From positions 124,001-188,000 of the forward strand of contig SADC01001015.1 of NCBI GenBank assembly GCA_004194705.1: 64,000 bases of DNA. Reading direction: 5' to 3'. Shown piece by piece: positions 1 through 64,000 of this stretch; the first letter of the stretch is position 1, and the number at the start of each line of letters is the position of its first letter. The notes under the pieces were generated by a model, which was not told the origin of the DNA, did no database searches, and saw only the letters and a list, made by a program, of their open reading frames with translations. Position numbers and translations under genes: made by a program. The stretch comes from Ditylenchus dipsaci. Taxonomy: Eukaryota > Nematoda > Chromadorea > Rhabditida > Anguinidae.

Positions 1-91
1 AAGACTTTTTTGTAATTCGGGAAACATTTTTTAATCTACCGTAACGTACGCTTTCCTAGCCTGTACCTGAGCCCAGTTAAAAAAACATAAT

Positions 92-163
92 ACAGTGGAC
101 ACTCGATGTAATGTACACCAGGGGGACCGGCTTCAGGTGTACACTGCATCGAGCATCCACTGT
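92..163. repeat. Short hairpin MITE with 28-nt inverted arms
   Basis: Arms 92-119 and 136-163 are imperfect inverted copies beginning ACAGTGGACACTCGATGTAA and separated by 16 nt. The ACAGTxGACxCTCGAT start resembles the termini of pogo/Tigger-like elements seen elsewhere in this window (12088, 34957, 49434, 50716). The region before it (1-91) shows nothing recognisable. Confidence 0.6.
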
Positions 164-164
164 T

Positions 165-415
165 CCGTATTTTTTTCTAATTAGCCGGCCATTCCGCTTA
201 TTTTTCGGATTCTTAAAAATCAGAAAAGTTTGAGTCCATCTCGAGATTTTTAGGCGAAGATCCAGACAATAGAAAGCGGAACGGGCAGAGCTCGTGGAAG
301 CTAAGAAAATACAATAAACAGCTTCAGGATATATTTAATCTCGGCTTAGATATGGTCTTAAAAGTAGAGAGGGCCACCTCATCAGGGGGAGAAGCGCCTA
401 ATTAGAAAAAATACG
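165..415. mobile_element. CCGTATTT-family MITE, diverged copy
   Basis: The left end CCGTATTTTTTTCTAATTAG and right end CTAATTAGAAAAAATACG are inverted relative to each other. The interior resembles the copies at 29680-29925, 56794-57053 and 60387 onward (shared GAGATTTTT, GAGCTCGTGG and CTAAGAAAATAC stretches). The last coding piece of the AMT gene (382-397) falls inside it on the minus strand. Confidence 0.65.
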
Positions 416-3400
416 ACATGGAGGAAACTGAAAATTAGCATCATAGGTAGTTACAGTCTCAAAAAAGAATTTTCACTACAGATGTACTCACCTTCTGGCA
501 GCGGCCATGGGTGCAGACAAGTTTTTGAATCCCATGCCTCTGGAAGCACTGCTAGGTCTAAAGCCAGTAGTGGTAGTAGCAGTACCGGAAGGGATGCCAC
601 CCTCTTGCTGTTGTTGAATAGCTGCTGCAGCTTCTCTCTTCTCCCTGCCCAGCCTAGTCTTCCTTTTCCAGCGTATGACAGCACGTAGGGTGCTCGCCAT
701 AGAACTTAAACTATAATTTAAACCAAAAATTTCAATCATTCTGTATTTGTGTGGGTGGGTGCTTGTTCATAAAATACCGCAAATCTGTGAAACTGACTGG
801 CAAAAACGGGCAAATATTCTGGTGGTCTGTGGGTGTATTTGTGTGTGGGTGGACTTTGTAGTAGTGAATTTTGTAGTGACTGTGTAGGTAGCCAAAAGTC
901 AAAAGCTTACTTTGTGGTCAGTCGCTTCTCCACCGTATACTTGGCTATGTTGTGAGCCGCCAAACCATGCTCTAAAACGGGAGGTTAGAATAGTGGGGAT
1001 AGACGGAGAAGAGAAATTTTAGTTTTTTGCTGCTACTCAGCTTTTTGGTATGTGAATTAAAATGGAACTGACCAATTAAGTCAGCACCAAGTTGCTCTTC
1101 GTATTTGGTCATGCGCAGACCCCAGGGGAACTGGTTCATAATCTGAAGATTCAGTTTATTAAAATTTTTTAATAAATTTAACTGACCACTAAGGCAACAA
1201 AGGTGACTACAAGAGACCAGATGAACACAACTATGACGGTTAGAGATTGCACTATGAGCAGGTCAAATCCTTAAGTTTTAGGTTTTATCAGCTTTAAGTG
1301 AAGCAAAATTTTAGAACGCTCACGGCATTCTATTTTAGAACACACACCCGGTGTTTGTACTTTCGTCCCTATTTTTCTAAAAAAGGGAAAAAAGTGACAA
1401 CAGGCTACAACCCCATCCGCCCCAGTCAATTTGGCTCCCCAGCTCCAACGATCAACAAAAAGTAGAGCAATGGCCAATGAATCGGCCCATGAATCAGTCA
1501 TCGAAACCATGATATCGGTATGCACTTGTCTTTAGAACTTTGAAGTGCTCTTTATACTATTTTTTGATCTTCAGTTTTATTGGATTCACAAGAGAGTTTA
1601 AAAATTTTATTGAAGTTCAACGTGCATTTCTTGTAAGCGTATTTTACGACAGTTTTTTGGTACTTCTGCTCTTTGCCCCCCCCCTTACATTTTTTGAAAA
1701 GTGACCCAAATAGGTCCCAAACTATTTTTTCTCTAAAATACGATAAAAGAAAAAAATGTGAAGAGTTTCTAAACTAAAAATTAGCATTTTTTTTTAAAAG
1801 TGGCTTCATATCCTCGAAAGTAGGTGGTCTGTTTTAAGGTATTTTAGGGTCATTTTTGGTGACTTCAACATATTTAGGTTTAGGCTTAGGCAAGGCCAGC
1901 ATATGTTAGAACAATCTCAACCATGTTTTAGTAAGTAAACATGTTTGTGTATATACTAACACACGCTCACCTACCCCTGATAAGCCCGAGCCTAAATGTA
2001 AATTACTCAAAAAGGACACTAAGATATAATAAAAGTACCATCTACCTTTGAAAAGTTGAAGTCAAATTTTTGAGGAAAGTACAAATTTTTTGTTTAGAAG
2101 CTATTAGATCTGTCTTTCTTATCGTATTGAGCAGAGAAAAACCGTTTAAGACCTATTATTGAGTCACTTTTCAAAGATTTGAGGGGAGGCCAAACAACAG
2201 AAGTACCTTTTTTTGGCACTTCTGTTTTTTATCATTCTCGAAATTTGACTTCATTAGCAAGTAATTTCTTTATGATTTTTTAAAATTATGTTTCAGTTAT
2301 TTCTACAATAAATGACTACTTTTACACCGAGAACAAGCATGAGAATTCTTACTTACAAACTTACCACAAAAAAAATAATAGTCAAAAGCGATCAGTAAAA
2401 AAACTGCTTACCTCCAGAATAAAGCAGACCATTCTTTCCACCAGTGATCCCACCGTTTATCTAAAGCATCCGAAAATGTGTGTAGAAATTTAAAAAAGAT
2501 CAGGTACATTTTTGTCTTCCTGAGCAAATATTCCGACACAAAGCATGCCCCAGACCGCAGCTACAACGTGTACAGGTATAACGCCCACCTAAAAATCACA
2601 AAAAAAGATATAAAAACATAATTCGAATCCAATGATGTCAGAAGAAAAGGAATTATTCAACCTGGTGACCCCAGCCCCGTTTTTCCTAAGTTGATGAAAA
2701 TCAAATTGTTTAAAAATCAACCTTAGCTGTATTGTACATTGGGGTAGTCAAATTATATCTTTTTGATACTAATAACGAAAACAAGAAAATTTATGTCAGA
2801 ATTTTAAATTTATGCAAAAAAATATATAAATTTCCAACTTTTTTAGTGTTAGAGAAAAAGGAGGTTGGTGCCTGGTAAAATAGTAAAAGAAAAACATACA
2901 GGATCGTCGATTTCTAGCTTTTCGATCAGAGGATATGATGAAAGAGCAAGGGCTGAACCAATGGCACCCACAATCACGCTCTCCGTCGGCCTAATGCACT
3001 GGCATGCTGCTGTTGTTGATACCAATGAAGCCTAGAATTGTTAGTTAACGAAGGCGTGTAATGGGTCAGAAGTCAGTAGAAACGACCAACCAGCAACCCG
3101 TCAATCAACAAATCCACTTGGCACTTTCTGGTGGCAATCAAAGATATGAGAATAGCAGTGCAACCACCACCCACACTGCTTAGCACCGTCACCACCGCTG
3201 ACCTAAACCGGAATTATTGGGTGAATTGATAATTGACGAGAGATGTGTAAATCCACCTTGCAGCTAATCTCCATCTGCCTTGTGCAACACCTAAGGTGGA
3301 ACCCGTATTAAAGTTGAGCTAAAACATACAACAATTTAAATTAAAACCACAAGACTCCAAAATTTTATTATTAAAAAAGCTTACCCAACCCCACCATAAC

Positions 3401-6400
3401 ATGAAAGTACCTTAAGCATAAAATTTTAAAAAGCTTTAGAAAAAAATTACTTACCCAAAACTGCATTTGTAGGATTAGACATTTGCTGAGTTCCTGCAAA
3501 TAAAAATAAATTAAAAAAGTAAAGCTATATCGGCCAAAAGTTCAATACACAAGGTGTTTCAAGTGATTCACCTGATCTTCAAGAAGTTTAAGAGAAAAGA
3601 GGCTCTACTTGGAGATATTTTAAGTCTATGAGAAAGAATAAATTCGGAGTTTCGGGTTCAACTTGATCGTGTTTATTTTAGAGACAGAAACAGGTCAGGG
3701 CCTTGATCATTAGAGAAAATACGGTAAACTAACTTGAACTCGAGAAATTGAATAATTGGGATATAGGATATCATAGAGTCTATATGCAAAAAAGTTTCTT
3801 ATTATTTATTTTACTTGTAACCGTAGATTTTTCGCCGTACGTGTTGCGTAACAAAACAACTTTTTGTGTAGAAAAATCATCAGCCCTAATAGAAACAAGT
3901 AATTAATGAACTTCGGTATTACAGATTTATCCGCAGACATTTTTTAATAATTACTATAAAGACTTTTTTTGTTCTGAAAAGTTATCAAAACATACTCACC
4001 CCTTTCCCCAAACCTAGCATGCCTAGGTTTTAGATAGAGCGTAGAGGCTAGACCAGCCACGCCGCCTACTAAGTGAACAACCTGCAATATGTCAATTGTA
4101 AAAATATGAGCAACTAAATTCGAAGATACCAACCGAACAACCCGCCGCATCAATACATCCCAGTATTTTTAAGAAACCTAGAGGTGACCAAACCCCTTAA
4201 AATGAATTTAAAGAAATATTTTTTGTATATTACGGTTAGTAAATACATACAATGAGCAGCCACCGAGTGGAGTATTGTCATTAGAAAGGTGATTACTATG
4301 TATGGTTTTAGCCGAATTCTCTCGGCCATTGCAGCTGAAATGTGGGTCATTTGGGTGAAAAATAAAATTAAGGCTAGTCTTCTATAAAACCTGACCTCCT
4401 CCCCTAAAATTTGACCCTTAACTTGGTTTGGTAAAGGAAGAAAATATCACGAGATTCTCTTTTTAGAAATATCGATCTTGTTTTCCGCCGTTCCACAGTA
4501 AATCCCAAAAAATACAGTTTAAAACAAATTTCCTGAAAAATCGCTCAAATTTACAAAAATTTGGAAATCTAGCTAACATTGCATATGATTTTTTCCAAAA
4601 CCCGGTAAGGATTCTTGTTTTTGTCTACCGGAATTCTAGAATTTCGAATCGAGCATTTCAGAAACCTCATCCCGTTTCTTCCAGGACCCAAAACCTACCC
4701 TTAAAGGGGCATGCCCGTGCGTTAAGGCGCGAACCAGCAGTTTTTTTCGAATTTTTTCGAATCGTCCCATTTTTCAATCGTTCTGCGTCAAATCTGATAT
4801 AGATGACCTTATACTGCTTTTAAAAACTAGACAGAAAACTTAAAAAATCTAGACGAAAACGAATGTAAAAATTTATCGAGCAAGAAAAGAACGGCTGGTT
4901 TGCGCCTTTACTCCCCATCGGGCACGATCATGCCCCTTTAAAGGAGGGGTGAAAGCTGTTAAGGAGGTAGTCTCGGCATGAAAGGATTTATCCATGTATT
5001 GTGTTTTTTCAATGTTGTTTTAGGGTAAATTTTGTTGACAGCTAAGTGTTGCATTGTCAGACAAACTTGCGCAAAATTGAAACTTGGATCAACATCATCA
5101 ATACAAGAATTTCTGAATTTCTTCAAAAATGCCATAAAAACGCAATGGGAAAGAAGACTAATCATTGTTTATAAATTGTTTTTCCTTTTCCGTTTAAATT
5201 TTTAGGGCATTTTTGAATAAATTGAGAAATCCTGATATTGATAATGCTCATCCAAATTTTAATTTTGCATAAGTTTGTCTGATATCGCAACACCGGATTA
5301 TCGACAAAACATGACTCTAAACCCACATTAAAGAAAACAAAACTTGCAATAATCTTTTCGTGTCTAGACTATCTCCTTAACAGCTTTCAGCCTCCCTTTA
5401 AGTTAAGGGCCTCGACTAGGTGCAACACATTTTTCCCGTTTTTATTATTTTTTACCGGTTGTCTTCAGTCAATCTGGTCCAAATTTGATATCTGATTTTA
5501 TGGGTTTTTTCTGTAAATGACCAAGGCTAAAGTTAAGTTTACACCTCTGACTCAATTAACGAAGTAGTAAATTTCACACACGATCTGCGAAATCGAAATC
5601 TTCGTGATTTTTTTTCGGATTAGTAAAAGTCGATGAACAACTGCATGCCTTGAGCCCACTACTAATTTATACCAGTTTTCACTGCTCTTCCATTAAGCTA
5701 CAGAGGCCATTTATCCCAAACTTTATTTTTAGTCTCTTATTCTTGTGAGCGCGCAACAGAGGAGAGCTAAAAAATTGAGATAAATAACTGTTGGACCGAG
5801 TTGGCGTCTAACTTAAGGGTAACATTTCATCGGAACTCGACTGTATGCAAACTGCCCTACCTGACACAATTGTTGAGGTGGTGGTAGCAAAAGACATCCG
5901 AAAGAAAAAATCTGAGTAGTGCCAGCTTTGGAGGTAAATATCGTCACCCTGTTCTGGATCGTAGAAAAATTTCCCCAAGCCTAAGTAGAAAAAAAGTATT
6001 GATAATTTCAAAAACCAAAAGATGGCTCACCAATTATTGGATTGGATACCAGCTGTCTCCAAATGTAAAGCCATACCCGAAAGCCCAGTATGAAATGCCT
6101 TTAGAAAGTACTTCAAATTATATTTTTTTATAAAAGAAAAAGTACCTCCGAAAACAACATCAATCACATTTTTGACCATGATATTAACCTCGTCTTTGCT
6201 AGATACCCGTCCACTTTCTAGCAAGCCAAACCTTAAAAAAGGTATTTTGTGGAATAATAAGGCAAACTTAAAAAATATAATTAAAAGTGTTTAATTTTGT
6301 AGAAAAAGGCTCAATTTTAGACAAAACTAACGAGGGACATTGATGGTCTAATATTTTTCTGCAGTTATTATATCATCTTTTGATCCTTTTGCAAAAAAAG

Positions 6401-8765
6401 CTAACATTTGAAGCATATAGAAATTAGAAAAAATATTGGTCATTCTTAGAAACAAATTAGCTAGTTCTTTGGATTTGGCTAACGTTGGAGCCACATTTCT
6501 GACAAAATTGGTCCACTTTTTTATTTATTTATTCAAAAATTAATTATGGATATAATACGCTAAATTAATTGATTTTTTCGGGTCCCCAGCGACCCACTGT
6601 ATCGAGAATTGACTTATATCAAACTTGATTTTGTGATATACTATTTCCCAAACTTTACGCTAAACAAAAAACAAAAAGCGCAAGAGGAAATGAAAAAAAA
6701 TCAAATCAAGCCACTTGAATCTGAAAAAAGACTTTTTTCGGTACAAATCGAATAAGAATTTTCAAGATTATTTGGTTACTTGCGTTAAATTGACAGGCAA
6801 TTCCTAGAGTGGGACCGGTCAGAAGTTACACTAAATCCAGTTTTACGTTAAAGTGAGAGTCGACTGAAACTGAATCGCAACACCAAATTTATTATATCCA
6901 GCACCTACTTTCTTGCTATTGTTTATGTAAGGTTAGTTTTGTAGGTAGAATTACTGCTTTTAATCATTTTGTCGATTTTTCATATTGTGAATCTTAGATA
7001 AGTATTGGGTGTAGCAATCAGGGGTGAAGAAAGGATTTGCAAGGCTGGCCCTCGGAAAATTCAAAGCCAAGCGCAGGCCACTAAAAGTATTTATTTTTGC
7101 AACTGCTTTCTTAAAGTGGCATGCTCGTATCCGATGGGAATATTTTCAAAAGCGGGTACCAGGTAAATTCAAACGAGAATTAAAATGACGCATTTTATCA
7201 GAACTCGAGAAAAAATAATGCTTCTAGTCGGAATCGAATTGTGTGTGTTATTCGGATTGTGTAATTTACTGTACTTTTCATCATTTTTAGATGGACATCA
7301 ATCATATTCGCCACGTAATGCTATTTATCCTTCCCTAGACTTCACAAATTTTGTCTGCAGCATCAGTTACTTTCAGGCCAGCATCGAACAAAAACAGCAT
7401 TACGTGGCGAATATGATTGATGTCACTCTAAAAATAATGAATAGTACAGTAAATTACACAAAAACTATAAAAAATAAATGACAGAATTGTGTAATGACTA
7501 ACATGAAATTTTAAAATTGCGCCAAAAAGACAACACGGGGAATCAAGGCGAAAACGAACCAACTTATGACCATGGTGCGGAAAATCAACAAAATTAAGAA
7601 ACACCAATAAAAATTCAAACGAGTATTAATTTTTGACCATAATTTATTGGTGTTTTATTGGTTTTTCATTTTTGTCGATTCTGACCCTTTCTTACCCAAT
7701 TTTTGGCTGAAAGAGTCAGGGAAGGTTCAATAACCATCGCAAGAATCTATTTTACTATTCACAAAGCGAAAATTCTTTGAAGCATTTCTCTGAATTACCG
7801 TCACATCACACCAACCTTAATCCAAGATATTGCCTTAAAACCACATACCTGTGTGCATAGCTTTTGATGATATCCGCCATAATAAGCGCAATACCTATTA
7901 ATTATAATTAAAAAGTCTATGAAAGGTCTCACAAAAAACGAAACGCCACAAAATTTTATTGGTCTTCGCTCATTTTGTTGGTTTTCCGCACCATGCTTAT
8001 GACACAACCTAATTGCTATGAGAAATACCCGTCTTTCAAAATATTTCCATCGGCGGCTGGCATGCCTCTTTACCACTTTCACTACTGGTGGCTATTAGTT
8101 TTTGCTGAATTTCAAAAATAACCGCATATCCTCTATTAATTTTTCTCCTCAAAATTCACTGCCCTTTTTCGCGAAGAGTGACGAGCAAAAGAGAAAAAAT
8201 CGCAAAATTGATCAGGCCATGTATCTTTTGAAGAGCATCGTGCAATCAATAGTCAAAGCTCTCTATTAAATCGGCTAGATGATACAAGAAACTGGAATTC
8301 ATATAAAAGACTGTCTATGAAAAAGGGTCGGTGTTGGAAATCGAAAATCAGGTGATTTCATTTCATCTAAAAAAGTGGTCGAAACTTTATTCAGGCTAGC
8401 TAAACTGCATAAAACACCCGTCCCCAGTTTTATTAACTCCTTTTAAACGAAAATAATCTTTTTATCGAAACAACAGACCTGAAACCATGGTCCAAATACC
8501 AAAAGAGCAGCTGAGAAACCAGATGCCATCGTCCTGCAATAAGAAAATGGTTAAGGATTAGGGTTGCCCCACTTCTACTGTTAGTTTTTAAAGTGTTAGT
8601 AGGGTTACTTGTAAAAAACGTGTATACTCCTAAAACGCCATTGTGGGTCTTAGCTTGAAAAATTGCGGAATTAATCAATTTACTTACTTGATAGGCGGCT
8701 AACTCCCCTTCCGTGTAGTTGCCATCATTTTGCCCTCGATGAAGATAACCAGGCTCCATACTCAT
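382..8765 (-). CDS. amt: Ammonium transporter (AMT/Rh superfamily), about 20 exons, possibly frameshifted
   Basis: This encodes a multi-pass membrane channel for NH3/NH4+. Exons in transcription order: 8688-8765, 8479-8533, 6146-6231, 6031-6098, 5861-5980, 4251-4334, 4134-4177, 4000-4081, 3455-3493, 3385-3410, 3257-3318, 3091-3202, 2900-3031, 2508-2588, 2412-2460, 1187-1269, 1073-1142, 911-971, 492-740 and perhaps 382-397, giving about 530 aa, normal for the family. Diagnostic motifs in order: [43 protein letters not shown] (first channel His), [38 protein letters not shown] (second channel His), GLLYSGG and a cytoplasmic tail rich in A/Q/T/S. Most junctions are in phase with GT..AG, but one base is missing at the exon 2/3 junction and one inside exon 4. 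Exon 7 may have lost the usual tryptophan-rich turn: the acceptor used here skips it in frame, whereas an upstream acceptor keeps it out of frame. Family call sure; function of this copy uncertain. Confidence 0.92.
1653..2215. repeat. Imperfect palindromic element in an AMT intron
   Basis: The start TTTTTTGGTACTTCTG (1653) is repeated inverted at about 2198-2215, and GAAAAGTGACCCAAATAGG near 1700 pairs with its inverted form near 2150-2175. The element fills much of the 1,142-bp intron between exons 15 and 16 and shows no coding potential. Confidence 0.55.
4701..4942. mobile_element. TTAAAGGGGCATG-family MITE
   Basis: The ends TTAAAGGGGCATG and CATGCCCCTTTAA are perfect inverted repeats, continued by a less perfect match (CGTGCG / CGATCATG). 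The same termini bound 41528-41769 and the 813-bp palindrome 42153-42965. The TTAA at both tips would suit a piggyBac-like TTAA target site, but no transposase is seen, so the superfamily is open. Confidence 0.65.
4939..5403. repeat. Large imperfect palindrome in an AMT intron
   Basis: The arms begin GAAAGCTGTTAAGGAGGTAGTCT on the left and end AGACTATCTCCTTAACAGCTTTC on the right, with weaker pairing inward (CATTGTCAGACAAACTTGCG near 5053 against its inverted form near 5270). It abuts the MITE at 4701-4942 and shares its AAAGGAGG edge, so the two may be one composite. Confidence 0.55.
7257..7461. repeat. Foldback MITE with 66-nt arms
   Basis: Arms 7257-7322 and 7396-7461 are inverted copies with only a few mismatches; the inner 27 nt (ATCAATCATATTCGCCACGT and neighbours) are perfect. 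The loop is 73 nt. It lies in the 2.2-kb second intron of the AMT gene. A short open frame across it (7185-7481) has no protein-like character. Confidence 0.7.
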
Positions 8766-11700
8766 GGGTTTTTAGCGCACTTTTTTGATAGCAAAATAGC
8801 ACTCGGATAGAGAATACAAATGATTGAATAAACAAGTCAATTTGGACCTTTTGGCAAAATAACAATATAGAAAACAAGAGCAACAATAAATGTCGGCTCA
8901 AGTATTTAGATACATATTTGCAAGCACGTCTGAAACAAAAAATGTCTAGTTTAAAAAAGAGAGAATTTTTTGGAAGATATAGGTATCTAGGGTTGAACTT
9001 GAATTACACAGATACTTCAATTACACGAGTTACATAATTTGCTGTTAAAAACAATATTTGCCACCACCCTACTATCTGACCCCCCACCCCCTCCGAAGAG
9101 TCGAAAAGGGGTGGGGTAAGGGCAGAAAACTTTAGAAACACCTAACTCGGTCCAGAGTCCATTTGACGTACTAATACAGTTAAAGTAGACTGTAAAAAGC
9201 AGTGGATATGGACAGTGAAGACACTTATGATCTCATTTTAAGCTAAATTGTGGTATACGGTTCTTGCCCAAAATTGCTATAAATCGTCTTTATAAATGTT
9301 TTAGCCGCTTATGACATATTAAGGACATCTTTTTAAGTGGCGGTCAACACTTTTCGGCACAAATTTTTTACCTTAAAACATGTTTTAAGCAGTTGCTTAA
9401 TTGCTAAAACGTTGGAAAAAGGTAGTTAAAAGCAATTTTGGGGGAGAACCATATACCACAATCCTGCCTAATTTAGTTCCAAAACAGTATTTCCGTCACT
9501 TAAAAATTGCGTTTCCTCTACTTCTCACTGCTTAAATAGTACAAAAGCTACTAAAACAAGATTTCGAGCCAGAGGCCTTTGAGACAACTTGGTTCAATAA
9601 AAAGTCGAAATTTTTTAAAACTTTAGGATAGTCTTCCTCGTTCTCAAGGACTGTCTTCCCTCGCTCCCTGAAATCGGACAAAGAAGCCAGAAAACTTAGA
9701 CTCAAAGAATTGCTTGACGAAGGCGTGTATTTTGTATTCAGTTTTGAACATTTTGCCATTGAGAATATTATACAGACTGCAGTGAACGGAAGAACGTGTC
9801 CTTATAAAAAGCGTGTCTTTCATTCTCCACGTAAAAAACTATTTTCAGTTGAAAGGTATCCTGAAAAAGATAATCACTGGAAAAAGTGGAACAGTTTGTA
9901 TTTTGCATCAATTCATTTCTAATATAATGTGCTTCTAAATAACACGTGTGTCACACTTTTTATTTACTCTATTTAGTGAGTTATACATTACCAGTAAGCT
10001 TGTTTGTCTGCTCTGAAATAGCAAATCAACTGTCGTAATCTGTGATTAAAAGACTGGCCGAAAAATCAATGGAATGAATAGCTCGTTATTTTTAAAAAGT
10101 GTGCAAAATAACGAAAAAGGTGTTTCTCCTGTTGCAAAAGAAGGAAATTCAAAGTACATTTACAGAAAGTTTGCACAGATCACAAACTGCTTACAAGTTA
10201 CAAAATAAATTTAATTATGAAACACTAAAAATAAACTGCTCTAAACACTTAGTTTCTCTAACAAGAAATAAGAAATTTTCACGGAAAGGTCATTAGATCC
10301 GATTAAGGACAACATTGATTAGCTAAAAAGGTTTTTGTTTTGTTTTTTTCAAACCAGATTCAGTAGTTGTAATTTGACTCACAAATTAGCTCAGTCTCAC
10401 AAAAAGTCCTGAAACTATCGATTTTTTGGCCAATGATAAGTTTGGAATATTCTTTCATAAAAGTCGAGGAATAAGGTCCTGTCTCGAGTGCGAAACCAAC
10501 TAATCTTCAACCGCTTCCACTACTCTACATTGAGCTACCAAGGCAATTAATCTCAATTAATGTTCAATCTCTGACTTTGTTTTCCGTTACTTATTTCAAG
10601 GAGGGCGCACAACCAACCTCTATGCAGTTCATTCATGGTATTTTTTTTAATTCGGGTGGTGTGAAATTTTTTCTAAAAAGACATTAAACTGCAGTTCGGC
10701 TTATTAAAAAAGACAAACTGCACCAAGAATAACCTAGTGTTTAATTTTAACTTGATCACAACGCCAGCTTTCAAGACAAAACATTTCCACAGTATTTTAT
10801 AGCCTTGTATGGATTGCTGAGCGGTGCCTAGGGCCACAGGTGTTTTTAGGCAATTTTGAACATTTTTTTCGCATTCACTCCATTTTGGATTTTGGTATTT
10901 TTATAGTTTGAAAAGCTCTCATACACGTTAGAAAGCGCATTCATTAAAAAGTGAAATGAGTTATTGTGAGTTATGAGTTATTGTGAAAATTGGAGATAAA
11001 GGCATTTTAAGTTGAAAAGTGCGAAAAAGTGGGACCCGCTGACCAGCCAACTACAAAAAGTTATTGCTCGACTCTTTTAAACTCATTTCGAAAAAAGTCT
11101 TGCCGTTTTAAGTAGGCTACAAGATAGGAATAAAAGAAGAATTTTCATTTTTCCGTCATGGCCAAATTTTTTCAACAAGTAGTCCATTCTTACAGATTGT
11201 GTGTTTTAAGCAGCAAAAAATTCAAATTAAAAAAAGGCTTTTTTTTAATTTGAATTCGAAAAATTTCCAAAATTGCCTAGACGTCTACGGACCATACCCA
11301 GTACGTTTTTCAAAATGGGCATAGCCCAGGTGTGATGCCAACCTCTTTTTTCCCTATTGTCAAACCCCTAATCAATATTCTAATCGCTCAAAATTTAATA
11401 CTCATAACAAAAACATTTTTCATAAAAAACAATTTAGCAGTCATATAGCTGAAAAAAGCCAATTGGTTGACAAGTCTCCATGTAGGTATATGTGTATGCA
11501 ACACGGAATCCATTTACACACACAATATAATTTCTTAACAAAAAATAATAGAATAAGACTTTATTATTTAGCCAAAGCACACCCTCAGGTAGGGATAAGT
11601 AAGCTGTATCGCCATGGCTATCGCCAACTTAATTAATTGAATTTGGGAATGTCAGGCTGAGTCCCCGACAGCAACAATATCTTTTTACACCTGCTCGTGC

Positions 11701-12087
11701 GACTTTCACACATATGCTCAACAACTTGGGGCATGCAAAAAATTGCATCTAGCCAATAGGGAACTCCCAAGTTTCTTAAATTTTACATGTTCAGAGCTAA
11801 ACTATCTGACTTCAGAAGCATATACAAAACAGATTTTTTACATTTTGCAGCACATAGCCAAAAATGACTTTGGAATTCTGAATCTGTAACTCTAATTAAT
11901 TTAGAGGTTTTAGTCATGGCAAATTATTTGGGTATTCGAAGAGACTTTCTGAGTAAATGATGAAGTTGAGTGACGATTTACCACAATTTTTTTCAAAACT
12001 TTTCTGTGATGTTCATTGTATTTACTACTCTTTTAAAGCAACTTTTACGAAGACAGTCCGTGTAAATCATGCATATTGACCGATATA
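8766..12087. other. Non-coding interval upstream of the AMT gene
   Basis: No convincing exon on either strand. About 9196-9533 is an imperfect inverted repeat: TTGTGGTATACGGTTCTTGC (9246) pairs with an inverted copy ending near 9465, again suggesting a MITE. The AMT promoter should lie just above 8766, but no clear TATA or other core element can be assigned. Open frames near 9532, 9710 and 10099 are short and low in complexity. Confidence 0.5.
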
Positions 12088-12670
12088 CAGTCGACTCTCG
12101 ATTCAAGGACACTCTTTATTTAAAGACGGCGTTTTCCGGCCCCCTTCCATAAAAAAACCTCTCGATTTAAGGACATCAAGTGAATTTGCCGAATAATTTG
12201 TAATATTTTTTGTCTCAATAGAATTTTATCCTAAGAAGAAGATCTAGTTATATTTTTTCCTCATCCCGTCTATCTCTATTTGGGCTGGTTTTAACGATAA
12301 AGGTGAGAAGCATTGAAGGTGAGAAGACAGCAAAGCAAGTGGACCTTAAGACTACAAAATTAACCTATTGAAAGCACTTTCTTTTGAGGATTAACATTAT
12401 GTATGAATGTTCAGCCCGTAGTGATTGATCTAGTAGTTAAGGGTAACATGGGTGACTATTTGGCAGTTCTGAAATTATACCTAGAATAAAATTCGAGCCT
12501 CTTAGACAGCCTCTTAATTGATCTTGTTGTAAACCAGTAATCAGTGTTATTGTTTCGCTTGTTTTGGTTACAATAAATTGGCCAACTCTCGATTTAAGGA
12601 CAGTGAAACTTTGTAAACAAAAACACTCGATATCAGGACACTGGATGCAAGGACACGTCCTGTACCGTTT
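12088..12670. mobile_element. Pogo/Tigger-like MITE remnant
   Basis: CAGTCGACTCTCGATTCAAG follows a TA at 12086-12087, and CTCTCGATTTAAGGACA recurs in direct orientation near 12160 and 12586, with a variant at 12627. CAGTxGACTCTCGAT is typical of pogo/Tigger termini. The expected inverted right end was not found, so this is a rearranged or truncated copy. Confidence 0.5.
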
Positions 12671-12782
12671 GTAACCTTGGTTTATTTAGATGCGGTTTTT
12701 CATGCAGATCATTTTTCAAAAATATGTGTACGGGTGTTTGGACGAGTCAAGTGACCCAATAACCAGTTTTAAAAAAAAACAA

Positions 12783-13550
12783 ACCCGCCCTACGGGCGGG
12801 TTTTGTTCTCTCTGATATTTCCGTAGTTTTTCGATTTATATTCGCTAATATTTCCGCAGCATTTTTCGGTATATTTCATGTTGGTATTTTTGTAGCATTT
12901 TTTGATTTATTTCATGCTGATATTTCCGCAGGATTTTTTGATTTACTTGACAATAATTTCACCTTCGAAAAAAAATGTTAAGATCCATGAAATCTGAGAA
13001 AACTACAATCGCATACTTTCACTCACAATGAGATATCCTCTTCACACAGCTGACAAAGCATATTTCTGTCAGGAGCTTTTTTCATGAATTGTTCACAAAA
13101 GTGTTCGCTTTGTGCTTTCTGGTGAGGTTCATAAAAGCTTCTTTTTTGCTGCGGGATTCATAAACACACATATCCGAAACATGAGCCGTGAGACCACTCC
13201 TCGTGCTTGTCCGCCCTACGGGTGGGTTTTTTTTCCGCTGATATTTCTTTAGAATAGTTTAATTTACTTTTCGATGATTTCACCTCTAAAAAAATTTTGA
13301 AATCCCTGAAATCTGAGAAAACTACAATCGCATACCGTCCCTCTCAATGACTTACCCACTCTTCACACAGCTGATAAAGCGTCTTTTTCTGTCGCCAGAT
13401 TCACAAAAGCGTTAGCTTTGTGCTCTCTGGTGAGATTCGACAAAACGTATTTTTGTGTTGCGGGATTCATGAACACGCATAACCGAAACAGGAACCATAA
13501 GCTATGAAGTTCTTTTAAAGACTCACAGAACCACTCCATGTGCTAACTTT
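12783..13550. repeat. Direct tandem duplication with a GC-rich hairpin at each start
   Basis: About 12783-13205 and 13206-13550 are diverged direct copies. Each starts with CCGCCCTACGGGxGGGTTTT and shares AATCTGAGAAAACTACAATC, CTCTTCACACAGCTGA and GCGGGATTCAT blocks in the same order. The first hairpin (about 12783-12801, ACCCGCCCTACGGGCGGGT) is perfect and followed by T-rich sequence. No coding capacity seen. Confidence 0.65.
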
Positions 13551-13784
13551 TTAAAGCGTGTGTGTTGCGATTGATAAAGACATATTTATGTTGAGCATGA
13601 TTTACAAAAGCGTTTTTCTTTTTTCTGTGGTGAGACTCGTAAAAGCATCTTTTATACCAAAGACACGATCATGACATGTGATACATGACCATGAGAGTAT
13701 GCAAGAAGGTTGGACCATGATTCGATATAGAACGCTTAAGCTACAAATAATCTCAATTACTTTAACGTTGTTATCGTTTAATTT

Positions 13785-14110
13785 GAGATTCAACCATGAA
13801 TCACACAGCACATCCTAACTACTTCAAGTATCTACTATTATGGAGGCAGCTGGATTGTATCATGATTCATACTTGAGTCAAGGTCAAACACTATTCGCAA
13901 AAACAAAACATGCTTGAGAAAAAATTAAGCAAAAATGAAAACAACAATGAGACCACATCATGAATCATAGTCTTACCTCTAAATACTTTGACTGATTTAC
14001 TCTGCGATTTTAGACACAACCATGAACCACAGTACAGTCCAGGAACTTCAAGTATTCACCATTAATAAAGCACTTAGACTGTAGCATGAACCATATTTGA
14101 ATCGAGAAAT
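13785..14110. repeat. Diverged direct repeats around CAACCATGAA
   Basis: A segment of about 90 bp near 13790-13880 recurs near 14020-14108: CAACCATGAATCACA against CAACCATGAACCACA, then ACTTCAAGTAT and a CATGA rich tail. The spacing is about 230 bp. The function is unknown; it is probably a degenerate tandem array. Confidence 0.45.
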
Positions 14111-14384
14111 GTTTCAAATTTTTTTTTAATGGACTGAGTTTCAAGATTTTCTTTAAAAATAGAAATTCAATCCAAGTATCTGGATGTTTCACAAAAAAAA
14201 CCATGAAAAACATGAGACTCGAACACAAAAATCATTCAAGAGAGCCGACTGCTCAACATGTTCAAGAAATAATAATAAGCACACGACAAAACTGTAGCTG
14301 TAATTAAATCCTCTTGAGACCAACTTTCAAACGACAATTTTGAGACAAAATCGGACGGACGGACACAAACTCTCTTTTCGTATA

Positions 14385-14600
14385 TAGGATTATCTTGTAG
14401 CTCTGGATCTCAGCTTTCTAACAAGCCATTGACTGACTTATAAAGGCTATAAAAAGTTACAGAATAAAGTCTTTAAATAAAGCAAACCTTTTCAAAAATT
14501 TGGTCCATTCAAAAACCTGTCCATGCAACTTTTTAAAAACTTTATTTAGTCAAGTAAAAACTAGTTAGAAAGCTGAGATTCACAGCTACAAGATGGTTTA
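14385..14600. repeat. Inverted repeat sharing arms with 52130-52330
   Basis: ATCTTGTAGCTCTGGATCTC (about 14392) pairs with GAGATTCACAGCTACAAGAT (ending about 14595), and AGCTTTCTAAC with CTAGTTAGAAAGCT. The same pair of arms, slightly diverged, occurs at 52130-52330 inside a TTL intron, so this is a dispersed foldback family. Confidence 0.55.
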
Positions 14601-14894
14601 AAAAAATATATAAATTGATTATAAAATCACTAAAAACAAAGGCTTTTTTAATTTTTGGGCAGGAAAAGAGCCAGAAAAGGGGATTATTTCGGAGTAGAAA
14701 AGTATTTCGAAACAAATTCAACAAAAGTCACTCAGAAATCACAGGAAAAGAGGTAAAACCAGCTTTTTGTGGTATTGAAATTCAAAAGACACTTTTTTGG
14801 TATATTCCTGTCGACTTTTCAATGAAAAGTTTTGCTAACAATATATCAAAATTGTCAGCGTGAAAAATGCAACAGAACTAATACAAACACTCAC

Positions 14895-15247
14895 AAGACC
14901 ACCAGCAAATATCACAAAATTCAAGTCAAAATAGTTTGACCCCAAAACCCCGCCAAAAACAGTAACTTTTGAACCAAATTTAAGGGAGCTCTTTCTTTCT
15001 TGCGTAATTTTCTTGAAATTTTTATAGACCACTTCCAAAAAATAAAAATATCACTTGATGAAGCCCAAAAAAAAACCGCATCAGACACAAGTGTTTATCA
15101 CAGGTGAAAACAATATCTTCCCTCTCTTGAGAGGATTGAAGAATCCGCCAAAACAGCCACCTGAATTTCGGTTCAAAAGTTACTGGTTTTTGGTGGGGTT
15201 TTGGAATCAAAATGTTTTGACTTGAATTTTGTGATATTTGCTTGTTG
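14895..15247. repeat. Imperfect palindrome with arms of about 80 bp
   Basis: AGCAAATATCACAAAATTCA at the left is inverted at the right as TGAATTTTGTGATATTTGCT. Inward, GGTTCAAAAGTTACTGGTTT on the right pairs with a diverged copy near 14955-14985. The two open frames read from it are mirror images of each other and are not genes. Confidence 0.6.
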
Positions 15248-15249
15248 AC

Positions 15250-18200
15250 TACATCAAAAATAAGATGAAAATGCAATTTTTAAATTAAGTAAAAATTAAA
15301 TAAAGTGTTGTCATTTTACGAACTGCCAAAAAATGCTATTCGATGAATATCTATCGAATTTAAACGAAAAAAAACATTGTTAAAAATAATGTCTAATTAT
15401 TTCTATTCACTACCATATATGCAACAGAACACTCTAAAAAATACTTTTTCTTAAAATAAACCGAAAAAATATTGCGCGAAAATAGAGCAATTAACGGATA
15501 AAAGAACACATTGCCGAAAAAAGAGGTATTGCGTCGGAGTCTGGCTCGAAATATCAATACAATTCTTCTCTAACTTTTTGACGTTGTTGGAACAGGGAAT
15601 TGTGGAAGAACAAGTGAGTATCGCTGCTGCTACTAGTAGTTTAACCAAGACTGCCAGGGCAACCACCCGCGAGTATCATGTAAACAATTTTTTGTTGTGG
15701 AAGCAACAAAACGGCTATTGTTTTATGTAAAAGTAGCAAAATATGTCCTATTCTTTTTTAGCTGGAATATTAGAGGCCGGAAGAGGGGGTGGGAGGATTG
15801 ATTAAGCATGGACTTATATGAGTCAATTAAAGTGTTAGATTGTTCGAAATTACGGGTCTTTTTGCTGGTTATCAAAAGCAGCTTGGAGCTATAATACTTC
15901 TATAATCGTGAAATAGTGCAGGACTACTATATCACAATTTTTCAACAAATTGCATAGACTAAAAAAGTAAAAATAAATCATAATAATTTTTAGTTTTTAG
16001 CTGACAGCTGAACTCTGCCCTTAAAAAAAATCTAAGTAATAACCCGTGAAATATTTTTCTAATTTTTGTAAATCCAATTGACTGGATTCAACTTAATTAT
16101 TTGAGAAGAGGGTTTTTTTAATACGGTTGTCGATCGATCAGAAACTCTTCCATTATCAAAAAATCTAAATATCGAAATTTCGGAAAATCGATTTTTTGGG
16201 CAGCGCCAGATTGCGCGACCGCAAATTGCGCACACGTAAATTGCGCACAATTCAACTTGTTTTGAAAAAGGTTCAAACCCTGCATAAAATCTTTTTAAAA
16301 ACTTTAAACATTCATATGAAAATAATGAAAATAATTGGAGGCATGAAAATGAGGAAAAGTGCAGCTAAATAAAAAAAAGTATGTCGACTATTTGGTTCGA
16401 AAACGCTACTGTGAGAAATCGATCAGACATGTATAACTTGTAATAATCATGCTAAAAGCAAAAAGTTTTTTTAGAAATTTTACGAAGAAAAATTATTATC
16501 TAAAAATTTAGCAAAAAACATTTAAAGAAAAATAAGGTCAATAGGGTATTTTTTCAGGAGGGGTATCAACAACCACAGAGGCCGAAATCTTAAGAATTTT
16601 AATAACTCGGGTCCGAAATGTACTCAGGTTGAAAACTATTCCAAAGGTCAATGGCCATTATATTCCTCAAACCACACTAATAGTCAATTTCAACTAAAAC
16701 AAAAAATCGTGAGCAAAACGGAAGCCAAGCACCACCAATTTTCCGCTCAGCTCGCCAACTAGCCTGTCAAGCGAATCAAAAGGTGTAAATTTGCAGATAT
16801 GGAAAGGCTTAATATGGATTGGGCTGGTCGGCCATAAACCAAAGGCTTCAGGTCAAACAGTGGATTAGAGCCAAGCAACGGGAGGGATATTGAACAGCAT
16901 TTACTTATAAGAATAACAGCGGTATTAGAGGGTGGTTGGAGGATATGGTCTGCGCAAATGCAACAACAGCAAAGCATGGAAAATGCACGGAGCTTAATTA
17001 CTTATTTGATTATTATTATTCCCACAGCATATATAATCTTTAAAACGGCCAGAGTAATATAAATTTATTTTTCTTCAAGCAAATATGTGCTCTAAGCAAG
17101 TGTGGCTTCATACGGAACGGTCATCAGACAATAATAGCAACAAAAAAGAATGTTTAAATTGGTAAAAAAAATAATTTTTTTTTGTACTTTTAACCCATTT
17201 TTGGTCGAATTTTCCAAAAACTCTTTTTTTTAGTGGTAAAGGTCATTTCCCGATTTTTTTACTGCAAACCTGTTAACGTCACACAACTTTTTGTAGCAAA
17301 ACTCATAATGTAGAATATATTTTGGAAAAATTAAGCATGTCTGGTCACTTTTTCGAGAAAAATGCAAAAGTATCCACAAAGACAGCAAATTTTAAATATT
17401 CCGAAAATCCACCTTTATCTAATTTATTTCTGCTTTTTATTATGAGACTTCAACTAACAGTGCCTTATTTTGTAGCTCATTTACTGCATTTTCAGAAAAA
17501 AATCATATTTTTGAGAAAAAAATTTAATACGATTATTTGACCTGAAAATGCCCTCCAACTCAACAAAAAAACTCTAAAAAGTCTAAAGTGCTATTTCTTT
17601 CAGGGTAGCGTATCTCAAATTTTCATTTTTCACTAATTTAGCATTTATTTATCAGCTTGCAGTAAATTTGATAAACTCTTAAATAAATTTTTTTTGCAGA
17701 AAGTCAGCTTCAGCGATAAGAATCATATTTTGAAAAAAAATCACAAATTTGACGTGTCTTCTTTAGCCCTGCAAATTTTCAGTCAAAAGTCTATCGTATT
17801 TTTTTTGGCACAGATAAACAAATTTAGTCTCATTATGTAGCTTAGACATTGGATTTTGTCATAAAAACTAAACATTCAAAAAAAAGGTGAAAAAAAAATT
17901 AAAAAAGTGTTTTGGAGTGAAAAAAATTTTTTGAAAAAAAATAAAAAAAACCAGATACCCAGTTGTTTTGTTCTTTTTGTTTCCGCATTAACGGGTTAAA
18001 AGCGAAGTTCTCAGCACCATTTTCACAGCCACTAGACATTTTCGTTTTTTGGCATTGTTGTCGCGCGAAATCGGTCGCTTTTATGAAAATTGTAAGTGAC
18101 AAAATTGACAGCTGCCCCTTTTGCCTAAAAAGTTTTTTTAGGGCACACCAGAGACACGCGATGAAACCCCCTCAAAAATTAAAACAAAAAAGGATTTTTT

Positions 18201-18350
18201 CAAATTATTCATCGCTGAGATATGAATGGGCTTAGCAGTGTGATTGGAATACCACTGGATTCCCGCGATTGGAATACCAAACATTTTGGAAACCTCTATC
18301 CCAAATCCCGCCGGTTCATATTTCTTAATAAAAAAAATCCCAATTTCAAT
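15250..18350. other. Non-coding interval, AT-rich
   Basis: No exon can be supported. 16196-16255 holds four copies of a GCGCxA/AAATTGCGCAC motif (about 11-13 bp period), resembling the short tandem arms of transposons elsewhere in the window. The rest is T/A homopolymer-rich sequence without recognisable features. A frame at 15451-15666 looks signal-peptide-like but lacks an ATG. Confidence 0.45.
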
Positions 18351-18352
18351 GA

Positions 18353-19533
18353 TGGCTCTTTCACGGACTGCGACTTAGACTTAGACTGAGACTTAGACTG
18401 AGACTTTTTTGGCTACATGAACACTCCTTAGTCTCAGTCTCAGTCTAAGTCTAAGTCTTAGTCTAAGTCTCAGTCAAAGGTGTTCACGGACTGAGACTTA
18501 GACTGAGACTTAGACTTATTTTTATGTGTTTGCGTTTTTATTTATTTTTTATTACTCAACTTATTTAGTGATTTCATGTTTTAAAACAGGATGAATAAAT
18601 TTTTTAACAATGTTAAATGATTATGGCATGGTTTCTTTCTCGACCAACCAATCCTCATAATCATCCAAGCTTTTCTGTATGTCTTTCTTAAATTGGAAAA
18701 GAGCTCTTGGATCATCGACTGCAACTATACGTTTGTATATGTTCTCCACAGATTGGGCCAAAGGAGAGAGCTCAGAAAGCTGTGGATAGTGGGTCTCTTC
18801 ATTTACCACCAGCCAAGTACCTTCCTAACAGCCAGGTCAAACTCCCATTTTTCTTTCTCGGGGACGGTGCCTTTCCGCTTACTTCCTATATGATGAAGCC
18901 ATTTCAAGCCTCTCATATGGGGCATAATGAGCGCATATATAATTACAGGATAAGCAGAGCACGGAACCGCATAGAAAACTGCTTCGGAATTATCGCAATG
19001 AAGTGGAGAATTTTGTTGAAGCCGATGAATGCTCACATGAGATGGCTGACAACATAGTTTGGGCCATTTGTGTGATACACAATTTTCTTATCGAAGAGAT
19101 GGAGGAGGAAACAGACTTCAACAGAGTGATGGCAGCCTTTCAGAGTTGGCGTGGAATAAGCACCGGGCTGACTGGAGAAGATGCCAATGCCAATGCAAAA
19201 GACATGAGAAAAAAGCTTGTAGAATTTTTTAATGGAGTTGGTAGCGTAGATTTTCAGGAAGAAATGATTTGAAAAAAGAAATAATAAATAAAAAATTGAA
19301 TATATTGTGAACATTGCATTGTAAACAGGTGAAAAGTCAAACTTATTTCTTAGTCTAAGTCTCAGTCTAAGTCTAAGTCTCAGTCTAAGTCTCAGTCCGT
19401 GAACACCTTAGACTTAGACTGAGACTTAGACTGAGACTATTTTGGCTCCATGAACACCTCTTAGTCTCAGTCTAAGTCTCAGTCTCAGTCTAAGTCTAAG
19501 TCTCAGTCTAAGTCGCAGTCCGTGAAAGAGCCA
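18353..19533 (+). mobile_element. PIF/Harbinger DNA transposon with hexamer-array inverted ends
   Basis: The termini TGGCTCTTTCACGGACTGCG and its inverse are flanked by TGA at 18350-18352 and 19534-19536, a 3-bp duplication as expected for PIF/Harbinger. Each arm (about 18353-18520 and 19345-19533) consists mostly of 6-bp units GACTTA/GACTGA. Each arm is itself two inverted modules joined at TTTTTTGGCTACATGAACAC-type spacers. The body carries a decayed transposase. Length is 1,181 bp, much shorter than an autonomous element. Confidence 0.8.
18700..19272 (+). pseudogene. PIF/Harbinger transposase (DDE_4 nuclease), C-terminal part, frameshifted
   Basis: Reading frame 18707-19057 contains SGSLHLPPAKYLP, FFLGDGAFPL (catalytic-region Asp), YRISRARNRIENCFG (catalytic Glu) and WRILLKP, the usual order of the Harbinger nuclease. 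The frame then shifts, and 19017-19272 continues with EADECSHEMADNIVWA, CVIHNFL and an acidic tail ending at a stop. A few codons around KP-x-EAD appear deleted. Upstream, WIIDCNYTFVYV near 18708 in a second frame matches the transposase core too. The N-terminal half and start are absent. A minus-strand frame at 18621-18809 overlaps this and could be the end of the partner MYB-like gene, but I cannot support that. Non-functional remnant. Confidence 0.75.
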
Positions 19534-19536
19534 TGA

Positions 19537-20729
19537 GATTTCTGGGATTCCAGAAATTTTCCAAAACCCAATCAGAAATTTTGAAAATCCAAATCCCAAA
19601 GATGCAAAAAAACATTGAAAAACAATCCCAATGCCCGAAAAAAACACGAATTGCTAAGCCTATATATGAGTGTAAATTGGACCTGCAAGGTTTTTCAAAA
19701 AGTTAGAGAACTACCAGTTAACGTAAAATTTCTTATAGAACGTTTATGTCGTTCTATCTTTCAAGCTCCACAATTTTTTTACTTTGCGTTAAAGAAGCAT
19801 GGCCGGCAACGAGAATTTCACGCGTATTTTCAACCCGCGAACATGCGTGATTTATTTTAGTAAATTAATAATTAAATTATTTAACAAATGTGTCAAACGG
19901 CCCCTTGCAAAATTAATTATTTGACAACTTAATTACTTGTTTGCTAAAAAAAGATAAATGCTACAAATACAAAAATTGCCCGCGTGTGAATTTCTCGTTG
20001 CCGGCTACGGTTCTTTTAAAATGCAATAAAAAGTGGTTTTCTCCACTAACTTTATCCTCGAACCCTGTCGCTCTATTAGAGCATGTGGCTGTATTAGAAT
20101 TTTTACGGTAGCTGTTAGAATTCGGACCCTACTACCGAATAGCCCCTCATGCCCAACGATTTTCACTTTTTTACTTATGGCTCTATCACACACGGCCCCT
20201 CAAAATTCGAAAACAGAATCACTTTACGATTTTGGCGCCAAATGCAAAAATTCGAATTTTGACTGAAAATTTGATACATTTAACCAGACTCTGGGCGAGG
20301 TCTGTAACTGTTTTCATTTCCTTATTTTTATGTGACTTTTTTGCTAACGCTTCCTCACATCCAGGGCATTTAAATGAGCCATCACTCGTCCCGAAGAAAC
20401 TCAAGATTTGGAGATGTCAATGAAGTTTTTCAAAAATATGCCAAATAAATCATCTGGGTTTGAGACTATAACTGATCTGACATTTGAATTTTATTCGGGA
20501 ACCTTAAAAAGTGGGGCTTAGGCCTGATAGAGGAGTAAATTTGCTACGTTTTTGTACCAAAAAAATGTCCCAAAAATACAAATTTCAGATGTCTCATACA
20601 AAAGTAAGACAAAAAACTCAAAAACGCCTTATTTTACACGTAAAAATGCCAGTTGTTCGCTTTGATTGATCTCTAGTTTCTAAATTTCAACTTTACAAAA
20701 ATCGGCTCAACTTTCCTTGTAGCTGAATG
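19537..20729. other. Interval with MITE fragments only
   Basis: No gene seen. 20125-20175 (CTACTACCGAATAGCCCCTC followed by CCCAACGATTTTCAC) is the end of the CTAGTAGCGAATA MITE family found whole at 33827-34065 and 54149-54386. Other sequence is AT-rich and unassigned. Confidence 0.45.
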
Positions 20730-21105
20730 CAGTGTTGGACACGGGCCGGGCCCGGCCTGAAGCCCGGTTATATTTCTCATTGAATTTTCCGCCTAAAACA
20801 CCCAACCAAAGCTCCCTCATATGGTTGCCGAAAATACCAATTTTCAAAATTCCGAGATTAATACCGGTATACTTCTAGTATCTTCTCTAATCAAAAGTGC
20901 GTAACAGCGTACTTTTTACAAAATTGAGAAAAATACTGGTATTTTTCCGAGATTTGTCGAAAATTTTTTGAGTATATTTGAAGCAGGGCTTCCGGGCCCG
21001 GCCCGGGCAGGGCCGGGCTGAAGACTAAAAAGAGGCGGACCGGGCCGGGCCGAACTATCACGGCCCTGGGCCGGGCCGCCAAAATTCGGCCCGTGTCCAT
21101 GCCTG
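20730..21105. mobile_element. hAT-like MITE with GC-rich arms
   Basis: Left end CAGTGTTGGACACGGGCC and right end GGCCCGTGTCCATGCCTG are inverted repeats. The flanks are identical 8-bp duplications, GCTGAATG at 20722-20729 and 21106-21113. An 8-bp duplication with a CAGxG start is the hAT signature. The arms hold GGGCCGGGCC-type arrays; the centre is AT-rich. Length is 376 bp with no coding capacity. Confidence 0.85.
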
Positions 21106-21204
21106 GCTGAATGTATGGGCTACATTTTGATATATAAATTGTAAGGAAAAATCTGTGGTTTTGCCCTTTTTGTCTGTCGTTTATGCTGTCCAATATTCCA
21201 TCTT

Positions 21205-21423
21205 CCAAAACATATTTTCTGGACTAATTCAGGCATGCTGAAGATGGTTTGATAGTGGTGAAACGCCGTTTCGTCGAGTATTTTTTGAGTATTGGACAAT
21301 AATTGATTTTACCAAAACTGGTTTTTATCAAAGCTCAAGAAATACCCTACAAAACGGCATTTTAGCACTATCAAACCATCTTCAGCATGTCCGAATTAGT
21401 CCATAAAACAGGTTTTGATGCCC
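21205..21423. repeat. Palindromic repeat, GCATGCTGAAGATGGTTTGA family
   Basis: Left arm: CTGGACTAATTCAGGCATGC, then TGAAGATGGTTTGATAGTGG. Right arm: the inverse, ending in ACAGGTTTTGATG. The same palindrome family recurs at 36950-37265, 38820-38950 (half), 33160-33300 (half) and 48020-48360, often bordered by AAGTGGACGACCACTTGGTT. Confidence 0.7.
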
Positions 21424-21604
21424 GAAAAAGTAAAAAAAATTAAAATATGTATTGTTTGTTCACCTGACCATGAGGCAGCTACTCAAGGTATTGGGGTTGG
21501 AGTGGGTAAAGTCGTAATTTCGGTCCTAACAAACCCGATTTCCCACACAATTCTAAGTTAGAAAAATATTTGCTACTACCAAGATTTGAACCTGCTCGAA
21601 ATTT

Positions 21605-21665
21605 TTGAATTGGCGGTTTTGGGGACGAATTTACCTGGGGACGAATTTACCGGGGACGAATTTAC
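21605..21665. repeat. Three copies of GGGGACGAATTTACC
   Basis: A 15-16-bp unit is repeated in tandem directly upstream of the P1/P2 ribosomal fragment. It looks like the tandem terminal arms of other elements here (for instance 44910-45111, CGTCCAAAATTCA units), which suggests that the ribosomal fragment may also sit in an element. No inverted partner was found downstream. Confidence 0.5.
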
Positions 21666-21708
21666 CGCCGCCCGCGCTTTTGATCGGCGCTTTTTACTCC
21701 GGCGCTTT

Positions 21709-21864
21709 TTACTGGACACCGTTGGAAGTGTGCCTGCTGCTGCTCCTGCCGTTGGTGCTGCCAAACCCGAAGCTGCTGCTGCTCCAGCCAAGAAAGAGAA
21801 GAAGAAATAAGCGCCCAAAGAAGAAAGTGAAGATGAAGACATGGTATTCGGCTTGTTTGACTAA
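21709..21864 (+). pseudogene. Acidic ribosomal protein P1/P2 C-terminal fragment with in-frame stop
   Basis: The frame reads VGSVPAAAPAVGAAKPE, then AAAAPAKKEKKK, a TAA stop at 21808-21810, then APKEESEDEDMVFGLFD and a terminal TAA at 21862-21864. An Ala/Pro hinge followed by an acidic tail ending FGLFD is the hallmark of the P1/P2 stalk proteins that recruit elongation factors to the 60S subunit. The N-terminal dimerisation domain is missing and no upstream exon was found. The internal TAA sits where other P1/P2 proteins carry a glutamate, so one base change would explain it. An AATAAA lies 46 nt after the end (21910-21915), so the 3' UTR seems preserved. P1 and P2 cannot be told apart from the tail. 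Confidence 0.8.
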
Positions 21865-22547
21865 ATTACGCCCTTCAAGTGCTCTTCTGCTGTTGTTGTT
21901 AGTGTTGCGAATAAACTGATTTTGTTATTATTATCGTTGTTCTTGTATGGCTTAGATTTTTTTTTAATTTGCAGTGATAACTTGTAAATAGGGCAGTGAA
22001 ATACACGATCTAGCAAGGACGTTTTACATGCACCATAAAGAAAATTGAAGAAAGGAATGATTTTCCTTGAGTGAAAAGTGAAATAATAAATGCTTTCTTG
22101 CTTGCAACCTAGCTCTAAATGTTTTCTTGTTACTTATCCTTTAAATTTCTCAGCTTGAATTCGTGAGAAAAATTGAATGCAATAGGCTCATAAAAAGTTT
22201 TAAATTAATTCTTTTGCGCCAGAAATATGAGCTGAATCTGAAGTTAAACCAAAAATAGCATAAATTTAGCTTATGATAATAGTACTCCTCGAAAATATTT
22301 GAAAAAATACTTGAAAATTTTCTAAAAGAGAAAAAGGGATTTAAAAACTACCGAATTTTTACAATTTTTTGCAAAAAATCTTGGCGCTTTGTTTATTTTA
22401 AACCGGACGTAAACTTTAATTTTGAGGGACCGTTCACAATTGTAAATGTAAGTGTAAATGTTTTTTGTATTGTGAACACCCCTTACATTCACACTTACAG
22501 TTGAAGCTCTCTATAACGACTCCAAGGGACCGGCTAAACCGAGTCGT

Positions 22548-22706
22548 TGTTGTGTTCTTGAGAGCAGAGAGAGCAGAGCGAACCAACAAGATAATTTATA
22601 ACGGACGAACGAATGATAATAATAGATAACAGAGTGACACGAGTCAACAGAAGACTCCATGTCGTGTCAAGACAATAATAATTACGAATAATCTTTCCAC
22701 ACAACA
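22548..22706 (-). repeat. 3' LTR of the gypsy element
   Basis: 159 bp, TGTTGTG...CACAACA, with only scattered differences from 27398-27554. Shared blocks include GAGTGACACGAGTCAACAGA and GTCGTGTCAAGACAATAATA. Confidence 0.88.
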
Positions 22707-22759
22707 TCTCCCCCCCCTTAGCTGAGATCCCCGATATATAAATAATAATTAAACATTAA

Positions 22760-23022
22760 ATTATAGATATAGGTGTCCCGGAACTAGACTACTTACAGGC
22801 GAGCCAGACCTAATAAGTGGGACACCCTCCAAGCAACTAGAAACTAGACTACTTACAGGTGAGCCAGACCTTAGAGGAGTTGCTTGGGAGAGGGAATATT
22901 GAATTTTAAATATTTTAAATAGAGTCGGAAAATACGGGGGAACTCGCAAGAGGAAAAGACTTACAAATAGTGGAGACAAGGAGATAGTACAATTGATTGA
23001 TCCCTTAGAGCGCCACATTCTT
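22760..23022 (-). other. Spacer between integrase and 3' LTR with a direct repeat
   Basis: GAACTAGACTACTTACAGGC (about 22780) recurs as AAACTAGACTACTTACAGGT (about 22840); each is followed by GAGCCAGACC. No coding function is recognised; it is probably the 3' untranslated region of the retrotransposon. Confidence 0.5.
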
Positions 23023-26000
23023 CTAGAGCCGTTTCATTTGATATTTCTTTCCACTTGGCTGGATGTCTAGCACCTGTCTTGCCTGGCGAGGGCGAGTAGA
23101 GCGACGAAGCACTTGAGCCACAGGAGAGCGAGGAGGTGATTCACAGAGCGGCACCGGCACTTGAATTGGATCCCTCAAAGGCTGCTGAAAAGCTTGAGGA
23201 GTTCTTGGTCGGGCTTGATTGATCACAGGCTGTAGACGTTGAGCGGTGGCACCATCATGAGGCAAGTCCATACGAGGTCGGAACTGATTGGCATGTCGAC
23301 GATGAAACTTGCCATCAAAGGCTTGAACTTCATAGATACGCTGACCAAATTTCTGAGAGATGGAACTAGGAGCCCAGCCGATCTTGTTTCCCTGGTAGAT
23401 TCTGAAGTAGACTGGAGCACCCAAAGCGAACGATACTTCTTTTGCTCCATGATGCTTGTTGAACTGACTTATCATGCCGGCCTGATACCTGTTCGGATGA
23501 TGAGCGGTATTCTTTTCCTTCTCCTTCTTTGGAACGAGTTGAGAGATGCGGGTTCTGATTTTTCTGCCCAAGAAGACCTCGGCCGGAGACTTTCCATTAA
23601 GCACGGCACTAGGCGTAGACCTGTAAGAGCGGAGGATGATCGAGAGCGTTTCATGCAAGCGAGTCGAATCTAAATTCTGGATTTTTAGCATGTAACGTTT
23701 GAAAGTATCGACAAATCGTTCGGCTTGGCCGTTACTTTGAGGATGATATGGCGGAGATCTAACATGATCAATGCCATATTTTGAACAAAATTTCGAAAAA
23801 GGTTGAAGTAAATTGAGTTCCGTTGTCACTAACCAGGACTTCGGGATAACCAAACCTGTCAAACACCTTCTGAGACATTCGATTGTAGCTTGAGAAAAAT
23901 AGTAGGCATTTCGTAAATTTCAGGCCAACGAGTGAAGGAGTCGACGATGATGAGGAACATTCTTCCTTTAAGGGCCGCGAAGTCGATGTGAATGCGTTTC
24001 CACGGTTCTTCTTCACGCCGCAAGGGCTTAGAGTCGCTTTGATTGGAGATTTCGCGGCGAAAGAACAGGCACTGCATCCTTTGACCAGAGCTTCTATTTC
24101 GGAGTCGATCTTCGGCCAGTAGACATATTGAGCGGCGAAAGCTTTCATTCGGACGATTCCCTTGTGACCTTCATGGAGTAGAGTGAGCACTTGAGAGCGA
24201 AGATTGTTGGATAATGACCCTTTCATTTGCCATTAGACAGCCTGAGATGATTGAGATAGACGAGCGCTTCGGAAAGTAAGCAGAAAGAGAGGAATCCACT
24301 TTCTTCGGCCAACCATTGAGCACATGCTGTTTGAGTTGCTGGAGATCTGAGTCTTTGGCAGTTTCTTTAGCCACATCTGAGACAGTAAGAGGAACTTCAT
24401 TGCACTGCATAATTAGGACGTCTTCCACAGTTTGATCAGCGTCGGAGAGAGAGATGGGAGCAATCACTTTGTCTTCCGCTCCAAGGGCACTTGAGCAATG
24501 AGACGGGAGAGCATATCCACTTGTCAAAATCCCAGATTTGACGTATTGAACCTGAAAATCATAAGTGATTAGAATGAGAGCCCACGTTGAAGTCTAGAAG
24601 TGGAATGATTGGAGATCCCCTTCTGAGACCCAAAAATAGATAGCAAAGGCTTATGATCTGTTTGAGAGTAAACTTGCGGCCATAGATGTAGCGATGGAAC
24701 TTTTTGACTGCAAACACCAGAGCTAGGCCTTCTTTTTCAAATCTGCGCATAGTTCTTTTCTGCAGCAGTGAGAGATCGAGAGGCATGTTCCACCACCTTG
24801 ATTGAGCCGTCGGGGAATTTGTGAGAGATCGTTGCACCCAACCAGATTGAGAAGCATCTGCAGAGACGATGATTGGCTTGCGAGGATCGTAATGCACTAG
24901 TAGTAGATCTGAGCACAGAAAGTTCTTTCGCTTTGCGACGGCTTGATCACATTCGGTAGACCAGACAAACGGAGTGTCTTTAGTCAGCAGTTTGTCCAAA
25001 GGAGAGCCGGAGATCTTTCATTTCTTTGACGAATTTGCCGTAGAAGTTGATTGCACCGAGGAAAGCACGGACTTGAGAGACGTCTTTTGAGTGGGCATCT
25101 GAGAGATAGCGCCGACAATGGCTGGATTGGGACGAATTCCATTTTCATCCACGATATGGCCAAGGGAGAAGACGTTTGAGGAGGAAGTTGCACTTTTCGG
25201 CTTGAATTTTGAATCCATATTCTTGGATACGAGAAAATACCTGAAAAAAGTGTGCAGTATGAGATTCTATAGTAGGACTGGCTATAATTAAATCATCTAG
25301 ATAAGCGAAAACTCCCTGTAGACCGGAAAGCATTTGATCCATGATTTTCTGGAAGATGCTGGGAGCCGATTTGATTCCAAATGGTAGACGTTGATATTGG
25401 AATAGCCCCAGATGAGTGTTGATGCACACGAGCGGTTTTGATTGTTCATCCAGTTGTACTTGGAGATAGGCATCACTGAGGTCGATAAGAGAGAAGTACT
25501 TGGCCCTTGGAGACGATCGAAGATGTCGTCTGGCAGAGGGAGAGGATGACGATTAAGTTCCAATGCGTTATTGAGTCCAGTTGAGAAGTCGGCACAGACG
25601 CGGAGCTTGCCGTTCTTCTTGCGGACTGAGACTATCGGAGCTGCCCAATTGCTGAATCGACTGGTTTGAGCACTTGAGGAGCGACAGAGACGCTTGAGTT
25701 CAGAATTCAACCACATCTTCCACACTTTGGGTACAGGGCGCTTGGCACAGAAGATCGGAACTGAGTCTTGCTTAAGGTAGAGATGGCTTCAACTTGGTAC
25801 AGAGACCGAGACCTGCAGAGAAGACATCCGAAAATTGAGTTTCAGCTGATCTGAGAGCGTCTTTGAAGTAGATTTGCTGAATTAAATATCGACTGGAAGA
25901 ATTTGTGCAGAGTTTATAATTGGATAAGAGGCCGTCAAGGCTTGATTAAGTCGAAAACTTTAATCCATGGTCGTCCACTAAATCAAATAAATGGCTTCCC

Positions 26001-26300
26001 TGTATTACAAAGGCTCTGAGTTGATGCGTTTTGATCATTGAATTTCACGCTGAGATTGATCATGCCTAAAGAGCTTGAATGAGTGGCCAGTGAAGCTTCT
26101 TCCCTTTCTTGAAGTAGGCTGGAGATGCGGTTTCCCAATTCGAGTCCAGGTTTCAGCTGTCAAGAGAGTCTCTTCAGCACCAGTATCCATGAGCAAAATT
26201 GTTGCATCGAACTTGAGTTTGATGACAAGAGAGAGATCCCATGGCGGCACCTTGTCTGATTCAATAGAAGAGAATTTAGCCATACCTGTAAATATATCGT
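23023..26300 (-). pseudogene. pol: Gypsy pol: protease, reverse transcriptase, RNase H, integrase
   Basis: Protease: LLMDTGAEETLL, active-site DTGA at 26176-26187. Reverse transcriptase 25725-25145: VRKKNGKLRVCADF, LPFGIKSAPSIFQ and the catalytic YLDD at 25292-25303. RNase H 24999-24559: [10 protein letters not shown]. Integrase 24226-23023: HHCC zinc-binding region starting HEGHKG, the Asp-containing HIDFAAL and DNGTQFT segments, and YHPQSNGQAERF with the catalytic Glu near 23720. The domain order is Ty3/gypsy, not copia. Coding jumps between all three minus-strand frames at several points. The frameshifts could be decay or base-calling errors; I did not rebuild a continuous product. Confidence 0.88.
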
Positions 26301-27383
26301 TTATGTAAATAGCATTTGAGTTACGTTTGGATTTGAGTCTCTTGCAAGCTGATGTGATATGTCTCTTCAGATGGCAATTTTCACAAACGGCATTTCTGTG
26401 GCGGCACTGAGAGCGTTCATGGTTGTTTCCCCACAGCTGTTGCATACGCCATCAAAGGCTCTTTTCATTTGACTGAAGGCCTGCTTGCGTTTGGAGTTTC
26501 GGAATTTGGTACCCAACGGTTGTGAGCGAAAGCATTCGGAGCTGGTTGAGATCGGAACTTGGCTTCTTTTCTTGGAATTTGAGCAGCAGCAGCAGATAAC
26601 TGATTTGAAGCCATTTGCTTTGAGAGCTGATCCAGATCGGAGTTGAACATGGTCTGCTTTTTGCATTCCTCAACCAGTTCATTAAGAGTGACCTTCTTTT
26701 TGTTCTGCTTCGGCTCTTTCCATTAGATGAATGCACCTGGCACGCTGTCCACATTGATCTTGCATACCAGAAATGAGAATGAGGCACTTATGGTCTTCTT
26801 CGTCCATAGCACCCAGCTTGGCCAATTCCACTGAAGCATTTACTTGAGTAGCAAAGGAGATGAGGTCTTGAGCACCATTTTGAACTTGCTTTAGAGCTTA
26901 TAGCGGCGGATGACGAGAGAACGAGTTGAAACAAAAAGAGATTTGAGACGGCCACCACTTCTTGATAAGGCTTTTCGTACGGACCTTTAGGCTGGACTGC
27001 ATCGGCGTACTTCCTAAAATCACACTCGGAAAGTTTACCAATTAAAAGTTTGACCTTTGACTCGTCCGGAAGTGAAGCACCATCTGTTTCAATGAGCACT
27101 GAATAGCGTGCATACCATTTGTCGAAAGTGAGATCTTCCATCGGATTGTAGACGAACATTTCCATTCTAGCTGAGAGAGAGGAAACCAGATGAAGAGAAC
27201 TGTTTGCTGAGTTGTTTCCAGAGCCACCAAGGGCATTGTCACTTGGGGATGAGAGCTGCACCACCACCAAGGCTTGGAACATTTTTTCGAGAGATTGAAG
27301 AAAAAGCTGATTTTGCTGAGCTTGAGCCTGCGCTTGACCTGAGCTTGGGCTTCGAATATTGCTCTGATTTGTTCAGGATCCAT
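26300..27383 (-). pseudogene. gag: Gypsy gag with CCHC zinc knuckles
   Basis: The frame starts MDPEQIRAIFEAQAQ at 27383, close to the 5' LTR. A capsid-like helical part follows (WYARYSVLIETDGASL). The C-terminus has two retroviral-type zinc knuckles: CNSCG...NHERSQC, split by a frameshift, and CENCHLKRHITSAC, intact with C-x2-C-x4-H-x4-C spacing, near 26350-26390. The region is interrupted by several frame changes. The product would be the structural protein of the retrotransposon particle. Confidence 0.8.
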
Positions 27384-27397
27384 TTGACTGCGCCAAT

Positions 27398-27554
27398 TGT
27401 TGTGTTCTTGAGAGCTGAGAGAGATAGCAGAGCGAACCACAAGAATAGTTTATACGGAACGAATGATACAATAGATAAGAGAGTGACACGAGTCAACAGA
27501 AGACTCGATGTCGTGTCAAGACAATAATAATTACGAATAATAGTTCACACAACA
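27398..27554 (-). repeat. 5' LTR of the gypsy element
   Basis: 157-bp partner of 22548-22706 with the same TG...CA ends. Promoter elements cannot be assigned confidently. Confidence 0.88.
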
Positions 27555-27984
27555 GCTGCCCTCCATTCTTTCTCGAAGTGTAGAGCATGATATGGCAAAT
27601 GTGAAGGGTGTTTTCGACGCGCATCTTCTTAACTAAAAGCGAGGGCATACTTTAAATTAAAAAAGCAATTTGAAGAAGATATATTAAAAAAATCATAATG
27701 CAACAAAAATACGCATTAATTATGAATCAAACCAATACAAAATAATAAATTGCAGGGCTTGGACCACCTTGGCACGTGAATAACGCAATTTCTGTCAATC
27801 GCTGAGGCTTGCATGAGCCTGATGGCCTAAAATGGCGACAATCCATAGTTTAGTTTTATTATTCAGTAAATTTCTACAAGAAACCCTTAAATTACAAAAA
27901 GCGCTTTTGTGCAAAATTCGCAAGGAAAAAGTATTTCAAAACCTCAAAATTATATCCGTTTTTCTTACAAATCTTACGGGTAAT

Positions 27985-28345
27985 CCTTTTTTCTGGGGCA
28001 AATATACTTTTTGGGGCAGATTTACTTTTTTGGGCAAATCCTTTTGGAACAAATTTACTTTTTTCTGGGCAGATATACTTTTTTGGGGCAAATTTACTTT
28101 TTTTGGAGCAAATTTTTTTTATGGGGCAAATTTTTCTCTATTTGGGACAAATTTACCTTTTTCTAAAAAATTTTTCTGGAAAAAAATTGTCCAAAAAAAG
28201 AGAAAATTCCCCATAAAAATAAATTTGCTCCAAAAAAAGTAATTTGCCCCAAAAAGTATATTTGCCCCAAGCCCATCTGCCCCAAAAAAAGTAGTTCAAC
28301 CCAAAAAAGTATATTGGCTCCAAAAAAGTAAATTTGCCCCAAAAA
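27985..28345. repeat. Foldback with tandem GGGGCAAATTTACTTTTTT units
   Basis: About nine head-to-tail copies of a 17-20-bp unit (GGGGCAAATTTACTTTTTT and variants) run from 27992 to about 28170. They then recur inverted (AAAAAGTAxxTTTGCCCC) from about 28200 to 28345, so each arm is a minisatellite and the whole can fold back. The segment 28350-28400 is homologous to the arm of the foldback at 34265-35401. 27555-27985 shows nothing recognisable. Confidence 0.65.
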
Positions 28346-28739
28346 ACGCCATATATCAACACCTTAGCAGTCAAAAATTATTCTGTGAGACAGATTTCGA
28401 AGCTCTCAATTTTCGGAAACTTTTTTCGAATTTTTCTTTCACTATCGTGTTCCCTTGAAATTCTGCACAAGACGCACCCATTGTAACCAACGCTTTTAGA
28501 GTGTTAAAGTTCACAAACTTCTTTATTGATATGATTTGTCATAATTTTAACTTAGCGTCCTTATTTGTCATTATTTCTCGAAGTGACGGCCAAATAAAGA
28601 GATTATTTAAAACTGACAAAAAAGTATTAACTTACCAGGGAACCTTCAGAAGTGTTTTTTTAAAGACTTCATTGACAGATTTTTTTGCAGATTCTTGTAG
28701 AGCACCCGAAGTTATATAACACGCCTCAAAACAAATTTA

Positions 28740-28960
28740 TTTTACCATCGAGGCAGATTGGGGGTGAATGGCATATTTTGCCGGGGCATATTGGCTGTGC
28801 ATTTTGTCACAGCATTTTGGCTGTGCCATTTTGCCTGGGGCACCTTTGCTGTTTGATTTCGCCCTAAAAAGCTTAAAAAGGGCCTGAAACTCCAAATGAG
28901 GGGAAATGACTTATTTTGCGCGGTTTCCGGGCTAAATTCACAGCCAAAATGCCGTGGGCA
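28740..28960. repeat. Diverged array of GGCATATTTTGCC-like units
   Basis: Units such as GGCATATTTTGCCGGGGCA, GCATTTTGTCACAGCATTTTG and CCATTTTGCCTGGGGCA repeat on the plus strand and are echoed inverted near 28935-28965 (GCCAAAATGCCGTGGGCAAG). It is probably another tandem-armed foldback, strongly decayed. Confidence 0.4.
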
Positions 28961-29059
28961 AGGGCTCATCGGGGCCATCAATCCTTGACTTGTTATTTCA
29001 TTTCTTAAGGTACGTTCACATAAAAGTGTCGACCCAAGCGTTCTTTTAACGCGGGAAGA

Positions 29060-29240
29060 GCTGTACTTTTTTTTCTTGACCAAAACTTTTTTTGCCCCAA
29101 GCCCCCAAGCCCCCTGCGCCCCCTTCGGGGCGCAGGGGGCTTGAGAGTTAGAGATGCGCGCACACACTTACCTTAGACATGATTCCGAGAAGTACTCTTG
29201 ATCAAAAAATGCATATAGAGTCTCTTTTTGCCACGGCCAG
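29060..29240 (-). repeat. Dispersed module: ATGTCTAAG|GTAAG-like segment plus GC hairpin
   Basis: On the minus strand this reads ...TTGATCAAGAG, then ATCATGTCTAAGGTAAGTGT, a GCGCGCATCTCTAACTCTCA stretch and a GC hairpin CCCCTGCGCCCCxTTCGGGG with a TTCG-type loop (29107-29140). Close copies lie at 43040-43200 (minus) and 55395-55545 (plus); a fourth (30510-30561 plus 33782-33830) was split by the MULE insertion. The ATG three codons before a consensus donor resembles a first exon or a spliced-leader-like donor, but the function is unproven. Confidence 0.55.
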
Positions 29241-29679
29241 TCGAAAAACATGGCAGGACAGCCGAAGAATACAAACAATCACTTTGCTAACGTTCTGCTA
29301 TAAAACTGGCCCTTTTATTTCCTTCCCCTCCCTATACAGCCTTTATTCCCTTTTAAATTCAAAAGGCGCCAATTTAAATTTTTGAAATTTTGACTAAAAA
29401 ACCATGATACCCTCCTGTGGTTCGAAAAAATTGTTTTTTTCAAAAAATGGCCTTTCCACACATTTTTTGCCGTTCTATCGTTCTCAGGGCCTATGAAATA
29501 CTTTCCCCTAAAAAAACCCCACTTTGGACAATCCCCATAAAGTGCACTCCTGCCTTGTATTTTGTATCATGGCAAGCCTTCTTATTTTTATGGCTAAAAT
29601 CTCATTTTTTAGTTTTTTTAATTATGACATTTTGAGTTGAGAGCCGTTGTTTTAATTCATATTTTTTTTATTAAATGTA

Positions 29680-29925
29680 CCGTATTTTCTTTATTAAACG
29701 GGCCGGCCCGTTTATTTTTCAACCCCTTAAAAATCGGAAAATTTTGAGGTCAATTTCAAGATTTTTGGATGCTCAACCAAAAATATAAAAGTGGAACGAG
29801 TAGAGCTCGTGGGATTAAGAAAACGCAAAAACAGTTTTGCAAATGTTTACTCTGGCTCATATAATGTCTTCAAAGTCGAGGGGGCCGGTTTATTAGAGAG
29901 GGCCAGTTTTATAGAGAAAATACGG
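29680..29925. mobile_element. CCGTATTT-family MITE, well-preserved copy
   Basis: It is flanked by TA (29678-29679 and 29926-29927). Left end CCGTATTTTCTTTATTAAAC; right end TTTATAGAGAAAATACGG. TA duplication and terminal structure suit the Tc1/mariner/pogo group. Near the right end are two copies of GGGGCC(G/A)GTTTTATTAGAGA-like units, the seed of the minisatellite at 60577-64000. Confidence 0.8.
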
Positions 29926-30786
29926 TATTCATTTCTGTTAAAGAAAATTTTGTAAGATGTTCTATTAAAATTAAACTAGTTTTGAATAAATACTAGACAG
30001 ATGCCATTCATGTGGCAAATTATGTATTTTTTTTTTTTGAAGAATAATTAAGTGAATGAACGCAAAAGCACTAAGATTAATGACTTTTTTTGATACTGTT
30101 TCTCTGATATTTATCGCAGTAGTCTTATACGATATTTATTCCAATAATTTTTGCAAAAACCTTTCAGTCAGTATTACAACACTATGCTCTCTGATGAGTC
30201 CTCGTCCAAATTTTTGGCTTCCTCATTCGCAAAAGCTCTCAGATCTACAAACTACAGATCGACACTTCTTGATCCTAATCAGCAAATTTTTTGGTCAAAC
30301 AGGCCATATCTGCTTTTTCCAAATCTCATCTCTACAAGAGCATCAAAAGCAAGAAGAAAGGTAATATAAATGAAAATGTGGCTAGAGCACAGAAATACTA
30401 CGTAAACCGAATTGCCACAATTTTTTTCAAGTTTCAACACTGATTCATGTTTTAATAATTGAATTTTTGGTAATTTTTTTTAATCAAAATTTGAATTTTT
30501 CGGTATAGCAGGGAGCTTGAGATTTGTAGATGCGCACACTTACTACTTACTTAGACATGATTCCGACCAGGTAGTATGCCAGCTAGCCAAATGATTCGGC
30601 GCCAATGTGATCCGGCGCCAAAATGTCGTTGGCGCCAAAATGATGCTGCACCAAATTCAATTAGGCGCCAAATAAGTTGGCGTCATTTTGTTGTTTGTAC
30701 CAAATGATTTGGCGCCATTTTGTTATTGGCGACAAATGATTTGTCGCCATTTTTGACTGGCAACAAAATGCATTGATATCAATTCT

Positions 30787-31098
30787 TTGAATTGTGAGGC
30801 TGAGCCAATGGTGTTTCAACCAAAAGCTGTTTTTCTCAAGTGTCTTAACAGTCAATATTCATCATTTTTAGAAACAAAAGCCATGGGTATGTTCGAGTCG
30901 TACTCTTCGAAGACAGTGGTGATGAAATATTCCCAGAGCAAACAAATCACAGCGCCAATTCCGCTAGCGAACAGAAGAGATGCAGAATTCCGAAACAATG
31001 AAAGTGATGAAGAAGAGCTGAGGAATATGAAATTCAGCAATGGTTGGCCTTTCCAGATGCCGAGCCTCAGTTCTTTGAGTCAAGTCACGGCGCAATGA
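30787..31098 (+). CDS. Unidentified open frame in the MULE, 103 codons
   Basis: The frame begins MNCEAEPMVFQPKAVF and contains an acidic stretch NNESDEEELRNM. It lies between the left arm and the transposase exons. It could be the transposase N-terminus or a second small protein of the element; neither can be shown. A minus-strand frame over the same DNA (30964-31275) is equally long, so the coding strand is uncertain. Confidence 0.3.
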   Translation: MNCEAEPMVFQPKAVFLKCLNSQYSSFLETKAMGMFESYSSKTVVMKYSQSKQITAPIPLANRRDAEFRNNESDEEELRNMKFSNGWPFQMPSLSSLSQVTAQ

Positions 31099-31264
31099 TT
31101 CTCTGCCATGAAGGTGAGTCCAGTCTGTTCTTATGGTTTTTTTATGCTTAGATGAGAAATTAAGGATTTCCTTTCGCCTTTCGATACCATCTCGGATCTC
31201 AGGATAACAAGCAGGAGTTATATCAGTGCCAAGAATGGAGGGAAGGATGCCGAAAAGAATTTTG

Positions 31265-33074
31265 ATGAAAGGCATTGTCTACATCAAAGAGAACCTTGTG
31301 GGTCATGATCATCCGGCAATCCGATTGACATGGAAAAGCGGAGTCTCGATCATCGTGCCATCGAACTCGCAAGAACTACCAAGGTAAGTTGAAAGTTCTT
31401 CTTGGTGAAATTTCATGCGATAATTAAGGTCGGCATCAGAGATATCATCAATATGGTCATACGCGAAAAGGAACATCAGAGGCGGCTCAAGCACACGTTC
31501 CATGGGAGGCACTTACTCGTCATCTATACACCGTTCGCAGGTATGAGAATTTATTTAGTGGATTAGTTAAAATGAAATATTATCTAGGCTGCCAACAAGT
31601 ATCCTCCAGGACAGACGGACCCAGAACACTTGACAATTCCTGACTCTTACACGAAGCATTACAACGACAAGAAATTCATTTATTATGATGACGGAGCCGG
31701 GGAGCAAGAAGTATGATCATCATGTCTTCACCGGAGATGCTGACGGTATAATTTTTAAAAATGCTAAAATTATTTATGTAACCCTTACAGGAACTGTCGA
31801 AACCTAGAACGGTGGTGGCTATTGATGGAACTTTCAAATCTCATGCCGATGGATGGGTTCAAAATGTATCAGTTAGCGTTCTGATCAGCAAGTGAGATAT
31901 CGATATAATGACAAGTTCATTTTTGCAATCATTTTCTGATCATTTTCAGGAATTTCGTTCCCGCTTGTGTTGCATTTCTCACTGACAAACGTCAAGCTAC
32001 CTACATGAAACTGATGCAGAAGCTTGGTGCATCATTCTACAGGAACCGGGCAAGATTGGCATCCTTCGATCGTGATATCGGACTTTGAAGGGGCTATAAG
32101 GGCGGCTCTGGTGCTTTTCTTCTCTGGTAGGCTTGAAATTATACTTTTTTTTGGGCACACTATTACTTATCTAACTCATTTAGACATGGAGCTGCTGTGC
32201 AACATCGTGGGTGCAATTTCCATTGGAATCAATGTGTGATGCGACGTCTTTTCAAGTACATTTCCTTCAACGAGCTTATAACAAGGAGTCTAAGTTCAAC
32301 GAATGGGTTCGCATGATTCTATCTATCGCTCTTCTTCCACGCGATTTGGTACGCAGAGCTTACTTTTTCCTCACTGACTTTCAACACTTGCCAGCTTCAC
32401 AATTCACGAACGCCGAAGATTACCGGGAATTCATGATTTTCTTGCTTATATGAAAAGAGTGAGTTATTTGTTTTATGTGCGTGGATTGAACTTTTCTGTA
32501 TTTTCAGAACTGGATTGGCAGTGATCAAAGAGCTTCACGTTATGACCATCGCTTGTGGTGTCATGCCGGGCTGGATATACCAGGAACAATTCGCACAACT
32601 TCTACAATCGAGCGTTGGCACCGAACTCTAAACGCGCACATTCGCAAGGAGTCAAGGATCGTTTGGGAAGTGCTGGATATGTTTCGGACATAAATCGGTA
32701 AGCCCTTTACCCAATATCTCTTTGTCCTAAACACTTTTCTCTCTTTAAGAAATTGCTGCACTAAAAATGATCATTGTGCTAAGGACGCCTACCCAGAGAC
32801 GAAGACCTCCACTGATGATGAATCGAAACTTCTACACTTTACTGCTGCCTTGCAAGCTGCTCATGCGGAACAAGAGGATCCTTTTTCTGATGATGATCTC
32901 TACGCTGCCGTCGTTAAAATAACAAGAGCAGGCTGGGAAGTTCAAGTGGGAAGACAAAAAGGACACGTAGACCGTCAAATAAAGAGGATTCGAGTCGAAG
33001 AAGTCGCACAGCTATTGCAGAATCAAAAGGCAGGAAACAATTTGATCGAAGAACGAGATAATCAGGAGGAATAA
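31265..33074 (+). pseudogene. MULE transposase (IS256-like DDE fold), spliced, frameshifted
   Basis: Exons with consistent GT..AG phase: 31265-31383, 31429-31540, 31588-31710, 31791-31891 and 31950-32126; then 32184 to about 32457, 32509 to about 32699, and 32750-33074. Family marks: IPDSYTKHYN and FIYYDD before the core, then VVAIDGTFKSHADGW (first catalytic Asp), FLTDKRQATYMKLMQKLG, IVISDFEGAIRAA (second Asp), GCNFHWNQCVMRRL (the C-x2-H motif), VRMILSIALLP and TTSTIERWHRTLNAHI, all in standard MULE order. The tail 32750-33074 is acidic then basic and ends at TAA; AATAAA follows at 33131. Reading frame is lost near 32036, at the 32126/32184 junction and near 32272, so this copy is probably inactive. 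The first exon may lie upstream. Confidence 0.85.
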
Positions 33075-33826
33075 TGAAACCGGGAGCATTGTTATTTTGT
33101 GTGGTCTGTCTTGTGTTCGTTACAATTTTGAATAAAGAACAATTGACCGGATTCCCTTAAAATCAATTATTGCGCAATACTCAAAAAATACTCGAGAAAA
33201 CGGCATTTTACCACTGTTAAACCATCAAAATAAAACCACCATTAAACCACCAAAAACGTAAAAAATTTTTTGATCCAAGTGGACGACCACTTGGTTTGGC
33301 TGGTTTAGACTAAAAAAAAAAATTCCAGGTCATATGTATTGATATCCACCTGACCAGGAGGTACCTACCTCGGATTTCGGAATTCCGGTGGGCAAAATCG
33401 AAATTTTGGTTCTAACAAACGGTTTCGACTTGAAATTTTGGGTTAGAAAAAAAATTTATTCTGACATTTGAAAAAAATTATTTTTTATTTCGGGTGATTG
33501 AATCCTGAGAATGTCAGGATATCATTTTGGTCTAACTCACTATTGGCGCAGCCTCGCAAAATGGAACAATTGTAGCCTAATCAATTGGTATAATAGCAAA
33601 GTGGCTCAGAGTTAATTGGCGTCAATAGGAAAATGGCGCCAAATCATTTGGTACAAACAACAAAATGACGCCAACTTATTTGGCGCCTAATTGAATTTGG
33701 TGCAGCGTCATATTGGCGCAGCGTCACATTGGCGCCGGATCACATTGGCGCCGAATCATTTTGGCTAGCTGGCATACTACCTCCGACCAAGACTCTTAAT
33801 TGAAATTTATTTAGAGAGTCTTTGAC

Positions 33827-34065
33827 CTAGTAGCGAATAACCCCCCCCCTCGCCCAACGATTTTCACCTTTTTACTTAGTAAAAAGTACCCAAATATATG
33901 TCCCAGACCCCGGAAAATGTGCGCAAACTCTTCATTAGTCACAACTTCCGTACGCTGGCCTACTCCCAAGCTTAAGGCTAAGCCTAAACTTGTTGTCTCA
34001 AAGGGTAGTTACAGCATTTTTTAAAGGTCGGATTCTTGGGGGGGGGGGTGTATTCGATACTAGCG
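33827..34065. mobile_element. CTAGTAGCGAATA-family MITE with C/G homopolymer ends
   Basis: Left CTAGTAGCGAATAACCCCCCC and right GGGGTGTATTCGATACTAGCG are inverted. The middle (ACTTCCGTACGCTGGCCTAC, AAGCCTAA, AACTTGTTG) also occurs at 54149-54386 and, as fragments, at 20125, 50487-50640 and 55215. No coding capacity. Confidence 0.75.
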
Positions 34066-34264
34066 CAGAGTCTTTTTGCGCAGCTCCAGCAAGAAAAATG
34101 TGATAAATCACTAAAATGACGCCGAAATACCTGAAAAGGCAATCTATTTCCGAAGAGCGAAAAGGTTTTCGAAGAGTTCTTTGACGAAATTCAAAGTTTT
34201 TCATTTATTGAGTTGGTAAGTAAGTCATGGCGGTTTTTGTTCATAAAGATTTCGCCTCAATGTG

Positions 34265-35401
34265 AAGTATTTTTACCATAGTGTTATATGTCGTTTTGTA
34301 GAGGAGAGTCTCCTCTTTCATTGCTATTTTTTAGTTTTTATGATTTCACAATAAAATATCGATTTTTAGCCTCGAGAATAGAGTTAGATAGATAATAGAA
34401 AAATGATCTCCGACATCTTTTAAAACTGGTCAAAACTTTAGTTAAGTGTTGGGTGCTGCAACAACGTCTTAGCATTATGTTGCAGCGCAAATTGAGAGCT
34501 TCGAAATCTATCTCACAGAATAATTTTTGACTGCAAAAGTGTTGAGATATAAGCTTGGCAGATTGTGTTCCGGCGGGATTCGGGATTAGGATTTCGAAAT
34601 TTCCGGGATCGGGATTGGGATTTGAGATTTGGCTTTTGGACGGCGGGATTCGAGATCGGGATTTTCAAAACGATTCGCTTTTTCAAAACGCCATATCTCA
34701 ACACTTTTGGAGCCAAAATTATTCTGTGAGATAGATTTTGAAGCTCTCAATCTGCGCTACAAGATAATGCTGAGACGTTGTTGCAGCACCCAACACTTAA
34801 CTAAAGTTTTGACCAGTTTTAAAAATGTCGGAGATCATTCTTCTATTCTCTATCTATACCTCTATTCTCGGAGGCTAAAAATCAATATGTTATTGTGAAA
34901 TTAAAAATCAAAAAATAGCAATGAAAGAGGATACTCTCTTCTACAAAACGAAATAAGTCAAACCTCGATTTAACGGCCCCACTCCAAGTTCGTTCCCACC
35001 CAGGGTCCGAAATTTTTTTAAATCCATTTTCAAAATATATTTATCGATTCTTTTTGACAGTCTGGTCGCAAATATCGCAAGGATTCCGATTTCGCTGATC
35101 GTTTTTCAGAAATCTAGAGTTTTCGCTATTAAAAAATCAAAACCTCGATTTAACGATCCTCTAATTTTCAAAAGGGGTCCTTAAATCGAGTTTTTGATTT
35201 TTTAAAAGCCAAAACTTTAAGTTTTTGAAAAACAATCGACAAAATCGGAATCCTCACGATATTTGTGACCAGACTGTCAAAACAGAATCGATAAAGTATT
35301 TCAATAAATGGGGTTAAAAAAATGTCGGACCCTAGGTGGGAACGAACTTGAGGTGGGGTCGTTAAATCGAGGTTTGACTGTATAACACTATGGCAAAAAT
35401 A
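34265..35401. repeat. Large foldback element carrying a nested pogo-like MITE
   Basis: The left arm runs from GTATTTTTACCATAGTGTTA (34268) to about 34545; the right arm is its inverse from about 34690 to 34954, then resumes at 35381 (TATAACACTATGGCAAAAAT). The interruption is the MITE 34957-35380. The centre (34563-34660) is a small array of CGGGATTxGGGATT units. Arms share TGTTGCAGC, AACACTTAACTAAAGTTTTG and CTACAAAACG. Confidence 0.7.
34957..35380. mobile_element. Palindromic MITE, AGTCAAACCTCGATTTAACG termini
   Basis: Left end AGTCAAACCTCGATTTAACG; right end CGTTAAATCGAGGTTTGACTG followed by TA. Both arms share GACAGTCTGGTCxCAAATAT and ATCGTTTTTCA-type stretches, so the copy folds nearly end to end. 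The terminus resembles pogo/Tc1-type elements. It lies inside the right arm of the foldback 34265-35401. Confidence 0.75.
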
Positions 35402-35993
35402 CGGGTGGGGCAAAAGTTCGTCCGGTAAATTATTCCATGAATATCTTATATATTATCTTATCTTTTTATCTTACTGTGGTACTATTTTAAAGCCCTGATC
35501 TCTTCTTTCAAACGACATATCACAATTTTATTTCACTCAACAATATGACCACCATTTGCATCAATACATAAACGAAGGCGTTTTGGAAAGTCGTCGATGG
35601 CTTTCTGGATCATCTCCTGTGGAATTGCATCCCATTCTTATGCCACCAATTCACCCGATCTGACTGTGATGGACTACTTCGTCTGGCCATATCTGCAATC
35701 GAAGGCATGCTTCAAGCCCACAAAACAATTGCTGCACTGAAAGCTTCCCTTCTGAAAGAATGGGATGCAATTCTGCAGAAGATGATTCAAGATGCCATGG
35801 ACAATTTCCCTAAAAGACTCAAGTTATGTATTGATGCAAATGGTGGTCATTTTATTGAAAGAATAAACGTTTGATATACCATCAGAAAGAGGAAGAATAG
35901 GTCTTTAAAATGATATATAAACAAAATTATTAAAGCTTAAAAATTTGTGTAAAATTGATTTATATTTTCCGGACGAACTTTTGCCCCACCCGG
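35402..35993. mobile_element. Mariner remnant rebuilt as a palindrome with two transposase C-termini
   Basis: The ends CGGGTGGGGCAAAAGTTCGT and its inverse are flanked by TA. The right half (about 35650-35873, plus strand) encodes SPDLTVMDYFVWPYLQSK, then after frame changes LKxCIDANGGHFIE, the C-terminus of a mariner DDD transposase. The left half (about 35530-35640) encodes the same C-terminal segment on the minus strand (LCIDANGGH). So both halves are the same 3' end in opposite orientation and the 5' half of the gene is gone. The MDYFVW segment carries the third catalytic Asp region. Not functional. Confidence 0.82.
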
Positions 35994-35999
35994 TACATC

Positions 36000-36740
36000 A
36001 CATTAGGGCATAGATAGTGTTAAGATATGTCTATTTTATGGTGTTGTACAGAAAAAAATAAGCTCGGTAGGTGGCTTTGGTCACTTTTCAAAAAAAAGCA
36101 TGAATCAGGCGCTGAACTTTGAAAAAAGGTAATTTAGGGCATTAGGGTGAAGTAGGTATTCTGTAGTACAGCCGAAATCTTCTTACAATCTAAATTAAAG
36201 GAGGTCTATGGACTATCTCTACGGACTATCAAATTGCAGTGGCAAACTTGGATTGCTAATTCAGTTGGAGGTCCTTTCTTCAGGTGGTATCACGAGTGTT
36301 GTCCACCAAGTGTCCAGCCTATCTCCGGTTCGATCAAGTCGATCTCTACTACTTCTTTTTGATAGAAGATCAAGTGGACCAAGAGAAGGTTTTCGAAGTT
36401 CTCAAGAGTTTGGCGCAGCCTTCACTAATGCTGTTTTTCCTTAAGTTTTTCTTCATGGGCAGGAGCTTATGATAATAAAATTCCTAGTCGACTACAAATA
36501 ACCAGTTTTATCCAGCAAAAATTGGATGACAACAATCTCCTTACGAATTGTCGAAAAATATGATAGAATTTGATCATGGACGGAAGGACCTTGCTAACCC
36601 ATTGGACATCCCATTGCTTTCATTGCCAGTGCTCAAGACTTGCAGGTTATTTAAGTCTAGGCCTGTGTTAACTATGCCTTAAACTGTGCCTTCTATATGT
36701 GTTGGTGTGGGCCCTAAATATATGCCTTCGTCCCCCTGTT
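36000..36740. other. Unassigned interval with short frames
   Basis: Two overlapping plus-strand frames (36208-36444 and 36284-36472) contain AYLRFDQVDLYYFFLIEDQV, which looks somewhat protein-like, but no family is recognised and splice sites are unclear. I do not call a gene. Confidence 0.3.
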
Positions 36741-36760
36741 GTTTTTTTTGTAGAAAGTTT

Positions 36761-37420
36761 GGGCGGCACCGAATTGATCCACACCGAATTGATCCACATC
36801 GAATTGATCCACACACGAATTGATCCACATCGAATTGATCCACAAAATTTGTCCGACACGAATGCTTTTAATTTTTGTCTTGAAAAGTTTACTCGTTATT
36901 TCAAACATTTTTCAGTTAACGCCGGATCTCCCATGCACCAACTAAACCAAGTGGTCGTCCACTTGGATCAAAATTTTTTTTACGTTTTCATGTTCCAAAA
37001 CTTGTTTTCTGGACTGATTCTGGCATGCTGAAGATGTTTGATAGTTGTAAAATGCCGTTTTCTCAAGTATTTTTGAGTTTTAAGCAATAATTAATTTTGG
37101 TGAAATCAATTATTGCTAAAACTCAAAAAATACTTCAGAAAACGGCATTTAACCACTATTAAACCATCTTCAGCATGCCCTAATCAGTCCAGAAAACAAG
37201 TTTTGGAACATGAAAAACGTAAAAAAATTCGATCCAAGTGGACGACCACTTGGTTTAGTTGGTGCATGGGAGATCCGGCGTTTCACTGAAGAATGTTTGA
37301 AGTAAACTTTTACGAGTAAACTTTTCAAGACAAAAATTTAAAAGCATTTCGTGTCGGGACAAATTTTTGTGGATCAATTCGGTGTGGATCAATTCGGTGT
37401 GGATCAATTCGCTTAACGCC
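36761..37420. mobile_element. Foldback element with GAATTGATCCACAC tandem arms and 9-bp flanking duplication
   Basis: AGAAAGTTT flanks both ends (36752-36760 and 37421-37429), a 9-bp duplication as MULEs make. The left arm has five CGAATTGATCCACA(C) units of about 15-17 bp; the right arm has three inverted units. Inside them the whole 660 bp is a near-complete palindrome whose core (36945-37265) belongs to the GCATGCTGAAGATGG palindrome family. Caution: the same 9-mer occurs inverted at 39292 next to a related arm, so it might be partly element sequence. Confidence 0.7.
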
Positions 37421-37439
37421 AGAAAGTTTCTAATGACAT

Positions 37440-37610
37440 GACTTTTGTCAATTTCCAATGTGTCAATTGACATCTCAATTGACACATTTCCAATTGACAT
37501 GTCAATTGACGACCCTACTCACAAAATTTCGGCTCTAGGTCAATTGATCTGCGGTCAATTGATCTACAGGTCAATTCGTCCACGGTCAATTGATCAAACT
37601 CAAACTATTC
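37440..37610. repeat. Array of (G)TCAATTGA(C/T) motifs
   Basis: TCAATTGACA-type units are repeated about ten times, passing into GGTCAATTGATCTxCxG units at 37538-37590. A related short array in opposite orientation lies at 39245-39290 (TAGATCAATTGACCG), so 37440-39290 could be one element with tandem arms; no clear target duplication supports this. Confidence 0.5.
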
Positions 37611-37630
37611 AAACTAGATTTTTGTGTTTT

Positions 37631-37997
37631 AAGGGGGGGGGAAGCTACTTAGGTTTGAAAAAGTGGCTTCCATGGCGCAATGCATAAAGCGCTCGCGTTT
37701 TTTGCCCCAAATGTGTTTTTTGGTGTTGCAGGTTCAATCCCACATAGTGGCACACTATTTTTTTCGGCTTGTTTGCCATTTTAAAGGTAATTAGATTTTT
37801 TTGACGCCAGATTCGGAATCAGCGACGCAAATTACCTCTAAACTGCCCAAAGAAGCCAAAAAAATAGTGTGCCACTACGTGGATCGAACCTGCAACACCA
37901 AAAACAAACACCATTTTTGGCCAAAAAGCGCGAGCGCTCACGCACTGCGCCTTGGAAGCCACTTTTTCAAACCTAAGTAGCTTCTCTCCCCCCCTTT
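37631..37997. repeat. Inverted pair of tRNA-derived SINE-like sequences
   Basis: Plus strand 37664-37755: GGCTTCCATGGCGCAATGCATAAAGCG (A-box-like) and GGTTCAATCCCAC (B-box-like). Minus strand 37868-37968: the same unit with CACTGCGCCTTGGAAGCC and GGATCGAACCTGC read inverted. The outer borders AGGTTTGAAAAAGTGGCTTC and their inverse are shared. The pieces are too diverged and too long between boxes for a functional tRNA. A second inverted pair is at 49505-50135. Confidence 0.68.
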
Positions 37998-38282
37998 AAA
38001 TGTCTAATTGTCAACTCTGGTTTGATTTTTCAAAACTTTCACCTCTTGCGGCTATTTTTACTTTTCCTTCCTCTATATAACTTGAGTTTAGTTTGATAAG
38101 AATAATTTTTTAGTTATCAAGTCATCTCTTGGAAATTCAAGCTCTTTGCTCTATCCCTGCTTTCTGGTCTTTGAAATATGCGAGCCAAGTGGCGTAAAAG
38201 AATGCGTCATAAGTTTTTTACTCGAGTTAGCTATGGGAAATTCCATCTCTGCTATGATTATTACATATTTTCCAGGTCTCAA

Positions 38283-38650
38283 GCGAAACGACAATATCTA
38301 GGACAATGACGTCTTTGGAAAGCGACTTTCAGGAAAAGGGACACTAGGACGATTCACTCTGTGACAATCGCTTTTTAGGACAATCGCCTCTTTGGAAATT
38401 CACACTACGACAATGGACACTAGCACAATTGCATTTTCGGACAATGTACAGCAGGACAACAGACCATATGACATACTGTTTTTAGAGGCATAAAGTGATG
38501 TTAGAACTTTTTAGACAGTCAAAACTTGTCCAAAAAAGGGCTTTTCCAAAAAGACGATTGTCCATTGTCCTAGTGTCCCTTTTCCTAAAAGCAGTTTCCC
38601 AAATACGATATTGTCTAGAGTAAATTGTCCAGTTGTCAATTGTACATACC
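38283..38650. repeat. Foldback with GGACAAT-type tandem units
   Basis: Left arm 38290-38460: repeated (A)GGACAATxG / ACGACAATG units mixed with CTTTTAGGACAATCGC. Right arm 38525-38645: inverted CATTGTCCTAGTGTCC and TTGTCCAGTTGTC units. The architecture is the same as other tandem-armed elements in the window. No gene. Confidence 0.5.
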
Positions 38651-39510
38651 TTTCATTTTTCCTATATGCGCGTTTTCCTAGAAGGGGCTTTTCCTGGCAT
38701 TATTACTTTTCTAGAAGTTAATGTCTTGAGCTGGCCATGTCATTCAGATAATATAAAGGAAGTTCGCACGTAGTAAACTGTAATATGAGCGATTTTACGA
38801 AAAATCGGAAATACCATACAGAATGGAATTTTACCAGTATCAAACCATCTTCAGCATGCAAAATTTAATGCAGAAACAGGTTTTAGAACCAACAAAACAT
38901 GAAACAAAATTCACGCCAAGTGGACGACCACTTGGATTGGTTGGAGCACGAATTATCTGGCAAAACTGCGGTTGGGTTATAAGAATTATTAAAAGAAAGG
39001 TTAATATTGAATACAAAATATGGCAATCTTTTTTTTTAAAATCAGAATTGTTTGGCGTGTATATGATGCTTTAGGGTGGTACAGAATGGTTTGGGGTGAT
39101 TTTTGGTGGTTTGAGGTTATTGAGGTGGCTTAAGATAGTTTGGGGTGTTAGCCAGCAAAAAGCTGGGAAATATATGGAAAAAGCAAAAGAAATCAAACCA
39201 GAGATGGCAATTAGACATTTAAACACGAAAATCTAGTTTAAACTAATTTGTAGATCAATTGACCGTAGATCAATTGAACGCACGCCAAACTTTCTTCTAG
39301 TTCGAGTTTTAAAGTTCTGTTTTCACAGATCGATGACGACCCCTGTGGTTCGGGTCCTGGATCGCGAATGGCCAGTCCCGAAATCAAAGGACGCCACGCA
39401 AAAATCGTGTTTCTGATATTATTAACCACATTGAATTTTGAAAAACTAACTAGAAAAAAGTTATGAGCATTTCAAAAAAAGGCAAAATTTCTTGAAACAA
39501 TTTGGAAATT
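38650..39510. other. Interval with half of a palindrome-family element
   Basis: 38820-38950 (CAAACCATCTTCAGCATGC ... AAGTGGACGACCACTTGG) is half of the GCATGCTGAAGATGG palindrome. The remainder is unassigned; the short frames present carry no recognisable domains. Confidence 0.4.
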
Positions 39511-39791
39511 TTGAATTCGCGCGGGACCACCCTAATTTTGTCTATATGTTTTCGAATTGTTTTTTGTTTGTATGTAAAATTTTTCAAATTATAGAACCGT
39601 TTACTAGTCGAGCCAACGTTGCTTGACATTGCCAGATCGGACGACTTATCCTACTGATGCTGCACCATAATTACAATTACTATAATTACATTACAGTCAT
39701 TTACCCATAAATGGAATTCGAATTTTCAATGCACACAAAAATTAATTCAAAACATTATGGACAAAATTAGGGTGGTCCGCGCGAATTCGAA
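39511..39791. mobile_element. MITE with GAATTCGCGCGGGACCACCC ends
   Basis: Left TTGAATTCGCGCGGGACCACC, right GGTGGTCCGCGCGAATTCGAA, continued inward by CTAATTTTGTC and its inverse GACAAAATTAG. The element is about 281 bp. No target duplication was resolved. Confidence 0.65.
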
Positions 39792-39890
39792 TGCCGCAAA
39801 TCGCTGTGATTATCAAGTTTCATGGTCCTTTAAAAACCAATATTTTTAAGAAGTTAGAGTATTGAGTCGAGTACTCGACTCAATTTTTCA

Positions 39891-40163
39891 GAGGATTCAC
39901 GTTTCAGAAACATTTGCCTGTATGTGTACTTTCTTGATCCAATTTCTCCGCATGAATCATATCAGCCAGTTTTCGAGTCAATGATAGATGCCGATGAAGT
40001 GCTCGACTGGCTTCACTCTCCACCATCCAATCCCACTCTTCCCAATGGACAAAAATCGAAGCATCGTAAGCTTCTTATTTCATGTACAGCAGACGGCATG
40101 TGTGAAAGTGCCCTTAATACAATAGTTATTAGACTAAAAGAGGTTAGCCAAATGATCAATTAA
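39891..40163 (+). CDS. Exon-like open frame of unknown function
   Basis: Directly after a TTTTTCAG acceptor-like site the frame reads DSRFRNICLYVYFLDPISPH, contains DADEVLDWLHSPPSNP and LLISCTADGMCESALNTIVI, and ends RLKEVSQMIN at TAA. Composition is protein-like, unlike most short frames here: mixed hydrophobic blocks, no low complexity. I recognise no family. It could be the last exon of a host gene whose other exons lie elsewhere, or a gene piece carried by a transposon; repeats lie on both sides (39511-39791 upstream). Confidence 0.4.
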   Translation, partial: EDSRFRNICLYVYFLDPISPHESYQPVFESMIDADEVLDWLHSPPSNPTLPNGQKSKHRKLLISCTADGMCESALNTIVIRLKEVSQMIN

Positions 40164-41527
40164 ATGACGACAGGAGGGCTGACCAGACACTTGTTGACCA
40201 AAAATTTTTTTTTGAGAACTTGTTATACTCGAGACTGTCGAGATTTGACTAACATAATACTTAAACCAGTCATGCAGTATTGAAAAATGGGCCCTATATG
40301 AGAAGTGGGTGGTGGTCAAGGCCTGGCTACTACTTTAGGACTAGGCAGGGCTAGGCCAACGTATGTTAGGACGAACTCAAACATGTTTACCAAACATGGT
40401 ATCAAGTACGTATAATTGAGTCCGCCCTAACTTTTGCTGGCCTAACAGCACTTGAGCTCAAATCATTGTTTTTTCAACATTTTTGCACCTGAAACTGTAT
40501 GAAATATGTTTTAGGGCACGGCCGACCATTTTTGAAAAAATTTTTTTGACCAAAATTTGACTTTTTGCCTTGGGGGACCAAGGTCGATCAGTTGGACAAA
40601 GTACCTGGACACTTTGGCCAAGTTTGGGCGTTTTAGCATTTATTTTAGTAGATTTATTTTAAAAAGTGGTTGGTTTTTATGTCAGAAAGCATAAAACCTG
40701 ACTGGCTCAAGCATTATATTGGCTCAAACCCGATTGTCTAAAATATAGGATTGGCCAGAGTACGATGGGCGGAACGCCAAGGCTGGTTGAAAAAAATAAT
40801 TTTCTAAAACCGAATTTGTCTTCAAACGAAGTTTGGCCAAAAAGGTATGGTCAACTCCCCCCCCCCTCACCTATTAATGTCTTCGATAATCTATTTAGAT
40901 GTTCCTGAACAGCACATTGCCTAATCCTTTCATCTTTATTTGCATCTTTGATTGGCGAAAAAAGAATATGTTAGAAAAAGAATTTTTGATTGAAAACAAT
41001 GCCACCACAGAGTCTCTTCGCTTGACATATTTCTCTAAAGGTCAATCTTTTACGGTGTGTCGATGTTAAACAAACCTAGTCGAGCAGGTGCCAGGCGGCG
41101 CCTAAAACTTTATTTCAACCTGTATAAATCTGTATTAATTTTGTTTAAAATTTAATAAATTTTTATTTTCAAAAAAAAGTTATTGGTTTTATCCTTTATA
41201 GCGACTACTTTAAAAATTTGGTCACATTTTTTGATTTCAAACCAACAATAGAAAATTTCAGAAAAGAAGATTTCAGAATTAAAAATGAACAGTAAAAAGT
41301 AATTGTAAAGAAAAATGGTAAAAAAGTAATTTTTAAGGTAGTCGCTATAAAGGATAAGAACCAAGTAATTGTTTTTAGTCATTTTTATTCGGTCCGTGAT
41401 AATTCACCCCCTCCTAATAGAAAGGGACAATTTGCCACCTTCCGATATAAAGGGACAATTTGCCACTTCTCAGTAAAATAGATTTTTAAAATTTTTGTTC
41501 AATTCCTAATGTCAGACCCATACGGCG
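40164..41527. other. Non-coding interval
   Basis: 40330-40450 (GGCTAGGCCAACGTATGTTAGGACG and following) resembles 1875-2000 in the AMT intron, so it is a dispersed repeat. 41160-41370 is an imperfect inverted repeat around TTATCCTTTATAGCGACTAC (41186) and GTAGTCGCTATAAAGGATAA (41338). 41400-41480 has two AAAGGGACAATTTGCCAC units. No gene. Confidence 0.5.
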
Positions 41528-41769
41528 TTAAAGGGGCATGCTCACCTGTTTTTGAATTTTTCCCCGCCAATTCGAAAAAAAAATTCGAATCATTGAACTT
41601 CCATACAGATTTTTCAGCTTGGTTTCTATCAGAACAAGGCCTAGAATTTGATTTTAGGTATAGTTTTGTTAAAAACCAAGTTGAAAAATCTGTATGGAAG
41701 TTCAATGATTCGGAATTTTTTTTGAATTGGCGGGGACAAATTTTGACTTAGGCGAGCATGCCCCTATAA
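41528..41769. mobile_element. TTAAAGGGGCATG-family MITE, palindromic copy
   Basis: Ends TTAAAGGGGCATGCTC and GAGCATGCCCCTATAA. Inner arms pair over ATTGAACTTCCATACAGATT and its inverse AATCTGTATGGAAGTTCAAT, so the copy folds nearly completely. Confidence 0.72.
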
Positions 41770-42152
41770 GCAAATTCATGTGCACACGAGTTCATTCATG
41801 TACCAAATAAACCAAGTGGTCGTCCACCTGGATCAAAATTTTTTTTTCACGTTTTTTGGGTCTAAAGCAGGGTTCTCATCTCAAATTTTGAAATAAAGTA
41901 CATTTGGCAAAATAAAGTACAATTTGGGCATTTTTAATTAAAAATTGTCATTTAATCCAGTGCTTGTTGAGATTTGAGCACCAAAAATAAAGATTTTGAC
42001 GTAAAATTTCAAAAATTCTAAAGATTTAGGCTGCCGAATAAAGTACAAATCTTTAAATAAAGTACAGATTAGAAACCTGGTCTGAAAGCTTCTATTATGC
42101 ACTAATAATTCCAAAGCTCGTTTCAACCACTCTTTCGTGTGTTTTAGCATCT

Positions 42153-42965
42153 TTAAAGGGGCATGTTCGTGCGTGATGAAACACAATTTTCAAAAAAAAA
42201 GGCGCGAACCAGGCGTGCCAGAGATTTGAAAAAGATTTAAATTTTGTATATGAATTTTAAATTTCGTCAAACCCAGCGATTGTGTGTGCAGCGAAAGGCA
42301 TGAGTACTCAACTTAACCCCTATCATTCAGCCGGTTCGGGTCCCAAGGTTGAAACTGAGCTGTACCTCTTCGGAGTGTCTCGTGCTTTGAGTTTTGAATT
42401 CGCCGAGCCTTTGGTTCGGTTGATGGTTTATGTAACGTAACTGCTTCCTGTTGGTTATCCTCGATTTCGGTTCAGGTAACCGAAATCGAAAATCTTGTTT
42501 ACCTGACAGATCTACAAAAGAGCGAGAAAATTCGAGAAGAGTTGGTATGAAAATTGGATTATTACTTGTTCCGCCCTGTTCGCTATACAGAGTGTGCAGC
42601 CACGCACAGATAGAACGCCGAACCAAAGGCAAATCTAAAACTCGACAGAAAACCGAAATCGAGAGATAACCAACCGGAAGCAGTTACCCGAAAAACAACC
42701 GAACCAAAGGCTCGGCGAATTCAAAACTCAGAGCACGAGACACTCCGAAGAGGTACAGCTCAATTTCAACTCGAGACCCGACCCGGCTGAATGATAGGGT
42801 TAAGTTGAGTACTCATGCCTTTCGCTGCACACACAATCGCTGGGTTTGACGAAATTTAAAATTCATATACAAAATTTAAATCTTTTTCAAATCTCTGGCA
42901 CGCCTGGTTCGCGCCTTTTCTTTTTTGAAAATTGTGTTTCATCACGCACGAACATGCCCCTTTAA
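42153..42965. mobile_element. 813-bp near-perfect palindrome, TTAAAGGGGCATG family
   Basis: Ends TTAAAGGGGCATGTTCGTGC and GCACGAACATGCCCCTTTAA. Arms of about 380 bp pair through GGCGCGAACCAGGCGTGCCA, CAGCGATTGTGTGTGCAGCG, GTGTCTCGTGCT and GCCGAGCCTTTGGTTCGG. The spacer is about 50 bp. Transcripts would form a very long hairpin. The open frames on both strands are mirror shadows. Confidence 0.78.
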
Positions 42966-43039
42966 CGTACAGAAAACATGTTTTGAGGTGCCAGAAAAAA
43001 ATATTTTTTGAAAATTTTGACTAAAACTTTGACTTTATT

Positions 43040-43200
43040 ATTCATCTCAACTCTCAAGCCCCTTGCGCCTCCGAAGGGGCGCAGGGGGCTTGAGAGTTAG
43101 AGATGCGCGCACTCACTTACCTTAGACATGATTCGAGCAAGACTCTTGATCAAAAAATGCGTATAGAGACTCTTTTCTCCCAGCTCCATTGACCAAAACA
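43040..43200 (-). repeat. Dispersed ATGTCTAAG|GTAAG module, second copy
   Basis: Minus strand: GACTCTATACGC, TTGATCAAGAGTCTTGCTCG, AATCATGTCTAAGGTAAGTG, then AGAGATGCGCGCA-type sequence and the GC hairpin (43055-43092). It matches 29060-29240 closely over about 140 bp. Confidence 0.55.
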
Positions 43201-43204
43201 GGGT

Positions 43205-44639
43205 GAAAACTAGGGATGATGGTTTCGGTATTTTTGGCTGCGGCTTTTTACACAAAATCAAGTGCGGCTGCGGCTATCTACGAAAATAAAGTGCGGCTAG
43301 CCGCGAGGCTATGCGCTACGCGGCTATGCGCGGCTATTATTAGTCATAAACATCAGATTTGCTATGTAGTTAGCGAAAAGTGAGTTAGAGGGGCTAGGGG
43401 TAGGTGAGTGGCCATTTAGGGTAGGTAAGGCTCCGGTAGGGTAGGTAAGTGTCCAATGGTCGGTATGCATAGTATGAATAGTTGGTATGTTGAACAGATT
43501 CAGTGCATTTCCATGGTGTTCATTGTTCCGCGTCTAACAACCTTAAAAAATCGCCTTATAACTTGGGCAACTTTGTTCTTTGCCCGCTTATCTCACATCC
43601 ACAAACATTTATAACAAGAAGAATTCAAACAGCCGTTTAAAGAGATTAAAAAATAAACCAATAGGTCAATCGATGGACACTAGCAAAAAATGGCTTGACA
43701 TAAATGTTGTTGTTCTTCTTTTCTTCTTTGTCTAAACGATTTTTTTTGAATAACTTCTATCCCGCACTTGGTTTGCCCTTTCTTATGTTTCAGGGCCACA
43801 AAAAGAAATAGAGTTTTGGCTATTATCACAAAGTATAATTTTTACTTAGTTTGTGAACATTTTGCATAGTTCTGCAACGTCAGCGGGCATTTTTGTAATT
43901 TTTTGAGTTATCTCTTATAGTATTTGGACAATGTTTGTCCTTCGGTCACGTTTTTTATAAATCTGATTTTTAGGTGTTTTTTGATTCTAATTTAAATAAA
44001 ACTCAACTTTAAGTCCCAGAGAAACTTCTCAGCTAAATTTTGAGCTATTTGATGATAGAGTTTGAAAATTCTTCAGCGACAAGTATCGATTTTTAGCCCT
44101 AAGGTCATAGGTTTTTTATACGAAAATCTTACTTTTAGGCAATTTCTTGAAATTTTTTGAAACTGTTGCTACCAAGCGGAGTGATAAATCAAGGTTTTTG
44201 CGTTTTTTCGCCACCGGCAGCCATATAATTTGCTCGAAATAGCCATACAAATATGGATGATAAGAGTATTAACATTGAGGGGTATGAGTTAGGGGTGTTG
44301 CGATTATTATTAAAACTTATTTTCGTACAAATATTGAGGGTATTTGGCCGCTTCGCGGCTGCATTTGCGCTTTTACGGTGATAAAGGCGGTTTTTTCGTG
44401 TGCGATGGACATTACCATATGTTTCCTTGTTAGAACGAAAATGGGGTTTTTGATGAAAATAGCTTCGAGGCGATCCGAAGAATATTGGCTATTTCCTCTT
44501 TATTTTCTCAAAATAATATATAGGATACATGTCAATTTTCTGCCGACCAATTTTCCGCCGCCACAACTCAATTTCTTTGTTCACATAAGACTTTTGTCTA
44601 TTAGAGCAGTCAACAAAAGTCACTAACTACTACATACAG
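43205..44639. other. Interval with GCGGCT array, otherwise unassigned
   Basis: 43240-43345 holds repeated GTGCGGCTGCGGCTAT / CGCGGCTATGCG units; a short inverted counterpart (GGCCGCTTCGCGGCTGC) is near 44345, hinting at one 1.1-kb tandem-armed element. No gene recognised. Confidence 0.4.
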
Positions 44640-45235
44640 CAGTGTTGTTCCAGCGCCGGGATCGGCGCCGGCGCCAGCGCCGGCGCCGACCCTTTCCGAG
44701 AAAAGGCCCCAGCGCCAGCGCCGAGCGCCTCCCTTAAAAAATTTTGGCTCCGGCGCCAGCGCCGGCGCCGACCTCTTTTGAAAAAATGCCCCAGCGCCGG
44801 CGCCAGCGCCGGCGTTCATGGCAGCGCCGACGCCGGCGCCGGCTTGATAATTTTGCTTTTGCTGTAAATTTCATTAAAAATTCCTATTTTTCAACAGTAT
44901 GTTTTGTACGGTGCCATGGCATTTCGTCCAAAATTCAGTTCGTCCAAAGTCAATTCGTCCAAAGACAATTCGTCCAAAATTCAGTTCGTCCAAAAGTCAA
45001 TTCGTCCAAAATGCATTTCGTCCAAAATGCAATTCGTCCAAAATGCAATTCGTCCAAAATGCAGTTCGTCCAAATGCAGTTCGTCCAAAATTCAATTCGT
45101 CCAAATTTTAATTTCAAGTCAAAATTTTCGCGAGAGAACCATTTCAACGATGACAGCATAACTTCAACCGCTCAGAAACCTGTGCCAGAGTGGCCCATAG
45201 CCAAAATAAATCTAGTTTTGGGAGTTTACTAAATG

Positions 45236-45465
45236 TGGACAGTCGTTTTTTGCGAAAAAAGATATAGCGAACCAGAATCGCAATGAGATCGGGTGAATCG
45301 CTCAGAATACTACCGCATATCCGAAGCTATCCTAAACCACTGCTTAGGACGGTTTGCAGTAGTTTGCAATGTTCGGTGGTCAGATTCTGAGCGATTCATC
45401 CCGTCACAGTGCGATTTTGATTCGCTCGATCGTTTTTTCGCAAAAAGTTGTCAACCCTTCATTGA
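45236..45465. repeat. Inverted repeat between left arm and RPS3A
   Basis: GTCGTTTTTTGCGAAAAAAG and CGAACCAGAATCGCA on the left pair with TGCGATTTTGATTCGC and CGTTTTTTCGCAAAAAGTTG on the right. It is a separate small foldback lying between the left arm of the Pack-type unit and the 3' end of RPS3A. Confidence 0.55.
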
Positions 45466-45906
45466 ACCCCCGAAAACCGTTTTCATTGGTTTTTCATCTC
45501 TGTGACATGGGATTTTGGACTCGAGGTAAATAGATCTCAGGTGAATTGTCTCTTAATAGGTTACAGATTTGCAGTGAGGACTGTGGTCTCAACCAACTAA
45601 ACTAAAACCGCTAGAACTAAAATCGCTTCAAATCACTCCAATGAAACTATAATCACCCCGAACCAGCCAAAATCATTTAAATGACCCCAACTACACCCTA
45701 AACAAGTCAGTTAGAATAGTTAAACTTTTTTGTGGTGATTTGAACGGGATCAAGATATTTGGGGTGGTTTGGGCTCGTTTTGGCTAATACAAAATATCTT
45801 TCTCCTTCCTTTGTCGCAAATTATTTGTCGGGAAATCATGCATCACACCCAGCTATTTTGACAGAATGTCATTTACAGTTAAAAGCACAAAAATCAAACA
45901 ACGTAA

Positions 45907-45912
45907 TTTATT
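45907..45912 (-). promoter_or_regulatory. Poly(A) signal AATAAA of RPS3A
   Basis: AATAAA on the minus strand, 42 nt after the stop codon. Its presence shows the transposon-like unit carries the gene through its 3' end. Confidence 0.7.
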
Positions 45913-45953
45913 GCCAAATAACGAGAAACAGACAATTTAATATCATCAAGATA

Positions 45954-47015
45954 CTAGACACTAGCCTGCACAGGCGGCTCATAGGCATCTGGACGATAGG
46001 TTATCTCGCTATTTCCGGAAGTGATGGCACCAGCAGTCGCGCCATGCATTTCAAACAGCTTGCCCATTTCGAACTTCGGCTTCTTGATGATCTTAACCTT
46101 GCGAATATAGACGTCTTGGAGAGGATAGATTCGGAAACACGACTCCTCAATGTCCTTGCCAATGGAATCCGGAATCAGCTTGTTGCACACTTCACGAAGG
46201 TACTCGAAGCAACCTAAATGTCAAATCAGTCTTATGACGACGAAAGAATTAAAAAAGACCTCTTTCTATATGATTTCGACCATTTTGGCACGAATAGCGC
46301 GAACATGCGACGACTTAGCATAGCTGAAACAAGGGTAATACCTTCGGAAATAACTTGAGGAATACTAACCTGGTCTTCTTCACTTGATTGTCAGATCTCT
46401 TGGTGAATCCAATGCAGAATAGGCGCAGAAGATATCCATCAGTGGTCTTCACATCAACATGAGCTTCAATCAAGGTCTAAAGCTTGGTATACAACAAAAC
46501 GGACAAAGCGTAGGCAACAAACACACATGCCACTTTTTGACGATGGAGCAGATCTTGTCACAAGTAAAGCTCATCCCGTGGAAGTTGGTCAAGCACATCT
46601 TTCCTTGCACATCCTCGCAGATCAGGCGGAACTTTCTGAAATCGGACTCGGAATTGTTGAGATCGGCAAGTGAGACCCTAAAGATAAAGAACATCCTAGG
46701 TGATCAGATGATAACTTGAGGCTTACTCACAGATGCGCCCCTCAGGAAGTCACTGGCGATCTCTGAAACAATCAATTAAAAGGTGAAATGGAAATGCAAT
46801 TTACTTGTTCCCTGAGACTTGTTTACGAATGTCTTCCCAATGGTGCGGTTCGTGAACATAGCCGGAGCATTGACATCGTACCACTCCCTAAAACAGCAAG
46901 AAACATAATTAAGAAAACCTTCCTGTCGCATAAAAGCTTACTTTCGGGTGAAGGGATCAACCACCTTCTTCTTATTTCCCTTCTTGCTCATCTTCTTATT
47001 TTTGCCGATAGCCAT
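45954..47015 (-). pseudogene. RPS3A: Ribosomal protein S3A (eS1), seven exons, two one-base deletions
   Basis: Core 40S ribosomal protein eS1. Exons: 46942-47015, 46805-46887, 46727-46762, 46527-46677, 46370-46476, 46260-46323, 45954-46213, about 264 aa, the normal length. It starts MAIGKNKKMSKKGNKKKVVD and ends YEPPVQASV; family blocks include [69 protein letters not shown] and [14 protein letters not shown]. Introns are 54-132 bp with GT..AG. Exon 3 is one base short within GGGG (RGRICE expected) and exon 6 one base short near ATCATATAG (in-frame stop). Both could be decay of a captured copy or base-calling errors. The gene lies wholly between the arms of the unit 44910-47460. TTTTTAG before the ATG could be a cis or spliced-leader acceptor. 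Confidence 0.95.
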
Positions 47016-47575
47016 GCTTGCTTTCAACTGCTAAAAACCAATTTATTTACGAATAGAAACTATGAATCGAAAATATGAAAGCATAAATGAAAACAATAAT
47101 CGGATTAATGTCTCAATCAAATCTTGATCAAAAGGGTGTTGAGGTCGTAGTCCAAAAGACGTGGTACTTAGGTGACTTAAGGAGAAACGGTCAGGTGATA
47201 TTATTTGGCAGTGCCTACATATCGGTACGCAGGTGGAAGTGGATCAATAGAGATACTGCCGGACTTCATCATGTTGAAATTTGGACGGATTGCATTTTGG
47301 ACGAAATGCATTTTGGACGAATTGGCTTTTGGACGAACTGACTTTTGGACGAATTGAATTTTGGACGAATTGTCTTTGGACGAATTGAATTTTGGACGAA
47401 CTATACTTTGGACGAACTGACTTTGGACGAACTGAATTTTGGACGAAATGCCATGGCACCGTTTTGTACAGTGAAAGTGATAATAATTATTTGCTATCTA
47501 TATCGATTAGCAGATTAGCAGCATACCGTTTATATTTCCTCTATTAGTTCCTCATGATAAGTGAATTTTGAAATA

Positions 47576-48646
47576 CAGGGTGTTTTAAAAAATCCGCAGA
47601 ATTTGAGATGGCTATAACCTTTTTCTAGAACGAATTTCTGTTTTCACTAATCGTTTTCTCTTGACGGGCAATTTCGTTAAATGTATAATGTCAAAAGTAT
47701 AATTTTCGGCTCTAGCTGAATTCATCCTCAACCAATTCATCCTCGGTGAATTCATCCTCCTTTTTGTCCTGGGTTGAATATGTTTGAAGACCTGATTTTT
47801 ATATATTAAGAGAGCACCCTCATTTTGTGGGGCACCCTCAGAGAGCACCCTTATTGATGTCGGGACCAAAAAAGGGCCTAAGAATTGACCACCCTAACCA
47901 AAATTCCTGGGTATATAACTCCTAGTCAGGTGGGTGTCCACCTGGATAGCCTAAAAATGTAGGCAAAAAAAGGTTTACACTTAGTGGGACTCGAACTAGT
48001 AACCTCGGTGACAGCAACCACTCCCCAATTTATACCAAGTGGTCGTAAACCAGGTGGTCGACGACTTGGATCAATTTTTTTTACTTTTTTAGAGTTCCAA
48101 AAAAAAATTGTACACTAATTCGAGCATGCTGAAGATGGTTGGACAGTGGTAAAATCACGTTTTATCAAAAAATTTCGATTTATCGCTAACGATTGATTTT
48201 GATAAATCAAGAATTACCAATAACTCAAAAATTTATTCATAAAATGTAATTTTACCTCTGTCAAACCATCTTCAGCATGCTCGAATTAGCGCAAAAAAAT
48301 TAATTTGGAACCCGAAAACGTAAAAAATTTTTTGATCCAAGTGGTCGACCACTTGGTTTGGTGCATGGATTCTCAGGGTGATGTAGAGGTTGCTAGTGAA
48401 AAAAATGTTTCGGGACGCGAAAACGTAAAAAAAATTCATCCAAGTGGACGACCACTTGGTTCGGTTTGGTAAATGTTCGTAAATTGAGTGGTTGGTATTA
48501 TTTGGTATTATCAAACAATTTTCAGCATAAAATTTTGGTATGCTAAAATCGGCTTTTTGATGTGAAGGAAACATAAATTAGAAATTCGGTCTCGAAAAAA
48601 AGTTATAACCATTTAAAATCCTGTGGATTTTTCTCGAAACACCCTG
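47576..48646. mobile_element. Mariner-like MITE with CAGGGTGTTTTAAAAAATCC end
   Basis: Left CAGGGTGTTTTAAAAAATCC, then GAGATGGCTATAACCTTTTT; right AAAAAGTTATAACCATTTxAAATCC... AACACCCTG. TA at 47574-47575 and 48647-48648. Inside are three GAATTCATCCTC-type units (47703-47758) and a palindrome-family copy (about 48020-48360) with AAGTGGTCGACCACTTGG borders. No transposase. Confidence 0.75.
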
Positions 48647-49433
48647 TATTTTCGTTATGCTAAGAAATAAGTCCATATAGGTGGAGTTATTAGAGAAAGG
48701 GAAATTCATGAAAGGAATAAGTAATCCATATTAGTCTTGTGAAAATAAAAGTTGTGTGAATTACTTTTTCAACAATAGCATATGATACCCTGGTTATGTT
48801 ACAAAAATAAACTAAAAAATTAAAGAAAATAAATAAAATATTTAAAGAAATGAAAGAAATTGCAGCACAAAAGTTCTGATAATTTAGTTTAAATTAAGAA
48901 TAATTGTCTTTCTCAATTTTAGGCTGTTAAATTTTAGAAACAGCGCCGCGCCATAATCGTTCAAAAACAGCGCCGGGCCAGCGCCGGGACGAAAATTTTA
49001 GCGCCGGCGCCAGCGCCGACCAAAATTTTCATTGGCCCCAGCGCCGGCGCCGAGCGCCGGCCCGGCGCTGTTTTTTCCCGGGGCAGCGCCGGCGCCGGCG
49101 CTAGCGCCGGCGCCGGAACAACACTGACATACAGCTTATAATTCGCCGTGATTGTGCTCAAACCGAATTATCATTATGTGTGTCTGTGTTTTGTTTGTGG
49201 TGTGAATTCGCAAGAAAAAATGTGAGCGCAATATTTTTTTATACTATCTATAAAAAATGATGCTTTGTTATGATATTTGATAAACCATGGTTTTTTAAAG
49301 TTTTAGAATTGGCGAGTGACACTTTTTATTTTAGAAATCACAAAACTTTAAAAGAAATCAAATTAATCCAAATCAGTCTCTTATCAACATTAATTAACAA
49401 TTAAAATAACAATTTTTGTGGTACAGTCGAACC

Positions 49434-50178
49434 TGGATATAACGCGACCCCGATATAGCACGACTGTTGATATAGGAGCGAACTTAAAGTAGAGGTAATA
49501 GCCATTAAGGTTTGAAAAAGTAGCTTCCATCATACTTGCATGCTCGTCAAAAATAAATAAAGCGCCGGCGATTTTTCATTCACACCGCCGGCGGCTGGAG
49601 CGCCGGGTCATTAAAAATTTTCGCCGCCGGCGCTCATCAGATGTATTTTTTTGCCGGCGGCGCACCGGCGCTTGTGCAGCGCCGGCGCCGGCTCATGTAT
49701 AATAGGAGTAAAATTTGAATTGTGTTTTTAAACGTGAAAAAATTCATATTAAAACGACTTTTTGCTCAACTGATATCAGACATATCAGCGATACATATCA
49801 GCGCGGCACGCCAACACCGCTGATATGGCCTCGATGGCGCAGTGCGTAAGCGTTTCCGTTTTCGGCCCAAAATGGTATTTCAGGTTCGATCCCATGTGGT
49901 GGCATGCTATTTTTTTATGCATGTTTGACCAGTTCTAGGGGTAACTTGAGTCACTGATTCCGAATCTTGCGTCAAAAAGTCTAATTACTTCTGAAAATGG
50001 CCAAATAAGCCAACGAAAATTGCATCCCACCAGGTGGGATCGAACCTGCAACCCCATTTTGGGCCAAAAACGCAAACGCTTACGCACTGCGCCATGGAAG
50101 CCACTTTTTTATACCTAAATGGCTTCCCCCTCCATTTAAGCCAGTCCCGAGGGGTCGCGTTATATCCATGTTCGACTG
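49434..50178. mobile_element. Pogo-like MITE carrying an inverted tRNA-SINE pair
   Basis: Left CAGTCGAACCTGGATATAAC, right GTTATATCCATGTTCGACTG, flanked by TA. Inside, 49505-50135 is an inverted pair of the tRNA-derived sequence (GGCGCAGTGCGTAAGCG with GGTTCGATCCCA on the plus strand; GGATCGAACCTGC with CACTGCGCCATGGAAGCC inverted). A GC-rich array AGCGCCGGCG...CGCCGGCGGC lies at 49561-49697. Confidence 0.75.
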
Positions 50179-50303
50179 TATAAAACATTAAAAGTGTTCC
50201 CGCAAATTTAAATTTGGAAGAACCGCTGTGTTTAAAAACCATGGTCTTTTAATCACGTTTAAGAAGAGACTGACTTATTCCATTGGCTATTGCATATTTT
50301 ATT

Positions 50304-53300
50304 ATGAATAAATACCTAACTTTCTTTCTTCTTTTTTTCATCATTTATTCTCTTAAATGCAAGCAACAGAAAGTGCGTGTTAGAGGAGCAGTCTACTGCG
50401 TAGTAGCGAAAAACTACAATATGTAAGTAATTTTTCATAAAATGACCAAATATTAACCGTAAACCCCACGAAATTTTCCCTTTCAAAATTTAAGTACCCA
50501 AATATATGTTTAAGACCCAAAAAGTGGGTGAACTATTTATTAATCACAACTTCCGTACGCTGGCCTACCCCAAGCCTAAGTTCAAAGGTAGTTACAGCAA
50601 ATTTTGAAAGGTCAGATTGGGGGGGGGGGTGTTGTTATCCGCTGACAGCGTCGAAACCGCCTATTATTATTCATTTATGCCCCTCACCTCCACATGTTTT
50701 ATTTATATGGTTATACAGTCGAACTCCGATATAACGCCACCCCGATATAAGGCCACCTCGATACCAATTTTTTGGCCAGCAAAGAAAGAAATTAGTCAAA
50801 GTTCACCCCCGATATAAAGCCACCCCGATATAAGGCCACCTTCGGCCGGTCCCCAGGGGTGGCCTTATATCGGAGTTCGACTGTATCACATTTCTACAAA
50901 TTTTCGCTACCGTAGTTTCTTTAATTGCCGCCCCCCCCTAACTTCAAGCGGTCTGAAATTCATGTTTTTATTTACTGTTTGAGCTGTCTAAAAAGTGCCT
51001 GCTGGTGTTGAGGATGTGTTATATGACACACTTGATGCTAAACGTTTAAGACAGCTAAAAACAGCTGTCTGTTTATTTTTAGCTGTTATTTGGTCAACTG
51101 TACGATTATGGATAATTATAAACAGTCAAAAATTTAAGCCCTGACGAAGCTTCTATTGGACATGGTTTGACTGCTGGTGACCACCCAAATCGCATAATAG
51201 TACAAGGAGAGACTATTAATCTCTTTGAAAGTGACTCAGGTAAGTTACCTAGTTAATAGCCAAGTGGAAACTTGTTTGACCAATTAAATATTTATAGGGT
51301 GGTTTGGTGATGAAGACGATTTGCTTGACAAATCAGAGACCAATATGCACGGAGAGTTTGAGCTCAACGGCAAAGAAAACGAATTTGGCAGCATAGAACC
51401 ATATCTATGGATAAGCAGTACTGCTTGTCGTAGTGATAGCCAGAAAAAAAAGGTAGCATAAATTTTATAATATTCAAAGCGAAATACTGATTTCAATATC
51501 AACACATTTGTTTTGCTTGTCACTGATTTTTCAACCAGAACCAAGGTTTTAAGAGCTAGTCTGAAGTTTAAATATCGGTATTCCTAAAACAAATGTTAAG
51601 AAGTCGATACTTGTAATTTACTGCAAAACATAAAAACAAATATACAGGGTGGTCCAAGAAATTCGCTGGATTTGAAATGGTCATAACCTTTTTTCTAGGG
51701 CGTTTTTCGAATTTCTGTAAACGCCAAAATCTTTATCTTGACGGGGATTTTTGTTTTTCGGAAAAAAATTTTTTCGAAAATTTTGACTTTTTTGCCTTGG
51801 TCCCCCCCTATGGTCCAAAAAGATGACAAGATTGATTATTTTGGACCATAGGGGGACCAAGGCAAAAAAGTCAAAATTTTCGAAAATTTTTTTTCCGAAA
51901 AACAAAAATCCCCGTCAAGATAAACATTTTGGCGTTTACAGAAATTCGAAAAACGCCCTAGAAAAAAAGTTATGACCATTTCAAATCCAGGGAATTTCTT
52001 GACCACCCTGTATAAGTTAGTACTTTTTTCTAGTACCAAAATACCTAATTCTAGTACCAAAATTTTCATTTTTTTGAACTTCTCTTTTTTTCTCCTTACT
52101 TTGTAGCTAGATTTTTGAAATTTTTGTGACTATCATGTAGTTCTAAATCTCAGCTATTCAACAAGATATCTTTCTTCAGTGAAAGATTAAAAAAATTTGG
52201 AGATTTAGGGTCTAAATAGAAGAACTTGGTCAAAAAAGTTACTTCATACTAAGCCCAAAATTTTTAAATCTTTGAAATCTTTTACAGGAATTGAAGTCTA
52301 GTTAGAAAGCTGAGATTCTGGGCTACACGTCCATGTGTCAAGGAAAAAAATCTCTAACTCTACAAAGAGTTTTCCATGCATGTTAAATTGTGGTACTAGA
52401 AGAAAGTATTTTGGTACTAGATTTAAGTGTTACCCTACTAGGGTCTGCAGGCGCCTATCGACGCCTATTTCGTTCGAGAACATTAGTGGTTCGGGCACTA
52501 TTCCTGTGGTTCCAGAACATTAGTGGTTTATGTACATTAGTAGTTCGGATAGATTAATCGTTCGAGTGAATTAATGGTTAAGTTAGATCATCCACCCTAC
52601 CTGTTAACCACCTACTCTAACTTGCCCATCCTCATCTACCCTTGTGTAAGGATTGTTGCGTTCAATCGAACGACGTTTCCAGTCAGATAATAGGTGTCCC
52701 CTGGAAACCTATTGCGACCCTAAATATATCTAGATTTCGATAATCAAATTCGAATCCACTTTTGTCTTGTTTATATTAAGTCGATAGAGCTGATCTAGTT
52801 GCAAAAGCAGTATTCTATTTGTGGATCTGCTTTTGTTTAGCTACTCTATTAATGATGTCTGCCAATAAGGTTAGTAAAAGTTATATTAAATCCAGTTCTG
52901 CGCGGTCAGTCGAAATCACTCCTGATTATAAGACGCTACTCTCCAGTTTGTCCAGTCTCATTCTAAGTTCACAGTCCGCTGTTCCTAAACTGATTTCATA
53001 GAGGTAAAGGCCCAGTTGCAATCTCTATTTAGTGTTCCTCATATTCAGCCTACTCCAGTTAAGGCTGTTCGAATGGAACTCATAGATGATTTTGAAGCTT
53101 CAAATGCTTATGTTCCAGATTTGCAAAAGCCATTTCCAGATTTGCCTGATGGATCGACAGCTCCTGGATCTTCCAAAGTGACAGCGGCATGCCGGGATTC
53201 CTTCCGTATGGTTTCGTCCTCCGCCTCCAGCTCGCGCTCCCACTTGCAATACGAAGGACAGGAGCCAGCTGTGGTTTCTTTGGTGCGCACCTCAAGTGCA

Positions 53301-54615
53301 TGGGAACGGCTGCAGGAAATCTACTCAGATTCAGATGGTGAGGAAGCCAAAGAAGGTCCATCCGCTCCAGCTGTGCCTTCTGCTGATATGGTTGAACCAA
53401 GCTCTCAAGTCTCTCTAGAATCTCTATCATCCAGTTCTCTCATAAATGTATCTCCAGATTGTAATCCCATTCCCTGTACACCACGGTGTACCAATAAAGA
53501 TTCCCAGTTTATCGGCACGAAAGTGCCCTTGTTTACTCTTGCCTATCCCCACCTATCCTCGTCTACCCTCACCTACTATAACGTACACCTGACCTAGTCC
53601 CCCGAGTGTACGTTATATCAAAGTTTGACCGTAGAGATTTTTTCTGAACAAATAACTATACTATGTGGCTACCTACCCACCCTAAGTGGCCATTTACCTA
53701 CTTTACCTGGCAGAAAAGCAGAAGAGGTATAGGCAGAAAAGTGGACTTTAACACAAAAATTGGCCTTAAATCCAGGCTAAAATCCACCATCTCCAATTTG
53801 AGGGGCAAGGAAAAAATTTAGAAGCAACTTCAATCATACGTGTTTGTGCTTAAAAGAAAGCCAAGATGTTGAATTTGAGGGTTCCGGAAAGATATCAGAC
53901 GTAAAATTGCAAACACTTTCCGAAAATGGGGTTGTAAAACAACAACTTTATGAAAAGTGTGACGGACGGACCCCGACCCAAATATTAGTCGTGTCAAAAG
54001 TTTGGTCGTTTTATTTCAAATATTTGTGGCGTTGTGTTTTCACCATAGATTTTTTTAACATTTTTCAAAAGTTTACCACTCATTTTGTAGCCAAGATTCT
54101 CAGCTACAAAACGAGTGCTAAACTTTTGAAAAATGTTAAAAAAATCGGCGCTAGTAGCGAATACCCCCCCCCCCCCCAAGCATCCGACCTTTAAAAAAAG
54201 CTGTAACTACCCTTGCAAACAACAAGTTTAGGCTTAGCCCTTAGGCTTGGGGTAGGCCAGCGTACGGAAGTTGTGACTAATGAAGAGTTTGCGCACATTT
54301 TCCGGGGTCTGGGACATAAATTTGGGTACTTTTTACTAAAGTAAAAAAAGTGAAAATCGTTGGGGGGGGGGTATTCGCTACTAGCGTCAAAAAATCTATG
54401 GTAAAAACACAACGCCACAAATATTGCTTTTGAAATAAAACGACCGAACTTTTGACACGACCTAATACTGTATAGAGATACATAAATATTTCGATTAATT
54501 TCAGAATTGCAGAAGTGTCGTAAAAGTTGATCTTCCTCACAACGGCACGGACTCCACATTTGAACAAGTTGTAATCATCTTAGGAGCTGGAAACACAAAC
54601 ATTATTTGTAATTGA
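50304..54615 (+). CDS. ttr: Transthyretin-like (TTL) secreted protein, 4 exons
   Basis: Exons 50304-50422, 51139-51239, 51298-51452, 54505-54615, all GT..AG and in phase, giving 161 aa. The start MNKYLTFFLLFFIIYSLKC is a signal peptide. VRVRGAVYCVVAKNYN is the first TTL strand; GETINLFESDSGWFGDEDDL and SETNMHGEFELNG the central block; GSIEPYLWI and the last exon CRSVVKVDLPH ... NTNIICN complete the transthyretin-like beta-sandwich with late cysteines. TTL proteins are secreted nematode proteins, some acting in recognition of dying cells; the role of this one is unknown. The start was chosen for the signal peptide and in-phase exon 1. Introns 1 (716 bp) and 3 (3,052 bp) are swollen by MITEs, intron 2 is 58 bp. 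The stop is followed by AATAAA at 54658. Frame is intact, in contrast to AMT and RPS3A. Confidence 0.87.
50487..50640. mobile_element. Fragment of the CTAGTAGCGAATA MITE family in TTL intron 1
   Basis: ACAACTTCCGTACGCTGGCC, CCAAGCCTAAG and a G homopolymer match the middle and right part of 33827-34065 in the same orientation. The left end is missing. Confidence 0.6.
50716..50883. mobile_element. 168-bp pogo-like MITE in TTL intron 1
   Basis: Ends CAGTCGAACTCCGATATAAC and TATCGGAGTTCGACTG, flanked by TA (50714-50715, 50884-50885). Inside, CCCCGATATAAGGCCACC recurs in direct and inverted form. The copy is compact and well preserved. Confidence 0.8.
51645..52010. mobile_element. Near-perfect palindromic mariner-like MITE in TTL intron 3
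   Basis: Ends CAGGGTGGTCCAAGAAATTC and GAATTTCTTGACCACCCTG, flanked by TA. Arms of about 165 bp pair almost perfectly; the spacer is about 35 bp. The start resembles 47576-48646 (CAGGGTG...GGATTTGAxATGG), so both belong to related mariner-type families. Confidence 0.82.
52016..52440. repeat. Inverted repeat with TTCTAGTACCAAAA units
   Basis: CTAGTACCAAAATACCTAAT and CTAGTACCAAAAT near 52034-52065 are mirrored by TGGTACTAGAAGAAAG and TTTTGGTACTAGAT near 52391-52420. The inner part shares the AGCTTTCTAAC / TTAGAAAGCTGAGATT arms with 14385-14600. Confidence 0.6.
52429..53600 (+). pseudogene. Unidentified retroelement-like fragment: leader plus gag-like frame
   Basis: An ATG at 52855 opens MSANKVSKSYIKSSSARSVE, which runs to a stop at 52999; one base away a second frame continues from 53004 (EVKAQLQSLFS, PVKAVRMELIDDFEASNAYV) to 53597. 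The combined product of about 245 aa is Ser/Pro-rich with an acidic SDSDGEEAKEG patch and no zinc knuckle or enzyme domain. The 400 bp before it have no frame and could be an LTR or leader (start TGTTACCCTACTAGGG, 52429). I take it as a truncated retrotransposon gag, but a lost host exon is possible. It lies within TTL intron 3 and is cut at about 53500 by CACC/TACC-rich sequence and a pogo-like terminus (53600-53630). Confidence 0.4.
53982..54477. repeat. Foldback with an inserted CTAGTAGCGAATA MITE
   Basis: TAGTCGTGTCAAAAGTTTGG (53986) is inverted at the right end (AACTTTTGACACGACCTAAT, ending 54476), and TGTGGCGTTGTGTTTT pairs with AAAACACAACGCCACA. Between the arms lies the MITE 54149-54386. 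Confidence 0.68.
54149..54386. mobile_element. CTAGTAGCGAATA-family MITE, second full copy
   Basis: Ends CGCTAGTAGCGAATACCCCC and GGGTATTCGCTACTAGCG are perfect inverses. Interior opposite in orientation to 33827-34065. Confidence 0.75.
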
Positions 54616-54657
54616 ATAGTTGTTTCAATTTATGATTTGAATTTTTAAATAGAATTA

Positions 54658-54663
54658 AATAAA
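54658..54663 (+). promoter_or_regulatory. Poly(A) signal AATAAA of the plus-strand TTL gene
   Basis: 43 nt after the stop codon at 54613-54615. Confidence 0.65.
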
Positions 54664-55394
54664 AAGCCGGTAAAACTTTTGGGGGTTTTTCAGCTTCACA
54701 CAATGCTACCACCACACACCACCAGCACTTGCATCGGCACCGATCGGTTAATTTTTGGAAAGTCAGTACCCTCGCGGAATTTTTTATATCTACAGCTTCA
54801 TGGCTTTTCCAATTTTGTTCGCTTAAGATGTGTTTCCATGGCGCAATGGTTACCACGAGCAGAGATAGGCAAAGTACAAGACCTGGTCTAATGTAAAGAC
54901 TTATTGTATAAAAAAAAACTTGAATGACACTGAATGAACTGAATTGGACACTGAATGCTCACTATGAGCACATGTAGTCACGTTTAGTCAATTCGCACAC
55001 AATACTTTTATGAGGATAGGGCTGAAGTGGAAAAAATTCCAATATTTGGGGGTCAAAAGTGCCCGCGTTCTTTTCGTTTTAGTGAAAAAGGCGTAAAAGT
55101 GCCCGCTTTTTGTAACCCCCTCCATAACAAGGACTGAGTCTGCATATTATGGCCATTTACTACAAAATACTGCAGTTTCAGCTTCAACAATTACTCTTCA
55201 TATAAAACAAAATGACCCTAGTAGCGAATACTTCCCCCTCCCCCAACAATTTTTTTTCAAAATCAGGTTTTACCATTCTTAAGTAATTCTTATGCGCTGA
55301 AAACCATAAAAAACGTGTTTTCGGGCATTTTCTGGCCTAAAAAGTTGATTTTTGAAAAAACATTTTTTGACCAAAATTCGATTTTTTGCCTTGG
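54664..55394. other. Non-coding interval between the convergent TTL genes
   Basis: GTTTCCATGGCGCAATGGTTA at 54832-54852 looks like the 5' half of a tRNA (A-box) but no 3' half follows. 55210-55250 is the end of a CTAGTAGCGAATA MITE. No gene. Confidence 0.45.
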
Positions 55395-55545
55395 GGACCA
55401 AGGTATTCTACCTCGTTTTGTCACTGGAGCTAGGCAAAAAGAGTCTCTTTATGCATTTTATGATCAAGAGTCTTTCTCGGAATCATGTCTAAGATAAGTG
55501 AGTGCGCGCATCTTTAACTCTCAAGCCCCTGCGCCCCTTCGGGGT
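55395..55545 (+). repeat. Dispersed ATGTCTAAG module, plus-strand copy
   Basis: GAGTCTCTTTATGCATTTTA, GATCAAGAGTCTTTCTCGGA and ATCATGTCTAAGATAAGTGA, then GCGCGCATCTTTAACTCTCA and a truncated CCCCTGCGCCCCTTCGGGG hairpin. Here the donor-like GTAAGT reads ATAAGT. Downstream 55545-55680 has tandem GGGxACTTTTTC units. Confidence 0.52.
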
Positions 55546-55816
55546 ACTTTTTCACAAAAACGGGAAATTTTTCACAAAAAGATGGCACTTTTTGTGAAAA
55601 GCGAGAGCTTTTTCACTGAAAGCGGACACTTTTCCGCCTTTTTGACTAGAACGAAATAACGGGGCACTTTTTCCCCGAGCGCGGGTATTTTTACGTATTT
55701 TCCATGTACAAACTGTCAAACAATAAAATTTGTCTTGAATATAGGTTCATTGAATGTGCTAACGGTAGGCATTTACTGGGCTGTCTTTTTTCATCTATCT
55801 ATTTGTTAAAAATCAC

Positions 55817-55822
55817 TTTATT
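55817..55822 (-). promoter_or_regulatory. Poly(A) signal AATAAA of the minus-strand TTL gene
   Basis: Minus-strand AATAAA starting three nt after the TAG stop; unusually close, so a downstream signal may be the one used. Confidence 0.45.
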
Positions 55823-55825
55823 TGC

Positions 55826-57459
55826 CTAATCATATTTTATGATGTCATAGAATGAATAAAAATACGAAAAACAAAAAATGTAATATAAAATGCTTTGGCT
55901 GCTCAACATTATCATATTGTTAATCACAAATTGTGTTAGTCGCAGAATTGGAAGCTCCGAAAATGATGAATATTGGATTGGCATTTGATTCTTCGCTGTA
56001 TCGGACAGATTAACCTTGATGGTTGTGCGGCACTTCTAAAAACAAGTTATCATTAATTGGAAGCTCAAGTATTTATTGAAAGCTCCTAAAAAAACTAACA
56101 ACCTAACAAAAAAGACTACAAACCTAAGTTTTTAGTGAGGAAATTTTTAGAAAACAAATTTTTACCGTTTTTAGCGTGTAAAAATTACTTGGAGCATAGT
56201 TACCGCGCTTTTTGAAATTTGGACGGCGTCCCGTCCGCGTCCTAGACGTTTTTCAGAGGCTGCGCAACCGGCCGTCCGGAATTTTTTTCTTACGGCCGGC
56301 CGTCCGATATTTCACCGTCTTGCTGAAAATTTTGCCGGCCGTCTGCCGGCCGTCCGACTAAGATTTCCTAACGCCGGCCGTCCGCCGGCCGGCCTAAATA
56401 GTGAAAAAAGTTTTGTGACAAAATTTTTACTAAAAATATTGATCTTTATTGAAAAAATTTAGCAACTTGAAAAATATATCTCGAGTTATATGCCATGTTA
56501 TAATCGATCCTTTATCAGTTCTTTATTAATACCCACTCCTCTTCCTTCCGCATGCATTGTCATTATAGAAAATATTCTTTCAGCAGCACCAGACGAAGCC
56601 GGAATTATCAAAATATCGATCGCTAACTTTTTTATCGGCCCATTTGGCTGATTTCTTTAGTTTTAGAAAAAGTCGGTGTCTTTAACTCGTTTGTTCAAAA
56701 CATGGCAAGGCAAATCCCAAAACCTTTTTTTTTTCACTTTCACAGAATCTGATGATCATTTCCCTTAAGAATCCGGGTCGAGAAACACGAATACCGTATT
56801 GCTGTAATAATCGCCATGGCCGTTATTTTTTCAACCCCTAAAAATCGAAAAAAAAAATATTTCGATTTGAGATTTTTGGGTGCTCAACCACAATCTGAAA
56901 AGTGTAACCAGGAGGGCTCATGGTAACTAAGAAAATGCATAAAACAGATTTGAAAAATATTGACTCTGGTCTGAGATATAAGTCTCTGGGGGTGGCCGTT
57001 TATTAGAGAGTGGCCGTTTAATAGAGAGTGGCCGATTATTAGAGCAAATACGGTATGCAATCGGTTTTTGAAAATTCACCTCGAAAGTGGATCAGCCGGG
57101 GGGGGGGCCAAGTAAAGTGTTACCTCAAAATCATCTATGAGCTAAAATTTATCCTACCTTCTCCGCCTCAAATAGGCTCGGGCATGATACACTACTCATG
57201 TACAAGTAAATATCTTTTATGCCAGTTTGTTTTCTGGTTCCTTCAAGGTAAAATTCGCCTTTAGCGTTAGTTTCATTAGATTGTGCTACTTCATCTGTAT
57301 CACTCAGCCATCCTAAAAATATGAATGTTATTTGTCGACCAAGCTCTAGATATTTTACCCGGCTTTGTATAATAAAGATATACTGTCTCGTTTGGAAGTG
57401 GGAAAAATCTTGGCAGTTCATATTGGGGACTTCTGTATTGACGAGGGAGATATTCTTTC
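55826..57459 (-). CDS. ttr: Second transthyretin-like (TTL) protein, exons 2-4
   Basis: Exons 57359-57459 (101 bp), 57158-57312 (155 bp) and 55826-56035 (210 bp), GT..AG and in phase. Exons 2 and 3 have exactly the same lengths and phases as those of the TTL gene at 50304-54615. Matching blocks: LPNETVYLYYTKPG to GETINLFESDSG; SDTDEVAQSNETNAKGEFYL to GDEDDLLDKSETNMHGEFEL; KCRTTIKVNLSD to NCRSVVKVDLPH. The last exon is longer (70 codons with stop) and ends in a hydrophobic stretch rich in F, Y and I. Exon 1 with the signal peptide was not found above 57459; it may lie beyond repeats or outside the window. Intron 3 (1,122 bp) contains a MITE (56794-57053) and a GC-rich array. The two TTL genes are convergent and are probably an old inverted duplication. 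Confidence 0.75.
56215..56400. repeat. GC-rich array of GCCGGCCGTCCG units in TTL intron 3
   Basis: About ten copies of a 12-bp-like GGCCGGCCGTCCG / CGGCCGTCTGCC unit separated by short AT-rich gaps. It looks like one arm of a hAT-type element such as 20730-21105; no second arm was found. Confidence 0.6.
56794..57053. mobile_element. CCGTATTT-family MITE with three tandem 18-bp terminal units
   Basis: Flanked by TA (56792-56793, 57054-57055). Near the right end are three consecutive 18-bp units of the form GTGGCCGTTTATTAGAGA (about 56994-57045), a small tandem array at the same place where copy 60387 carries the 3.4-kb minisatellite. Confidence 0.82.
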
Positions 57460-57990
57460 CTTAAAATTCAAAAAATAATTAGATAGTGAAGAACAGATAC
57501 GCTTATACGAATCAATGACTAGGGTTGTAGTACAGTTAACTCGACTTTTCAAAAATTTTTGACCCTTTTTCCTGTTTTATTATTTTTTGTTTAAAATTTT
57601 GAGCATATTACCCCGCAATTAAATTCCTAGAATGTTGGCTACATAATAGTATGAAAATTTCTCACTTAGTTCACAAAAATATATCTATTTTGATTAATGA
57701 AAAAAATTACGAATATTTTCTGATAATTTTGTGGATAATTTTATCCGAAAATATCCGAAACTGTTTTCATTAAATTGACCAGGGATATCAAGCGTCCTGA
57801 ATTTTCCAGAATGTGCTGAATTTCAGCCAAAGATTCTGAAAATTAAATTCATCTGAATTTTGAAAAAAATATTGAATTTGTGTGAATTTAAGATTTATTG
57901 TTTATTTTTCAGTCACGCAAATTTTTGTATTTTCTTTTAATTTTTTTCTGTTATTTTGGGTTTACTGTGCATTAATAATTCTTATTTGTT
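57460..57990. other. Non-coding interval
   Basis: AT-rich with GAAAATATCCGAAA / TTTTGxTGAATTTT repeats of low complexity. TTL exon 1 was looked for here on the minus strand and not found. Confidence 0.4.
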
Positions 57991-57999
57991 TTAGTATTG

Positions 58000-58215
58000 A
58001 TGGCTCCTAAGAGAAAGCGATTGTTCAAATCAGAGTACGAGAAGATCAAAGGCATTAAGAAGAGCAAAAAAAGAGAGGAATACGCCTACTGTTCGATCTG
58101 CGACAGCCACATTAGCCTCGGATCGACTGGAAAAACAGCAAACTTTTTTTGTGGAAAATGCTTTCCCCAACCTTTTTTCTTCTTTCCTATACGTAAAAGT
58201 GGTCGAATAGCGTAA
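58000..58215 (+). CDS. Short exon resembling a BED/zinc-finger N-terminus
   Basis: After a TGTTTTAG acceptor-like site, ATG at 58000 opens MAPKRKRLFKSEYEKIKGIK, followed by AYCSICDSHISLGSTGKTA. A basic start, one C-x2-C and an ISLGSTGKT segment resemble the zinc finger near the N-terminus of hAT-derived and ZMYM-like proteins, in which a His pair would follow. Here the frame runs into unrelated sequence and a stop at 58213, so the finger is incomplete; a GC-rich element interrupts just downstream (58290). Probably a broken gene piece. Confidence 0.4.
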   Translation: MAPKRKRLFKSEYEKIKGIKKSKKREEYAYCSICDSHISLGSTGKTANFFCGKCFPQPFFFFPIRKSGRIA

Positions 58216-58284
58216 AAACGAGGTTTAAACCGGTTTTTGGGCCAAGGAGATTCTATACTCCGGCCCGATGTAAATTCGACAAAT

Positions 58285-58645
58285 TCAAATAGTTGCACGG
58301 GCGTCGGCGCCGCAATTTTGTTCAGTCGGCGCCGGCGCCGATTTTCTTGAAAAATTGGATTTTTGCTTTTTTTCACATATGAATTTGAAAAATAAAAAGT
58401 TGTTCTATAAGAATTTTTATAACTTTTTCAACAGAACAGTTTGTTCAACGAGACAAAAATATGTCCATAAATTAGGTCATAGTCAAATATGTTCAGTGAT
58501 TTAAATCATTTTACCGTTTTACTTTTTTTCGGCGCCGCACAAATTTCAGCGTGAAGAGAGCGCCAGCGCCGAAAAATTTTAAACTCGGCGCCGATTTTTC
58601 GGTGGGCCGGCGCCGGTGTCGGCGCCCGGCGCCGATTTTTTCGGC
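58285..58645. repeat. Element-like inverted pair of GGCGCCGGCGCC arrays
   Basis: Left CACGGGCGTCGGCGCCGCAA ... GTCGGCGCCGGCGCCGATTT; right GTCGGCGCCCGGCGCCGATT and GCCGTG. The AT-rich centre has no frame. The architecture matches the hAT-like arms at 44640 and 49126, but no target duplication was identified. Confidence 0.55.
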
Positions 58646-59495
58646 CGTGAAACTATGGCGCAGGGCACTTCTCTTTGGTCCCTCAATGTAGTCTATCGAG
58701 TCATTTCAAGCGACTTAAAGAGTAGATTGCGAGACGAAAGAGAAGTTTCCCCGTGCATTTGAATTCACGCTAAGATCTCAATATCGACACCAAATTTTTC
58801 AAATTTTGGAAAATTTTAAAAATACGCGACCATGGGCGCTCATTAGATTTAATACGGTACGTTATATTAAAGGACCATGGTTTCATGTGCGCAGTGTGCA
58901 AAATTTGAATTGGCGGGGGACAGTTCTCTTTCGTGTAATGATGCACTCTTTCGAGTCATTCGAAACAACTCGAAAGAGTACGAGACAGGTGTCCCTCGCC
59001 AATTCAAAATAAACCGACCCTCTCTAATAAACCGACCTTTAAAAATCCAAAAAATCCAGAAAAATCATCGCCAAATTTGAGGTGGCGCGTTTGTTCGCAC
59101 TTTTTAATATCAAAATTTGAACCATTTAGTCTTATTTTTCATTATTTTGCTGCCGCTATTTACAAGAAGACAAAGAAAATGAATACGCAAGCGACCGATC
59201 ACTCGAACAAAATGAACTAGACACTAAATTAACTAAATGAACAATGTATGTTCATGTTCTTCATGCCAAATTCTGCCTAACTTTTTATTATTATTGTTGT
59301 TGCAACTTCCTGACCCTCTGCTGAAATAAATTTGGTCTATTTGCGACACTGAGGCGGGGTGTCGATTATTACGGGACTAGGTGAATGGCGATTTGGCGGT
59401 GGCTACTTGTAAAGGCAACATTACACCCACAAAAAAAATCACCAAAACACATGCCATGCGACGAAAGAAATTCCATGTGATGAGCCTATTGCAAT
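58646..59495. other. Non-coding interval
   Basis: Two related palindromic stretches (TCTCTTTGGTCC ... GACGAAAGAGAAG near 58670-58750 and TTCTCTTTCGTG ... CTCGAAAGAGTACG near 58920-58985) suggest diverged foldback copies. No gene. Confidence 0.4.
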
Positions 59496-59840
59496 CAGTG
59501 TATCAGTATAAATCTCCGGCTCTGTACTCGCTCTGGCTCCGAGTAGAAGCCAGAGCTAGAGCAAATTTTTCAAACTCAAGAGCCCGGAGCGAGAGCCGGA
59601 GCCCATTTTTTCAAATCAAAATCTCGGAGCCAAATCTGGAGCAAATTTTATCAAATAAAGAGCTCGGAGCCATATTTGGAGAAAACTTAAATCATATATT
59701 TATATTTTATGTGCGTATAACGAGTATATACTTATAATTTCTGGCTCTGGCTTTCGCTCGGAGCCAGAGCCGGAGCAAATTTTTTAAAATTGCGATTTCG
59801 GAGCCAGAGCCGGGAGAAAAATCGCAAAAATACTTCACTG
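59496..59840. mobile_element. hAT-like MITE with GGAGCCAGAGCCGGAGC arms
   Basis: Starts CAGTGTATCAGTATAAAT and ends AAATACTTCACTG; flanks ATTGCAAT (59488-59495) and ATTGCATT (59841-59848) differ at one of eight bases. The arms are arrays of GGAGCCAGAGCCGGAGC-type units interspersed with AAATTTTTTCAAA. 345 bp. Confidence 0.75.
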
Positions 59841-60386
59841 ATTGCATTCAGTACAGTCTAGGTGGTCTCGGTACGATTCCGGTAATTGAGGTACCTTCAG
59901 ATGGTTAGGGTACAGTGCCGTGGTTGGGTTGTGATCATACCTGCACCAGCGCCAGCGCCGGCGCCAAGCGCCAGCGCCGGCGCCGGCGCTGTTTTTAAAA
60001 ATGCCTGGCGGCGCCGCCAGGCGCCGGCGCCAAAATTTTTTGGAGCCTGGCGCCGGCGCTGGCGCTGGCGGCGATTTTTTTATGACGTTGGCGCTGGCGC
60101 CGGCGATGGCGCTGGCGCCGGGTGGTGGAACAGCCAAGTGGTTGAACAGCTTCTATTTTCGGCTTTGGAACTGTCATGCTCAGAAAACCTATTGAAGCGG
60201 GTGAAACGGAGCAAATAACAAGATTTTTTGAGGAAATATCTAACGAAAATCTGAAAATTGAGCGTGATTCTGGTGATTTTTGGAAAGCTCATTCAAAGGT
60301 TATGCAAAAATACTTGACTGAAATTCAAATTTTGTAAAAAATTTTATAGATCTATCCATCAACTTTCTAAGCTAGCATTTGATATA
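59841..60386. repeat. Interval with a GC-rich GGCGCCAGCGCC array
   Basis: 59940-60122 is an array of GCGCCGGCGCCAGCGCC units, palindromic as a whole, resembling the arms of 44640-49126. Frames across it are repeat artefacts. The rest of the interval is unassigned. Confidence 0.55.
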
Positions 60387-60576
60387 CCGTATTTACTGTG
60401 TTAAGTCCCATGAGGAGTTATTTTTAACCTCTAAAAATCGAAAAATTTGAGGTCGATTTTGAGATTTTTGGTGCTCAACCAAATCTGAAAGTTTAATCAG
60501 GTAAACTCACGGCAACTAAAAACGCAAAAACACATTTGCGAAATGTTCGCTCTAGGCTGAGATATAAGGTCCGTAG
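60387..60576. mobile_element. CCGTATTT-family MITE, left part, merging into the minisatellite
   Basis: After TATA (60383-60386) comes CCGTATTTACTGTGTTAAGT, then ACCTCTAAAAATCGAAAAAT, GCTCAACCAAATCTGAAAGT, AACGCAAAAACACATTTGCG and GCTGAGATATAAGGTCCGTA, colinear with 56794-57000. Where the MITE should end, tandem repeats begin instead. Confidence 0.8.
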
Positions 60577-63500
60577 GTGGGGAGTTATTAGAGGGTGTGC
60601 AGTTATTAGAGGGTGTGGTTATTAGATGGTGTGGAGTTATTAGAGGGTGGAGTTATTAGAGGGTGTGCAGTTATTAGAGGGTGTGCAGTTATTAGAGGGT
60701 GTGGAGTTATTAGAGGGTGTGGAGTTATTAGAGGGTGTGCAGTTATTAGAGGGTGTGCAGTTATTAGAGGGTGTGGAGTTATTAGAGGGTGTGCAGTTAT
60801 TAGAGGGTGTGGAGTTATTAGAGGGTGTGCAGTTATTAGAGGGTGTGCAGTTATTAGAGGGTGTGGAGTTATTAGAGGGTGTGCAGTTATTAGAGGGTGT
60901 GCAGTTATTAGGGGTGCAGTTATTAGAGGGTGTGGAGTTATTAGAGGGTTGCAGTTATTAGAGGTGTGCAGTTATTAGAGGTGTGGAGTTATTAGAGGGT
61001 GGAGTTATTAGAGGGTGTGCAGTTATTAGAGGGTGTGGAGTTATTAGAGGGTGTGCAGTTATTAGAGGGTGGCAGTTATTAGAGGTGTGGAGTTATTAGA
61101 GGGTGTGCAGTTATTAGAGGTGTGGAGTTATTAGAGGTGTGCAGTTATTAGAGGGTGTGCAGTTATTAGAGGGTGTGGAGTTATTAGAGGGTGTGGAGTT
61201 ATTAGAGGGTGTGGAGTTATTAGAGGGTGTGCAGTTATTAGAGGTGTGGAGTTATTAGAGGGTGTGCAGTATTAGAGGGTGTGCAGTTATTAGAGGGTGT
61301 GCAGTTATTAGAGGGTGTGCAGTTATTAGAGGGTGTGCAGTTATTAGAGGGTGTGGAGTATTAGAGGGTGTGGAGTTATTAGAGGGTGTGGAGTTATTAG
61401 AGGGTGTGCAGTTATTAGAGGGTGTGGAGTTATTAGAGGGTGTAGTTATTAGAGGGTGTGCAGTTATTAGAGGGTGTGGAGTTATTAGAGGGTGTGCAGT
61501 TATTAGAGGGTGTGCAGTTATTAGAGGGTGTGCAGTTATTAGAGGGTTGCAGTTATTAGAGGGTGTGGAGTATTAGAGGGTGTGCAGTTATTAGAGGGTG
61601 TGCAGTTATTAGAGGTGTGCAGTTATTAGAGGGTGTGGAGTTATTAGAGAGGTGTGGAGTTATTAGAGGGTGTGCAGTTATTAGAGGGTGCAGTTATTAG
61701 AGGGTGTGCAGTTATTAGAGGGTGTGCAGTTATTAGAGGTGTGCAGTTATTAGAGGGTGTGCAGTTATTAGAGGGTGTGGAGTTATTAGAGGGTGTGCAG
61801 TTATTAGAGGGTGTGCAGTTATTAGAGGGTGTGCAGTTATTAGAGGGTGTGCAGTTATTAGAGGGTGTGCAGTTATTAGAGGGTGTGCAGTTATTAGAGG
61901 GTGTGGAGTTATTAGAGGGTGTGCAGTTATTAGAGGGTGTGCAGTTATTAGAGGTGTGGAGTTATTAGAGGGTGTGCAGTTATTAGAGGGTGTGGAGTTA
62001 TTAGAGGGTGTGCAGTTATTAGAGGGTGTGCAGTTATTAGAGGGTGTGGAGTTATTAGAGGGTGTGCAGTTATTAGAGGGTGTGGAGTTATTAGAGGTGT
62101 GCAGTTATTAGAGGGTGTGCAGTTATTAGAGGGTGTGCAGTTATTAGAGGGTGTGCAGTTATTAGAGGGTGTGCAGTATTAGAGGGTGTGCAGTTATTAG
62201 AGGGTGTGCAGTTATTAGAGGGTGTGCAGTTATTAGAGGGTGTGCAGTTATTAGAGGGTGTGCAGTTATTAGAGGGTGTGCAGTTTATTAGAGGGTGTGC
62301 AGTTATTAGAGGGTGTGCAGTTATTAGAGGGTGTGCAGTTATTAGAGGGTGTGGAGTTATTAGAGGGTGTGCAGTTATTAGAGGGTGTGCAGTTATAGAG
62401 GGTGTGGAGTTATTAGAGGGTGTGCAGTTATTAGAGGGTGTGCAGTTATTAGAGGTGTGCAGTTATTAGAGGGTGTGCAGTTATTAGAGGGTGTGCAGTT
62501 ATAGAGGGTGTGCAGTATTAGAGGGTGTGCAGTTATTAGAGGGTGTGCAGTTATTAGAGGTGTGCAGTTTATTAGAGGGTGTGGAGTTATTAGAGGGTGT
62601 GCAGTTATTAGAGGGTGTGGAGTTATTAGAGGGTGTGAGTTATTAGAGGGTGTGCAGTTATTAGAGGGTGTGGAGTTATTAGAGGGTGTGCAGTTATTAG
62701 AGGGTGTGCAGTTATTAGAGGGTGTGCAGTTATTAGAGGGTGTGCAGTTATTAGAGGGTGTGCAGTTATTAGAGGGTGTGCAGTTATTAGAGGGTGTGCA
62801 GTTATTAGAGGGTGTGCAGTTTTAGAGGGTGTGCAGTTATTAGAGGGTGTGCAGTTATTAGAGGGTGTGCAGTTATTAGAGGGTGTGCAGTTATTAGAGG
62901 TGTGCAGTTATTAGAGGGTGTGCAGTTTTAGAGGGTGTGGGAGTTATTAGAGGTGTGCAGTTATTAGAGGGTGTGCAGTTATTAGAGGGTGTGGAGTTAT
63001 TAGAGGGTGTGCAGTTATTAGAGGGTGTGCAGTTATTAGAGGGTGTGCAGTTATTAGAGGGTGTGGAGTTATTAGAGGGTGTGCAGTTATTAGAGGGTGT
63101 GCAGTTATTAGAGGGTGTGGAGTTATTAGAGGGTGTGCAGTTATTAGAGGGTGTGGAGTTATTAGAGGGTGTGCAGTTATTAGAGGTGTGCAGTTATTAG
63201 AGGGTGTGCAGTTATTAGAGGGTGTGGAGTTATTAGAGGGTGTGCAGTTATTAGAGGGTGTGCAGTTATTAGAGGGTGTGCAGTTATTAGAGGGTGTGCA
63301 GTTATTAGAGGGTGTGCAGTTATTAGAGGGTGTGGAGTTATTAGAGGGTGTGCAGTTATTAGAGGGTGTGCAGTTATTAGAGGGTGTGCAGTTATTAGAG
63401 GTGTGCAGTTATTAGAGGGTGTGCAGTTATTAGAGGGTGTGCAGTTATTAGAGGGTGTGCAGTTATTAGAGGGTGTGCAGTTATTAGAGGGTGTGGAGTT

Positions 63501-64000
63501 ATTAGAGGGTGTGCAGTTATTAGAGGGTGTGCAGTTATTAGAGGGTGTGGAGTTATTAGAGGGTGTGCAGTTATTAGAGGGTGTGGAGTTATTAGAGGGT
63601 GTGAGTTATTAGAGGGTGTGCAGTTATTAGAGGGTGTGGAGTTATTAGAGGGTGTGCAGTTATTAGAGGGTGTGAGTTATTAGAGGGTGTGCAGTTATTA
63701 GAGGGTGTGCAGTTATTAGAGGTGTGCAGTTATTAGAGGGTGTGGAGTTATTAGAGGGTGTGCAGTTATTAGAGGGTGTGCAGTTATTAGAGGGTGTGCA
63801 GTTATTAGAGGGTGTGCAGTTATTAGAGGGTGTGGAATTATTAGAGGGTGTGCAGTTATTAGAGGGTGTGCAGTTATTAGAGGGTGTGGAGTTATTAGAG
63901 GGTGTGCAGTTATTAGAGGGTGTGAGTTATTAGAGGTGTGGAGTTATTAGAGGGTGTGCAGTTATTAGAGGGTGTGGAGTTATTAGAGGGTGTGCAGTTA
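60577..64000. repeat. 18-bp minisatellite, about 190 copies, running off the window
   Basis: Unit GTGTGCAGTTATTAGAGG, with a frequent variant GTGTGGAG in place of GTGTGCAG. Shortened 16-17-bp units (one or two G lost, or one T lost) break the phase at intervals. Two of three plus-strand frames stay open because 18 is a multiple of 3, giving repetitive LLEGVQ or VIRGCA strings; these are not proteins. The array has no spacers and so is not CRISPR-like. Confidence 0.95.

Follow-up and report, generated by a model that had tools for sequence, protein, structure and literature searches.

How does a complete ribosomal protein gene come to lie between the ends of a transposon, and did such a gene still work while it was being carried? 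The question is raised by an element in the window (the whole stretch of 64 000 nucleotides analysed here) that the original prediction described as a single transposon-like unit of the Pack-MULE type, holding all of RPS3A, the gene for eS1, as a captured copy under decay. The parts of this element are as follows.

44901–44909: left target-site duplication GTTTTGTAC, an exact copy of which lies at 47461–47469
44910–44929, plus strand: terminal inverted repeat of the left end, GGTGCCATGGCATTTCGTCC, found at 343 places in the genome with at most two mismatches (reversed control, 0)
44919–45105, plus strand: left tandem-repeat arm, about 12 copies of a 16 bp unit of the TTCGTCCAAA type
45106–45569, plus strand: left internal transposon sequence, largely in common with cargo-less elements
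45577–47142, minus strand: captured cargo, the whole RPS3A (eS1) gene, its limits set by homology to an armless copy on contig C271 (L037)
46942–47015, minus strand: RPS3A exon 1
46805–46887, minus strand: RPS3A exon 2
46727–46762, minus strand: RPS3A exon 3, with a one-base deletion that is absent at that column in the other 14 full copies
46527–46677, minus strand: RPS3A exon 4, which the deleted subfamily lacks
46370–46476, minus strand: RPS3A exon 5
46260–46323, minus strand: RPS3A exon 6, with a premature TAG at codon 170 in common with L041–L043
45955–46213, minus strand: RPS3A exon 7, with a one-base deletion in common with L041–L043; the stop codon is at 45954–45952
45907–45912, minus strand: poly(A) signal AATAAA, read in the sequence
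47136–47273, plus strand: right internal transposon sequence, common to cargo-less elements
47274–47450, minus strand: right tandem-repeat arm, 16 bp unit of the TTCGTCCAAA type
47441–47460, minus strand: terminal inverted repeat of the right end, the exact reverse complement of GGTGCCATGGCATTTCGTCC
47461–47469: right target-site duplication GTTTTGTAC, an exact copy of 44901–44909

The predicted outer features are all present: the 20 bp ends are exactly inverted, both arms are built of a 16 bp unit and GTTTTGTAC flanks the element on both sides without a mismatch. A 118-nucleotide stretch of the left arm is 92% complementary to the right arm, and the element thus has the long inverted ends built of short tandem repeats that characterize foldback-type transposons. 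The left internal part contains an inverted repeat of its own (45246–45446, with 63-nucleotide arms that are 78% complementary), and a self-match of this type is seen in many other copies of the element. At the position that corresponds to 45569/45571, four copies (L046, L048, L051 and L053) have an extra 174–212 bp that is absent in the window copy, L041–L045 and L047. Immediately to the left of the element, positions 44640–44845 of the window hold a GGCGCC-rich tandem stretch with a period of 41 bp. Rfam gave no match at gathering scores in the window or in L046, L082, L057 and L058.

The unit is real, but it is not a single one. In the 227 Mb assembly (1359 contigs), searches with the left arm, the cargo and the right arm gave 533, 90 and 475 candidates, the best 40 of which were scored in each case, and each of the three is present in dozens of copies; these counts are lower bounds. 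Three of the 40 scored cargo places (on C271, C1333 and C39) have no arm, and the other 37 have at least one alongside, such that RPS3A adjoins a matching arm in at least 37 places in the genome. Among 156 listed places of the 20 bp end (of 343), 42 pairs lie within 7 kb of each other, 25 on contigs with an RPS3A element and 17 on others. The expectation that such arm pairs would also occur without RPS3A was borne out by nine complete elements that were read (L057–L065; 0.55–4.97 kb). A host gene therefore lies between terminal inverted repeats that are also found without it, as in a Pack-TIR element.

Most copies also carry marks of their own insertion. We read 27 RPS3A elements (the window copy, L041–L056 and L069–L078) and left L045, with its damaged left end, out of the count of duplications. 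Exact target-site duplications flank 19 of the remaining 26, 13 of them 9 bp and six of them 8 bp long, and all 19 differ from one another; three more have one mismatch and four have none (L052, L054, L055 and L073). When left ends were paired with the right ends of other copies, none of 650 combinations matched exactly. Target duplications that differ from copy to copy indicate movement as a unit. Among the nine cargo-less pairs, an exact 9 bp duplication is present in four, a duplication with a mismatch in two and none in three.

The sites before insertion can be seen as well. With the flanks of the window copy joined through one GTTTTGTAC, an uninterrupted match was obtained in all 40 scored places (of 348 candidates) of a dispersed host repeat, at 90–97% identity across 203 or more of the 210 bases. 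Three empty sites were aligned and hold the target once, as GTTTTTTAC or one base shorter, and a further empty site, 80% alike, lies on C271. The original prediction had named flanks that belong to a longer shared repeat as evidence against insertion; they do lie in such a repeat, yet because this repeat has the target once it supports insertion. The repeat around the element spans at least 44850 to 47618 and has at least 40 copies.

These observations bear on whether the copies could instead be a segmental duplication or an ordinary cluster of ribosomal pseudogenes with an inverted repeat nearby by chance. Ribosomal protein gene debris is plentiful here, in the form of many partial matches to PF00900 (17 matches) and scattered pieces of RPS3A exon 7 (on C906 and other contigs). 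Against this, homology of the window element to the 15 full-ended RPS3A copies stops at, or a few bases from, the inverted repeat ends, most of the scored copies have their own target duplication and the empty sites are uninterrupted. For the RPS3A elements we reject this explanation on the empty sites and target duplications, and regard it as highly improbable.

The limits of the cargo follow from two partial relatives of the 2736 bp element L046. The cargo-less element L058 covers its positions 1–738 and 2412–2736, the armless copy on C271 covers 839–2418, and about 100 bp on the left are matched by neither. These boundaries place the cargo at about 45577–47142 of the window; it takes in roughly 127 bp upstream of the ATG and some 375 bp downstream of the stop codon. 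As predicted, a whole RPS3A gene lies between the arms on the minus strand, with seven exons, six introns (all GT/AG) and the poly(A) signal. Ribosomal protein genes are a frequent source of processed pseudogenes, and a transposon could in principle have overrun such retrocopies at a later time; the general tendency of these genes to seed copies speaks for this origin. The full copies however retain all six introns, with GT/AG at every one in 12 of the 15 (the exceptions are L050, L051 and L053, each with many small deletions). We therefore reject a processed origin, the likelihood of which we consider negligible.

The cargo of the window copy is dead. Both predicted one-base deletions are present, in exons 3 and 7, and the frame is also broken by the TAG at codon 170, which had been missed in the first reading; the copy therefore has no uninterrupted full-length frame. 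This TAG and the exon 7 deletion are common to the window copy and L041–L043, which make up the four of the 15 full-cargo copies that have a premature stop when frameshifts are disregarded; the other 11 have none. The exons of these four are 0–0.6% apart, and the elements have four different target duplications. Since all four moved and all four share the stop, a working cargo is unnecessary for movement: this sublineage has a dead cargo and is still mobile. For it, the predicted decay is correct.

The remainder of the family does not follow this picture. An uninterrupted frame of 258 amino acids is present in two of the 15 full-cargo copies, L044 (on C1268) and L046 (on C1228), and these two alone combine it with the conserved domain. 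They have no frameshift, all of their splice sites are GT/AG, they match PF01015 with E values of 3.1 × 10^-78 and 1.2 × 10^-79, respectively, and the L046 protein aligns end to end with mammalian eS1. In total the 15 full copies have 51 frameshifts; one-base deletions account for 41, and L050, L051 and L053 together hold 31. Part of these frameshifts are probably assembly errors.

Next, we asked how the cargo has changed. For 14 full copies (L052, the 3′ end of which is cut, was left out of this pairwise table and kept in the tree), the mean pairwise difference is 0.030 in the exons and 0.053 in the introns; the flanks differ by 0.029 on the 5′ side and 0.058 on the 3′ side. Slow change is also seen in the 5′ flank of the full copies, to which 18 of 171 noncoding changes belong (p = 0.004). 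For the inner sequence of the transposon itself, the same copies give differences of 0.043 and 0.042, more than in the exons. The value of pS is 0.067 and that of pN is 0.018, giving a dN/dS of 0.27, and the three codon positions differ by 0.021, 0.021 and 0.049.

Changes were also placed on a tree of 29 rows, which correspond to 15 full copies, 11 deleted copies that have the exon 4 deletion and three armless copies; L054, which is damaged and has its 3′ end cut, was left out. Nonsynonymous and synonymous changes (N:S) were counted by parsimony with recombination ignored, and the neutral share of nonsynonymous changes was built from noncoding changes. Over all branches of the 15 full-cargo copies the ratio is 60:61 against a neutral share of 74% (0.741; p = 7 × 10^-9), with 18:28 on the inner branches (p = 6 × 10^-7) and 42:33 on the end branches (p = 5 × 10^-4). 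The 11 copies with the common exon 4 deletion give 80:25, in line with the neutral expectation, both on the inner branches (29:7, p = 0.83) and on the end branches (51:18, p = 0.46; neutral share 0.751). The full and deleted copies differ with p = 6 × 10^-5 (Fisher). On a tree built from noncoding columns only, the ratios are 80:64 (p = 1 × 10^-6) for the full and 70:23 (p = 0.55) for the deleted copies; the contrast between them is weaker there (Fisher p = 0.0024), with 37:31 on the inner full branches compared with 18:28 before.

The full-cargo copies were under purifying selection during much of their spread, and the deleted copies are unconstrained. Because the copies without exon 4 form a natural control inside the family, the intact cargo is indicated as having been selected while it was moved. 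The predicted decay of a captured copy thus applies to the sublineage of the window and not to the family as a whole. The constraint is clear in clade B (L046–L053 and L055; 41:45, p = 2 × 10^-7) and unclear in clade A (the window copy and L041–L045; 17:8, p = 0.31). Within clade A, the lineage with the common stop has 11:2 and the rest 6:6, a split that was chosen after the stop had been seen. This pattern of changes suggests that part of the carried copies were still functional during the spread.

The low nonsynonymous rate might also be found in a neutral passenger, if the copies were converted by, or repeatedly captured from, a working RPS3A elsewhere. Some exchange between copies is possible: two of the deleted copies, L071 and L078, are placed apart from the main deleted clade, which must reflect recombination among copies, a deletion that arose more than once or an error in the tree. 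A partial orthodox RPS3A does exist near the end of C340 (62900–63080, positions 2400–2580 of L040), where exons 1 and 2 are fused, without the first intron of the cargo, and have a one-base deletion. Its DNA is, however, only 74–80% alike to the element copies that it matches and, given this divergence and the missing intron, it cannot be the source of the conversion. The armless relatives that come closest, on C271, C1333 and C39, have the intron type of the cargo but are broken and 78–89% alike. In addition, the deleted copies are equally open to conversion in the exons that they keep, yet they are unconstrained. We consider a neutral passenger improbable.

A complete RPS3A outside the elements was found neither in the profile search, for which all 88 candidates were scored, nor, among the matches listed, in the protein search (138 of 138 scored; the last weak matches fall outside the list), and the remaining part of the C340 gene was not found in the assembly. 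Gaps in the assembly can explain this absence. PF00900 (S4e), which served as a control, gave its 17 matches with all 27 candidates scored. Gene fragments of this class are therefore plentiful in the genome, and a single control is insufficient to establish that the assembly is complete. Last-exon fragments of RPS3A lie outside the transposon on C906, C723, C539, C901 (at 133971), C1055, C299 and C1254. On C906 (394300–395420; L083 and L084) there are two, 0.8 kb apart and oppositely oriented, and the 612 bases read there do not match the transposon arms; a host exon was considered for these pieces and rejected, as they are exon 7 fragments that align over 138 and 118 bp at 85 and 89%.

An intact RPS3A had been expected elsewhere in the genome. 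Intact frames do exist, in L044 and L046, but both lie inside sister elements, and the pieces outside are broken or partial. As the only complete frames found are inside the transposon, one may speculate that the transposon has become the working source of the essential eS1 in this nematode, the orthodox locus being lost or broken and new insertions replacing functional copies as they die. From the sequence as assembled, we hold this to be possible but doubtful. The closest named RPS3A proteins are those of Ditylenchus, Globodera, Acrobeloides and Meloidogyne at 78–80% identity, and the best match overall is 82%. The genome is marked as that of a nematode by the canonical SL1 22-mer, which occurs 267 times with at most two mismatches (reversed control, 0).

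As to the carrier, the assignment to MULEs in the original prediction can be kept in a qualified form: a host gene does lie in a unit with terminal inverted repeats, and the length of the target duplication and the arm structure make the Mutator superfamily the most likely one. Target duplications of about 8–11 bp characterize this superfamily, and those found here are 8–9 bp. MULE transposase domains are common in the genome: of 504 candidates 150 were scored, and 115 of these are matches. The 115 listed matches were compared with 156 end places (of 343); paired ends enclose none of them, and the closest approach to an end, on C1177, is 7.2 kb. By eye, the 4.97 kb pair on C95 (L057) and the 1.5 kb inner part of the 3.0 kb pair on C1160 (L082) contain short open reading frames only, with no listed MULE match on either contig. 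From its reading frames, L082 (C1160, 633100–634600) appears to have repeated and inverted stretches, with no evident gene.

A carrier from another superfamily with foldback-like ends, for example a P-type element such as Galileo in Drosophila, would agree with this lack of a transposase between the arms (in the 156 end places compared and, by eye, on C95 and C1160). Foldback ends did arise in several superfamilies, according to PMC3169594. On the other hand, 8–9 bp duplications together with long tandem-repeat arms match Tm1 and FB4, both of which are assigned to Mutator in the relevant parts of PMC3169594 and PMC8277862, and MULE domains abound in this genome. A different superfamily is in our view rather unlikely.

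Taken together, the family is very probably explained by a foldback-type element that captured a whole RPS3A gene and spread it to at least 37 places, with the cargo under purifying selection during much of the spread and with movement served in trans. A non-autonomous DNA transposon, most probably a member of the Mutator superfamily, would have taken up the gene at the DNA level, because the introns are kept. This would probably have happened once, because the right-hand junction is identical in the aligned copies. Transposition with 8–9 bp target duplications would then have dispersed the gene while selection acted on it, which implies that some element-borne copies may have been expressed and useful. 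The sublineages with a broken cargo, namely the exon 4 deletion group and the group of the window copy, kept moving, so movement needs no working cargo and would be served in trans, presumably by a Mutator-type transposase.

Plant Pack-MULEs carry mostly gene fragments; unlike these, the element described here carries a whole gene, shows signs of function and resides in an animal. It resembles them in having gene sequence between Mutator-type ends that has been amplified (PMC8277862, in its passages on Pack-MULEs). According to the same paper, no Pack-MULEs were reported when 100 animal reference genomes were surveyed, and the main animal precedent is one family from a fly population. Among the matches listed in the open-licence literature, no RPS3A or other ribosomal protein gene is described as whole transposon cargo in an animal, and the MULE passages of PMC10015627 contain nothing on captured genes in nematodes.

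Two systems are the closest known, Ssk-FB4 in kind and Tm1 in carrier and host. Ssk-FB4 of Drosophila melanogaster, as described in the sections of PMC8277862 that deal with it, is a foldback-type Pack-MULE with long repetitive ends and 9–10 bp target duplications. It took up nearly all of a host gene, introns and upstream region included, has moved on several occasions and encodes a protein; its four copies at three loci are polymorphic, lack about 200 bp of the 3′ UTR and have been read as evidence of positive selection. The RPS3A element shares with it the foldback-type carrier, the repetitive ends, the whole or nearly whole gene with upstream region and introns and the repeated moves, and differs in its presence at at least 37 places, in its ribosomal protein gene that includes the 3′ end and in its purifying selection. 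Tm1, a Mutator/Foldback family of root-knot nematodes (Meloidogyne), has tandem repeats of about 14 bp, mostly 9 bp target duplications, non-autonomous and MITE-like members and paralogous sites with and without the element; one member has FLYWCH and MULE domains, and its cargo-like members, with a histone hairpin, have no obvious coding potential (PMC3169594, in the parts on Tm1). The two are alike in their nematode host, composite tandem-repeat ends, mostly 9 bp duplications, non-autonomous members and empty sites, and differ in the sequences of the ends and repeats.

With animal Pack-MULEs nearly unknown, a whole ribosomal protein gene has here been carried, with its flanks, to dozens of sites. 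A direct test is now possible of whether a core ribosomal protein can come to be supplied by a transposon, and of how moving copies of such a gene are tolerated in dosage. Three features are new relative to Ssk-FB4 and Tm1: a ribosomal protein gene that is complete, a large number of copies, and purifying selection for which the family supplies its own control.
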